From Oryzomonas sp. (GTDB lineage: Bacteria > Desulfobacterota > Desulfuromonadia > Geobacterales > Pseudopelobacteraceae), in NCBI GenBank assembly GCA_031292255.1, contig JARLHN010000026.1:1-45859 (forward strand): a DNA stretch of 45,859 nt, in the 5' to 3' direction. A program made the position numbers and the translations under genes. The notes beneath the pieces were generated by a model, which worked only from the letters and a program-made list of their open reading frames with translations, was not told the DNA's origin and did not search any database. Each line of letters starts with the position of its first letter. The first letter of the stretch is position 1. Shown here piece after piece: positions 1 through 45,859 of this stretch.

Positions 1-305
1 AACGAGATCGGCAGGTTGGCCGGGGCGGCCCATGTGTAAGGGGTCAGGTTGACGGTCGAGATGGTGTGGTTCCAAAGCGGAGCAGGCACGCCGCCGGTAT
101 TCGCCTGCGCATTATGCGGGGTGTGGCAGAAGATGCAAACCCGCTGGTAATCGTCTTGATTGTAGGAGCCGATGGTCGCGCCAAGATACGTGATATCATG
201 GAACGAACCATTGACACCTGTTTGCGGTGAGGTGCCGGCCATTGCGATACTCGCAAATGAAGCCAGAGCACCTACGACAAGGATGCTAATTAGTTTTTTC
301 ACCAT
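1..305 (-). CDS. exported c-type cytochrome, partial (5' part only)
   Basis: The reading frame starts at an ATG at 305-303, preceded by AAAGGA, and runs off the left edge after 101 codons. The first ~23 residues are a clear Sec signal peptide (two lysines, a hydrophobic stretch, then AMAG), so the product is exported. After the signal comes a CIFCH heme-binding site in the context CIFCHTPHNA, the form seen in the doubled-CxxCH/multiheme cytochromes that Geobacter-type bacteria use for extracellular electron transfer (family knowledge). Only one heme site lies inside the window, so heme number, length and subfamily cannot be stated. A long AT-rich leader with several palindromes lies upstream. 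Confidence 0.75.
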   Translation of the reverse strand, partial: MVKKLISILVVGALASFASIAMAGTSPQTGVNGSFHDITYLGATIGSYNQDDYQRVCIFCHTPHNAQANTGGVPAPLWNHTISTVNLTPYTWAAPANLPIS

Positions 306-499
306 TCCTTTGTCTCCATTTTTAATGGGTTTCTGTTACTCCTCAGGGCTTTGCCCACGTGTTCAGGAACCACGATGCCTGCCATTGCCGGCAAAAGACA
401 TGGCAGCGTGATCAGAGGCAAAAATCTTCTCACTTTCATTCCATTCACAGCATTTGCGCTGCTTGGTTTTGTTACTGCGTTTTCTTCTCGATATCGCAT
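299..499 (-). CDS. possible small leader ORF overlapping the cytochrome start
   Basis: This is a 66-codon frame whose TGA overlaps the cytochrome ATG region, as in translational coupling. An internal ATG at 439-437 would give a hydrophobic N-terminus. An unusually complete Shine-Dalgarno (AAAGGAGGTGAT, 516-527 on the minus strand) lies upstream, but it is 13 bases before a different ATG at 506 (47-codon frame, ending at 363) and further still from this one. No family is recognised. It may only be untranslated leader; the strong Shine-Dalgarno is the main reason for listing it. Confidence 0.22.
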   Translation of the reverse strand: MRYREENAVTKPSSANAVNGMKVRRFLPLITLPCLLPAMAGIVVPEHVGKALRSNRNPLKMETKEW

Positions 500-585
500 A
501 ACTCATTGGTTTAAAATCACCTCCTTTCAAAATGGAATAAATCATCACTTCAAAAAACCACTGTGATGACATTGTCCCCCTCGAT

Positions 586-625
586 GTATACGGTATACGG
601 CATATGGCGAGTGACTCGGCCATAT
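586..625. promoter_or_regulatory. two adjacent palindromes, possible operator
   Basis: GTATAC occurs twice, separated by one G (586-598). Directly beside it is a near-perfect inverted repeat with outer arms ATATGGC and GCCATAT (602-608, 619-625) and inner GAGT/ACTC. They lie about 60-110 bases upstream of the strong Shine-Dalgarno that leads into the cytochrome gene, a plausible place for regulator binding. The protein that binds is unknown. Confidence 0.35.
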
Positions 626-931
626 CGCTGAATACGGGTCGCCATTTCGCGTAGCTAAAGATATCATCGTCACAATCAATGTCATCTCGTCCGCCATATT
701 GATTTTATAAATACCTGATTTTTTATATATTCAGATTAATACATTAAATCCTGGCTTTTTTGGCTCGAAAATTTCACGGTATTTTTGCTGGTTCGTATGT
801 TTCTCGAGCTATAAACATGCCTAAAATATATAATTTCGTTTATAGATATTCTTATATACTTATCACTTTTTCTTATATCTATTGGGTTCAAGCACTTACG
901 CAGATTTCAGGTGATTGGTGACGGTCATTTT

Positions 932-968
932 TAATGTGGACGCATTATAGAATCCACTGTCCAGTGGA
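932..968. promoter_or_regulatory. two inverted repeats just upstream of the LysR gene
   Basis: TAATG-N6-CATTA (932-947) and TCCACTG-TC-CAGTGGA (953-968) lie within 51 bases of the LysR start. LysR proteins commonly bind interrupted palindromes next to their own promoter (family knowledge), so autoregulation is a reasonable inference. Confidence 0.4.
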
Positions 969-982
969 CTGGGGCGAGCACT

Positions 983-1876
983 ATGGAAACGAGATATCTG
1001 AAGACTCTGTTGGAGGTGCTGAAAAGCGGGAGCTTTTCCCGGGCGGCTGATGTTCTCAATGTTACTCAGTCGGCGGTTTCCCAGCGAATCAGATTTATGG
1101 AGGAGCAGTACGGGGTGTCACTGATTGATCGAGCCGGAACTGCGATTACTGCCACCGAGGCCGGCAGCACAGTTTTAAAAAATGCTCAACAGATCCTGGC
1201 GTTGGAAAAGGAGCTTGATGATGAGTTGAAGGGGCTCAAAACAACGTCTAAGTTTTCCGTGGGATGCACACCTACATTCGGGGTTGTCTACCTACCCAAA
1301 GTGCTCAGCCTGTTTTTTCTAGCTAATTCCGAAGAGTCGCGAATCAAGTCATATGTTAACACCCCTGGGATGGTGCTGAAAGGTGTGTTGGGGAATGAGT
1401 ACGACATCGCCGTCATAGAGCATTGCTTAGAACTGGATTTTTCCGATGTCATCGCAATCTCCCTACCGCCGGACGATCTGGCAATCGTTTCCGCTCCATC
1501 CATGGGTCTTGCCAAAGGGACTCTCACTCTTTCGGAGTTGCTTGAACAACGTCTAATAAGCAGGCGTGAGGGATGCAGTTCCCGATGCCTCCTAGAAAAC
1601 AACCTGGCAAAATATGGAAAGAATCTTGACGACTTCCACAGCATCGTCGTCCATGACGACCTAAACATGACTATTCAGACTACTCTGTTGGGGCTGGGAT
1701 TGGCGTTTGTTTCCAGAAGCCTGGTCAGGGAATACATAGAAAAAGGCAAACTGCTTGAACATGTTGTAGAAGGGTTTTCCTGCTTCCGGTCGAGATCAAT
1801 CGTCTTCAAACGGAATCATCATGACAGCAAATGTTTTACGAGTTTTATAAAATGTGTGGAGGGGCTCATGGCCTGA
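983..1876 (+). CDS. LysR-family transcriptional regulator
   Basis: The 297-residue product has the usual LysR length. Residues ~1-60 form the winged helix-turn-helix, with the typical GSFSRAADVLNVTQSAVSQ stretch and a following wing. Residues ~88-295 fit the periplasmic-binding-protein-like effector domain. The gene is divergent from the cytochrome gene and separated from it by an operator-rich region, so one or both may be targets, but nothing in the sequence names the effector. The ATG at 983 gives a complete HTH. The next gene is on the same strand but more than 200 bases away with its own promoter, so it is probably a separate unit. Confidence 0.9.
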   Translation: METRYLKTLLEVLKSGSFSRAADVLNVTQSAVSQRIRFMEEQYGVSLIDRAGTAITATEAGSTVLKNAQQILALEKELDDELKGLKTTSKFSVGCTPTFGVVYLPKVLSLFFLANSEESRIKSYVNTPGMVLKGVLGNEYDIAVIEHCLELDFSDVIAISLPPDDLAIVSAPSMGLAKGTLTLSELLEQRLISRREGCSSRCLLENNLAKYGKNLDDFHSIVVHDDLNMTIQTTLLGLGLAFVSRSLVREYIEKGKLLEHVVEGFSCFRSRSIVFKRNHHDSKCFTSFIKCVEGLMA

Positions 1877-2014
1877 CCGTTTGATGCGTCTTGAGTTCTC
1901 GGTGCCAAGCGGAGAGCCCTTTTTAAACCTTTGCAGCAGACAGGAATCATAAGCTATCCATTTTGGCCACATTATTTTTCCTGCAACAACCCCTGCAAAA
2001 CAATCGCCGGCAAC

Positions 2015-2032
2015 TGTGCCAATAGTTGCACA
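2015..2032. promoter_or_regulatory. palindromic site 1, likely operator of the sigma-54 regulator
   Basis: TGTGCCAATAGTTGCACA is an inverted repeat (TGTGC-N8-GCACA) upstream of the sigma-54 activator gene. A close relative with the same 8-base spacer (14 of 18 bases equal) lies just after that gene at 4408-4425. Site 1 overlaps the -35 hexamer of a candidate sigma-70 promoter, which fits autorepression by the activator. Confidence 0.55.
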
Positions 2033-2054
2033 CTTTCTTTTTTTAGTATATTAT
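2026..2054 (+). promoter_or_regulatory. candidate sigma-70 promoter of the sigma-54 regulator
   Basis: TTGCAC (2026-2031), 17 bases, TATTAT (2049-2054). The predicted start lies ~30 bases before the Shine-Dalgarno AAGGA and the ATG at 2094. Palindromic site 1 overlaps its -35 element. Confidence 0.45.
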
Positions 2055-2093
2055 CCCATCAACATTATTCCAGAAATTCCAAGGAACATCGCC

Positions 2094-4400
2094 ATGGAAC
2101 CGATCATAACCTTCAAGGAGCGCTGTCGGCTCTGCTATTCCTGCGTGCGCAGCTGTCCGGTCAAAGCCATCAAGGTAGATAACGGCTTTGCCCAGATCAT
2201 GTACGATCGCTGCATCGGCTGCGGCAACTGCCTGAGCTGTCCGCAACAGGCCAAGGCCGTGGTGGACAGAATGGGACAGACCCAGGAGTTGCTGACCTCG
2301 GGCCAGCCTGTCGTGGCCGTACTGGGGTGTTCTTATCCGGCGTTTTTTCACTCCATAACGCCCGGTCAGTTGGTGGCCGCACTGAAAAATCTTGGCTTTT
2401 GCGAGGTGCATGAGGGGGCCTACGGCGCCCGCATGATTGCCGACAGTTACAAAATGCTGCGGACCGGACAGCCGCTGATCTCTTCCCATTGCCCGGCGGT
2501 CGTCAGCCTGATCGAACGCCATTTTCCCAAATTGATTCCGAACCTGGCGGCTGTCGTATCGCCCATGATCGCCATGGGACGATTTATCAAGGGCATTCTC
2601 GGCACCGAAACCAAAGTCATCTATATCAGCACCTGTATTGCCGGCAAATTCGAGGTACAGGCGGCCGAATCGTCCAACGCAATAGACGTCGTTCTCACCT
2701 ACCGCGAGATCGACAAGTTTTTCAAGAGTCGCGGCATCAACCCTGCATCGTTGGCGGAAGCGCCGTTCGACGGACTTGACCCGGGCAACGCACGCTTATT
2801 CACCCTGACCGGAGGACCGCTCAAGGTCTTCGATATTGAACCGGACTTTCTGGATACCGATATCATCTCCGCCGAGGGTGAAAATCACGCCATCAATATC
2901 ATTCGCGACCTGGCCACGGGCAGCATTTCTCCTTCCTTCGTGGATTTGCGGCTCTGCGACGGGGGCTGCGTCGATGGCCCTGCCCGCGACCATACGCTCA
3001 ACCATTTTTTCAAACGCAAACTGATCGTCAACTACAACAACAGCACTCTTTCCTATACTACGGCACCGCACTACCGCTCGACGGCATCGATGCCCGACCT
3101 GGTGCGCCCTTATTCCGACAAGTCACGCAAACTGCCGAGCCCGGGCAAGGACGACATCAAACGCATCCTGCATTCCACGAACAAGTTTACGCAAAGCGAT
3201 GAGCTCAACTGCCGCGCATGCGGCTACAACACCTGCCGCGAACATGCCGTGGCGGTTTTCCAGGGATTGGCGGACCTTGAGATGTGCCTTCCCCACAATT
3301 TACAGCAGGTCGAGGATGACCGTGGACGGCTGATGCAGAAGTATGAATTGATCCGGCGCGAACTGGACCGGCAGCTCGGCGACGACCCGATAGTGGGGAA
3401 TGACAGCAAGATCCTGGAGGTCCTGGAACTGATCCGCCAAGTGGGGCCGACACCGACCACTGTTCTCATCAGGGGCGAGACCGGCACCGGCAAGGAATTG
3501 ACGGCACGGGCCATCCACCGCCTGAGCCTGCGTAACGATAAGCCGCTGGTAACGGTCAACTGCACGACCATCACCGATTCCCTGCTGGAGAGCGAACTGT
3601 TCGGCCACAAAAAAGGAGCATTCACCGGCGCCATCGGGGAAAAGAAGGGACTCTTCGAAGCGGCTAACGGCGGCACGATCTTTCTGGATGAAATCGGAGA
3701 CATCACGCCCAAACTGCAGGCGGAGCTGTTGCGCGTACTCGACCTGGGCGAGGTGCGGCCTGTGGGAGGGGCTATTCCCAAAAAGGTGGACGTGCGCCTG
3801 ATTGCCGCCACCAACAAGGATCTGGAACAGGGCATTCGCGAAGGATGGTTCCGCGAGGATCTCTACTACCGTCTGAATGTCTTCAACATCCATCTTCCGC
3901 CGCTGCGCAACAGGCAAGAGTCCATTCCAAGCCTGACCGAGCACTTCCTCGACAAGGCCCGCAAAAAACTGAACAAGAATATCGCCGGGATCGAAGAGCG
4001 GGCCGTCAAGGCCATGCAGCACTACCCCTGGCCCGGCAATATCCGTGAGATGCAAAATGTCATCGAACGCTCCTCGGTCCTTACCAAAGGCACCATCATC
4101 AGACTGGAAAACCTTCCCACCATCTTTGCCGACACATACGAACGGTGCAGCAATGGAGAGGTCAATCGGCGCCAGGCCTCTTTCAAGGCCGAGCGGGAGC
4201 TGCAAGTAGGCCGCACCGAAAAAAACCTGATCCAGCGCTATCTCGAAGAAACCGGCGGTAACGTGGCCAAGGCGGCCAGACTGGCCAATATTCCCCGCCG
4301 GACCTTTTACCGCCTCCTGGAAAAACATGGCCTGGACATCGCACAACGGGTGCGGACAAAATCGGCGATTCAGGATGACTCGGAAAGTGTGTATTTTTGA
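2094..4400 (+). CDS. sigma-54 activator with ferredoxin and H-cluster-like sensor
   Basis: The product has 768 residues from the ATG at 2094 (AAGGA 8 bases upstream; the frame is open further 5' but without a comparable signal). Domains in order: two ferredoxin-type 4Fe-4S motifs (residues ~10-60); an iron-only-hydrogenase large-subunit-like region (~70-300); an FeS domain with C373, C376, C381 and C398; a sigma-54 AAA+ domain with intact Walker A (GETGTGKE from G461) and GAFTGA loop (508-513); and a Fis-type HTH (~720-750). The four cysteines that bind the hydrogenase H-cluster appear conserved: C133 (SSHCP), C181 (STCIAGKFE), C288 and C292 (LCDGGC). The cysteine used for proton transfer in true hydrogenases is His132, and the lysine three residues after the second ligand is replaced. 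It is therefore more likely a redox or H2/CO/NO sensor than an enzyme (inference). Likely targets are itself and the next gene. Confidence 0.88.
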   Translation: MEPIITFKERCRLCYSCVRSCPVKAIKVDNGFAQIMYDRCIGCGNCLSCPQQAKAVVDRMGQTQELLTSGQPVVAVLGCSYPAFFHSITPGQLVAALKNLGFCEVHEGAYGARMIADSYKMLRTGQPLISSHCPAVVSLIERHFPKLIPNLAAVVSPMIAMGRFIKGILGTETKVIYISTCIAGKFEVQAAESSNAIDVVLTYREIDKFFKSRGINPASLAEAPFDGLDPGNARLFTLTGGPLKVFDIEPDFLDTDIISAEGENHAINIIRDLATGSISPSFVDLRLCDGGCVDGPARDHTLNHFFKRKLIVNYNNSTLSYTTAPHYRSTASMPDLVRPYSDKSRKLPSPGKDDIKRILHSTNKFTQSDELNCRACGYNTCREHAVAVFQGLADLEMCLPHNLQQVEDDRGRLMQKYELIRRELDRQLGDDPIVGNDSKILEVLELIRQVGPTPTTVLIRGETGTGKELTARAIHRLSLRNDKPLVTVNCTTITDSLLESELFGHKKGAFTGAIGEKKGLFEAANGGTIFLDEIGDITPKLQAELLRVLDLGEVRPVGGAIPKKVDVRLIAATNKDLEQGIREGWFREDLYYRLNVFNIHLPPLRNRQESIPSLTEHFLDKARKKLNKNIAGIEERAVKAMQHYPWPGNIREMQNVIERSSVLTKGTIIRLENLPTIFADTYERCSNGEVNRRQASFKAERELQVGRTEKNLIQRYLEETGGNVAKAARLANIPRRTFYRLLEKHGLDIAQRVRTKSAIQDDSESVYF

Positions 4401-4407
4401 CCACACG

Positions 4408-4425
4408 CGTGCCAATTTGTGCACA
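4408..4425. promoter_or_regulatory. palindromic site 2, candidate upstream activator sequence
   Basis: CGTGCCAATTTGTGCACA contains GTGC-N8-GCAC and matches site 1. Its centre lies about 120 bases upstream of the start predicted from the -24/-12 promoter at 4510, the usual distance for a sigma-54 enhancer. A second inverted repeat, TTGCC-ACAC-GGCAA, follows at about 4429-4442. Confidence 0.55.
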
Positions 4426-4509
4426 TTTTTGCCACACGGCAATGTCGGCCGATTCTTTATTAGTCGGTAACATACTGATATTATTAGATGATTTTATGTA
4501 TACTCTATT

Positions 4510-4526
4510 TTGGCATGGATATGGCA
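4510..4526 (+). promoter_or_regulatory. candidate sigma-54 (-24/-12) promoter
   Basis: TTGGCATGGATATGGCA has GG at 4512-4513 and GC at 4524-4525, exactly ten bases apart as sigma-54 requires. The -24 half (TTGGCA) is good; the -12 half (TGGCA instead of TTGCA) has one mismatch. It lies between the sigma-54 activator gene and the RHH gene, ~63 bases before the RHH start. Confidence 0.55.
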
Positions 4527-4588
4527 TAGGATTGCTGATCATTCCTTAAGCGTCGTCATATCACACACATAAAATGGAGGGACACAAA

Positions 4589-4777
4589 ATGGGCAGAATG
4601 AGAGAAAATCCGCGTTACAACGTAATTTCGATGAGAATCAGCGACGAAGAACGTGAACACCTGGAACACCTGATGAGCACGACCCAAAAGAGCGTATCCG
4701 ATATCATGCGCGAAGCCATGGAGTACTTCTCGGCCAAATACGAACTGCAGGCGAACCTGAAGCGGAAGGCAGCCTAA
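4589..4777 (+). CDS. ribbon-helix-helix (CopG/Arc-like) DNA-binding protein
   Basis: The start is taken as the ATG at 4589 because GGAGG (4576-4580) lies 8 bases before it; an earlier in-frame ATG at 4574 overlaps that site. The 62-residue protein has a short beta strand (YNVISMRIS) followed by two helices, EEREHLEHLM and SVSDIMREAMEYF, the pattern of ribbon-helix-helix repressors. No toxin gene follows; a terminator does. It therefore looks like a free-standing regulator under the control of the upstream sigma-54 activator (inference). Targets are unknown. Confidence 0.7.
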   Translation: MGRMRENPRYNVISMRISDEEREHLEHLMSTTQKSVSDIMREAMEYFSAKYELQANLKRKAA

Positions 4778-4800
4778 TTCCTTCGTTCCGCAAACGCACA

Positions 4801-4834
4801 AAAGGCGGGGAAGCCAATCCCCCGCCTTTGTTTT
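4801..4834. terminator. bidirectional terminator between the RHH gene and rng
   Basis: Stem AAAGGCGGGG (4801-4810) pairs with CCCCGCCTTT (4820-4829), followed by GTTTT. It serves the RHH gene on the plus strand and can also end rng transcription on the minus strand. Confidence 0.85.
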
Positions 4835-4855
4835 ACAGCGCATGGGCGCAGCCGG

Positions 4856-6382
4856 TCAATTAACCAGGATTTCGAACTGTTCCTGGTGAAAGCCGGGCTT
4901 GGCCCGCACGGTAATGCGCTTCTTGAAGCGTTTCTCCAACTCCTCAAGGCCGCGCCGTTCTTCATCGTAGAGCAGGTCCGCCACCTGGGGGTGGACCGAC
5001 ACCGTTGCCTTGGCCCCCTTGATGTCCAGCATCTCGCGCCGCAACTCCCGGAAAATCTCATGACAAACCGTGATCTTTGATTTGATGTAGCCGCGGCCCT
5101 CACAGTAGGGGCATGGCTCGCACATCATCCTGCCGATGCTTTCCCGCACACGCTTACGCGTCATCTCCACCAGGCCCAACTCGGAGATCTTGAGGATATT
5201 GCTCTTTGACTTATCCCCTTTGAGGGCTTCCTCCAGCGCGGTGAAAACCTTGTCCCGGTTGACCTCTTTTTCCATATCGATAAAATCGATGATGATAATG
5301 CCGCCGATATTGCGCAGCCGGAGCTGATAGGCGATTTCCTTGACCGCTTCCAGGTTGGTCTTGAGGATGGTGTCCTCAAGATTATGTTTACCCACGAAAC
5401 GTCCGGTGTTGACGTCGATGGCGGTCAGCGCTTCGGTCTGTTCGATGATGATATAGCCGCCGCTCTTCAGCCAGACCTTTCTGCCCAGCGCCCGGCTGAT
5501 CTCCACCTCCAGGCCGAAATGGTCAAAAATCGGCTCTTCATCGTCGTACAGCTCAATGGAATACTTCATCTTGGGCATGAAAGTGGTGATGAACTGGACG
5601 ATCCGGTCAAAATCCGGCTTCGAGTCCACAATAATCTTGTCCACATGCTCGGTAACGATGTCGCGCACTACCTTCTGGACGACATCGAGGTCCGAATGGA
5701 CCAGGGAGGGGGCCGAGGCCTTTTCCTTGCGCTTGGCGATCTCGGACCACAACGTCGAGAGGTACTGCATGTCCGACAGCAGATCCTCCTCGCTCTTCCC
5801 TTCCGAGACCGTCCTGACTATAAAGCCCGAACCGCTCTGCTTGAGGCGGTCAACGATTTCCCGCAGTCTCTCCCGCTCCGCCTCATCCTCGATACGGCGG
5901 GAGATGCCCACATGGTCCACCGTCGGCATATACACCAAGTGGCGTCCCGGCAGGGAGATATGGGAGGTGATGCGCGCCCCCTTGGTGCCTATCGGCTCCT
6001 TGGAGATCTGGACCAACAGCTCCTGCCCCTCCTGAAGCAACTCTTCGATGGGGTGCAACGGCCTGAAATCGGGATGTGCCGATTCCGGCTGCTCACCGTT
6101 GCCGGAGTCATGCTCCTTTTTGCCCTCGTCCAGAAGCGACTCGTACTCCTCAATGGCGTCGAAGACATCCGCCACATACAAAAATGCCGCCTTCTCCAAG
6201 CCAATATCCACAAACGCGGCCTGCATTCCGGGCAACACCCTGATGACCCGTCCCTTGTAGATGTTGCCGACAATACCACGTTCGCGGCTTCGCTCGATGT
6301 AGAGTTCGGCAATGGTGCCGTTTTCAATCAGTGCGATGCGCGTCTCGTGGGAGGCGGCATTGATAACCAGTTCAGCTCCCAT
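4856..6382 (-). CDS. rng: ribonuclease G (RNase E/G family)
   Basis: The 508-residue endoribonuclease acts in rRNA 5' maturation and mRNA decay. The N-terminal S1 domain (~35-125) holds the GNIYKGRVIRVLPGMQAAFVDIG-type start. The DNase-I-like catalytic part contains the metal-binding aspartates D323 (AIDVN) and D366 (IIDFIDM), 43 residues apart as in E. coli RNase E. A CPYC zinc-link motif follows near residue 425. The length and lack of a long C-terminal scaffold fit RNase G rather than RNase E. It lies 36 bases downstream of the radical SAM gene on the same strand, probably co-transcribed. A ~20-residue acidic insert within the S1 region (EEGKKEHDSGNGEQ-like) is the only unusual part. Confidence 0.93.
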   Translation of the reverse strand: MGAELVINAASHETRIALIENGTIAELYIERSRERGIVGNIYKGRVIRVLPGMQAAFVDIGLEKAAFLYVADVFDAIEEYESLLDEGKKEHDSGNGEQPESAHPDFRPLHPIEELLQEGQELLVQISKEPIGTKGARITSHISLPGRHLVYMPTVDHVGISRRIEDEAERERLREIVDRLKQSGSGFIVRTVSEGKSEEDLLSDMQYLSTLWSEIAKRKEKASAPSLVHSDLDVVQKVVRDIVTEHVDKIIVDSKPDFDRIVQFITTFMPKMKYSIELYDDEEPIFDHFGLEVEISRALGRKVWLKSGGYIIIEQTEALTAIDVNTGRFVGKHNLEDTILKTNLEAVKEIAYQLRLRNIGGIIIIDFIDMEKEVNRDKVFTALEEALKGDKSKSNILKISELGLVEMTRKRVRESIGRMMCEPCPYCEGRGYIKSKITVCHEIFRELRREMLDIKGAKATVSVHPQVADLLYDEERRGLEELEKRFKKRITVRAKPGFHQEQFEILVN

Positions 6383-6418
6383 ACCATCAGTCTCCGTCTA
6401 TGTAAAATGTATTTAAAA

Positions 6419-8905
6419 TCAGGTATGCGGCGGTGTCGGATGGAAGATCACATCCAGTTTTTCCACCCGCAGGTCATCCATGCTGAGCGCCTCGTCGCCG
6501 GTTATGGCGCGGGCATACTCCACCGGTTTGCCCCTGCCGGCAACCAGCTCGATCGATCCGGCCGCGGCAACCAGCGACACGGTCTCCGACCGCAGATCAA
6601 TGGTTTGACACTCGCCCTTTTTAATCCGTTGAATAGCGAAACTGTCGTGTGCCAAAAATAGCTCACATTTCCTGGCTATATCCTTGCAGAGCGCTTCATT
6701 CAACGTTATGCGATAATGCGTGGCTATCATCTGGACGGAGAGGGATGGTGATTTCACGTCAATCAGCTCCGCATCCAGGATCCGCATCCCGTCGGGCAGG
6801 ACCTTGTTCAGCCTCCGCTTCACCTCGTCCGCTCCACATTCGGCCGCCACAAACATATCCATGTATTCGGCCTTGGATTCTATACCAACCGGGGTGGCGG
6901 TGGCAAAGGAGAATTTTGGATGGGGGTGAAAACCTTGAGAGAAAAGGATCGGCACCCCTGCCCGGCTGACGGCGCGCGTGAACAGGGTAATCAATTCGAG
7001 ATGGCTCAGAAAACGCATGGCTCCGGTCTTGGCGAAGCGGAGCCGGACGCGGGCCGGCAACGGCTCGGCCAGCGGCGCATCGGCCCGGGGCGGCACGGTG
7101 CCACGGGGAGAGATCCGCGGCGCAATCACACTGAAATCGCAGACACCGCAGGCGATGCAATGGCCATGACGGCAATCCCCGGTCGCGGATTCGCTGAGGG
7201 CACGCTCCCGCTCGGCCAGCAAAAACTCGCGCGAGACGCCACAATCGAGATGGTCCCACGGCAAGACTTCATCCAACGACCGCCGGCGCAGATACCATTC
7301 AGCCTGGATGCCGCAGTCGGCAAAGGCCTGATGCCAGCGTTCCGGGGAAAAATGTTCCCCCCAGCCGTCAAAACGACATCCCAACTCTACCGCCCGTACC
7401 AGCACCGGTGCCAACCGTCGGTCGCCCCGGGCAAACACCCCCTCCATGAACGAGAGGGGGGCATCCTGCCACTTGAAATGCAGCTTGCGCCTTTTCAGTT
7501 CACCACGCAGCAGGCCCTGCCGTTCCCTGATCTCTTCCCGGGATATCTGCGGTTCCCACTGGAAGGGCGTATGGGCCTTGGGAACGAAACTGCTGACCGC
7601 CACATTTACCTCGCCCGCAACGCCCGAACCCTTGGCCTGGTCCTTCACCCGACGCGCCAGCGCGGGAATCTGGAGCACATCATCCAAGGTCTCTCCCGGC
7701 AGGCCGATCATGAAGTAGAGCTTGATGAGCCGCCATCCGGCCCGATAGACATTGGCAGCCCCCTCCAGGAGGTCTGCCTCGGAAATCCCCTTGTTGATCA
7801 CACTCCGCATGCGTTCGCTGCCCGCCTCCGGAGCCAGGGTGAATCCGGTCTTGCGCACCTTTTTGATCTCGGTGATCAACTCTTCGGTCAGCGTCCCGAC
7901 CCTGAGCGACGGCAGAGAGACCGCTACCCGGTCGTGTGCATAACGCGCCATCAGCCCGGTCAAAAGCGGGGCAATACAGGAATAGTCCCCCGAAGAAAGC
8001 GACAGGAGCGAGATCTCGTCATAGCCGGTGGCCCCCAGGGATTTTTCGACCAGATCCAGAATGGTTTCCGGCGAACGCTCGCGCACCGGCCGGTAGACAT
8101 AGCCGGCCTGGCAGAAACGGCAGCCCCGGGTACAACCGCGGGCGATCTCCACAGCCACCCGGTCGTGGATGGTTTTCATAAAGGGGACTACCGGCGCATC
8201 GGGATACGGCGCGGTGTCCAGGTCGGCCAGGAAACGACGTCGCACACGGGACATTCCGGCCTTGAGCGGGGCGATCTCCGCCATGCGCCCATCCGGGAGG
8301 TAGCGGGGCTCGAAAAACGATGGGACGTAGACTCCCTCGATAGCGGCCAGCCGCTCCAAGAGCGCCGCTTTCCCATAGCCTGCGCGTTTTCCCAGGCGCA
8401 CCGCCTGGGCGATCTCCAACACCGCCTCTTCACCATCGCCCAACAGGAAGGCGTCAAAGAACGGCGCCAAAGGCTCGGGGTTATAGGCGCAGGGGCCGCC
8501 GCCGATCACCAGTGGGAAGGGTTCGCTACGCTCGTCGGCCAACAGCGGTATGCCGGACAGGCGCAGCATGTTGAGGATATTGGTATAGGACAGCTCGTAC
8601 TGCAGGGTAAAGCCGATGATATGGCAGTCCGCCAACGGCGTAGCGCTTTCCAGGGTCGTCAGGGGAGAGCCGGCGGCCTCCATCTGCGACTCCATGTCCG
8701 GCCAGGGTGCAAAGACACGTTCCGCCGCAATCCCGTCAACGGCATTGAGGATATGATACAGGATACGCAGCCCCAAATGACTCATGCCGACTTCGTAGAC
8801 GTCCGGGAAAGCCAGGGCAAAGCGCAGATCGGACTCATCCTTGCGAATGGAGCCCATCTCCCCACCCATGTAGCGGGCAGGTTTTTCAACGGCAAGAAGA
8901 TTCAT
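6419..8905 (-). CDS. radical SAM protein, TIGR03960/TIGR03936-type fusion
   Basis: The 828-residue product combines two parts. Residues ~1-560 form a B12-binding-like Rossmann region (LAFPDVYEVGMSHLGL) followed by a radical SAM core with CTRGCRFCQAGY, whose three cysteines bind the 4Fe-4S cluster that cleaves S-adenosylmethionine. Residues ~620-825 match the radical-SAM-associated DUF2344 type (FAKTGAMRFLSHLELITLF, GFHPHPKFSF). A CxxC-rich linker (GHCIACGVCDF, ~575) lies between. In many bacteria these are two genes; here they are one. The reaction is not established for the family. Pairing with rng is common in this group (recollection, not checked). Confidence 0.85.
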   Translation of the reverse strand: MNLLAVEKPARYMGGEMGSIRKDESDLRFALAFPDVYEVGMSHLGLRILYHILNAVDGIAAERVFAPWPDMESQMEAAGSPLTTLESATPLADCHIIGFTLQYELSYTNILNMLRLSGIPLLADERSEPFPLVIGGGPCAYNPEPLAPFFDAFLLGDGEEAVLEIAQAVRLGKRAGYGKAALLERLAAIEGVYVPSFFEPRYLPDGRMAEIAPLKAGMSRVRRRFLADLDTAPYPDAPVVPFMKTIHDRVAVEIARGCTRGCRFCQAGYVYRPVRERSPETILDLVEKSLGATGYDEISLLSLSSGDYSCIAPLLTGLMARYAHDRVAVSLPSLRVGTLTEELITEIKKVRKTGFTLAPEAGSERMRSVINKGISEADLLEGAANVYRAGWRLIKLYFMIGLPGETLDDVLQIPALARRVKDQAKGSGVAGEVNVAVSSFVPKAHTPFQWEPQISREEIRERQGLLRGELKRRKLHFKWQDAPLSFMEGVFARGDRRLAPVLVRAVELGCRFDGWGEHFSPERWHQAFADCGIQAEWYLRRRSLDEVLPWDHLDCGVSREFLLAERERALSESATGDCRHGHCIACGVCDFSVIAPRISPRGTVPPRADAPLAEPLPARVRLRFAKTGAMRFLSHLELITLFTRAVSRAGVPILFSQGFHPHPKFSFATATPVGIESKAEYMDMFVAAECGADEVKRRLNKVLPDGMRILDAELIDVKSPSLSVQMIATHYRITLNEALCKDIARKCELFLAHDSFAIQRIKKGECQTIDLRSETVSLVAAAGSIELVAGRGKPVEYARAITGDEALSMDDLRVEKLDVIFHPTPPHT

Positions 8906-8998
8906 AAATAGAAGACAATCCTTAAGAATATTATTGTGGGAGCTAGGGACTGTAACAAATCAGGGGGGATGATGGCAAGGGAAATAGCCATTTTTTTC

Positions 8999-9027
8999 TT
9001 GCATAGGTTTGATATTAATGGTAAAGA
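8999..9027 (+). promoter_or_regulatory. weak candidate promoter for tRNA-Leu
   Basis: TTGCAT (8999-9004), 17 bases, TAAAGA (9022-9027), placing a start ~7 bases before the tRNA. The -10 match is poor. Confidence 0.3.
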
Positions 9028-9040
9028 AACTATTCTGATT

Positions 9041-9127
9041 GCCGAAGTGGCGGAATTGGTAGACGCGCCAGATTCAGGTTCTGGTTCTCGAAAGGGAGTG
9101 CTGGTTCGATTCCAGTCTTCGGCACCA
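9041..9127 (+). tRNA. tRNA-Leu (CAG anticodon)
   Basis: The acceptor arm GCCGAAG pairs with CTTCGGC, followed by discriminator A and an encoded CCA. The anticodon stem CCAGA/TCTGG encloses TTCAGGT, giving anticodon CAG. A long variable arm and the TTCGATTCC T-loop fit a class II tRNA-Leu, 87 nt with CCA. Confidence 0.95.
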
Positions 9128-9217
9128 CAAAAAGAATAACCCGTATAACCTCCTGGTTATACGGGTTTTTTCTTGCCTGAAATTTTTCTGAAATAATGTG
9201 AGTTACGTTGTGACGGT
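9110..9217. repeat. left copy of a tRNA-tail/terminator duplication
   Basis: This stretch, from the T-arm of tRNA-Leu through its terminator and ~45 bases beyond, aligns along its length with 12283-12385: same 11-base start TTCCAGTCTTC, same terminator layout, same end CACGGT/GACGGT. See the findings. Confidence 0.6.
9138..9172 (+). terminator. terminator of tRNA-Leu
   Basis: A 13-bp perfect stem, AACCCGTATAACC (9138-9150) with GGTTATACGGGTT (9155-9167), loop TCCT, then a T run. Confidence 0.92.
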
Positions 9218-9329
9218 AAGACTATGATTATCCAGAACAAACAGCATGGCAAGGCCCTTGCAGAGCATGCCAAATGGGCTCATAGCTGCAACAGGCCAGC
9301 ATTACGGAAAGACCACCATTTAACTGTAC

Positions 9330-11969
9330 CTACAGGATGCGGATGAATGCTACGGTCGCCAGGGCGATCAGGAACCGGTGACCGGTAAGCACGGACCGGC
9401 TGAGACTGTACTGACTTTGCAATTTTCCGAGCACAACCCATGAAAACAGGGCACCCAGGAGAAGCGTAGGATAGATGAACAGCCGGAGTGTCCCCAGTTC
9501 CGGCGTCAGTTGGGCCACCTCCAGCCAGGGGGCCAGTCCCACGGCTGAAATTGCCAGCGGCACCAGCTGCGCCCCGCCTTCAACCAATGCCCTGAAATAG
9601 ATCATGAACAGTCCGGCAACCGCCAGAGGCAGGTAGGCAAGTCCGCAGATGGTGAATACCGTTTTCCATCGGGATTGGCGTGATAATGCCGAGGCGAGCA
9701 GCGCCAGTCCGGTAAAGCCTGCCACAATGCAGATTGCCCGCAATGAGTCTCCCAGACTCCACATTGTCTGTGGAAAAACCTCCGGTATGCGCCCTGCCAG
9801 CAGCGGAGTACCCTTTGCGGCAATAATGGCGCCGACCAAGGTTACGCTGAAGAGCGCTTCGTAAAATCCTCTTCGGGCTTTGTTGAAAAGCCCCCAGGCC
9901 GGGTTGCGCAAGTCAAGTTGCATTGCGTGGTGCGGGCAGTTCCGGACGCAGTTGAGGCAGAGAACGCAGTGGTCGGAGTTATCGATCCCGGTGGGATGGA
10001 GTCCCATTGGGCACCCTTTTTCCTTAACGCAGTCGTCAACCCTGCACCGGCTCATGCATACGGTGCGATTGCTGTGCATTTCAAGCAGGGAAATCCGCGA
10101 AATGAGACTGACGATCCTGCCGAGCGGGCAGAGAAATTTGCACCAGCCCCGCCGGCCGACAACCACATCGGCGGATACCGTCGCTACAAGGAGACCGGCC
10201 AGCAGCAGGCCCGTAGCAAACGACAAGGAGAACATGCCGGTTGCCTGTTCAATCAACAGGAGAAAGACCAAGCCGGCGAGGCTGAGTGGTGGCCCCCACT
10301 GCCTCAGCCATTTCGACGGTTCACGGGTAACCCGATTTTTGGCTCCAACAAATTCTCCGATCGCCTCCAACGGGCAGTAGCTGCACCAGCCACGAGCGAT
10401 CAGAAATGCGGTCAGCAGCAAGGCCGGCCACCAGAGAGTCCAGACCGCCAGGTTGGCGGCGTTATTGAAGGATGGCCCTGCCAGCGTGTAGCACATGACC
10501 AGCAGGAACAGCGGTACGGTGCTCCAGCGCAGAAGGCGGGGAAACTCGGGGTGGCGAGCCAGCTTTTCGACAAACGGCAGTGTCAGCAAGTTGAAACGGC
10601 CGTCGCCGAACGGCTGTCCTTGTAGAAAGATATGCTCGGGAAGGATTTCATCCTCGGTGCAGACAACTACGGCACGGCTGACAACCTGGTACAGCTCGCT
10701 GCCGTTCAGCGGCCAGTCATGGTCAACAAGCAGGTTAAGAGCATCCTGGGAAATACGCCGCACCTGTTTGTGATGCTTGGCATTGAGGGTTCTCAGCAGG
10801 CTGCGGGCGATGACCGGAATATCCTTCTTGCGTTCCCGCAGCGGAGCCATCTCGACCGTTTCAGCCCTCAGGTGACGGTAGAGCGCTTCATTGAAGGCTC
10901 CTTTCTCTACCAGCGGCCCCAGCGCCTCGCTACTGGTTGCGATGATTCGTACGTCGGCGCTCCGCTGCCTGGTTTCCCCCCGCCGGGTGAACAGCCCGCT
11001 TTCGATGAAGTTGAGCAGTTGCTGTTGTACCGCTGGTGTCAGGCAATCAACATTGCGCAGGATCATATCGCCACCGGCTGCCAACTCCAGCATGCCGCGC
11101 CGTACCCGACGGGCATAGACGGCGCCGTCGGATGCATGACCGAACAGTGCCGCTTCCTGGGCAATGTCCCGCAGCACGCCATCTCGGGATGCGGTCGTAT
11201 CAAGAGATTCGCCGCCGATTATCGGCGGTGGAGAGGCGCAGTCCAGAAACAGTACTGGGCTGGTCATGTTGCGGTGGAAATGTATCAGGCGGGCGGCAAG
11301 GTCCTTCCAGGTCCCCGATTCACCGATGATCAGAATATGCGCCCGATTCCCACCGAGTTGTTCAAGACGCGAATTGAGCGCACACACCCATGGCGAGCTT
11401 CCGGGAAATGCGCCGAATTCCGGCAGCAGCTGCCAGCCAATGACGTTGGTAATCGTCTCGCGGTGTTCCCGCTCCTCCCGCTGATGCCGCTGCGCCCAAC
11501 TGCCGAGCTGCCGGGAAAGAATCCTGCACAGGTTGGCATAAATGCGGGGAGTCGTATGGAGCAGGTCTTCGAAGTCACGGCGTGACAGCTTCCCCGCTTT
11601 CACCATGGTAGTCGCCCTGATCGTGGCGGTACGCGGTTCGTCGGTGAGGATGGCCCGCTCGCCGATCACATCGCCGGTGCCCAGCTCGGTAAGATGGATG
11701 GGCTGGCCGAAGCCGTCCTGAAGCTCAATTCTCACGGTTCCGGCAAGAATGACATAGAGATTTTCAACCGGGGCGTTTCTGTCCAGGAGCACCGCACCGG
11801 GCGGGAAATCACATATCACAAGACAGGTGGCAATGATGCGCAATTCGACAGGGGAAAGGCCATTAAATAGACGGATAGCCTGCAGTGTGTCCGGAGAAAG
11901 CGGTGCGTTCACATCAATGGAAGGTGTGGCCAGGTGAGCGTCCTGTGCTGTGGTACGCTGGGGACTCAT
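9330..11969 (-). CDS. cNMP-binding/degenerate AAA+/membrane polyferredoxin fusion
   Basis: The 879-residue product has three parts. Residues ~30-150 are a cyclic-nucleotide-binding (Crp-type) domain without a C-terminal DNA-binding wing. Residues ~190-440 resemble a sigma-54 AAA+ module but are damaged: Walker A reads GESGTWKD, the GAFTGA loop is absent, and the Walker B acidic pair is replaced (MILRNVD). The rest is a multi-pass membrane protein of the NapH/NosR polyferredoxin kind, with CSYCP (~535) and CKFLCP (~615) loops, a cysteine-rich segment and a CVLCLNCVRNCP cluster motif, then further membrane helices. It probably moves electrons across the membrane under control of the sensor part (inference). 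A role as transcription activator is unlikely. The gene stands alone between tRNA-Leu and a decayed tRNA-tail repeat. Confidence 0.85.
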   Translation of the reverse strand: MSPQRTTAQDAHLATPSIDVNAPLSPDTLQAIRLFNGLSPVELRIIATCLVICDFPPGAVLLDRNAPVENLYVILAGTVRIELQDGFGQPIHLTELGTGDVIGERAILTDEPRTATIRATTMVKAGKLSRRDFEDLLHTTPRIYANLCRILSRQLGSWAQRHQREEREHRETITNVIGWQLLPEFGAFPGSSPWVCALNSRLEQLGGNRAHILIIGESGTWKDLAARLIHFHRNMTSPVLFLDCASPPPIIGGESLDTTASRDGVLRDIAQEAALFGHASDGAVYARRVRRGMLELAAGGDMILRNVDCLTPAVQQQLLNFIESGLFTRRGETRQRSADVRIIATSSEALGPLVEKGAFNEALYRHLRAETVEMAPLRERKKDIPVIARSLLRTLNAKHHKQVRRISQDALNLLVDHDWPLNGSELYQVVSRAVVVCTEDEILPEHIFLQGQPFGDGRFNLLTLPFVEKLARHPEFPRLLRWSTVPLFLLVMCYTLAGPSFNNAANLAVWTLWWPALLLTAFLIARGWCSYCPLEAIGEFVGAKNRVTREPSKWLRQWGPPLSLAGLVFLLLIEQATGMFSLSFATGLLLAGLLVATVSADVVVGRRGWCKFLCPLGRIVSLISRISLLEMHSNRTVCMSRCRVDDCVKEKGCPMGLHPTGIDNSDHCVLCLNCVRNCPHHAMQLDLRNPAWGLFNKARRGFYEALFSVTLVGAIIAAKGTPLLAGRIPEVFPQTMWSLGDSLRAICIVAGFTGLALLASALSRQSRWKTVFTICGLAYLPLAVAGLFMIYFRALVEGGAQLVPLAISAVGLAPWLEVAQLTPELGTLRLFIYPTLLLGALFSWVVLGKLQSQYSLSRSVLTGHRFLIALATVAFIRIL

Positions 11970-12282
11970 GCTGTCTGACAGTGGAGTAGATGTAGTACCG
12001 ACATGAGGCCGCTCCGTGATGCGTTCTCTATGGAATGCTCAGTGGGAGCTTAGCCCGCTTCGTGGTCATCTTCAACACTGTATACCGATGGGCGGCAGAA
12101 TTGTGTCGGGGCAACAGCGGACATGATTCGGTTGCAGGCTGTGGTGGCTTGATCTGTACAACAGATTTGAGTCGATATGTCAGGCTGGAATTGGTTACAG
12201 TCCGAATAATGGAACTACATCGAGCTTATGCACTATTTGCTACAAAGTAGCGCCATCTTCTTTTCTAAGGTGTTTAAATAGT
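11970..12282. other. intergenic, nothing recognisable
   Basis: About 310 bases upstream of the polyferredoxin fusion presumably hold its promoter on the minus strand; I see no clear motif, RNA or gene. Confidence 0.5.
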
Positions 12283-12385
12283 TTCCAGTCTTCACGAAAA
12301 TAAATAGCCCGCGCAACCTCTTGGTTATGCGGGTTTTTTTATTGCATGAAAATTTATGGTATAATTTCACTTGCATTGTCACGGT
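12283..12385. repeat. right, decayed copy of the tRNA-tail/terminator duplication
   Basis: It starts with TTCCAGTCTTC as in the tRNA-Leu T-arm, lacks the GGCACCA end, and retains a diverged version of the same terminator and downstream sequence as 9110-9217. No tRNA body precedes it. Confidence 0.6.
12308..12340 (+). terminator. terminator-like hairpin inside the repeat copy
   Basis: CCCGCGCAACC (12308-12318) pairs with GGTTATGCGGG (12323-12333) with one mismatch and one G-T pair, then seven T. It is clearly the cousin of the tRNA-Leu terminator, with no gene left to terminate. Confidence 0.75.
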
Positions 12386-12620
12386 CCTTGAAAGGAAGAT
12401 CGTCAAGTCAATAGGTATGATACCCCTTTATTGCCACGATGCCAATATTCAGCGGGGTTCAATGAACCCGCCTGTCCAGGGGACATTATGGCATAATGGC
12501 TACGATATTGAGTATTGAATGCTGCCATTTGTTGTTTTATGATGCTCAAAATAATGGTGCGGTGCGCACCCCGCGTGCCCGCGAATTACGTGGTTTTAAG
12601 ACATAGAGAGGGGAATGCAC
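12386..12620. other. leader region of the first lipoprotein gene
   Basis: Non-coding as far as I can see. It ends with GAGAGGGG (12606-12613), the ribosome binding site of the following gene. Confidence 0.45.
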
Positions 12621-13424
12621 ATGAGGTTCATGTCACTATTGCTCATGCTGATGTTGTCCGCATGCGTCACTGCTCCAATGGGTCCAAGCATCAATGCGAT
12701 GCCGGCGCCGGGAAAGCCGTTCGACGTGTTCGTTGGAGAGGACGCCACCTGCCGGCAGTGGGCGCAGCGCCAGATCGGCGACGCAGTGTACGAGAACTAC
12801 GACAACGAATTCCAGCATAGATATGATAACGCCTACATTCAATGCATGTACGCCTACGGCAACCAGGTGCCGGGCATCCGCTCCGCCGCACCAGTTCGGG
12901 CGTCTTTCCCGCCGCCAGCGCCGGCGGCTGTTCCGGTTGCGGCTGCGCAAACCGATGTGCCGCCCAATGCCGTAGCCCCGCCGCCAAACACGCCGCCGCC
13001 ACCGCAGTCCGCCATGCCACGGGCGAGTAAGGCACCGGCACCTCAGGCCAACGCGGCACCACAGTCGTTGGATGCGCCACCACCGGCGCCGCCGGAAGTC
13101 ATTCCCCCCCAATATGCGGCGCCCGAGCCGATCGTTCTCGGCTCCGCGCCACGATTCGTCTATGCGCCCCAGACCGGTCTGTATGTCGCCGTCGACGTGC
13201 CATATGACCTCGTCTATACCGGTTCCGAGTATTTTTACTGGTCAGGCGGTCACTGGTTCCGTAGCGCCTACTACAATGGACCATGGGAATTTGCCACGAG
13301 GGCGTTCTACCCAGCGTCGTTGATACGCTTCAACATCGGCTACATCCGCCACTACCGCGACTACGAGTTCCGCCAGTGGCAGCGTAACGGCAAACGATAC
13401 AGAGGGCATTTTTATCGTCCCTAA
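12621..13424 (+). CDS. proline-rich lipoprotein, short paralogue
   Basis: The start is the ATG at 12621, 7 bases after GAGAGGGG; an in-frame ATG at 12615 is too close to it. The 267-residue product opens with a lipoprotein signal ending in LSAC, so it is likely anchored in a membrane. Then come a conserved region (PAPGKPFDVF...CRQWAQ), the motif YDNAYIQCMYAYGNQVP, a long Pro/Ala-rich linker (~90-165) and an aromatic C-terminal domain rich in Y, W and F (VPYDLVYTGSEYFYWSGGHW). The next gene is a paralogue with the same parts plus a glycine-zipper segment missing here. Function is unknown; an envelope structural role is possible. Confidence 0.8.
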   Translation: MRFMSLLLMLMLSACVTAPMGPSINAMPAPGKPFDVFVGEDATCRQWAQRQIGDAVYENYDNEFQHRYDNAYIQCMYAYGNQVPGIRSAAPVRASFPPPAPAAVPVAAAQTDVPPNAVAPPPNTPPPPQSAMPRASKAPAPQANAAPQSLDAPPPAPPEVIPPQYAAPEPIVLGSAPRFVYAPQTGLYVAVDVPYDLVYTGSEYFYWSGGHWFRSAYYNGPWEFATRAFYPASLIRFNIGYIRHYRDYEFRQWQRNGKRYRGHFYRP

Positions 13425-13444
13425 ATCCATACCGGGTGATTTTC

Positions 13445-13472
13445 TTGCCGGTTTTGAAGTAAATTTTATGTA
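13445..13472 (+). promoter_or_regulatory. weak candidate promoter of the second lipoprotein gene
   Basis: TTGCCG (13445-13450), 16 bases, TATGTA (13467-13472), ~110 bases before the start. Only a moderate match. Confidence 0.3.
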
Positions 13473-13583
13473 ACCTTTTTCCTCTGTACATCGACTTATT
13501 TTATGTGGTGGGTCACTTCAGCAAATCTACCGCACGAGCCGGCAAATTCCATAATCTATGAGAGACGGAAAGGAGTAATACAG

Positions 13584-14495
13584 ATGAGGTTCATGATTCC
13601 ATTGCTCATGCTCATGTTAAGCGCATGCGCGACCATGCCGACCGGTCCCAGCGTCAACGTCCTGCCGGCGCCGGGAAAGCCGTTCGAGATGTTCGCGAAA
13701 GAGGATGGCACTTGCAGACAGTGGGCGCAGAGCCAGATAGGCAACTCCACGCAGGAGACATATGATAAGAGCGCCGTCACGGGAGCCGTGACCGGCACGG
13801 CTATTGGTGCCGGTCTCGGTGCGGCCGTGGGGTCGGCTTCGGGTCATGCCGGGGCAGGGGCAGGCATTGGCGCCGCAACCGGATTGCTGTTTGGCTCCAT
13901 GATCGGCTCGGATAACGGACAGGCCAGCAGTCGCGCGGCGCAGCGACGTTATGACAATGCCTACATGCAGTGCATGTACTCCTACGGCAACCAGGTGCCT
14001 GGCTACCAACCGGTAGTCATGGCGGCTCCGCCACAACCGGTCGTTGCAGCCCCACCGCCGCCGCCTGTTGCCCAGACTGCTCCCATGCCGTCCGGCGATG
14101 TCCCGCCTGATGCCGAGGCACCGCCCGAAAACACGCCACCGCCAGCTCCGCTGGATGTTGCGCCACCCCAATATGCGCAGCCCGCCCCTGTACTTGTCCA
14201 GCAAGCACCGCAATTCGTCTATTCGCCTCAGCTCGGCATGTATGTCGCCGTCGGGGTTCCGTATGACCTCGTCTATTCGGGGTCCGAGTATTTCTATTAT
14301 TACGGGGGGTATTGGTATCGCAGTCCCTACTACAACGGACCATGGGTATTCGCCACCCGCGCCTATTTTCCGCCGGCTCTGCTACGGTTTAATATTGGCT
14401 ACATCCGCTATTATCGCAATTATGAGTTCCGTCAGTGGAGACTGCATGGCAGGGGATACAGAGGCAGGATTCACAGACCCGAGTTTCGCAGGTAA
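13584..14495 (+). CDS. glycine-zipper lipoprotein, long paralogue
   Basis: The start is the ATG at 13584, 8 bases after AAGGAG (13570-13575); the frame opens earlier but the lipoprotein signal (LMLSAC) begins here. The 303-residue product has the same N-terminus as its neighbour, then a glycine-zipper hairpin (TGTAIGAGLGAAVGSASG and GIGAATGLLFGSMIG, ~75-120), the YDNAYMQCMYSYGNQVP motif, a Pro-rich linker and the aromatic C-terminal domain (SEYFYYYGGYWYRSPYYNGPW). Glycine zippers of this type insert into or associate with membranes (family knowledge). The pair arose by tandem duplication; the first copy lost, or this copy gained, the zipper. Confidence 0.82.
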   Translation: MRFMIPLLMLMLSACATMPTGPSVNVLPAPGKPFEMFAKEDGTCRQWAQSQIGNSTQETYDKSAVTGAVTGTAIGAGLGAAVGSASGHAGAGAGIGAATGLLFGSMIGSDNGQASSRAAQRRYDNAYMQCMYSYGNQVPGYQPVVMAAPPQPVVAAPPPPPVAQTAPMPSGDVPPDAEAPPENTPPPAPLDVAPPQYAQPAPVLVQQAPQFVYSPQLGMYVAVGVPYDLVYSGSEYFYYYGGYWYRSPYYNGPWVFATRAYFPPALLRFNIGYIRYYRNYEFRQWRLHGRGYRGRIHRPEFRR

Positions 14496-14498
14496 CTA

Positions 14499-14524
14499 AA
14501 AAGCCCCAGATTTTGGGGCTTTTC
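14499..14524 (+). terminator. terminator after the lipoprotein pair
   Basis: AAAAGCCCCA (14499-14508) pairs with TGGGGCTTTT (14514-14523), loop GATTT, ending in a T-rich tail. Confidence 0.88.
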
Positions 14525-14580
14525 TTTGTCGAACATCCACTTGCCGTCTATCAGGCTAAATTTACAAGGAGCCTCTTATT

Positions 14581-14886
14581 ATGATTTTTGACTTTATGCC
14601 GGAATCGCACATATTCATTAATCCCGAGGATGTCCAAGAAGTCAGGACGCTGTCGGGCGACGTGATCAAGTCCATCTGCGATGCCGCCGGTGACCTTTAC
14701 CTTTGGGATGCGGATGTCATTTCATACGAGCAGATCATGGATCGATACTGCATTCCGCCGGAGTTGCGGAGCACTGCTCACCGTTATGATAGAGCCAATG
14801 GCGGGGAGCAAGAACTTTCCGAATATCTGGATTTTTGGAGAGCGAATATCAAGGATAAGCGTTATATCGATGGAGTATGGTTATAA
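14581..14886 (+). CDS. small conserved-looking protein of unknown function
   Basis: The 101-residue acidic product starts at the ATG at 14581, 9 bases after AAGGAG (14566-14571), a good start signal. There is no signal peptide or membrane segment. It has many D, E, Y and W residues and no motif I recognise. A strong terminator separates it from the lipoproteins, so it has its own promoter. It is convergent with the phosphate transporter gene. Coding-like base use supports it being real. Confidence 0.6.
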   Translation: MIFDFMPESHIFINPEDVQEVRTLSGDVIKSICDAAGDLYLWDADVISYEQIMDRYCIPPELRSTAHRYDRANGGEQELSEYLDFWRANIKDKRYIDGVWL

Positions 14887-15036
14887 TTTGCTCCGTTTTC
14901 AGTCCTGGTGGAAATCCTTGGCTCGTCGTTACGTTGAAGCAGCACATTTGATGTGAGCCTGTCGGCCATTCTTATCCGGGACCGGTATTGTCAACAGCCA
15001 TTGCCACGTCCATAGGACATGGATTCCAACTTCGTA

Positions 15037-16746
15037 CTAGAATACTTTGCTTAGGAGCCAATAAAGAGAACCCGAAAGCAACATCGCCACCGGTAAAGTC
15101 AACACCCACGCCATGGCAAGATTGCGGAGGGTTGACCACTGCAACCCGGATTTGTTCGCTGCCATGGTGCCTGCCACCCCGGAAGAAAGCACATGGGTGG
15201 TAGATACCGGCAGGCCGAACATGTCGGCTGCTCCTATGGTTATCATTGCTACCAGTTCAGCTGCCGCACCTTGGCCGTATGTCAGATGGGTCTTGCCTAT
15301 CTTTTCGCCTACCGTTACCACAATCCGTTTCCAACCGACCATGGTTCCAAGGCCAAGAGCGATAGCAACGGAAACCTTTACCCACAGCGGGATAAATTTT
15401 GTAGCTCCATCAATTTCACTCTTGAATGATTTAAGATTTTTCTTTGCTTCGGGAGTCAGTAACGCGGCATCGGACTTATCAAGGAAACGAATAGCTTCAG
15501 AGGCTAGATACATATCGTTTCGCACGTTGGCAACCGCCACCCCTGGAATGCTTGAAAGAGAACCACTTTGTTTTACCTCGACACTAATGTTTCCTATAAT
15601 ACTTCCGAGCGCCGGAACAACCTCTGCATTATATTTCTTTGTTCGAATGAAATCGGTAAGGATTGCTTCCGGTTTTTCTACCTGTTTTTTCCCTGAATCT
15701 ATAAGCAACGATTGCTGGGTTTTTTGAGCGATCGAGACAAATTGCGCGGTATGGCTGGCCGGCATGGCGTGGTTGAGCGCGTATGCCATCGGGACAGTAC
15801 CCACAAGGATTAACATGATAAGGCCCATGCCTTTTTGGCCGTCATTGGATCCATGTGCAAAGGAAACCCCTGTGCAGGTGAGAATCAGCAGGCAACGAAT
15901 CCACCAAGGCGGTGGCTGATTCCCCTTGGGCTCTTCATATAGTTCCCGGTTTTTCACTAACGTGCGAAGCAACAACAGTAATAGTGCAGAGAGCGCAAAG
16001 CCGACCACCGGGGAAAGGACCAGTGAATAACCTATCTTGGTCGCCTGTGCCCAATCAACACCACTGGTGCCATCTCTCCCTTTCATCAATGCGTTTGCAA
16101 CGCCTACGCCGATAATGGAGCCGATAAGCGTATGGGAGGAAGAGGCCGGCAAACCTAACCACCATGTGCCCAAATTCCAGATGATTGCAGCGATAAGAAG
16201 CGCGAAAACCATGGCAAAACCTGCTCCTGAACCGACTTGCAATATCAGTTCCACAGGAAGGAGTGATATGATGCCAAAGGCAACTGCACCACTTGAGACA
16301 AGAACGCCCAGCAAATTAAACATGCCGGACCACATAACGGCAATGGTGGGTGGGAGCGAATGCGTGTAAATAACGGTTGCTACGGCGTTAGCAGTATCGT
16401 GGAATCCGTTGACGAACTCAAAACCCAAAGCAATAATAAGTGCCACTCCTAAAAGGAGATAAGGAAGTGCCGTCGTTATTGACGTTTCAGAACTGTTGAT
16501 TTCGCTAAAGAGGCTGTGTCCCGCAAAAACCAGCCCGAAAACGAACAGGCCGACAAAACCAATAGTGGATGCAATGTGCTGTTTTTCATCCAGGTTTGGG
16601 CGAACAACCGCTCGCCCAGTCGATATTGCATCAGTTGGACACATGGGGATGCCACAACATACCAACTCCTCGGTTTCTGATTCATGAATCATATCAGCCA
16701 GTTTTCCGCAAACGCTACATTCGAGTATTTCTTTTAGAGATGGCAT
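15037..16746 (-). CDS. pit: PiT phosphate transporter with desulforedoxin-like N-terminus
   Basis: The start is the ATG at 16746 because GGGGGGAAGGG lies just before it; the frame stays open for 26 more codons without a signal. The 569-residue product begins with a ~36-residue metal knuckle, C10-x2-C13-G and C30-C31-G-x-PM, the pattern of desulforedoxin (FeS4) domains. Membrane helices then carry the two PiT signatures: GFHDTANAVATVI (first repeat) and FAHGSNDGQKG (second repeat), with TTHVLSSGVAGT near the end. A ~180-residue hydrophilic central region separates the repeats. The transporter half should move phosphate with a cation; the metal knuckle suggests redox or metal control (inference). 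I cannot say how common the fusion is. Confidence 0.88.
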   Translation of the reverse strand: MPSLKEILECSVCGKLADMIHESETEELVCCGIPMCPTDAISTGRAVVRPNLDEKQHIASTIGFVGLFVFGLVFAGHSLFSEINSSETSITTALPYLLLGVALIIALGFEFVNGFHDTANAVATVIYTHSLPPTIAVMWSGMFNLLGVLVSSGAVAFGIISLLPVELILQVGSGAGFAMVFALLIAAIIWNLGTWWLGLPASSSHTLIGSIIGVGVANALMKGRDGTSGVDWAQATKIGYSLVLSPVVGFALSALLLLLLRTLVKNRELYEEPKGNQPPPWWIRCLLILTCTGVSFAHGSNDGQKGMGLIMLILVGTVPMAYALNHAMPASHTAQFVSIAQKTQQSLLIDSGKKQVEKPEAILTDFIRTKKYNAEVVPALGSIIGNISVEVKQSGSLSSIPGVAVANVRNDMYLASEAIRFLDKSDAALLTPEAKKNLKSFKSEIDGATKFIPLWVKVSVAIALGLGTMVGWKRIVVTVGEKIGKTHLTYGQGAAAELVAMITIGAADMFGLPVSTTHVLSSGVAGTMAANKSGLQWSTLRNLAMAWVLTLPVAMLLSGSLYWLLSKVF

Positions 16747-17381
16747 TTCCCTTCCCCCCTCATCAACCGGTTGTGCAAGTATGTTGTTCAGTCTATAAAT
16801 TTTTTTGCAGCCCAAATTGAACATTTTTAAATTTTAACACAACTAACACATATTTCTGCGCATGAGCTGTAAATAGTTGGGTTCAATTTGGTTACGTTTT
16901 TGTAACGTTGTCACTGAAAAATGCCGTTGCATCGGTACGTTACACTGGCCGGCAGCATAGTCGGCGTCGAGGCGTGATCAACAGGAAACACTCGCCATCA
17001 GGATTCTTCCCTCCCGACGAACGCATCCTCTTGCCGGAAGATCTCGGCCTGATGTTGCCATTTGGTGACTATGAACAGGTTATGAACGGGTTTGCAGACA
17101 GGTTGAAGTAAACCTGCCAAGAGCGGGTCGCTCTAAGATTATCTTACTACCGGGCCCATCCGGCGGATGTGTTTAAATACGACATTCTTGGAGTTGATTT
17201 GGTGCGATCACTTCAACCTTCAAGAACAACTGCGTGCGGGGATAGGGATAAATATCGGCGAGAGAGGACTTTGATCGGAGCGTTTCTTCCGAATCTGCAA
17301 CAACTGCAAACACAACCCTTTTTGGAGCCAAGGAAACAGGATATTGCCGAGTACCTGAAATCACCGGTTTCTTCAGCTCTC
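16747..17381. other. intergenic region with long-range inverted repeats
   Basis: Upstream of the transporter are CCAAATTGAAC (16812-16822) and its complement GTTCAATTTGG (16881-16891), plus GTTAC-N6-GTAAC (16891-16906). Further right AGGTTGAAGT (17100-17109) is complementary to ACTTCAACCT (17210-17219). A 67-codon frame at 16908-17111 has a codon-like end but no ribosome site or family; it may be a gene remnant. Nothing else is evident. Confidence 0.4.
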
Positions 17382-18086
17382 CTACAAGTCCTTTATCTCC
17401 TTTATAATCTCGATCTGCCGGTGGAAAATATACTGGGATAAATTGCGTTCCAGCATTTTATCGGGACAGATAATGAATTTGTAATGGTATGGTTGGGAAC
17501 CATCCATAATACCAACAAGCTTGGCCGGGACATTCACTTTCATATCATGTCTCTCTTCGATGTCCCTGAGTCTGAACCGGATTGACATTTCGGTGTTTAT
17601 TTCAATGGGATAATATTCATCGACCGAGATATTCAGGCCGGAAAGAGAGACATCGTACAAATTTCCCTTGATGATTCCCCGTGGCGATTCGATGACCGCA
17701 TCCGGACTTGGCTCCGGTTCCATTCTGATAAAGTTCCTTCGCTCTGCCATGATTTCAACATAGGAAAATTTAACGAATGTTGCCGCTTTTTTCTTGATAT
17801 TCACATACTGGACCTGGGCAAATACGTCATGTTTGAAGAGGGGGCTCCGGATGAAGGTGGAATGATTCCGTTCAATGGTAAAGGCTTGCTCCTGCTGCAC
17901 ATCCATGTCAACAATGCCTCTATCGATAGAGTTTATGGTTGCGGGATAGGAAAGTGGCAGCCCCTTGTAATAGTTGATCAGCTTAAACACCTTCTTGGGT
18001 GCTGCTTTCAGTATCTTGACTATTTCCGCATGATCATCGTCAAAAGTCTTCTGGATACGGGAACTGTATAGGTCCGATATATTCAT
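17382..18086 (-). CDS. PilZ-domain protein, likely c-di-GMP receptor
   Basis: The 234-residue product has an N-terminal YcgR-like beta domain (~10-110) and a C-terminal PilZ domain with both ligand motifs: RxxxR (R117, R121, in AERRNFIRM) and DxSxxG (D145, S147, G150, in YDVSLSGLNI). These bind intercalated c-di-GMP in characterised PilZ proteins (family knowledge), so binding is likely. AGGGG four bases before the ATG at 18086 supports the start. It lies in the same orientation as, and a few kilobases beyond, the diguanylate cyclase operon and could be one of its effectors. YcgR-like proteins often act on flagella, but no flagellar gene is visible. Confidence 0.85.
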   Translation of the reverse strand: MNISDLYSSRIQKTFDDDHAEIVKILKAAPKKVFKLINYYKGLPLSYPATINSIDRGIVDMDVQQEQAFTIERNHSTFIRSPLFKHDVFAQVQYVNIKKKAATFVKFSYVEIMAERRNFIRMEPEPSPDAVIESPRGIIKGNLYDVSLSGLNISVDEYYPIEINTEMSIRFRLRDIEERHDMKVNVPAKLVGIMDGSQPYHYKFIICPDKMLERNLSQYIFHRQIEIIKEIKDL

Positions 18087-18150
18087 TTCACCCCTCTTGA
18101 TGGTGGCTGATCAATTCAAGTCTGCTGACAGTTCTACAGATGAAAACTAC

Positions 18151-18972
18151 TCAGGCGCATGAAGCCCTCATGTCCGTCTCCAGTTGTTCCAGAGACTCTT
18201 CACTCACCTGCAGCACACTGATTTCGGGATCGACATCCTGCGGCTGGACAAATCGGGGAAACGAGTTCAACTCATAATGCATGCTCATGAAATTGACCAG
18301 GCGGACAATGCCCAACAAGGTGTCATGGGGATGAAAATAATCGGCATGGTGGTTGGCAACAATGGAACTATAGACCGTGGGGATATCCCAATGATACATG
18401 ATGCGGAATCCCTGTTCGACATGCATGCTGGAGAACACATCCAGAAGAGTCTCCCGGTCGAGCTCGAACTTGATTTCACCTGCAAGACTGATCTGCTCCA
18501 TGGCTTTGAGGAGATAGAGCTTGCCTATGTCGTGGAGAAGACCGGCCAGATAGGCTTGATCGGCCAATTCCCGGTGACCGATACTCACGGCCAACGACTG
18601 GCAGCCTATTGCGCAGGCATGGGAGTGAAGCCAGAGGAAGTGCATCATATCGTTCACCACGGGAATGCCGGAAGTATGGAGTGCGGCCTGTGATGCGGCC
18701 ATGGCCAGATTGGTTATCTGCTTGACCCCCAGACGATTGACGGCATCCTTAATAGTTTCTGATTTATAACGTCCTGCATATGCAGGCGAATTGGCCATCC
18801 TGAGGATTTGGAGCGACAGGGCTTGATCTTTGTTGATTATTTTAGTGACATCCTTGATCTCAGTCTCAGGATTGGCCAGTAGTTGGAGCAATTCCAAAGC
18901 AACAGGATTAAAAACGGGCAAATCAATGGGTTGCTGACATATTTGGTAGCGCAGTTCAATTGAGAAACTCAT
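18151..18972 (-). CDS. HDOD-domain signalling protein
   Basis: The start is the ATG at 18972, six bases after AAGGAG; an ATG at 18978 directly abuts that site. The 273-residue product is a single HDOD domain (~10-210) with the typical opening LPVFNPVALELLQLL, repeated helical pattern and an HD-like LLHDIGKLYLL. HDOD proteins are generally non-catalytic relatives of HD phosphohydrolases and act in signalling, often beside chemosensory genes (family knowledge). Here it lies between a PilZ gene and a receiver gene, all on one strand, suggesting a small signalling unit. Confidence 0.87.
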   Translation of the reverse strand: MSFSIELRYQICQQPIDLPVFNPVALELLQLLANPETEIKDVTKIINKDQALSLQILRMANSPAYAGRYKSETIKDAVNRLGVKQITNLAMAASQAALHTSGIPVVNDMMHFLWLHSHACAIGCQSLAVSIGHRELADQAYLAGLLHDIGKLYLLKAMEQISLAGEIKFELDRETLLDVFSSMHVEQGFRIMYHWDIPTVYSSIVANHHADYFHPHDTLLGIVRLVNFMSMHYELNSFPRFVQPQDVDPEISVLQVSEESLEQLETDMRASCA

Positions 18973-19096
18973 TTTCATCTCCTTGTAAACGTTTCCATAT
19001 AAAACTACACGATCTAAACAATTCATTAGCCGCATGTAGCGTTTATAACCAAGATACGACCCGCTGCCAGGAGACGGGGAGATACCTCTGAACTAC

Positions 19097-19453
19097 TTAT
19101 TTTCCTATCAATGATTCGACGTGCTCGAATAATTCGCCAAAATCACACGGTTTATAATAAATCTTGACAAAATCATCCTGAACGAGGCGTATTTCCTGGG
19201 GAGTGAGCGCCGTCAAGGCTATGATCGGGGTTGTAACTCCTTGAGTTTTAAGCATTTCTGCGGCTGTCGCCCCACTCAGGTTCGCCATCATTAAATCCGT
19301 GATTATTAAATCAAACTTTTCATCAACAGCAAAATTCAGTAAGTCAACTCCATCCGAGACAGCAATGACGTCATATCCATGCATTTCAGCAAACGTAGTC
19401 AGCATTTCCCTGGTTAATAATTCATCTTCTGCTATCAGAATACGTTTTGGCAT
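19097..19453 (-). CDS. single-domain response regulator (CheY-like)
   Basis: The 118-residue product is one receiver domain. The acidic pair is E9/D10 (IAEDE), the phospho-acceptor is D53 (ITDLMM), the conserved threonine lies in IALTAL, and the lysine in YYKPCDF. All residues for phosphorylation are present. There is no output domain, so it should act by protein contact or as a phosphate sink. AGGGG lies before the ATG at 19453. It is upstream of the HDOD and PilZ genes on the same strand, though gaps of over 60 bases make a common transcript uncertain. Confidence 0.88.
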   Translation of the reverse strand: MPKRILIAEDELLTREMLTTFAEMHGYDVIAVSDGVDLLNFAVDEKFDLIITDLMMANLSGATAAEMLKTQGVTTPIIALTALTPQEIRLVQDDFVKIYYKPCDFGELFEHVESLIGK

Positions 19454-19862
19454 AAATACAGGCCCCTTTTTTGAACATTTGTCGTCTCCTGCATGATAAA
19501 GTGCAAATAATCATACCCGTGACCAAATTAATCAAACCGCTCTCAATGCCAAAAATTCCTCTGATTTCATAACATACCCTGACCGCTGATAATGACACAT
19601 CAGCCCCAAATATACCATATAAATTAGACATTTTCTATTATTTGCGTGGGCCTCGCAATGTTTTTTGCCAATCCGGATTTGGCCTGACATCTTATGGCGC
19701 ATGAACGTTCTCTACCGAAGGGTTACAAACGACGACGGATTTTTTCACACCCGTATCGCCTTTCCCACTTCCCTGCGGCAGGGAAATTGTGTTGCCTCAC
19801 GGCGTTAATCCTTTTATGCTGTAGCGGTAGCATCATTCCCCAAAATTGAAATGGAGTTGTTA
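19454..19862. other. divergent intergenic region
   Basis: About 410 bases separate the receiver gene (minus) and the Skp-like gene (plus). I see a promoter for the latter (listed) and no gene or RNA. Confidence 0.5.
19792..19820 (+). promoter_or_regulatory. candidate promoter of the Skp/OmpH-like gene
   Basis: TTGCCT (19792-19797), 17 bases, TATGCT (19815-19820), ~43 bases before the start codon. Confidence 0.5.
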
Positions 19863-20516
19863 ATGGCCATCTTGAAAAAACTTCTCATCGCTACCCTTGT
19901 CGCAAGCCTCCCAGCCCTGGCGGCCGCGGCAGATCCGGCTCCGGCCACAGGCGCCAAGCCTGTTGCCGCAGCGGAATCGACACAAAAGAGCCCCACGGCA
20001 GCCTCGACGGAAAGCAAACCCTCCGATGCCGCCGCGGCACACCAAACCATCAGGATCGGTTTCGTGGACACGCAACGTATCGTCAAAGAAACCGTGCGGG
20101 GGAAAGCAATTGACGCCAAACTCAAGGGGATGAAAGACAGGCTGCAGGCCCGGATCGATACCAAGCGGAAGCCGTTGGACAAGCTTCGCGCGTCATTTGG
20201 AGCCAAGCTGGCTACACTTCCCCCGGAACAGCGGGAAGCGAAGGCAAAGGAATTCCAGAAAGAATTACAGAAAAAGGCGGAAGAGTTCCAGAAATTCGGC
20301 AAACAGTTGGAAGAGGATTTCTACACAACGCAGGAGAAGGAAACCAAGGGACTTTACGATGCAACCGAGCAGGCAGCCGTTGCCTACGGCAAGGCCAACG
20401 GTTTTGCTGTCATCGTCGTCAAAAAGGAACTGCTCTATGCGGGTGACCACATAGATGCGCAGGATGTAACCGATGCGATCATCAAGGCAATGGACGAAGC
20501 TGCCCGAAAGAAATAG
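19863..20516 (+). CDS. OmpH/Skp-family periplasmic chaperone-like protein
   Basis: The start is the ATG at 19863, six bases after GGAG; an in-frame ATG at 19851 would precede it. The 217-residue product has a signal peptide (LLIATLVASLPALAAAA), an Ala/Pro-rich low-complexity segment (~25-60), the OmpH opening IRIGFVDTQRIVKET, a long charged coiled coil (~85-155) and the closing VIVVKKELLYAGDHIDAQDVTDAIIKAMD. Skp-type chaperones hold unfolded outer-membrane proteins in the periplasm. There is no bamA or lpxD next to it, so it may be a second, stand-alone copy. The low-complexity insert is unusual. Confidence 0.85.
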   Translation: MAILKKLLIATLVASLPALAAAADPAPATGAKPVAAAESTQKSPTAASTESKPSDAAAAHQTIRIGFVDTQRIVKETVRGKAIDAKLKGMKDRLQARIDTKRKPLDKLRASFGAKLATLPPEQREAKAKEFQKELQKKAEEFQKFGKQLEEDFYTTQEKETKGLYDATEQAAVAYGKANGFAVIVVKKELLYAGDHIDAQDVTDAIIKAMDEAARKK

Positions 20517-20560
20517 CTTATACCAAGTCGCAATCAAGCGATTACGTTGTTGGCTTCGCC

Positions 20561-20603
20561 GGTGGCTCCTCAGCGTACTAACATGTACGCCTCCGGCGCC
20601 ACC
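20561..20603. repeat. REP-like imperfect palindrome
   Basis: Outer arms GGTGGC (20561-20566) and GCCACC (20598-20603) enclose inner arms GCGTAC (20573-20578) and GTACGC (20585-20590). It looks like a dispersed intergenic repeat, but only one copy lies in this window. Confidence 0.4.
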
Positions 20604-20631
20604 CTTCTTGCCGACTGATACTCATTTTACA

Positions 20632-20669
20632 ACATACGAAAGCCCGCTTTGGAGCGGGCTTTCGTATGT
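20632..20669. terminator. perfect 17-bp palindrome between convergent genes
   Basis: A 17-bp perfect stem (20632-20648 with 20653-20669), core AGCCCGCT/AGCGGGCT, loop TTGG. It sits between the convergent Skp-like gene and ahcY, so it most likely terminates both, although no strong T run follows. Confidence 0.7.
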
Positions 20670-20687
20670 CTGAATCCACCGGCCGGA

Positions 20688-22082
20688 TCAATACCGGTAA
20701 TGCTCCGCCTTGTAGGGGCCTTCCGCCGGCACGCCGATGTAGGCTGCCTGCTCGGGCGTCAGGGTGCTGAGCTGGGCGTTGAGCTTCTTGAGCTGCAAAC
20801 GGGCCACCTTCTCGTCCAGGTGCTTGGGCAGTGTGTAGACCCCCACCGGGTATTTCCCCGGATTGGTGAAGATCTCGATCTGGGCGATGGTCTGGTTGGC
20901 AAAAGAGGAACTCATCACATAGCTGGGGTGACCGGTGGCGCAGCCCAGGTTCACCAGGCGCCCCTTGGCCAGCAAAATGATACGCTTGCCGCCCGGGAAG
21001 ATGATGTGATCCACCTGGGGCTTGATCTCCTCCCACTGGTATTTCTCCAGGGCGGCGACCTCTATCTCGTTGTCGAAGTGGCCGATGTTGCAGACGATGG
21101 CCTGATCCTTCATTCGGGACATGTGGTCATGGGTGATGACGTGGTAGTTGCCGGTGCAGGTGACGAAGATGTCAGCCTTGTCGGCGGCATACTCCATGGT
21201 CACCACGCGGTAACCTTCCATTGCGGCCTGCAGGGCGCAGATCGGGTCCACCTCGGTCACCCAGACCTGGGCCGAGAGGGCACGCATGGCCTGGGCCGAA
21301 CCCTTGCCCACATCGCCGTAGCCGCAGATCAGGGCCACCTTGCCGGCGATCATCACGTCGGTGGCGCGCTTGATGCCGTCCACCAGGGATTCCCGGCAAC
21401 CGTAGAGGTTGTCGAACTTCGACTTGGTGACCGAGTCGTTGACGTTGATGGCAGGAAAACGCAGTTCACCGCGCTCGTGCATCTGGTAGAGGCGGTGCAC
21501 CCCGGTTGTGGTCTCCTCGGTCACGCCCTGGATGTGGGCGATGCGGGTGGAGTACCAGGTCGGGTCAGTGGCCAGTTTGGCCCTGATGGCGGCAAACAGG
21601 ATGGTCTCCTCCTCGGAGCCGGGGTTGCCGAGCACGCTGCTATCCTTTTCGGCTCTGGTTCCCAGGTGCAGCAGCAGGGTGGCGTCGCCGCCATCGTCCA
21701 GGATCATGTTCGAATAGCCGCCGTCGGGCCACTCGAAGATCTTGTGAGTATATTCCCAGTACTGTACCAGGTTCTCGCCCTTGACCGCGAAAACAGGCGT
21801 TCCGGAGGCGGCGATGGCGGCAGCGGCGTGGTCCTGGGTGGAGAAGATGTTGCAGGAAGCCCAGCGAACCTCGGCCCCCAGCGCTTTCAGGGTTTCGATC
21901 AGCACCGCGGTCTGGATGGTCATGTGCAGGGAACCGGTTATACGGGCGCCCTTCAGCGGCTGAACTGCGGCAAATTCTTCACGGATGGCCATCAGCCCCG
22001 GCATCTCGGTCTCGGCGATCCTGATTTCCTTGCGGCCCCATTCGGCCAGGCCAAGGTCTGCTACGATGAAATCTTGTGACAT
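20688..22082 (-). CDS. ahcY: S-adenosylhomocysteinase
   Basis: The start is the ATG at 22082, 8 bases after AAGGAG; the frame is open 18 codons further without a signal. The 464-residue enzyme splits S-adenosylhomocysteine into adenosine and homocysteine in the methyl cycle. Visible signatures are the N-terminal [12 protein letters not shown], the substrate region [13 protein letters not shown], the NAD-binding [11 protein letters not shown] and [13 protein letters not shown], and the C-terminal KAEHYRY that reaches the neighbouring subunit. The length includes the ~40-residue insert common in Proteobacteria. The gene follows an ArsR-methyltransferase regulator on the same strand, 159 bases apart. 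Confidence 0.97.
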
Positions 22083-22241
22083 CTGTTCGCTCTCCTTTTG
22101 TTGGTTGTAATTTGACCGTCCCCGCCACCACTTCAACGATAAAGGGGGGCAAGGATGACGGATAGTATCCCCCTCCTTATCAACGAGTGGGAAATGCTGG
22201 TTTTTTTCCTCCCCTTCTATTTCAGGAGGACCCTCTGGGGC

Positions 22242-23165
22242 CTAACGGGCCGGGGTGGTCGTCTTCACCATCAACACCGTTTCCTGCCCGCTCTCCCCTT
22301 CGAGCCTTTCGCAGGAGATCCTGGAAAATCCCGCTGCCGCCAGCCACGCGGCCACCTCGTCCTCACCGAACCCCAGCCATTGGTCGGCCAGCCGCTCCCT
22401 GACCCATTCCCGCTCGTGGCGGGCCAGGTCGGCCAGCACCAGTACTCCGCCGGGCGCCAGCACCCGTCGGATCTCGTGCAGTACGGCGCCGGGGTCGGCG
22501 GCATGGTGCAGGGCCATATTCAGCACCGCGCAGCCGGCGCTCTTGTCCGGCAGCGGCAAATGGGCCATCTCCCCCAGACGCAGGTCGATGTCGGCCAGCC
22601 CCGCAGCAGCCAGCCGACGACGGGCCTCCTCCAGCATGGCAGGAGAGTGGTCCACCCCGATCACCCTGCCGGCCCGTGCCGCCAGGGCAGGCAGCAGGCC
22701 GCCGGTACCCATGCCGATCTCCACGACCGTTACGCCCTGCGGGACCGACGCCAGCAGCCGTTCGCGGTAATCGGGCACCGGCAGCAGCGTACGGGCCAGG
22801 TCGTCCCATTGGCGGGCATGCTGGTCGAAAAACCGCTGGCTGCGACGATGGCGCTCTTCCAGCACCTCCGTCAAGGTCGCCAGGTCGGAGTCATGCTCCG
22901 GCAGCTCCCCGAACCTTTGCTCCAGCGCAGGACGGATGGTCTCGAAGAACGCGCCCTCCCCTCCGGCCCGGTAGTAGCTCCAGGTCCCCTGACGCTTGAC
23001 CGACAGGACCCCGGCCTCGGTCAGGATCTTCAGGTGCCGGGAGATCCTCGACTGCCCCATGGCAAGGATATGGGTCAATTCCTGCACGGTGAATTCACCG
23101 CGCAGGAGTACTGCCACCAGACGGAGCCGAGAGGGGTCGGCAAGAGCTTTGAGGGTATCGAGCAT
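22242..23165 (-). CDS. ArsR-type regulator with methyltransferase domain, SahR-like
   Basis: The 307-residue product has an ArsR winged HTH (~1-85, with LRGEFTVQELTHILAMGQSRISRHLKIL) that lacks the CxC metal site, and a class I S-adenosylmethionine-dependent methyltransferase fold (~140-240, VVEIGMGTGGLLPALA, then VIGVDHSPAMLEEA). ArsR-family SahR proteins regulate S-adenosylhomocysteine recycling in Deltaproteobacteria (established). The position directly before ahcY, and a domain able to bind S-adenosyl ligands, fit that role (inference). A perfect palindrome 26 bases upstream of the start (23191-23214) is the likely operator, implying control of this gene and ahcY together. Confidence 0.85.
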   Translation of the reverse strand: MLDTLKALADPSRLRLVAVLLRGEFTVQELTHILAMGQSRISRHLKILTEAGVLSVKRQGTWSYYRAGGEGAFFETIRPALEQRFGELPEHDSDLATLTEVLEERHRRSQRFFDQHARQWDDLARTLLPVPDYRERLLASVPQGVTVVEIGMGTGGLLPALAARAGRVIGVDHSPAMLEEARRRLAAAGLADIDLRLGEMAHLPLPDKSAGCAVLNMALHHAADPGAVLHEIRRVLAPGGVLVLADLARHEREWVRERLADQWLGFGEDEVAAWLAAAGFSRISCERLEGESGQETVLMVKTTTPAR

Positions 23166-23190
23166 ATTTGCATCAGCTTTAGCGATTTTA

Positions 23191-23214
23191 TTATATCAAT
23201 TTTTATTGATATAA
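23191..23214. promoter_or_regulatory. operator of the ArsR-type (SahR-like) regulator
   Basis: Perfect 10-bp arms TTATATCAAT and ATTGATATAA separated by TTTT. AT-rich 20-24-bp palindromes of this form are typical ArsR-family operators, and this one lies just upstream of the ArsR-type gene. Confidence 0.7.
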
Positions 23215-23360
23215 CACCGTGCGGGGTGGCGGTCAAGGGAAAGCAAGAAGGCGGGCATGGGCAATCATGGTGGAAAGGCCGCTACGGTGGGGACACGGCC
23301 GGCAATACCGGGACAGTGGTTGAGGGGAGCCGTGACGGTATCACGGATTCAGGAAGATCA

Positions 23361-25034
23361 TCAATTCGGATCGCCGTAACCGACACCGACGACACGATTG
23401 CGGCCTTCACGCTTGGCCAAGTAGAGCGCCTCATCCGCTGCCTTATAAAGTTTTTCCGCGGTGTCGTAGTTATCCAGGGAGGCAACGCCGCAGCTGAAGG
23501 TCGAATTGAAAGAATCATCCCCAGCAGGAAAGTTGATGGCGGCAAAACTCTCCAGTATTTGCTCCAAAAGGGAGCCTGCATCCTGGATGGAGCACGCAGG
23601 GAGTATGACGGCAAACTCTTCGCCTCCTGAACGGCCGACCACATCGGAATTGCGGAGCCGTTGCCTGAGAAGCCGGGCCAGCGCCATCAGAACCCGATCA
23701 CCCGCTTGATGACCGTATTTGTCGTTAATATCCTTGAAGTGATCTAAATCAATCATGGCAAAACAGACCGTTTCTTCTCGACGCAAAGCCATTTCAATAG
23801 CAAGGTCGAGACGCTCCTTTGTGGCCGTGTGATTGAAGAGCCCGGTCATACTGTCCCGAACCATGTAGGAGCGTATTATCTTCATTCGTTCGGCAAGAAC
23901 CGTCACGGTGGAGATAAGGTGATCAGGCTTGATCGGTTTGTTCAGGAACTCGTCTCCCCCGATCCGCCTCGCATCGAACTGCACGTCCGTGTCGGTTTCA
24001 CTGGAAAGGAAGATGATCGGAATGCTGAAATATGCGTCGATCTGCCGGATAGCCTTGGCCAACTCCATGCCGTTGCAGCCGGGCATATGCATGTCCATGA
24101 GAATCAAATCCGGCTCGAACTCAAAGAGCAGCGGCAAAGCCAGCAAGGGATTGTTCAAACTCCGGGTTTCCATCCCCGCTCCCTCGAGAATCGTAGCAAA
24201 CATCTTCGACAGATAAGGATCGTCATCCACGATCATAATCCGGTACGGCTCAGGTGCTTCCCCCGCGATAATGTGATTGAGGGTCGCACAGAGACTGGTG
24301 ACGTTTACCGGTTTAACGAAATAGGCGCTGGAGCCGACCCGTATGGCCTCGAGACGGGAAGAAAGGTCGCTGAGTGAGGAAATAAAGATCGTAGGGATCT
24401 CCCGTTTCAACTCGGCCCGTATTTTCCGGATGATGTCTGCGCCACCCGTCGGCTGGTTGGGATAGACCAAATCCATGACTATGACGTCGGGGGGACCGCT
24501 TAGAACGGCATTGCGGAATTGTTCCAATTCCCCAAAGGAGACCACCTCGAAACCGAAACAACCGATCTGGGTGGCAAGATTCAAACGTTGGAATGAGTCG
24601 TCCTCACAGAGATAAACAAGCTTGCACTCCTTCTCATTGTATGTTTCGGCGGCAGCCACAATCTCCATAACCTGCAGATCCATCGACTGCGACGGATTGA
24701 TATCGGCCACCTCGCGCTCCAATTGGGCGATATGTTCCTCCAACATGGGGCGCCAGGCAATTTCGGGATCAACCTCTCCCTTCCTCACCTTTTTTGTCAG
24801 ATGTTCACCCTCTGAGGCAACGGCACTCAGAGCGTTCAATCCGAAGTTGGCGCTCGACCCCCTCAAGGTATGGAAGCAACGGTGTAGTTCCTCAAGAGCC
24901 TCTTTGGTCGGGTTCCCTTTGCCAAGCGCGGCGTAGGCCTCTTTGAGTACGTCCAATTGCGAGGGGAGTTGTCGTATAAACCCTTCACGGAGCTTTTTCA
25001 GTTTTGTTGCAATTAAGCTTGCCTTGACGCCCAT
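23361..25034 (-). CDS. diguanylate cyclase Hpt-REC-REC-GGDEF (distal)
   Basis: The 557-residue product has an Hpt-like domain (~10-105) with its histidine in HTLRGSS (H55), receiver 1 (~137-255; CEDD, phospho-acceptor in VIVMDLV, lysine in FVKPV), receiver 2 (~265-385; IVDDD, LILMDMH, NKPIK) and a GGDEF domain (~395-550). The cyclase signature is GGEEF and the inhibitory RxxD site (RNSD) lies five residues before it, so it should make c-di-GMP and be subject to feedback inhibition. It is the last gene of the chemosensory operon and a paralogue of the product at 25711-27366. Two receivers and an Hpt suggest several phosphate inputs. Confidence 0.9.
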   Translation of the reverse strand: MGVKASLIATKLKKLREGFIRQLPSQLDVLKEAYAALGKGNPTKEALEELHRCFHTLRGSSANFGLNALSAVASEGEHLTKKVRKGEVDPEIAWRPMLEEHIAQLEREVADINPSQSMDLQVMEIVAAAETYNEKECKLVYLCEDDSFQRLNLATQIGCFGFEVVSFGELEQFRNAVLSGPPDVIVMDLVYPNQPTGGADIIRKIRAELKREIPTIFISSLSDLSSRLEAIRVGSSAYFVKPVNVTSLCATLNHIIAGEAPEPYRIMIVDDDPYLSKMFATILEGAGMETRSLNNPLLALPLLFEFEPDLILMDMHMPGCNGMELAKAIRQIDAYFSIPIIFLSSETDTDVQFDARRIGGDEFLNKPIKPDHLISTVTVLAERMKIIRSYMVRDSMTGLFNHTATKERLDLAIEMALRREETVCFAMIDLDHFKDINDKYGHQAGDRVLMALARLLRQRLRNSDVVGRSGGEEFAVILPACSIQDAGSLLEQILESFAAINFPAGDDSFNSTFSCGVASLDNYDTAEKLYKAADEALYLAKREGRNRVVGVGYGDPN

Positions 25035-25235
25035 GGTTTCTCCATTTGAAAACTACCGTAAAGAAAATGGCCTATGAATCATGCCGCCGAAGCAACGGGG
25101 TATCTCAGGGCAGTCCGTCCGCCGTTGAGCGCCGCGGATTACGACAACGCTCCAAAGAACGGGGCATTTGGGCCACAGAGATTAAAACAGGTGCTCTCTA
25201 AAAACGTCGGGTGTTCATTAATTGAGAGGTACTCA

Positions 25236-25610
25236 TTATTCTGGGGCATGCCTTGCCAGTACCCTTTCAACAGATAGCGAAATGTTGTCTTGAATGTTTT
25301 CATCCTTCAGCAAATATTCATCGACCTCCTGCCCAGGGTCCACATCGTCGGTGCCGGTCAGCAGGATGGCGGGCAGCGACGCATTACAGGCGCGGATTCG
25401 ACCGATCAGTTCCAATCCCGTCATGCCCGGCATATTCATATCGGAAATAATCAAGCCGGTATCCGGAGAAGCGGTAAACTTAGCCAGGGCATCCTCGCCA
25501 TTTTCAGCGGTAGAGACCTCATAACCGTCCGCCTCCAGGATAATCGCCAGCATCTCGACTACAAACGGATCGTCATCCACCATCAGAATCCTGCCTTTTT
25601 CGCCACTCAT
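25236..25610 (-). CDS. single-domain response regulator
   Basis: The 124-residue receiver has VDDD near residue 11, acceptor D57 (LIISDMN), threonine in LLTGT and lysine in YLLKDEN, so it can be phosphorylated. There is no output domain. It lies between the two diguanylate cyclase genes in the chemosensory operon and could be a phosphate sink or a diffusible partner of CheA. Confidence 0.88.
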   Translation of the reverse strand: MSGEKGRILMVDDDPFVVEMLAIILEADGYEVSTAENGEDALAKFTASPDTGLIISDMNMPGMTGLELIGRIRACNASLPAILLTGTDDVDPGQEVDEYLLKDENIQDNISLSVERVLARHAPE

Positions 25611-25710
25611 AACGTCATTCCTTTTCCGGCAGTCCCACCAATGCTCAACAGGCTGCTTCGTGTATTTTCGAGTATTTGCTGGTTATATTCATGCCATCAG
25701 CCCCGTAATA

Positions 25711-27366
25711 TTATTTTGTAGCCACGTCCACCCGGTTCCTTCCATGCTCCTTAGCCCGGTACAGCGCCTCGTCGGCCGCGTCACAGAGTGTAGAGATGTT
25801 GGTGGGGGGATACGCGGCAATACCGCAGCTGAAGGTTGCCGAAAATTCTCCCTTGGCGTAGGCATGCCTCACCTGGGAAAAGCTCTGCCGGATATTGTCA
25901 AGCACCTCGCGGGCCGCGTCTAAATCGGTGTCCGGGAGCACTACTGCGAACTCCTCACCCCCGAAACGCCCGACAATGTCGGTCTTGCGCAGGCGCTGCT
26001 GGAGCAGACGGGCCAAGGTAACGATGACCCGATCGCCGGTGGGATGCCCATATGTATCGTTTATTTTCTTGAACGTATCAATATCGATCATGGCAAAAGC
26101 CATGTTGCCACCCGAGCGCCGGGCGCGCATGGCGGCCTGTTCCAGTTGATCCTCGCATATGCTGCGGTTGTAGAGTCCGGTCAGGCTGTCCCGCTCCATA
26201 AGGTTCCTGATGACACGCATCCGCTCGGCCCTGATGGTGACCGAAGAGACCAGGTGGTCGGGTTGGATCGGCTTTGTAAGAAAATCGTCCCCCCCCATTT
26301 GCATCGCCACCAATTGCCGTTTGACACAGGTTTCCGAGGACAGAAATACAATGGGGATGCTGAAGTAGGATTCCATCTGGCGAATGGCCTTGGCCAGCTC
26401 GTAGCCGTTGCATTCGGGCATGTACATATCCATCAGAATCAGATCCGGCTTGTAGTCCACCAGGTGTTCCACCACCTGCAGTGGCTGATTGAGCACCCGC
26501 GTTTCCATTCCCTGTTGCTGTAGGGTCAATGAGTAGAAAGTCGAGAGTTCCACATCGTCGTCGACGATCAAAATACGGTAGGGGTCGATCTGGTGCTCGG
26601 AGGCGAGCCGGTCGAGACAATCGACCATGTCGCTGATCGACACCGGCTTGCAGAAATATGCCTCTCCCCCGGCCTTGACGGCTTCGAGGCGTGCCTCGAT
26701 GCAGCTGTTGCGGGAGACAAAGATGACCGGTGGGCATTTTCCGATATGTTCCTCGATGGTGGAGGCCGCCTCGGCGCCGGAAAAATCGCCCTCCTGCATT
26801 ATCATATCGATGATGATGGCGACCGGAAACGGGTCCCACGGTCCCTCCAGCATGTCGGTACGCGAGGTGAACTCCCGTGTTTCATAGCCGAAACAGCGAA
26901 TCTGCTCCCCGAGTTTCTTGCAGAAGAGCGGATCATCGTCCAGAATAAAAACAAGCCTGCCCCATGATTGCATCGATTGAACCACGGTTAAAGCCAACAG
27001 GTCATCACTCCTCTCCTCGACCTGCTCCGCCTGGACCTCGCATAGCCGCTTCATCTCGCTGATACAATCGGAGATGTCCCCCTTTACTCGCTCCAACGTC
27101 TCGTGGCTGCAAGGCAATGCGGCCTTAAGCGTTATTTCGGCCCGCTGGGAAATCTTTCCCAGCATGGCAAACCCAAACGATGGCGCCGACCCGGCCAAGG
27201 TGTGAAGGTTCCTTACCAACTCTTTCCCCGTGTCTTCCGTTGCGCTTCCATCCATGACAGCCGTCCAAAGTTCCCGGCAGCGGGCTATTTGTTCGGGCAA
27301 GATACGCGCGAAATGTTCCCGGAGCGCCTTCAGTTTTTCCTGTGGAGAAGTTGGCGTATCTACCAT
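25711..27366 (-). CDS. diguanylate cyclase Hpt-REC-REC-GGDEF (proximal)
   Basis: The 551-residue product has the same plan as the distal paralogue: Hpt-like domain with H55 (HTLAGS), receiver 1 (FILDDDP, acceptor in IIIDMIM, lysine in FCKPV), receiver 2 (IVDDD, LILMDMY, TKPIQ) and GGDEF with GGEEF preceded by RKTD as inhibitory site. It starts 21 bases after the cheA stop, so it is the direct output of the array, comparable to WspR, which has one receiver only. The two cyclases differ mostly in the first receiver, suggesting that they are tuned to different inputs. Confidence 0.9.
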   Translation of the reverse strand: MVDTPTSPQEKLKALREHFARILPEQIARCRELWTAVMDGSATEDTGKELVRNLHTLAGSAPSFGFAMLGKISQRAEITLKAALPCSHETLERVKGDISDCISEMKRLCEVQAEQVEERSDDLLALTVVQSMQSWGRLVFILDDDPLFCKKLGEQIRCFGYETREFTSRTDMLEGPWDPFPVAIIIDMIMQEGDFSGAEAASTIEEHIGKCPPVIFVSRNSCIEARLEAVKAGGEAYFCKPVSISDMVDCLDRLASEHQIDPYRILIVDDDVELSTFYSLTLQQQGMETRVLNQPLQVVEHLVDYKPDLILMDMYMPECNGYELAKAIRQMESYFSIPIVFLSSETCVKRQLVAMQMGGDDFLTKPIQPDHLVSSVTIRAERMRVIRNLMERDSLTGLYNRSICEDQLEQAAMRARRSGGNMAFAMIDIDTFKKINDTYGHPTGDRVIVTLARLLQQRLRKTDIVGRFGGEEFAVVLPDTDLDAAREVLDNIRQSFSQVRHAYAKGEFSATFSCGIAAYPPTNISTLCDAADEALYRAKEHGRNRVDVATK

Positions 27367-27387
27367 AAATAAGACCTCTTCGATAGG

Positions 27388-29664
27388 TTATCCAATAAGG
27401 TTCTTAACCGTTTCCAACAGATTGGACTGGTCAAAGGCCCCCTTGACGATATAGGCATCGGCCCCGACCGTGATGCCCCGTTTCTTGTCCTCATCCTTTT
27501 CTCTCGACGTGACGATAATAATCGGGATGTTGCGGTAACGATCATCGTTTCGCAGTCGTTCGGTCAGCGAGAACCCGTCCAGCCTGGGCATTTCGACATC
27601 GGTAATGACCAAGTCGTACATTTGGTCGCGGGCCATTTCCAGCGCCTCCTGGCCGTCGCTGGCCGTTATTACGAAGTAGCCGTAAGCCTCCAGGATGCTT
27701 TTCTCGATCTCTCTGGTGTTGAAGGAATCGTCCACTACCAGGATCGTTGCCCTGGATTCTCCGGCAGGGGCATGCGTTGGCGCCGGCGCCGCCAATTCCC
27801 GAGCGAGCCGGAACAATTCGGGGACGTGCAAGACGTTGACAATGCTGTTTTCCTCATCGATAGTGACGCACGAGACTAGACGCAGGTTCTGTAGATGGCC
27901 CGGCAACGGCTTGACCACCATCTCTTCCCTGCCCAGAATCTCATCCACCATGAGGCCGAGCATCTCGCTGCCGTCTCTGACAATGACCAACAGCCTTTCG
28001 TCCGTATGCCCTTCCGTTTCGCAGGGCCGTCCGAGGATGGCGGCCAGGCTCTCCACCGGAATTATCTGTTCTTGCACACGGATGGCCTGTTTGTGGACGA
28101 TATCAATAATCTCATCCTTGTGGACCGAGAGCATCTTGGCGATGGAGGTGGCCGGGAGGGCGCAGACAAACCCATTCACCGACACCATAAACAGCTGAAA
28201 TACAGCCAGGTTGAGAGGCAGCCGCAGGAAAAAGGTAGTGCCGTGCCCTTCCTTGGTGTCGATGATGATGGTTCCCTTCAGGTCATCGACGATGTTCTTC
28301 CTTACCACGTCCATCCCAACCCCCCGACCGGAAAGATCGGTGATGATCGGGCTGGTACTGAAACCGGGAAGGAAAATCAGGTTGGTGATTTCGGAACGGG
28401 ACATGTGGGCAAGGGTATCCGCATCGTACAGCCGTTTGGACAGGGCTTTCTGGCGTATTCGCTCGGCCGACACCCCCTTGCCGTCATCGCTCAGGGCAAT
28501 GGTAACGCAGCCGCCATCATAAAAGGCCGAGAGGGTGAGGAGCCCCTTGGCCGGCTTGCCCGCTGCCTTCCGTTCTTCCGGGTTTTCCAGGCCATGGTCG
28601 AGGGAATTGCGGATCATGTGGATCAGGGGATCGCCGATACGCTCGATAATCTTACGGTCCAACTCGGTCTCACCGCCGTTGACCACGAAGTCAATATCCT
28701 TGCCGTGTTCACGGGCAAGGTCCCGTACCGTGCGGCGTAATGTATCAAACACCGTGGAAAGAGGCAGCATGCTCAGGGAGAGCGAGGTCTCACGGAGGTC
28801 GCCGACCAGATGATCCTGCATGATCACCGTGTCTGACATGGAGCGCATCGCCAGACGCAACGACTGATGGATGGCTGCCCCGGCTTCGGCCAGTTCGACG
28901 CTCCCCTCTTGAGTCCTGCACGATTCCGCCAAGCGCACCATGAAACGTTCCGTTGCGCGCTCAATCTCGTGCAGACGCCAGACTTGCCGCCTGAATTTGC
29001 CTTGCTCGGAGACAATCTCTCCCATCAACCTGATCACATCGTCCAGCTTTACGGCATTGATGCGCAGGTAATCCATCTGCCTGACCTTGCCGGTCGGCTT
29101 GGCCGGCCGGGTGTCGTCCGCCGTGGTCACGGAAGATGCGGCATTTGGTTCACTCTCTTGGATCGGGGACACTGCGGAAACAGCTTCACTAACTTCAACG
29201 GGCACCGCCTCGATTGGCGCGAGCACAACGGCGGGCGGCATGAGGTGAGGTGGCGGCGAAACATCGCCCTGAATATCGGATGTCCTCGCCGCCGTGCTCA
29301 GTTCTCCACAGAGGACCTTAGGCGCCTCCGGTAATTGTGCCCCGGCAGCCACTGTATCCAGCATCGCCGACAGGGCATCAACCGCCCTGAAGAGGAGATC
29401 CGCCAGGGACGCAGACAGGGAGACCTTGCCGCCCCGTACCGCATCGAGTACATCCTCCATGTGGTGTGACAACTCGGTAATGGCAACCAGCTTCATCATC
29501 CGCGACGATCCCTTGATGGTATGGGCCGACCGGAATAAGGAATTGAGCGTTTCGACGTCGCCGGAAGAATGTTCCAAGTCAAGCAGGCCGGCACTTATCC
29601 GTAAACAATGTTCACGCGCCTCCTCGACGAAACGAGCCAGAAATTTAGATTGGTCGAATGCCAT
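27388..29664 (-). CDS. cheA: CheA-type histidine kinase with C-terminal receiver
   Basis: The 758-residue hybrid kinase has an Hpt P1 domain with H48 (AHTIKGSS), a long Pro/Ala-rich linker (~115-200) in place of a clear P2 domain, the dimerisation/HATPase part (HMIRNSLDHGLENPEER, DDGKGV, GRGVGMDVV), a CheW-like coupling domain (~480-610) and a receiver (~635-757; VVDDS, ITDVEMPRLDG, IVKGA). Lack of P2 and the fused receiver are features of WspE/FrzE-like alternative-function CheA proteins rather than flagellar CheA. It begins three bases after the cheR stop. The receiver may take part in a relay to the Hpt domains of the two cyclases (inference). Confidence 0.92.
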   Translation of the reverse strand: MAFDQSKFLARFVEEAREHCLRISAGLLDLEHSSGDVETLNSLFRSAHTIKGSSRMMKLVAITELSHHMEDVLDAVRGGKVSLSASLADLLFRAVDALSAMLDTVAAGAQLPEAPKVLCGELSTAARTSDIQGDVSPPPHLMPPAVVLAPIEAVPVEVSEAVSAVSPIQESEPNAASSVTTADDTRPAKPTGKVRQMDYLRINAVKLDDVIRLMGEIVSEQGKFRRQVWRLHEIERATERFMVRLAESCRTQEGSVELAEAGAAIHQSLRLAMRSMSDTVIMQDHLVGDLRETSLSLSMLPLSTVFDTLRRTVRDLAREHGKDIDFVVNGGETELDRKIIERIGDPLIHMIRNSLDHGLENPEERKAAGKPAKGLLTLSAFYDGGCVTIALSDDGKGVSAERIRQKALSKRLYDADTLAHMSRSEITNLIFLPGFSTSPIITDLSGRGVGMDVVRKNIVDDLKGTIIIDTKEGHGTTFFLRLPLNLAVFQLFMVSVNGFVCALPATSIAKMLSVHKDEIIDIVHKQAIRVQEQIIPVESLAAILGRPCETEGHTDERLLVIVRDGSEMLGLMVDEILGREEMVVKPLPGHLQNLRLVSCVTIDEENSIVNVLHVPELFRLARELAAPAPTHAPAGESRATILVVDDSFNTREIEKSILEAYGYFVITASDGQEALEMARDQMYDLVITDVEMPRLDGFSLTERLRNDDRYRNIPIIIVTSREKDEDKKRGITVGADAYIVKGAFDQSNLLETVKNLIG

Positions 29665-29667
29665 TGG

Positions 29668-31173
29668 TCACTTTCCCTGAACCCTGATAAGTGCCAGCTT
29701 GTGCCGACAGATAGCCGTGAACTGATCGGTCTTGAACACCAAGGGGAAAAACGTCTGCGCCCGATCTCCGGATGGGTCGCCTTCCAGTATCCTGAGAGCG
29801 GACTCGTACGCGCTGCACGCCCGTTTCATGTCGCCCCGCGCATACGATATCTCGGCTGTATAAAAATGGCCCGGCCAACAAGCGGAGTCCAGGTAAATAG
29901 CCTCTCGGAATCGCCTGAGGGCCTCGTCGTCGTTTTCATCGTGCCGTGCGATGATGCCGAGCATCAAAGACGCCTCCAGGCAGAGCGGATTGTTGGCAAG
30001 CGCCTTATCGCAATTCTCACGGGCCTCGTCGAAGCGGGAGGAGTTCAAGAGGATTGTCCCCTTGAGTAAATAGGCCTTCACAAAAGAGTCGTCCCGTCGA
30101 ATGAGCGTGTCGAGCAATTCAAGGGCCGCATCGGGGCGATTATCTTGTGCCAGTCCCAAAGCCTCGTCAAAGAGCGCGTGTGCGTCGGGCGAGGATTGCT
30201 GCCTTGGGGCCCGCGCCGGCGACGCATGGCCGTGACGGGCCGCCCTTTGTTGGCCGCGGGCTGTTGGTGTCGCCGGTCGGCCGGCTCCGGCCGCAGGGAG
30301 CCCTCTCTCACCGTCGGCGCCGCTCCGGTTGCGACGATCCTCGATGAAGAAATTCGGCAATTTGCGATAGAAAAAGAGTTCGTCTTTTTCCACCAAGGAG
30401 AGGATACCCACGTTGTGGTGGATGGTTTCCGTGGCACCGACCAGGAGATAGCCGCCTTCGGCGAGCAGACATGCCAAACGGCTAAATATCGCTTGTTGTA
30501 CTTGGCCCGGAAAATAGATAGAGACATTGCGGTACAGGATTACGTCAGGCGTTTGCATGGAAGCGGGGTAGACCGCGCCCAACAGGTTGATCACCTCAAG
30601 GGTCACATTCTGCCTGATCTCTTCCTTGAGGCGATACTCATTCCTGCCGAATGGTTCAAAATAGAGGCCAAGCCGGTTATCGTCAACCGCGCGGAAGGAA
30701 TTCTTCCCGTAGACCCCATGCTTGGCCCTGTCAATAGCGGAGCCGTCAATATCCACGCCGGTAATGGCGAAAAGCCTGCCAAAGTCGGTCCCATACCGCT
30801 CGTGCAGCAGCATAGCGATCGAATACGGCTCCTCTCCGGTGGAACATCCCGCGCTCACGATCCTGAGCCGGCCGCCTTTTCGCTCCTCCACCATATCCGG
30901 GATAAGACGCTCAACAAGGAGCTTCAGGTGGTCCGGTTCGCGAAAGAAATATGTCTCATTAACGGTGAGCAGTTCAACCAGTCGGTTGAATTCATCCGTA
31001 TCGTTGGCCAGAAGCACGTGATAGTCATCGAAATCCTCTATCCTCCGGCTGGTCATCCTTTGGCATAGGGCCCTGATCAGGGTGGCTTCGCGTTCATTCT
31101 CGAAGCAGAGCCCGCACGTAGTCAACAGCAGGTTCTTGAAACCGACGAGTTTGGCGTTGTCCGGCCCTATCAT
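29668..31173 (-). CDS. cheR: CheR methyltransferase with TPR domain (WspC-like)
   Basis: The 501-residue product has an all-helical CheR N-domain, then the methyltransferase core with VNETYFFREPDHL and SAGCSTGEEPYSIAM (S-adenosylmethionine site). A low-complexity linker (~290-340) leads to tetratricopeptide repeats (~345-480). CheR-TPR fusions occur in Wsp-type systems, where the repeats probably replace pentapeptide tethering; the MCP in this operon indeed lacks an NWETF-like tail. The enzyme should methylate glutamates of the MCP encoded at 32227-33924. It is separated from cheB by 13 bases. Confidence 0.92.
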   Translation of the reverse strand: MIGPDNAKLVGFKNLLLTTCGLCFENEREATLIRALCQRMTSRRIEDFDDYHVLLANDTDEFNRLVELLTVNETYFFREPDHLKLLVERLIPDMVEERKGGRLRIVSAGCSTGEEPYSIAMLLHERYGTDFGRLFAITGVDIDGSAIDRAKHGVYGKNSFRAVDDNRLGLYFEPFGRNEYRLKEEIRQNVTLEVINLLGAVYPASMQTPDVILYRNVSIYFPGQVQQAIFSRLACLLAEGGYLLVGATETIHHNVGILSLVEKDELFFYRKLPNFFIEDRRNRSGADGERGLPAAGAGRPATPTARGQQRAARHGHASPARAPRQQSSPDAHALFDEALGLAQDNRPDAALELLDTLIRRDDSFVKAYLLKGTILLNSSRFDEARENCDKALANNPLCLEASLMLGIIARHDENDDEALRRFREAIYLDSACWPGHFYTAEISYARGDMKRACSAYESALRILEGDPSGDRAQTFFPLVFKTDQFTAICRHKLALIRVQGK

Positions 31174-31186
31174 CGTTTTGCTCGAA

Positions 31187-32230
31187 TCATGCTCTTATGC
31201 CGCCTACCAGCGCCACAAGCTCGGAGGGGATATCCGCCAGCGCCACAACCCGGTTTACATACCCACGCTCAACCGCAAGCCGGTTCATACCGTACACCAC
31301 GGAACTTTTGGCATCCTGAGCCAGGGTCATCCCCCCGGCTGCTTTTATTGCCCGCATGCCATCGACACCATCGTCTCCCATGCCGCTTAGGATTACCCCC
31401 ACACAATGCTCGCCATAGGTGTTCGCCGTGGCGGTCAACAAAGTATCACAGCAGGGATGATAATGCTGGCTCGCCTCCTGTTCTTCGAGAATAGCCGTTC
31501 CCTGCCTTGTCATGCGCATGGAAAACTCCGATGGATTGACATACGCGCGGCCAGGGAGCATCTGCTCGCCGGCACGGACAACGGAAACCGCAAGCGGCGT
31601 ACTGGCGTTCAGCCAATCGACCATTCCTTGGGCAAAACCTTTCGCGATGTGCTGGCTGATGACAATAGGCGCGGGAAAGTCCCCAGGGAGCCGCGAGAGG
31701 ATCTGCTGCAAGGCTTGGGGCCCACCCGTGGAGGCGGCAATGGCGATGACCCTGCCGTTTGGTCGCGGTTGTTTGACTGTAGCACAACCCCCAGCCAGGC
31801 TTTCCGTGCGCGCCTTGTCGTCCAGGTGCCGGGATATGTTCACATTGGACAAAAGCCGTACCTTTTTGATCAGTTCCAACCCGCCTTGAAAGCCAATATC
31901 CGGCTTTTCAATGACATCGAGCGCTCCTCTGGATACGGCGGAGAAAGCGGTGCGGACGCCTCCCAACGCCGTCACCACGAGGATCGGCACCGGATGTTCG
32001 GCCATTATCCTTTCAATGGCATCAAGTCCGCCCATCATGGGCATCTCAATATCCATCGTAACCAGGTCAGGCTTGAGCGTCACCACCTTGGCAACGGCAT
32101 CCAAACCGTTTGCTGCCGTTCCCACGACGCTTATTCCGGGCCCGGACGACAGGATGGCGCAGATCATATCGCGAGCCAATGACGAATCGTCAGCCACCAG
32201 TACCCGAATTGGCCGCTCGGATATTTTCAT
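31187..32230 (-). CDS. cheB: CheB protein-glutamate methylesterase
   Basis: The 347-residue product has a receiver (~8-125, ADDSS, acceptor D60 in LVTMDIEMP) and a methylesterase/deamidase domain (~155-345) with the catalytic serine in IAASTGGPQAL, histidine in ISQHIAKGF and aspartate in GMGDDGVDGM. Phosphorylation by CheA should activate demethylation of the MCP. Its ATG overlaps the MCP stop (ATGA-type), so the two are translationally coupled. Confidence 0.95.
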   Translation of the reverse strand: MKISERPIRVLVADDSSLARDMICAILSSGPGISVVGTAANGLDAVAKVVTLKPDLVTMDIEMPMMGGLDAIERIMAEHPVPILVVTALGGVRTAFSAVSRGALDVIEKPDIGFQGGLELIKKVRLLSNVNISRHLDDKARTESLAGGCATVKQPRPNGRVIAIAASTGGPQALQQILSRLPGDFPAPIVISQHIAKGFAQGMVDWLNASTPLAVSVVRAGEQMLPGRAYVNPSEFSMRMTRQGTAILEEQEASQHYHPCCDTLLTATANTYGEHCVGVILSGMGDDGVDGMRAIKAAGGMTLAQDAKSSVVYGMNRLAVERGYVNRVVALADIPSELVALVGGIRA

Positions 32231-33924
32231 GGGTTACCGGTTTTCGAAGAACATGCCTCGTCGCGAGTGGCATTTGAAGCGTCAAGATTAAATGTCATGA
32301 CCAATGAACTCAGCTTTCCTGACAATTCCGCCAACTCAGTGGTCACAACACTTGAGTCCCGAATAGAATCGGTGGAGAAGCGTAGTCCCTGTTCAATATC
32401 CTTGAGCGCCAACACCACCTGGCTGCTGGCAATCTGTTGCTGCTGGGTAGAGAGAGATATCTGTCGTGCCGCATCGGTGGTCTCCTGCACATCGTCCACC
32501 ATGTCAATCAGCATCATCACCGTGTGGGAGGCGTATTCCTGGCCGTCCATGGTCATTTGGGAACTCTTTTCCGATGACATCACCAAACGATTCACCGCAT
32601 CCAGAATCTCGGTGATTTTACCTTCGATCTCGGTCGTCGATTCCACCACGCTGTCGGCCAGACGGCGGATTTCCACCGCCACCACGCCGAACCGTTTCCC
32701 CGCCTCCCCTGCGCTGGCGGCCTCCAACGCCGCATTGAAGGCAATCAATTTGGTTTGATTGGCGATGTTGTTGATAATCTCCATTACCTTGTTGATCTCT
32801 TTCGATTTCCGTCCCAACTCCACAATCTCGGCAAGGTTTGCCTGGATGTTCTGGCTGATGTCGTTAATCTTGAATGTCAGGTTTTCCACTTCTGCGGCGC
32901 CATGTTTGGTATCCTCCAGCGCCTTATCCGCCCGCTCGACCACTCCCTGGCTATGTTTGGCTATCTGGCTGGCCGTGGATGAAAACTCCTCCATGGTTGA
33001 CGATATCTCCACCACCGAACTGGAAAGTTGGGTGACAAATTCGGTCTGTTGATCGACACTGGAAGCGATCACTTTCGCATTGCCGTGGACCTTTTCGGTC
33101 TCCTCGGAAACCATGCCGATAAGTTGGCGCAGTCCCTCGATGTGCTCGTTGAACCAACGGGCCAGGTCGCCTATTTCGTCATCGGTAGTCACGGGCACGG
33201 TTATCGTCAGGTCGTTGTTGAAATTTTTCATCGTGCGGGTTATGGCCTCAAGGGGAACAGCAATATATCTGTTGACCAGGAAAATCGCTGTCAGCAGCAG
33301 AAGCACCAGGGCGGTGAGCGTAATGGCGACATACTGGACAATGCTGCTGGATATTTCATGCCGTATCGTTGCGCGCTCCTTGATGACAGCAGCATCGATA
33401 TCGTCTACATAGATACCCGTTCCCACAATCCAGCCTCTGCCGGGAACCGGCTTGGCGTAGGTGATCTTCGGCTTCATTACCTCCTGCCCCGGCATTTTCC
33501 ACATGTAGCTTACAAATCCCCCTCCTTTTTCCCGGCTTATCTTGGTGATCTCACGCACGATGTAGACACCGTTGGGATCGCGCAGGTCGCTCTGGTCTTT
33601 ACCATCCAGACGGGGATCCGGGTGAGCAATGAATTTATTGCTGAAATCTTGGATAAAGAGATATCCGCTCTCGCCGTAACGCATGTTCAGGATGGTTTTC
33701 TTGGCTTCCTCCGGCGGCATTTTCTCCAACAGCTTGACCGCCATGTCCACATAACCCTTGAGCTGCTGTTGCCTTTCGGATAGGAGCGTTGCCCGGTATG
33801 CTGCGATCCGTTCCTCGCCCCGGGAAATAATATTGACGGTGGAAATGACGGAAATGACGGAAGCTATGGAGAAGACGCTGATAACCGTCAGTCCTATTAT
33901 TTTTTTCCTCAGTGTCATCCTCAC
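32227..33924 (-). CDS. methyl-accepting chemotaxis protein with single Cache domain
   Basis: The 565-residue receptor has a first membrane helix (~8-30), a periplasmic sCache_2-type domain (YLFIQDFSNKFIAHPDPRLDGK, then GWIVGTGIYVDDID; ~35-190), a second helix (~197-220), HAMP (~225-280) and a signalling domain whose tip contains NQTKLIAFNAALEAASAGEAGKRF. Such Cache domains often bind small organic acids (family knowledge); the ligand here is unknown. The start may be GTG at 33924 (4 bases after GGAGG) or ATG at 33918 (10 bases). There is no CheR-binding pentapeptide at the end. It is the only receptor in the operon. Confidence 0.93.
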   Translation of the reverse strand: MRMTLRKKIIGLTVISVFSIASVISVISTVNIISRGEERIAAYRATLLSERQQQLKGYVDMAVKLLEKMPPEEAKKTILNMRYGESGYLFIQDFSNKFIAHPDPRLDGKDQSDLRDPNGVYIVREITKISREKGGGFVSYMWKMPGQEVMKPKITYAKPVPGRGWIVGTGIYVDDIDAAVIKERATIRHEISSSIVQYVAITLTALVLLLLTAIFLVNRYIAVPLEAITRTMKNFNNDLTITVPVTTDDEIGDLARWFNEHIEGLRQLIGMVSEETEKVHGNAKVIASSVDQQTEFVTQLSSSVVEISSTMEEFSSTASQIAKHSQGVVERADKALEDTKHGAAEVENLTFKINDISQNIQANLAEIVELGRKSKEINKVMEIINNIANQTKLIAFNAALEAASAGEAGKRFGVVAVEIRRLADSVVESTTEIEGKITEILDAVNRLVMSSEKSSQMTMDGQEYASHTVMMLIDMVDDVQETTDAARQISLSTQQQQIASSQVVLALKDIEQGLRFSTDSIRDSSVVTTELAELSGKLSSLVMTFNLDASNATRDEACSSKTGNP

Positions 33925-33985
33925 GTTGCCTCCTCGTTTGTGCTACAGTAATCAATACGAATATCAAAAAATATAAAACATACCT

Positions 33986-34399
33986 TCAAGCTGTCTTTTC
34001 CCGCATCAGACGCTGAAAATCAACCAACAGGATCATCCGCTCGTCCTTGACCACTATCCCCCACATCCCTTTAAAGAGGGCAAACGGCTCAACCACGGAG
34101 GGAAAAGTGTGAATGTCACCGGCAACGATCCGGGTTACATCCTGCAACATATCGATGATCACCAGGTAGTTCCGTGCATCCTCGGTCTTGATTTTAAGGA
34201 CGCTGGGCGCGCGGTAGGAGATCGTGTCGCCGGCGTAGCCCAACTCCCGATGGAACCAGGCTGGACCATCCGCCCCTCCCCCCTGCCAGGAGAGAATCTC
34301 CTCCACCTGCTCCGCATCGACGCCGAAAGAGACCCCCCCGACCGAGAAGAGGAGCAGATCAAGCTCCAGGGAGTCGTGCGTGTTCTCTGCCTCGCTCAT
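33986..34399 (-). CDS. cheW: CheW-like coupling protein 2
   Basis: The 137-residue product fits a single CheW fold (LLLFSVGGVSFGVDAEQVEEILSW at the start, GMWGIVVKDERMILLVDFQRL near the end), slightly shorter and more diverged than usual. Its ATG overlaps the stop of the upstream CheW gene (ATGA). Wsp systems also have two CheW proteins (WspB and WspD), which link receptor and kinase in different contexts. Confidence 0.82.
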   Translation of the reverse strand: MSEAENTHDSLELDLLLFSVGGVSFGVDAEQVEEILSWQGGGADGPAWFHRELGYAGDTISYRAPSVLKIKTEDARNYLVIIDMLQDVTRIVAGDIHTFPSVVEPFALFKGMWGIVVKDERMILLVDFQRLMREKTA

Positions 34400-34914
34400 A
34401 ATGCGATCTTGGACGCCAACTTGCCGATATCGAGCAAAGCCAATGTGTTGCCGCCATGCCTGATCTCTCCGACCACAAGATCGAGGGCTGCACCACCCAG
34501 TGTCGAAAGGGGAGGTTCGATCTCACTGACGGGTATATCCACAACATCCTCGATAGAATCGATCAGCACGCCGGAATGAAAATCCCCACACACAGCGATG
34601 GCAATGTGGCTCTTGCGGAGATCGTCCCGATCCTCTCCCAGAAAATAGCGAATATCGATGACCGACTCGATATCTCCGCGTACATTGATAAGCCCGAGAA
34701 TATACGCGGGAAGGCCTGGCACCCACGATATCTCGCAGGCTGAAAGGATCTCCCTGATGGAACTGCCGTAGAACGCATAGCGATTTCTCCCAGAGGAGAA
34801 GATGACAATCTTAACGCGCTCCTCTTCAATATCCACGACTTCCTCTGAGCGCTGTCGTCTTTTCAGGTCGTCCAGAATCAGTTCACTTCTCAGCTGTTCA
34901 TCGGATGCCGCCAT
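34396..34914 (-). CDS. cheW: CheW coupling protein 1, first gene of the operon
   Basis: The 172-residue product has a charged N-terminal extension (~1-30) and a CheW domain with VKIVIFSSGRNRYAFYGSSI, WVPGLPAYILGLINVRGDIESVIDI and SHIAIAVCGDFHSGVLIDSIEDVVDIP, all standard. AGGA lies shortly before the ATG at 34914. It begins the nine-gene operon that ends with the distal diguanylate cyclase at 23361. Confidence 0.93.
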   Translation of the reverse strand: MAASDEQLRSELILDDLKRRQRSEEVVDIEEERVKIVIFSSGRNRYAFYGSSIREILSACEISWVPGLPAYILGLINVRGDIESVIDIRYFLGEDRDDLRKSHIAIAVCGDFHSGVLIDSIEDVVDIPVSEIEPPLSTLGGAALDLVVGEIRHGGNTLALLDIGKLASKIAL

Positions 34915-35298
34915 ATCTCATTTCCTCGGTCATTTAAGAAAGGGTAGAACTGTTATGTCGCCAAAGACCATCCCTATTGGTCTCATGATATCTCATTGTC
35001 TCTTTCTCCTGGTACATTGTACCGAAGTTGAATGGCACAAACCGGATTGCATTGTTTTCGGGCAGGTGTTCTTCCAGAGCATACTCGTTTGACCTGCGGG
35101 AGATCAGAACTTGATTTGAACCCGTTTCATTCCGGCCACCTCATCCTTGCACCATAAAAGGTCTTTCTGGAACGACCACACCAGTTGCGCTCATCGTTTT
35201 CAAAGGTCGGGCAGTCGGCCACCGCGTGGCCAGAGCAATCGACATCCCTTCTGACATCAGCGCATCAAAAATATCCGCTTGCTATCATTAAAAGCAAG
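34915..35298. other. leader of the chemosensory operon
   Basis: The region should contain the operon promoter on the minus strand, but I see no convincing -10/-35 or -24/-12 pair. A short palindrome GGTAC-ATT-GTACC lies at 35011-35023. No gene is evident. Confidence 0.4.
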
Positions 35299-35484
35299 TT
35301 ATTTATAAAGGTGTTTTGCCAAGTGGTTGTGATCCGTGAAACAGACTGAAGGGAGAAATAGGCAATGGCCCGATGTGGTTGTGGTTTTTGTCTTCAGGCT
35401 GCCGCCTTCAGTTTGTTCAAGTCCTTGTGAATAAGCCTCATTCGGTGTTCGCTTGTCAAGCTAAGAATGCATCCGCTTGTCGTA
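35299..35484 (-). pseudogene. remnant of an IS3-family transposase (orfB C-terminus)
   Basis: Read on the minus strand from 35484, the frame gives YDKRMHS, a stop, then LDKRTPNEAY. This is the C-terminal end of IS3-family OrfB transposases (usually HSSLDKRTPNEAY-like), with a serine codon changed to TAG. Nothing of the DDE core remains upstream. The rest of the frame to 35299 does not look like transposase, so the break is nearby. Confidence 0.55.
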
Positions 35485-35579
35485 CTAAAACCTGAATGAT
35501 TCCAGTTAAGAAAATTCCACCATTTTCTCAGTGTCTTCGTGGCTCCGGGACCTCACTGCCGTTTAAGCTCGAACGGAAA

Positions 35580-35609
35580 CGGCCCATCGGTATTTCTCCC
35601 GGTGGGCCG
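35580..35609 (-). terminator. terminator of the nitronate monooxygenase-like gene
   Basis: CGGCCCATCGG (35580-35590) pairs with CCGGTGGGCCG (35599-35609), one G-T pair. On the minus strand it follows the gene stop by ~33 bases and is followed by TTTCCGTT. Confidence 0.75.
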
Positions 35610-35642
35610 CTTCGTTTACAATAACCATTCAAAGGACCGGCG

Positions 35643-36731
35643 CTACGCCGCTTCCTTCAACGCCTGCCGCGCCTCGCCGAACAGTTCGTCGAAGATCTCC
35701 TGCACCGTGGTGATGCGGTCGGCCCTCCAGGCATTGGTGCCGCAGAAGACCAGGCCGGTATCGACCGCGCCCCGTTGTGCGCGGTCCAGGGAGGAAACGA
35801 TGCAAAAACGTTCGCCCGACTCCTTGTAGGAGCATTTTTTCAGGCAGCCCATGCGGCAGGGGGTGCTGTTCTCCAGATCGTAGCGGCGGATATTGTCCTT
35901 GTTGTTGAGGATGGCCCGCCCCGGCAGACCGGCCGGGCTCATGATCAGCCCGATATCCTCCTTTGAACAGCGGAGATAGGCCTCTTTGAAGGCATCGTCG
36001 GCATCGCACTCTTCGGTGCAGACAAAGCGGCTGGCCATCTGCACACCGTCGGCGCCTTCCGCCAGGGCATGCTCCAGGTCGGCCCGGTCCCATACGCCGC
36101 CAGCGGCGATCACCGGGACCTCGGCGCCGCATTCGTCGCGAAAGAAGGCCTTGACCTGGCGGACGGTGGCGTACTGGTCATACTCCCCGGTACCGATATT
36201 TTCCATCTTTTCACCCAGGTGCCCGCCGGCGGTGTCCGGGTCTTCGACCACCACCGCGTCCGGCAGGCGTTTATAGGCCTTCAACCATTTGCGGGCGATG
36301 AGCTGGGCCGCCCGCAGGGACGACACAATCGGCACCAGGGCCACATCGGGGTGGTCGGCGGTGAGCTCCGGCAGGCTCATGGGGAGGCCGGCGCCACAGA
36401 CGATCACCTTGGCGCCCGCTTCCACCGAAGCCTTGACGAGTTGCGCGAAATCGGACAGCGCCACCATGACGTTGACGCCGATGACGCCATCCGGCGCAAT
36501 CTCGTAGGCCTTGCGTATCTCGGCCTTGAAGCCCTCGGCATCGGCCTGGAAATAATTCTTGCCGTCGTAGAAGCCGCTGTTGAGGCCGATGCCGGCCGCG
36601 GCAACCAGCCCCACCCCGCCGCACTTGGCCACGCTGCCTGCCAAACGGCCAGCGGAGATGCGGACTCCCATGCCTCCCTGGATAACAGGATACGGGACGG
36701 TGTACTTTCCTATCGTCAACGACTGCGCCAT
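35643..36731 (-). CDS. nitronate monooxygenase-like flavin oxidoreductase
   Basis: The start is the ATG at 36731 after GGAGGAG; the frame is open 30 codons further without a signal. The 362-residue TIM-barrel product opens with PVIQGGMGVRISAGRLAGSVAKCGGVGLVA, the FMN-binding start of the 2-nitropropane dioxygenase/FabK superfamily, and carries GGHLGEKM and IAAGGVWDRADLEHALAEGADGVQMASRF, the phosphate-binding end of the barrel. The C-terminus has a cysteine-rich stretch (TPCRMGCLKKCSYKESGERFC) that could bind metal. A role in nitronate detoxification or as an enoyl-ACP reductase-like enzyme cannot be separated from sequence alone. It stands alone. Confidence 0.85.
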   Translation of the reverse strand: MAQSLTIGKYTVPYPVIQGGMGVRISAGRLAGSVAKCGGVGLVAAAGIGLNSGFYDGKNYFQADAEGFKAEIRKAYEIAPDGVIGVNVMVALSDFAQLVKASVEAGAKVIVCGAGLPMSLPELTADHPDVALVPIVSSLRAAQLIARKWLKAYKRLPDAVVVEDPDTAGGHLGEKMENIGTGEYDQYATVRQVKAFFRDECGAEVPVIAAGGVWDRADLEHALAEGADGVQMASRFVCTEECDADDAFKEAYLRCSKEDIGLIMSPAGLPGRAILNNKDNIRRYDLENSTPCRMGCLKKCSYKESGERFCIVSSLDRAQRGAVDTGLVFCGTNAWRADRITTVQEIFDELFGEARQALKEAA

Positions 36732-36955
36732 AACTCTCCTCCGAAGAGACTCAAACATCCTGAAATTATCATACAGGGGATCGGATTTGACGATTGTAAT
36801 ACTTTTGTAAAAGCGCCTCATGTCCCGCGCGGTTAGTCGTGGGAAATAACATCAAGGCGTTTTGGCTGGTGCCAGGGCGCGGAAGTGCAAGTGCCGCCAG
36901 GACTACGAGTAGGCACGTATCGCACGGGACACGAGCTGATACACCCCTTTCGCGG

Positions 36956-36984
36956 TTGACTCTCCCGGGCCGATAAGGAATAAT
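36956..36984 (+). promoter_or_regulatory. candidate promoter of the W/F-P-Y repeat protein gene
   Basis: TTGACT (36956-36961), 17 bases, AATAAT (36979-36984), giving a start near 36991 and a leader of ~27 bases. A 9-bp inverted repeat (TCTCCCGGG at 36961-36969, CCCGGGAGA at 37005-37013) has one arm in the promoter and one over the ribosome site. Confidence 0.6.
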
Positions 36985-37017
36985 GCTTCTGCCGTTGAAG
37001 CCTCCCCGGGAGAATGG

Positions 37018-38472
37018 ATGAAAAAAACGTTTGCACACTGCCTCGCGATCCTGCTCGTAAGCGCCGCCTTCGCCCATGGGGAGGGCCAAGCCGGACCCGC
37101 AACGGCACCGCCACAGGCACAACCGGGCAACATCTTCACCCTCTGGCCGCTGTTCGACTATCGCTCCAGCCCGGCCACCGGCTACAGCAACCTCTCCATC
37201 ATGGGGCCGATCTTCAAGCGCGAGCACAGCGGCGATACGACAAGGACAGCCGTCAGGCCGCTCTTTTTCAGCCAGTCAGCCCAGGGGTCCGGCGAAAGTG
37301 ATATCCTCTATCCCCTTGCCTCCACCAGCAGCGACGAAAACGGTTCCGACACCCAGGTCGTGCAACTGTTCCAAAAACACGCCGAACACGCCGGGACGAG
37401 CGAGGAAAAGCAAAGCAGCATGCTGTTCCCCTTCTACATCAGCGGCAGCTCGGATAAATACGGTCCCTACACCTCCGTTTTACCCGTGTACGGCGACATC
37501 TACGAGCGCTTCTGGCGCGACGAGTACCATTTCATCCTGTTCCCGCTCTATGGGCGCACCGTGAAGAAAGGGACCACGTCAACCAACTGGCTCTACCCGA
37601 TCTTCAACAGCGTGTCGGGCGAGAAGGAGAGCGGTTTTGCCTTCTGGCCACTGTATGGGCAATCCCGCAAGGAAGGGGTCTACGAAAAACGTTTTGCGCT
37701 CTGGCCGATCTACAGCGACGAGCATCTCGGTCAGGACACGGACAACCCGACCAGAAACCTCTACCTGTTGCCGTTCTACGCTTCGTCCGAATCGCCAAAG
37801 CAGAGCTCGACCCACATCCTCTGGCCCTTTTGCGGCGTGGTGCGGGACAACAAGGGAGTTGCCGTGGAACGGGACTTCCTCTGGCCGTTTTGGATGACGG
37901 CCAGTGCCGCGGATACGAGTACCGTCCGTTATCTCCCTTTTTATGCCGAATCGAAAGCAAAAGAGAGCAGCAGCCGCTGGGTGATGTGGCCGATCTACCG
38001 CAAGGCGGTCATCGATTCCCCCGCATTCCGCCAGGACAAGACCAGCCTGTTCTATTTCCTGTTCCACCGCTCGGACGAATCCTGGCCCCAGGCGGGCAGA
38101 GACCGCGCCCAGAGCGCCTTCTGGCCGCTCTACGCCTGGAAGCGGGACGAGAACGGCCTTCGGACACTCTCCATGCCCGCCCTGATGGAACCGGTCATCT
38201 GGAACGACGGGGTCGAGCGCAACCTGGCGCCGCTCTGGAGGGTATTCATCAGCACCTGGGACGATCAGGGCAATGGTGCGACATCGATCCTATGGAACCT
38301 CTTCTGGCGCGAAAAACGGGGGAACGAAAGCGCCTGGGAGCTTTCGCCCCTGGTCTCGTACCGTTCCGCCAGGGAGGGGAGCGAATTCAAACTGCTGAAG
38401 GGGCTGGTCGGCTATGCCACGGACAAGGGGGGTACATCGCTCAGTATCCTCTGGATACCGTTCGGGATATAA
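37018..38472 (+). CDS. exported protein of W/F-x-P-x-Y/F repeats, unknown function
   Basis: The 484-residue product has a signal peptide (KKTFAHCLAILLVSAAFA) and, from ~40 to the end, about fifteen repeats of 25-35 residues marked by short motifs such as LWPLFDY, LFPFYIS, FWPLYGQ, LWPIYSD, LLPFYAS, LWPFCG, YLPFYAE and MWPIYRK. The spacing and alternation of aromatic and polar residues suggest repeated beta hairpins, i.e. a solenoid, propeller or outer-membrane barrel (inference). There are no cysteine motifs or catalytic signatures. GGGAGA ends four bases before the ATG. The next gene, 154 bases on, is the MlaE permease, so an envelope role is plausible. I do not recognise a named family. Confidence 0.8.
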   Translation: MKKTFAHCLAILLVSAAFAHGEGQAGPATAPPQAQPGNIFTLWPLFDYRSSPATGYSNLSIMGPIFKREHSGDTTRTAVRPLFFSQSAQGSGESDILYPLASTSSDENGSDTQVVQLFQKHAEHAGTSEEKQSSMLFPFYISGSSDKYGPYTSVLPVYGDIYERFWRDEYHFILFPLYGRTVKKGTTSTNWLYPIFNSVSGEKESGFAFWPLYGQSRKEGVYEKRFALWPIYSDEHLGQDTDNPTRNLYLLPFYASSESPKQSSTHILWPFCGVVRDNKGVAVERDFLWPFWMTASAADTSTVRYLPFYAESKAKESSSRWVMWPIYRKAVIDSPAFRQDKTSLFYFLFHRSDESWPQAGRDRAQSAFWPLYAWKRDENGLRTLSMPALMEPVIWNDGVERNLAPLWRVFISTWDDQGNGATSILWNLFWREKRGNESAWELSPLVSYRSAREGSEFKLLKGLVGYATDKGGTSLSILWIPFGI

Positions 38473-38626
38473 TTCAGAAACAATATCCTGGAAATCTTCA
38501 TGGCAATGAGTCGATGGATTTGGTAATAACAGTTTAAGACTTATTTTATTATTACATGATATAAACAGTGATGTTATCTTTTTGGCATATTAACGCTATT
38601 TTGGCGTCTAAACAGAAAATACACCC

Positions 38627-39403
38627 ATGACCAACCTACTCGAATTCATCGGCAAAAAGCTGCTCTACTCGTTCGGCATCGTCGGCGAAGTGCTGATCCT
38701 GCTCAAACGGACGGTGTTCGCCTTCCGCGAGGCGCCCAACAACATGCCCTCCATCCTCGCCCAGATGGCCATCATCGGCTATGAGACCCTGCCGGTGGCC
38801 TCGGTGATGGCCTTTTTCGTCGGCATGGTCCTGGCGCTGCAAACCGGTGTGGAACTCTCCAAGTACGGTACCCAGGACATCGTCGGCAGTATCGTCGGCC
38901 TCTCCATGGTGCGGGAAATGGGGCCGGTCATGGTCAGCTTCCTGGTGGCGGGGCGGGCGGGCAGCGCCATGGCGGCCGAGATCGGCGTCATGAAGGTCTA
39001 CGAGGAAATCGACGCCCTCACTACGCTGGACATCGATCCGGTACGTTACCTGGCCATGCCGCGTCTCATCGCGGCCCTGATCTGCGTCCCGATCCTGACC
39101 ATCTATTCCGACTGCGTCGGCATGCTCGGCGGCGCCATCATCAGCCACCTTCATCCGCGGCTGTTCATCTCCTACGCCACCTATACCGACTCACTGCGCA
39201 TGGCGCTCAAATTCAGGGAGATTTCAGCAGGCTTGGTCAAATCCTTTGTCTTCGGCGGCATCATCGCCGTTATCTGTTGCTACGTGGGATTCAACACCTC
39301 GGGCGGCGCCCGGGGGATCGGCGTCGCCACCACCCGTTCGGTGGTGCTCTCCTTCATGCTGATCCTGGTGGCGGATTACTTCCTGACGCGGATTCTGATG
39401 TAG
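38627..39403 (+). CDS. mlaE: MlaE-family ABC transporter permease
   Basis: The 258-residue membrane protein has the MlaE signature VREMGPVMVSFLVAGRAGSAMAAEIGVMKVYEEIDAL and the C-terminal GFNTSGGARGIGVATTRSVVLSFMLILVADYF. MlaE is the permease of lipid transporters that move phospholipids between the envelope membranes with an ATPase (MlaF) and an MCE protein (MlaD). Neither partner follows: the next genes are an inserted TMTC-like gene and nadA. The start has no visible Shine-Dalgarno. Its 3' end is duplicated at 41791-41835. Confidence 0.92.
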   Translation: MTNLLEFIGKKLLYSFGIVGEVLILLKRTVFAFREAPNNMPSILAQMAIIGYETLPVASVMAFFVGMVLALQTGVELSKYGTQDIVGSIVGLSMVREMGPVMVSFLVAGRAGSAMAAEIGVMKVYEEIDALTTLDIDPVRYLAMPRLIAALICVPILTIYSDCVGMLGGAIISHLHPRLFISYATYTDSLRMALKFREISAGLVKSFVFGGIIAVICCYVGFNTSGGARGIGVATTRSVVLSFMLILVADYFLTRILM

Positions 39404-39503
39404 GGGTTCGTCCCGGTCCGTCAGTCACGGGGCACAGCCGGCATCCTGTCCAGGGCCTGCTTCGCCTTGAGCCGGATCGCCTCCGCTACCGTGACCACCG
39501 GCA
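39359..39503. repeat. left copy of duplicated mlaE/nadA junction
   Basis: From the last 45 bases of mlaE through the convergent nadA 3' end. The same arrangement, diverged, is at 41791-41942. The mlaE part is the intact gene here; the nadA part (39421-39503) is a fragment. Confidence 0.85.
39421..39503 (-). pseudogene. nadA 3' fragment
   Basis: On the minus strand it encodes [26 protein letters not shown] and a stop, identical to the end of the true NadA (41861-42778) except Leu to Pro. It is truncated at 39503, where unrelated AT-rich sequence begins. Confidence 0.85.
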
Positions 39504-39586
39504 AAAATATGCCGATGCAACATTCGGATCAAGGTACTGAAAGTAGATATTGGCTCACTATTATGGTCAAGAGTGGGCATGAGACG

Positions 39587-41473
39587 TTATTGGATAACTT
39601 TACCATGAGTACTCTTCAGTAAAATTACCCGTTCCAAATTGTTACGTGCAAACTCGTTATTTGGATTGACCTGAAGTGCGCGTTGAAATTCTTGGATCGC
39701 AGAGTCTAAATCTCCCTTATTGGCAAAAGCGAACCCTAAGTTGTTGAGCGCATCCGCATCATTTGGGTTTATCCTGAGAGCCTCACTAAATTCCTGAATA
39801 GCAACAGCTAAATCCCCTTTACGGGCTATTGCAATACCTAAGTTGACATGTGGATCCGAGTCATTTGGGTCGATTCTAATTGCCTCGTGATATTCAAAGA
39901 TAGCTGAAGTCAGGTCTCCTTTGTTTGCAAAAGCAACACCCAAGTTATAATGCGCCTTTGCGAAATTGGGGCTTATAAGGAGTGCCATCTGATATTCTTT
40001 AATTGCTGCATCTAAACTTCCCTTGGCAACAAGAGCAGCCCCCAAATTGTTATGTGCTTTCGCGTAAACGGGGTTTAACCGAATTGCCTTTTGGTATTCT
40101 TGGATTGCGGAATCTATTTCTCCTTCTCTCTCAAGAGCGAATCCATAACTGTTATGCATCAAATAGCTGCCGGTAGTAACATTGAGGGCGTGTCGGTAGA
40201 GAACGATATCATCCTGCCAGTAGGCAATTTGTCGATACGTCAATATGACAGATGCTGTTATAATGAGACTACCGAATAGAGCAAGGATAGCCTCCTGATT
40301 CTTAATGCCTTTTGTCAGATTGGGAACACCCCATGCCACAGTGATGAAAAGTCCTATCACTGGAATGTATGTGTAGCGATCCGCCATGGATTGGATTCCT
40401 ACCTGGATTAAGCCGATTACGGGTAGAAGCGTCACAAGAAAAAAAAACCAACCTACAAAAAAGTAGGGGTATTGGCGGCGAAGCTTGATAGCTGTTGCTG
40501 ACAAAATGAGCAAAACGAACAGGGAGCTAATAACTTGCCATAACGGAAAGAATGAAGGGAAAGGGTAGAAGACGGAGAGGTCATGGGGCCAAAATGTTTT
40601 ACCAATGTACCTTACATACGAAATAAGAGCATTTTCAAGGTGATCCAAAAAAGACAGATCCTTCATACCATCCATAGCCCCACCCTTATGCTGTGCATAA
40701 ACGGTTACCACGCTTGACAATAGAGAGCACGCTAGGAATGGTATTTTCTCTTTTATTAGGACAATCGCTCCAAGCCCTTGCTTTTGCAATTTTTGTTCTT
40801 GATCTTCATGCCGATAGCGGTCAAGTGGCCAATAGTCCAGCAAAAGCAAAACGACAGGAAGAGTTACAAGCATCGGTTTGGTCATAAGGCCAAGCACGAA
40901 GGATATCAGAGAAAGAACATATAAAGCAGGCTTTTGTTTTTTGGCATATTCTGAATAACAAAGGAGTGTAATAAACCAGAAAAGCGCGCAAAGGACATCC
41001 TTCCTTTCAGCCACCCACGCAACTGATTCAACGTGTATGGGATGAAGCGCGAACAAAGCGGCCACAAACGAGCTTTTCCAAAATGAGGCAGTAGTGCGGA
41101 GAAGAAATTGCAAAAGGAGCAATGAAGAAAGGGTATGAATGATAACGTTGGTGAAGTGATGACCGCGAGGGTTCACACCATAAAGTTGGACGTCTAACAT
41201 ATGAGACAACCACGTGATCGGATGCCAGTTCGCAGCATGAAAGGAGGTAAACGCCCAAATAATATTATTGCCCGTTATGCCGCTTGTTACATGAGGGTTG
41301 CGAGTAACGTAGACATCATCATCAAAGCTCAGAAATTGGTGATGTTCAACTTGCATATATACTGCTAATACGATAGCTATAAGCGTTATGCTCAGCAATA
41401 AATTAGAACGAGTATTGTGAATTGTTCCTGAAAATATATTCATGGTCATATACTGTGCCAAGAATCCCCTCAT
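39587..41473 (-). CDS. TMTC-like membrane glycosyltransferase/TPR protein
   Basis: The 628-residue product has about ten membrane helices (~25-430) followed by five to six tetratricopeptide repeats (~440-620, e.g. AKAHYNLGVAFANKGDL). The first loop carries FLSFDDDVYVTRNPHV, and HPIHVESVAWVAERKDVL follows: the DD-containing loop and helix of GT-C type proteins resembling eukaryotic TMTC O-mannosyltransferases (family knowledge). It may glycosylate exported proteins; the substrate is unknown. The start is uncertain (ATG at 41473 or near 41449). The gene is more AT-rich than its neighbours and lies between two copies of the mlaE/nadA junction, so it was inserted here. Confidence 0.82.
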   Translation of the reverse strand: MRGFLAQYMTMNIFSGTIHNTRSNLLLSITLIAIVLAVYMQVEHHQFLSFDDDVYVTRNPHVTSGITGNNIIWAFTSFHAANWHPITWLSHMLDVQLYGVNPRGHHFTNVIIHTLSSLLLLQFLLRTTASFWKSSFVAALFALHPIHVESVAWVAERKDVLCALFWFITLLCYSEYAKKQKPALYVLSLISFVLGLMTKPMLVTLPVVLLLLDYWPLDRYRHEDQEQKLQKQGLGAIVLIKEKIPFLACSLLSSVVTVYAQHKGGAMDGMKDLSFLDHLENALISYVRYIGKTFWPHDLSVFYPFPSFFPLWQVISSLFVLLILSATAIKLRRQYPYFFVGWFFFLVTLLPVIGLIQVGIQSMADRYTYIPVIGLFITVAWGVPNLTKGIKNQEAILALFGSLIITASVILTYRQIAYWQDDIVLYRHALNVTTGSYLMHNSYGFALEREGEIDSAIQEYQKAIRLNPVYAKAHNNLGAALVAKGSLDAAIKEYQMALLISPNFAKAHYNLGVAFANKGDLTSAIFEYHEAIRIDPNDSDPHVNLGIAIARKGDLAVAIQEFSEALRINPNDADALNNLGFAFANKGDLDSAIQEFQRALQVNPNNEFARNNLERVILLKSTHGKVIQ

Positions 41474-41656
41474 TGTTCGGTATTACCTTGTTCCCGCTTC
41501 AGAGATACGGAGCCTGAACACATTCCCTCATAATCACAATGTCCTGCAATTATGACGTCAATTTCAAGCTGCGCGCTCTCCCCAAAACTGATCCGAAAAA
41601 TTGTGTTCGACTTTCGGCATCCGAAAGGAGACACAATAAATTAATCGAGGTGCAAT
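41474..41656. other. sequence between TMTC-like gene and IS remnant
   Basis: Contains a TTTCGG-CAT-CCGAAA hairpin just before an AGGAG-like site at ~41620-41640, in the position where IS3 elements have their left end and orfA ribosome site. No intact gene. Confidence 0.4.
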
Positions 41657-41790
41657 GAGGAACAGGTAGCCGCTGTGGTGAGACAGGCAGAATCAAGGGT
41701 TCCGTGTTAGAGATCTGCCGGCGCCCGGGAGTTTCCGAAGTTACTTTTTGCCGCTGGAAGAAGCCATGTGCCGGTACGGGTGTGACCGAG
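41657..41790 (+). pseudogene. IS3-family transposase orfA remnant
   Basis: From 41657 the frame reads EEQVAAVVRQAESRVPC, then a one-base frameshift, then LEICRRPGVSEVTFCRWKK and GTGVTE. This is the helix-turn-helix start of IS3-family OrfA (usually EICRRLGVSEATFYRWKKKYAGMGVTEL). It stops exactly where the duplicated mlaE 3' end begins (41791), so the IS edge or a recombination point is at the breakpoint. Confidence 0.75.
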
Positions 41791-41942
41791 CTGATCCTGG
41801 CGGCGGATTACTTCCAGACGCGGATTCTGATGTAGAGGCGAGGGACAGCCTTCGCCCCCGTCAATCCCGCGGCACGGCCAGCATCCTGTCCAGGGCCTGC
41901 TTTGCCTTGAGCCGGATCGCCTCCGCTACCGTGACCACCGGC
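41791..41942. repeat. right copy of duplicated mlaE/nadA junction
   Basis: It carries the last 15 codons of mlaE (41791-41835, LILAADYFQTRILM) as a fragment and the true nadA 3' end. It aligns with 39359-39503; the mlaE part has identical spacing to its stop codon. Confidence 0.85.
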
Positions 41943-42778
41943 GACATGGTCTGGAGCGAGTAGAGCACGTCCTCCAGGGAGGTCAGCTTCATGTTGGGGC
42001 AGATCAGGGCCGGGGAGGCCAGGATGAACTCCTTGTCGGGGTTTTCGATCCGCAGCCTGTAGAGGATGCCGGCCTCGGTGCCGATGATGAATTTCCTGGC
42101 CGATGCGGCACGGCAGTAGTCATACATACCGCTGGTGGAACAGACATGATCGGCCAGGGCCGAAACCTCCGGCGCACTCTCCGGGTGGCAGATGAACAAG
42201 GCGTCGGGGTGTTCGCGCTTTTTCTGCAGGACCGCCTCGACGGTCATCCGCTCGTGGGTCGGGCAGAACCCCTCCCAGAAGATGAACCGCTTTTCCGGGA
42301 CGAATTTGGCCACCCAGCGCCCCAGGTTGCGGTCGGGCACGAAGATCAGCTCATCCTCCTTCAGCGACCTGACCACCCTGATCGCGTTGGCCGAGGTGCA
42401 GCAGATGTCGGAGTGGGCCTTGATCTCGGCCGACGAGTTGACATACGTCACCACCGGCACGCCGGGATGTTCCCTCTTCAACGCCTCCAACTCCTGGACC
42501 GTGACCATGTCGGCCATGGGACAGCCGGCATCGGGGCGCGGCAACAGCACCTTTTTCCCGGGTGACAGGATGGCGGCCGATTCGGCCATGAAGTGCACGC
42601 CGCAGAAGACGATCACATCCGCAGCAGTCTTTGCCGCCTCCATGGATAGGGCCAGGGAATCACCGGTGATATCGGCGATCTCCTGCACCTCGTCGCGCAT
42701 GTAGTTGTGGGCCAAGAGCACGGCATTGTGCGCCGCGAGGAGTTCCCTGATCTGTTGTCTGATACCGTCTCCAGCCAT
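41861..42778 (-). CDS. nadA: quinolinate synthase
   Basis: The start is the ATG at 42778, 8 bases after GGAGG; an upstream TTG at 42793 overlaps that site. The 305-residue 4Fe-4S enzyme condenses iminoaspartate with dihydroxyacetone phosphate to quinolinate in NAD synthesis. It shows [21 protein letters not shown] at the start, cluster cysteines in [20 protein letters not shown] and [10 protein letters not shown], and the substrate region [21 protein letters not shown] and FICHPES. There is no nadB or nadC nearby. Its last ~27 codons are duplicated at 39421-39503. Confidence 0.97.
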
Positions 42779-42803
42779 AACGTGTGCCTCCAAAGGTTGC
42801 CGC

Positions 42804-42833
42804 TTGACAAGCGGGAACTAAAAAGGATATAAA
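42804..42833 (+). promoter_or_regulatory. promoter of tRNA-Pro
   Basis: TTGACA (42804-42809), 18 bases, TATAAA (42828-42833), with the tRNA starting 11 bases later. A near-consensus match. Confidence 0.75.
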
Positions 42834-42843
42834 AACAGTTCTT

Positions 42844-42920
42844 CGGGATGTAGCGCAGCCTGGTAGCGCACCTGCTTCGGGAGCAGGGGGCCGCTGGTTC
42901 AAATCCAGTCATCCCGACCA
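42844..42920 (+). tRNA. tRNA-Pro (CGG anticodon)
   Basis: Acceptor CGGGATG pairs with CATCCCG, followed by A and encoded CCA. The anticodon stem CCTGC/GCAGG encloses TTCGGGA, anticodon CGG. The T-loop reads TTCAAAT. Total 77 nt. Confidence 0.95.
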
Positions 42921-42929
42921 TTATCAACC

Positions 42930-42965
42930 AAGGGGTCAGCCGAACGCGGTTGGCCCCTTTTTTTT
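42930..42965 (+). terminator. terminator of tRNA-Pro
   Basis: AAGGGGTCAGCCG pairs with CGGTTGGCCCCTT (two G-T pairs), loop AACG, then eight T. Confidence 0.9.
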
Positions 42966-43165
42966 CGCCCGCAGGTTATACCACAGATGGGCAAAGAAAT
43001 CCATGCCGCGATCTTCTTCCTCCACGCCCGCCCCTCCTGGGCCGGACCCGAATACGGTGTCCGTTTGTCGTCCCACTTCCGAAGCCGTACGATTTACGGT
43101 GTTACATGGTATAGTAAGAAGTATGATGGTGCAGAGATGGCGCTAAACCCATGAAGGAGGATGCG

Positions 43166-43759
43166 ATGCGTTACCCCGTTATGTTGCTTGCGCTGGTTCC
43201 CCTGTTTGTGAGTGTGCAGGCCCTGGCCGCCGATATTTCCCTGCTTGCCGGCTGCACCAACAAGGTATTCGACGAAATCAACCGGACCCACAAATGGTCG
43301 GGCAAGGCACCGGCCGCATGCCCGGCAACGATTGTCGTGGAAAAACGGGCGGACGGTGTGCTGGTCACCGCATGGGCAACCCGGAGCGCCGAGGGGGGGT
43401 GGGTCAGGACCGCCTTCTCTGGGGCCATGGGATACGGCGAGCTCGCCCGCAAAAAGGAGTTGGCAAAGGCCGGCCGCGACATCATGGCCAGGGCCAAGCG
43501 TCTTGAACGCTGCCTAGATTCGATCAACACGGCCAACGACCCGCTGGAGTGCCGCGACCGGGCGACCAAGTCCTATTCCGCCGGCGAGGAAAGCGGCGTG
43601 GAGAATGACCGAATCGTCTGGCTGGATGACGATGGCCGCCATACCGTCGTGGAATACGCCTTCGGGAACACCGACTCGACCCCAAGCCCGCCCGCCGACC
43701 TCTTAAACGGCCAGCAATTGCCGCCGGGCACGGTCATCGATCTGCACATGAATCGATAG
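43166..43759 (+). CDS. exported protein of unknown function
   Basis: The start is the ATG at 43166, five bases after GGAGG (43156-43160). The 197-residue product has a signal peptide (MLLALVPLFVSVQALAA) and four later cysteines (GC, AAC, RC, EC) that could form disulfides in the periplasm. It is hydrophilic and mixed in structure, with no motif I recognise. It is downstream of tRNA-Pro behind a terminator and convergent with dtd. Codon use matches the neighbours, so it looks real. Confidence 0.72.
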   Translation: MRYPVMLLALVPLFVSVQALAADISLLAGCTNKVFDEINRTHKWSGKAPAACPATIVVEKRADGVLVTAWATRSAEGGWVRTAFSGAMGYGELARKKELAKAGRDIMARAKRLERCLDSINTANDPLECRDRATKSYSAGEESGVENDRIVWLDDDGRHTVVEYAFGNTDSTPSPPADLLNGQQLPPGTVIDLHMNR

Positions 43760-43788
43760 CATCCATTTAACAAGCTGTTAAAAATTCG

Positions 43789-43871
43789 GGTTGTTCAAAA
43801 ATAGTCAGATCGTCGCACCCGCACAAAGGGGACTTTGAGGACGAAGGCCTGATGGCTGTTTTTCAACAACC
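43789..43871. repeat. short repeat with inverted ends, copy 1 (83 bp)
   Basis: It begins GGTTGTTCAAAAATAG and ends CTGTTTTTCAACAACC, near-perfect inverted ends. The first ~35 bases are identical to copy 2 at 44356; the centre differs. It ends two bases before the dtd stop codon. Probably a miniature or REP-like element. Confidence 0.75.
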
Positions 43872-43873
43872 AC

Positions 43874-44311
43874 TTAGCGCTCCAGAATAAAGGTGACCGG
43901 TCCGTCATTGACCAGGTGCACTTTCATGTCGGCCTGGAAAATGCCGGTCTGCACCGGCAGGCCGAGTCGTTCGAGCGCCCCCGTGAAATAGTCGTACAGC
44001 CGTTTGCCCTCTTCCGGCGGAGCCGCCGTGTCAAAGGAGGGACGCCGCCCCTTGTCGCAATTGCCCGCCAGGGTGAACTGGGAAACCGCCAGGACCGCCC
44101 CCCCCACATCCGCCAGCGCAAGGTTCATCTTGCCCTTCTCGTCCGCGAAGATACGCAGGACGGCGATCTTTTCCGCCAGCCAATCGGCCCGCGACTCATC
44201 ATCCCCCTTCTCCACGCCCAACAGGACCAGGACGCCTTTCCCGATCCGACCGACAAGGTTTTCGTCCACAGTGACGGAAGCACAGCTGACGCGCTGGATT
44301 ACAGCTTTCAT
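43874..44311 (-). CDS. dtd: D-aminoacyl-tRNA deacylase
   Basis: The 145-residue enzyme removes D-amino acids wrongly attached to tRNA. It has the standard start [17 protein letters not shown], the active-site loop [17 protein letters not shown] and the C-terminal cross-subunit motif [12 protein letters not shown] (the GP pair that reads chirality). Length and motifs are typical. It is framed by two copies of the same short repeat, at 43789-43871 and 44356-44474. Confidence 0.96.
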
Positions 44312-44355
44312 GATGTCCCCCTGGCGGACCCGTTTGGTGTTGTTGAAAAACCAAG

Positions 44356-44474
44356 GTTGTTCAAAAATAGTCAGATCGTCGCACCCGCAGAAAGACCAGA
44401 GGAGGCGTAGCAGCGCTACGCCGCACGAAAGGGCTTCCGAGGATAGCGGCGAGATGGCTGTTTTTCAACAACCT
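44356..44474. repeat. short repeat with inverted ends, copy 2 (119 bp)
   Basis: It has the same ends and orientation as copy 1 but a longer centre with a hairpin, GGCGTAGC-AGC-GCTACGCC (~44405-44423). A third, partial end (GTTGTTGAAAAACC, about 44340-44353) lies just before it. It ends next to the stop of the DUF362 gene at 44476. Confidence 0.75.
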
Positions 44475-44475
44475 C

Positions 44476-45579
44476 TTAAATCTTCACCAACTCATACTTC
44501 CTCGTCCCCAGGCCGATCTTCTCGCCATGCTCCAACTGCACCTCCCACGGAATATGGGGATACACGCCGCGAAACTTGTCGCCCCCCGGCTCATGGCCGC
44601 TCTGCAAGGCCGACCCCTCGTTGCCCCGCGCAGCGTTGACCAGGTCGGCACAGGCCTGGTCGATGGCCACCGGGTCGCAGGAGGCGCAGATACCGACATC
44701 GTTGACGATCGGCGCGTCGGTGTGGCCGTAGCAGTCGCAGGCCGGGGAGACCTGGGTGATAAAGCTGAGATAGATCGCCCGGCCCGCCTTGCCGGCCAGG
44801 GCGCCCTTGGCGTACTCGGCCATCTTCCTCATCACCAGGTCGGCCGCTTCGTTCCACTGGATATTGATGACCTTGGCCGGGCAGACGGAGATGCAGCGGC
44901 TGCAACCGGCGCACAGCCCGGGATCGATGGTTGCCTTCCCCTCGATGATCCGGATGGCGTCGTGGGCGCAGGCCTTGAGGCAAGCGCCGCAGCCGGTGCA
45001 GTACTTGTCGGCCACCTTGGGGGCCACGGTGGAGTGCTGAACCAGCTTGCCCTTGCGGCTGGCGCACCCCATGCCCAGGTTCTTGACGGCCCCGCCAAAG
45101 CCGGTCAACTCGTGGCACTTGAAGTGGGTCAGGCAGACCATCGAGTCGGCCTCGACGATCTCGGTGCCGATGTAGACTTTTTTCAGCAGTTCGCCGTCAA
45201 TGGCGACCTCAGTCTCGGTCACCCCGCGCAAGCCGTCGCTGATGATCAGCGGCGCACCCACGCAGGCATAGCCAAAGCCGTTCTCGATGGCGCAGGTCAA
45301 GGCAGAGACCGCCTCCTTGCGCTCGCCGGGGTAGAGGGTTGACGAATCGGTCAGAAAGGGCCGTGCCCCCAGTTTCTTGATCTCTTCCACCACCCGCCGG
45401 GCAAAGATCGGCCGGATGAAGGCGCTGTTTCCCTTTTCGCCGAAATGGATCTTGACCGCCGTCAGTTCCCCTTCGGCGATCTGTTGGCCCATGCCGGCCA
45501 GGGCCAGCAGCTTGCTGATCTTGTCGAACAAGTTTTCCTTATGCCCGGCCCGCATATCGGCAAAATAAACCTTGGACAT
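44476..45579 (-). CDS. DUF362/4Fe-4S ferredoxin-type protein
   Basis: The start is the ATG at 45579 after GGAGG; the frame runs 46 codons further through the hcp promoter region without a signal. The 367-residue product has a DUF362 N-terminal part (VKIHFGEKGNSAFIRPIFARRVVEEIKKLGARPFLTDSS, CLTHFKCHELTGFGGAVKNLGMGCAS) and two 4Fe-4S motifs, CTGCGACLKACAHDAI and CAGCSRCISVCPAKVI (~190-235), then a CDCYGH/CASCDP region that may bind a further centre. It is probably an electron carrier or redox enzyme; no reaction is established for the family. It is divergent from hcp and shares its regulatory region. Confidence 0.85.
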   Translation of the reverse strand: MSKVYFADMRAGHKENLFDKISKLLALAGMGQQIAEGELTAVKIHFGEKGNSAFIRPIFARRVVEEIKKLGARPFLTDSSTLYPGERKEAVSALTCAIENGFGYACVGAPLIISDGLRGVTETEVAIDGELLKKVYIGTEIVEADSMVCLTHFKCHELTGFGGAVKNLGMGCASRKGKLVQHSTVAPKVADKYCTGCGACLKACAHDAIRIIEGKATIDPGLCAGCSRCISVCPAKVINIQWNEAADLVMRKMAEYAKGALAGKAGRAIYLSFITQVSPACDCYGHTDAPIVNDVGICASCDPVAIDQACADLVNAARGNEGSALQSGHEPGGDKFRGVYPHIPWEVQLEHGEKIGLGTRKYELVKI

Positions 45580-45603
45580 GGTTACCTCCGCTAAATCGAT
45601 TTT

Positions 45604-45619
45604 CTTGACCCGGATCAAG
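45604..45619. promoter_or_regulatory. HcpR-like operator
   Basis: The core TTGACCCGGATCAA (45605-45618) is a palindrome and differs by one base from the TTGACC-N2-GGTCAA form I recall for HcpR, the Crp/Fnr-family regulator of hcp in Deltaproteobacteria. Its centre (45611.5) is ~30 bases before the -10 element, i.e. near -40, the class II activator position. Confidence 0.6.
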
Positions 45620-45638
45620 CAAAGCCGTGCTGATCGGG

Positions 45639-45644
45639 TATACT
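45639..45644 (+). promoter_or_regulatory. -10 element of the hcp promoter
   Basis: TATACT. No good -35 hexamer lies at 16-18 bases, as expected when an activator bound at 45604-45619 replaces it. Confidence 0.55.
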
Positions 45645-45720
45645 GTTCATACCATAAAAACGAAAATAACTCATCTGCGAGTTTATTCAGGCACACACAG
45701 CGAAAGGGAGGCAACAATCA

Positions 45721-45859
45721 TGGGAATGTTCTGTAATCAATGCGAGCAGGCGGCACACGGCACCGGCTGCGACATCTCCGGCGTCTGCGGCAAGAACCCC
45801 GAGGTAGCGACACTGCAGGATCACCTGCTCTACGGCTTGAAGAGCCTGGCGCTCCATGC
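45721..45859 (+). CDS. hcp: hybrid cluster protein (hydroxylamine/NO reductase), partial
   Basis: The first 46 codons are in the window. The start MGMFCNQCEQAAHGTGCDISGVCG is the hallmark of Hcp: cysteines 5, 8, 17 and 23 bind the N-terminal iron-sulfur cluster. GGGAGG lies 8 bases before the ATG. Hcp protects against nitrosative stress by reducing NO or hydroxylamine, and the upstream HcpR-like site fits this. The class I/III split and the hybrid-cluster residues are beyond the right edge. Confidence 0.92.

Follow-up and report, generated by a model that had tools for sequence, protein, structure and literature searches.

A sigma-54 activator carrying a hydrogenase-derived Fe-S domain: a putative one-component regulator with its own predicted operator

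The window, meaning the whole stretch of 45,859 nucleotides from Oryzomonas sp. analyzed here, carries a gene (2094..4400, ATG at 2094, last stop nucleotide at 4400) for a 768-residue protein in which a [FeFe]-hydrogenase-like Fe-S domain is joined to a sigma-54 activator. This gene and all its domains lie on the forward strand. According to Pfam, the domain order is ferredoxin dicluster, [FeFe]-hydrogenase H-domain, four-cysteine FeS domain, sigma-54 AAA+ domain and Fis HTH. The ferredoxin-type dicluster (2115..2249, residues 8-52, with a Fer4_10 match at residues 8-48) has eight conserved cysteines, and the H-domain (PF02906; 2307..2981; Fe_hyd_lg_C match at residues 72-296, E-value 2.4e-45, 155 bits) contains the invariant C133, C181, C288 and C292 and the conserved His132. 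The following FeS domain (PF04060; 3204..3293, residues 371-400; C373, C376, C381 and C398) is of the kind seen in group C/D sensory hydrogenases. The AAA+ domain (3390..3893; Sigma54_activat, PF00158, residues 433-600, E-value 2e-67) has a GETGTGKE Walker A motif (461-468) and a GAFTGA loop (508-513), both invariant at nearly every position across the fusion alignment, and the Fis-type HTH (PF02954, HTH_8; 4212..4325, residues 707-744) scores 39.4 bits against a cut-off of 22. A long helix (399-428) between the PF04060 and AAA+ domains was predicted only in a low-confidence full-length AlphaFold2 model (pLDDT 68.5, pTM 0.47), which served for this linker alone. The longest open reading frame starts with a GTG at 2016, which lies inside a conserved palindromic DNA site (2015-2032) and is improbable as the true start.

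The original prediction, of a hydrogenase-derived N-terminal domain joined directly to an intact sigma-54 AAA+ domain and a Fis HTH, is borne out by Pfam and by the alignment. The PF04060 domain, the DNA sites and the small gene at 4589-4777 described below were absent from it. AAA+ and HTH are shared with NifA/NorR-type sigma-54 activators, which carry GAF or other sensor domains, whereas the sensor of the fusion is a hydrogenase-like Fe-S domain; the Pfam scan detected neither PAS nor any other sensory domain beyond the Fe-S parts. The top-scoring models for the AAA+/HTH part were NifA, PrdR and NorR, all under their cut-offs.

Conservation was assessed in a main fusion alignment of 91 rows (the window accounts for two of them, identical proteins count once, and copies below 700 aa are excluded), with the cysteine register taken from the Pfam, phmmer and MAFFT alignments. 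All four predicted H-cluster ligands (C133, C181, C288, C292) were cysteine in 91/91 rows, as were the four PF04060 cysteines; among the eight ferredoxin cysteines, four were found in all rows and four in 89 (the other two rows have X), so that the fusion keeps sixteen cluster-type cysteines. Structure prediction of residues 1-410, as had been suggested, recovered the [FeFe]-hydrogenase fold: with the AlphaFold2 model (pLDDT 81.5, pTM 0.82), the best 50 of 74 Foldseek matches (E <= 0.001) were only [FeFe]-hydrogenase-family proteins (best E-value 5e-21, TMq 0.61-0.71).

His132 does occupy the position of the proton-relay cysteine, and its column is identical in at least 90 of the 91 rows (nearly invariant in the 38-row alignment A1). 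The missing cysteine is nevertheless not distinctive, because it is also absent from catalytically active group C/D enzymes (PMC8163306, excerpt). What distinguishes the fusion is the loss of cofactor-holding residues. The predicted loss of the lysine after the second ligand was confirmed, as the +3 position is occupied by glycine in the window (Gly184) and by Gly or Ala in the rows listed, with a lysine at +4 (K185). In CpI, the [2Fe]H ligands are held in place by P231, P354 and K358. In a 116-row table, the 11 fusion rows all have Cys, Ser or Gly in the P231 column (Cys 74, Ser 12, Gly 4 and Thr 1 in the 91-row alignment), Ser, Thr or Ala in the P354 column, Gly or Ala in the K358 column, and Arg in the M497 column. 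Pocket residues are replaced in the paralogs L238 and L239 of this table, too. Over the 116 rows, loss of Lys358 does not strictly track HydF, with 5 rows lacking the lysine in HydF-positive genomes and 20 having it in HydF-negative ones. Residues hydrogen-bonding to [2Fe] are described as conserved in sensory enzymes in a paper on TmHydS (PMC10055695, excerpt).

The fusion is present in 86/97 relatives, while HydF and HydG scored above cut-off in an identical set of four. Fusion and maturases co-occur in a single genome (Fisher p 0.004, kinship uncorrected), G024, where the maturases adjoin another hydrogenase-like gene; in 85/86 fusion-bearing relatives, HydF and HydG were not found above cut-off. 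The window genome (88% complete) likewise has neither HydF nor HydG above cut-off, and no second PF02906 protein. In a 395-genome sample of the phylum, HydF was above cut-off in 51 genomes and in 0/12 of those with the fusion; PF02906 was over cut-off in 106, a difference that stems partly from incomplete genomes. Seven genomes had HydG matches of 142-209 bits (cut-off 312 bits) without HydF above cut-off. The HydF/HydG survey, a check of maturases that had originally been named as a possible refutation, therefore speaks against a sensor with an H-cluster, as do the replaced residues. Because HydF and HydG are missing in nearly all fusion relatives and the [2Fe]H-holding residues are replaced, the domain of these Geobacter-type bacteria, judged by sequence, most likely holds Fe-S clusters only and no H-cluster, like eukaryotic Nar1. 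Nar1/IOP1/CIAO3 are described as hydrogenase-like proteins with Fe/S clusters and without [2Fe]H (PMC12621388, excerpt); they differ in being eukaryotic Fe/S trafficking factors with no fused regulator.

A palindromic candidate operator, TGTGCCAATAGTTGCACA (2015..2032), ends 61 nt 5' of the fusion ATG. In 79/81 loci, the 300 nt preceding the gene contain its pattern, TGTGYCA-N4-TTGCACA, with no more than one mismatch (exact in 69), compared with a mean of 0.06 and a maximum of 1 of 81 in 50 shuffle sets. The gene of the distant fusion L242 is not preceded by an operator. For the window genome, 2015-2032 is the sole exact match among those listed. No strong sigma-54 site lies between operator and fusion start in 11 loci scanned, and autorepression of the fusion gene is possible.

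A second operator copy, CGTGCCAATTTGTGCACA (4408..4425), with two mismatches to the pattern, lies 102 bp (start to start) from a forward-strand sigma-54-type promoter, TTGGCATGGATATGGCA (4510..4526, 11/13 consensus positions). Downstream on the same strand is a small ribbon-helix-helix-like gene (4589..4777, 62 aa, alternative start at 4574), the predicted direct target. Its family assignment is weak (DUF6290 1e-4, RHH_1 2e-3, RelB-like 3e-4, all below cut-off), and the gene was found in 96/97 relatives, some without the fusion. An operator 95-120 bp before the sigma-54-type promoter of the small gene was present in 67/70 loci and in none of the loci in each of 50 shuffle sets, the usual distance being about 101 or 112 bp. 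Since predicted operator and promoter keep a fixed spacing, direct activation of transcription by the fusion, as originally proposed, is very likely. With an AAA+ domain, a Fis HTH, and an operator plus -24/-12 promoter at the target, the protein would qualify as a sigma-54-dependent enhancer-binding protein. Neighbours of the main fusion copy other than the small gene look housekeeping-like by eye and differ between lineages.

The layout of operator and sigma-54 promoter recurs at four paralogs facing [NiFe]-hydrogenase operons, with an operator-to-promoter distance of 132-135 bp in 4/4. For the window's own copy, a [NiFe]-hydrogenase regulon was rejected, since the operator (at most two mismatches) is absent at L275 and L296, two of the three [NiFe] small-subunit matches of this genome. 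In other genomes, strong sigma-54 sites precede small-subunit genes of a second type, again without such an operator.

In the tree, the fusions form a single clade (100/100) that appears to lie inside the sensory-type rows, across which the four PF04060 cysteines align. The clade nests with PAS-type and kinase-linked rows (97/94), in a tree of phylum genomes only, with partly author-assigned class labels and no TmHydS or TamHydS reference. Group C sensory [FeFe]-hydrogenases (TmHydS, M2f) are alike in having a ferredoxin dicluster, an H-domain without the proton-relay cysteine and a C-terminal Cx2Cx4Cx16C FeS domain followed by an output module. HydDB divides group C into kinase-linked C1, chemotactic C2 and phosphatase-linked C3 (PMC5037454, excerpt). 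The fusion differs in its sigma-54 activator output, which falls outside these three subtypes, and in its replaced [2Fe]-holding residues, missing HydF and HydG, and lack of a PAS match. The group D enzyme TamHydS (M2e) has ferredoxin part, H-domain and C-terminal FeS domain in equal order (PMC13104023, excerpt). It differs in that it can be loaded with a synthetic [2Fe] cofactor and catalyses H2 turnover (PMC8163306, excerpt), and in having neither PAS nor a sigma-54 module. Next to the fusion clade (89/81, not firm) is the kinase-linked HK59 branch (L186-L195), also without Lys358, which differs in its HisKA/HATPase output (L188 and L189 tested) and its adjacent response-regulator genes. A HydF match at E <= 1e-60 is lacking in six of its 10 genomes, although two of the six (G293, G376) carry catalytic-type enzymes and may therefore merely be incomplete. 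No sigma-54 fusion of this kind was found in the open-licence literature searched, including excerpts of PMC8924675, PMC2725144 and PMC5701242.

Taken together, we consider it fairly probable that the fusion is a one-component DNA-binding Fe-S sensor, derived from a group-C-like sensory [FeFe]-hydrogenase after loss of the [2Fe]H subsite. Its Fis HTH would bind the operator, and a change at an Fe-S site (reduction by ferredoxin-level electrons, or oxidation or NO damage) would be relayed from the PF04060 domain via the linker, so that the AAA+ ring is freed or blocked; the freed ring would open sigma-54 promoters. Our preferred signal would be the low-potential electron pool linked to ferredoxin, whose state the protein would report. 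A redox link of the family is favoured by the paralogs facing [NiFe] operons and by a related kinase branch adjoining oxidoreductase genes with Fer4_20/Pyr_redox_2 domains.

The best-surviving alternative, in which O2 or NO would damage or nitrosylate an exposed Fe-S cluster and be sensed in this way, is possible but doubtful. The cavity left by the lost [2Fe]H could expose a cluster, O2 rapidly destroys two Nar1 Fe/S clusters (PMC12621388, excerpt), and the divergent neighbour of L069 looks rubrerythrin-like by eye, but inspection of the partly annotated surroundings by eye showed no repeated neighbour linked to oxidative or nitrosative stress. A role in monitoring the supply of iron or Fe-S clusters (apo or holo form) instead of electron flow is, in our view, unlikely: the sixteen conserved cysteines without any other Pfam sensory domain would suit it, whereas by eye no gene for iron handling or Fe-S assembly was seen to recur among the neighbours. 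Slightly less probable still is that the palindrome serves a different regulator, with the fusion acting at other sites. G084, without a fusion, does keep an operator-like site at the correct spacing, but the site goes with the fusion and its paralogs (the 79/81 loci), is missing in 5/6 fusion-less genomes that retain small gene and promoter, and stays with the small gene in G050, where about 10 kb separate it from the fusion. Finally, H2 sensing through the [2Fe]H subsite is unlikely. That the fusion is a genuine H2 sensor of the [FeFe]-hydrogenase type, whose H-cluster is matured by an unknown or borrowed route and which activates transcription on binding H2, is set aside as highly improbable on HydF/HydG distribution, pocket replacements (paralogs included) and the lack of another PF02906 protein in the window genome, despite the invariant ligands, the apparent nesting among sensory-type proteins and the paralogs beside [NiFe] operons.

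Returning to the Fe-S sensor, we incline, on balance, to a wider reading in which bacteria have, possibly repeatedly, turned [FeFe]-hydrogenase domains into Fe-S sensors without an H-cluster. In the window's class, such a domain would have been joined to a sigma-54 activator, and the resulting one-component regulator would have its own operator and targets that were exchanged between lineages (the small ribbon-helix-helix-like gene in some, a ptsP-like gene or a [NiFe] hydrogenase operon in others). If true, bacteria would possess an equivalent of Nar1 whose output can be read directly at a promoter. The signal of "sensory hydrogenases" has so far been guessed mainly from domain architecture; as the fusion combines sensor and promoter activator in one chain, with a predicted operator and target, its signal should be readable by a reporter. 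If the domain works without [2Fe]H, other PF02906-based putative H2 sensors may be Fe-S redox sensors as well (compare the 106 PF02906 with the 51 HydF genomes of 395).

Some further operator matches were discounted, namely those in coding sequence, situated some 2.3 kb downstream and close to the 3' end of the fusion gene, and, among the matches listed, a one-mismatch site within a gene that looks RelA/SpoT-like by eye. Also among the matches listed, three genomes of the window's genus have a one-mismatch operator near a response-regulator-like gene, and at 91 bp a sigma-54 site that matches at 9-10 of the 13 positions.

The open reading frame at 2094-4400 (forward strand) encodes a 768-residue protein in which a ferredoxin dicluster part, an [FeFe]-hydrogenase H-domain, a PF04060 iron-sulfur domain, a sigma-54 AAA+ domain and a Fis helix-turn-helix follow one another, which confirms the originally proposed junction of a hydrogenase domain with a sigma-54 activator. 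It was the sole PF02906 protein found in the host genome, that of a Geobacter-type bacterium (3.72 Mb, 88% complete). Among the named relatives found, Oryzomonas japonica was nearest (92% in the best-matching segment). Sequence comparison argues that the fusion is neither a chance event nor an artefact. Its N-terminal 422 residues were matched wholly or partly in 86 of 97 relatives, a count that leaves out ferredoxin-only matches and distant homologues and includes fragmentary or broken copies in G039, G078 and G085; in G007, scored as lacking the fusion, one contig starts partway through the fusion gene, in its AAA+ region. The four H-domain cysteines, said from the start to be kept, and the four of PF04060 were present in 91/91 rows of an alignment with identical proteins merged, copies below 700 residues left out and the window itself contributing two rows; the eight ferredoxin cysteines were present in 91/91 or 89/91 rows (two X). 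An AlphaFold2 model of residues 1-410 (38-row input alignment; pLDDT 81.5, pTM 0.82) retrieved only [FeFe]-hydrogenase family proteins among the 50 of 74 Foldseek matches listed.

Nevertheless, the fusion most likely carries no H-cluster, judging from maturase distribution and pocket residues. The original prediction of an H-cluster sensor fits poorly with the finding that HydF, above its curated cut-off, and HydG, above its own, occurred in the same four of 97 relatives (G008, G015, G024, G084), only one of which (G024) also carries the fusion. Nearly all fusion-bearing genomes surveyed were without both above cut-off. In G024, the maturases share a contig stretch with a separate 585-residue sensory-type protein. 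Seven of the 97 relatives had HydG matches of 142-209 bits (cut-off 312), with HydF not above cut-off. In a phylum sample of 395 genomes, HydF was over the cut-off in 51 and detected at E <= 1e-60 in 53, and none was found among the twelve fusion genomes of this sample (nine checked for the sigma-54 part, three full-length).

Pocket residues (CpI numbering) were compared in a 116-row table that omits sequences shorter than 300 residues or identical in the first 250, was drawn from fetched loci only and over-represents high-scoring catalytic enzymes. In the eleven fusion rows, the P231, P354 and K358 columns, which we take to represent residues holding the diiron subsite ([2Fe]H), contained Cys, Ser or Gly, then Ser, Thr or Ala, and then Gly or Ala, respectively. 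The M353 column contained Ser, M497 Arg and C299 His, and the claimed losses of the proton-relay cysteine (C299) and of the lysine after the second ligand (K358) were thus found throughout these rows. Passages of PMC8163306 and PMC10055695 likewise count C299, M353 and M497 among the [2Fe]H-holding residues. According to a section of PMC10055695, the residues hydrogen-bonding to [2Fe] are conserved in TmHydS, and the fusions therefore differ from that known sensory enzyme. Of the rows that keep Lys358, 71 had HydF in their genomes and 20 did not; of those that lost it, 20 lacked HydF and 5 had it. Its loss goes with maturase loss, though not strictly. Many catalytic-type sequences in group A rows (e.g., L141-L159) read TSCSP, with Ser aligned to the first [4Fe-4S]H ligand, which may be an alignment effect or a known motif.

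In a tree of 75 sequences and 435 columns, restricted to the window's phylum, without a characterised reference and with some long branches, the 12 fusion rows formed a single clade (100/100). Its nearest neighbour was a histidine-kinase branch in which Lys358 is also absent (89/81, not firm), and both were placed among PAS-type or kinase-linked sensory-type proteins; of the few checked for a PAS match, L208 was over the cut-off, L233 below it and L197 had none listed. Because the fusion clade is nested among sensory-type proteins, we read the probable order of events as an H-cluster sensor that lost its [2Fe] site and was afterwards joined to a sigma-54 activator. Among fetched loci of the phylum sample, which cover part of the PF02906 matches and include contigs stopping inside the gene, the sigma-54 part was confined to genomes from the window's class.

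The hydrogenase-sigma-54 fusion appears to be a new form within the known sensory hydrogenase-like proteins. The HydDB group C entries in the relevant part of PMC5037454 are kinase-, chemotaxis- and phosphatase-linked, whereas the output of the fusion is a sigma-54 activator. No description of such a fusion was found in the open-licence literature, which is no proof of novelty. The fusion may belong to a wider group of H-cluster-free sensors, sampled here only in part.

Two other forms were noted. The kinase-linked branch without Lys358 (family f59; L186-L195, L243-L248) comprised 10 proteins; 6/10 genomes had no HydF match, and two of these six carry catalytic-type enzymes. In L243-L248, response-regulator genes come after the kinase-linked gene, which in most of these loci adjoins an oxidoreductase gene like ferredoxin:NADP oxidoreductase (Nfn; Pfam: L243, L247). 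A stand-alone form of about 448 residues (family f17; L214, L218, L220, L221, L222) keeps all cysteines and has Arg at the M497 column; its genome has no HydF match, and its neighbours, judged by eye, resemble PHP, HATPase and NuoE/NuoF genes (wider flanks: L251, L252).

Apart from a small gene, the coding neighbours of the fusion are housekeeping-like and vary between lineages. A candidate operator, TGTGYCA-N4-TTGCACA with at most one mismatch, was present in the 300 nt preceding the start codon in 79 of 81 loci (69 exact), a measure of conservation and not an independent prediction, as the pattern was derived from the same loci, many of them close kin. It mostly lies 40-110 nt ahead of the ATG, and dinucleotide shuffles gave a mean of 0.06 and at most 1/81. 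In 15 whole genomes (G012 and G013 aside), exact matches among those listed were at the fusion locus with three exceptions: two at other places in G022 and one in G009 that falls inside coding sequence at a distance of 2.3 kb. A short way upstream of the fusion, the window holds a LysR regulator gene (983-1876, forward strand; multiheme-cytochrome-associated family NF041036, 360 bits, cut-off 210), and none of the remaining 80 loci in the comparison showed a relative of it.

The small gene (57-63 residues, beginning with MG[RK]MRENPRYNV or close) starts within 1 kb downstream of the fusion in 70/81 loci. In the window, it occupies 4589-4777, preceded by a second operator copy (4408-4425) and a predicted sigma-54-type promoter (4510-4526). 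Such a pair (operator with at most two mismatches, promoter at least 10/13, 95-120 bp apart start to start) was present upstream of the small gene in 67/70 loci and in 0 of each of 50 shuffled sets, which is consistent with the direct drive of transcription originally proposed. Spacings fell into two groups, 100-104 in 46 loci and 110-116 in 22, which differ by about one turn of the helix; outliers were at 131 and 544. Among the 11 loci without the small gene, L044 stops 94 nt past the fusion, L066 (G050:C152) carries the gene at a distance of about 10 kb, L106, L107, L108 and L111 are [NiFe]-linked paralogs, and L112 has a ptsP-like gene in its place; L050, L055, L068 and L079 are the remaining four.

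The small gene or a paralog was detected (E 1e-5) in 96/97 relatives, and its presence is therefore independent of the fusion. The sigma-54-type promoter (11-12/13) was kept in all six genomes examined that lack the fusion but have a clear small gene. The operator at the right spacing was absent in five of them (G060, G066 and G068, of one family, G074, and G087, 81% complete), and G084 retained one, spaced at 113 bp and carrying 2 mismatches. In G050, despite the separation of the two genes, operators remain by the small gene. This natural experiment supports a link between fusion and operator. In L312 and L314 (family f2), the small gene still precedes a cysS-like gene, and a Sir2-like gene occupies the usual place of the fusion (both by eye).

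Predicted fusion targets vary by lineage. The four [NiFe]-linked paralogs are oriented divergently from a [NiFe] hydrogenase operon (large subunit called in 4/4, small subunit in 3, cytochrome b in 3; members in L106 and L108 checked by Pfam). All four have a sigma-54-like site (9-10/13) reading toward the operon, preceded at 132-135 bp by an operator (at most two mismatches). A ptsP-like gene (Pfam for the first two, motif for the others) comes after the fusion in L112, L240, L241 and L242, with a sigma-54-type promoter (10-12/13) and operators (at most two mismatches) at 47-183 bp, a spacing less regular than at the small gene or the [NiFe] operons; in L242, the region upstream of the fusion gene has no operator. 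In the window genome, the operator was absent from both [NiFe] small-subunit matches scanned, out of three. At a second [NiFe] small-subunit type (L287, L289, L290, L291, L293-L298, L300), no operator (at most two mismatches) was found, and a sigma-54 site (12/13) lies 73-99 nt ahead of the match start.

As to mechanism, the putative Fe-S sites would line up as a chain that starts in the ferredoxin part, passes the H-domain site and ends at PF04060, which adjoins a predicted helix (399-428) that, in a low-confidence model, runs on to the AAA+ ring. The ring might then be switched by a redox- or damage-caused change at PF04060 and this helix. Nar1 offers a likeness, having the same fold and holding Fe/S clusters without [2Fe]H, according to part of PMC12621388. 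The C-terminal cluster of TamHydS is described in a portion of PMC13104023 as unresponsive to H2, which calls for caution about the PF04060 cluster as signal carrier. The main rival for the signal is O2 or NO, in line with a rubrerythrin-like gene (L069:5124-5702, by eye) divergent from the fusion. We prefer the ferredoxin-level electron pool as the likely signal, because the kinase branch adjoins ferredoxin:NADP oxidoreductase-domain genes in most of six loci and because paralogs adjoin [NiFe] hydrogenases.

An operator-like site, followed 91 bp on by a sigma-54-like site (9-10/13), lies near a response-regulator-like gene in L324, L325 and L326, from three genomes belonging to the window's genus.
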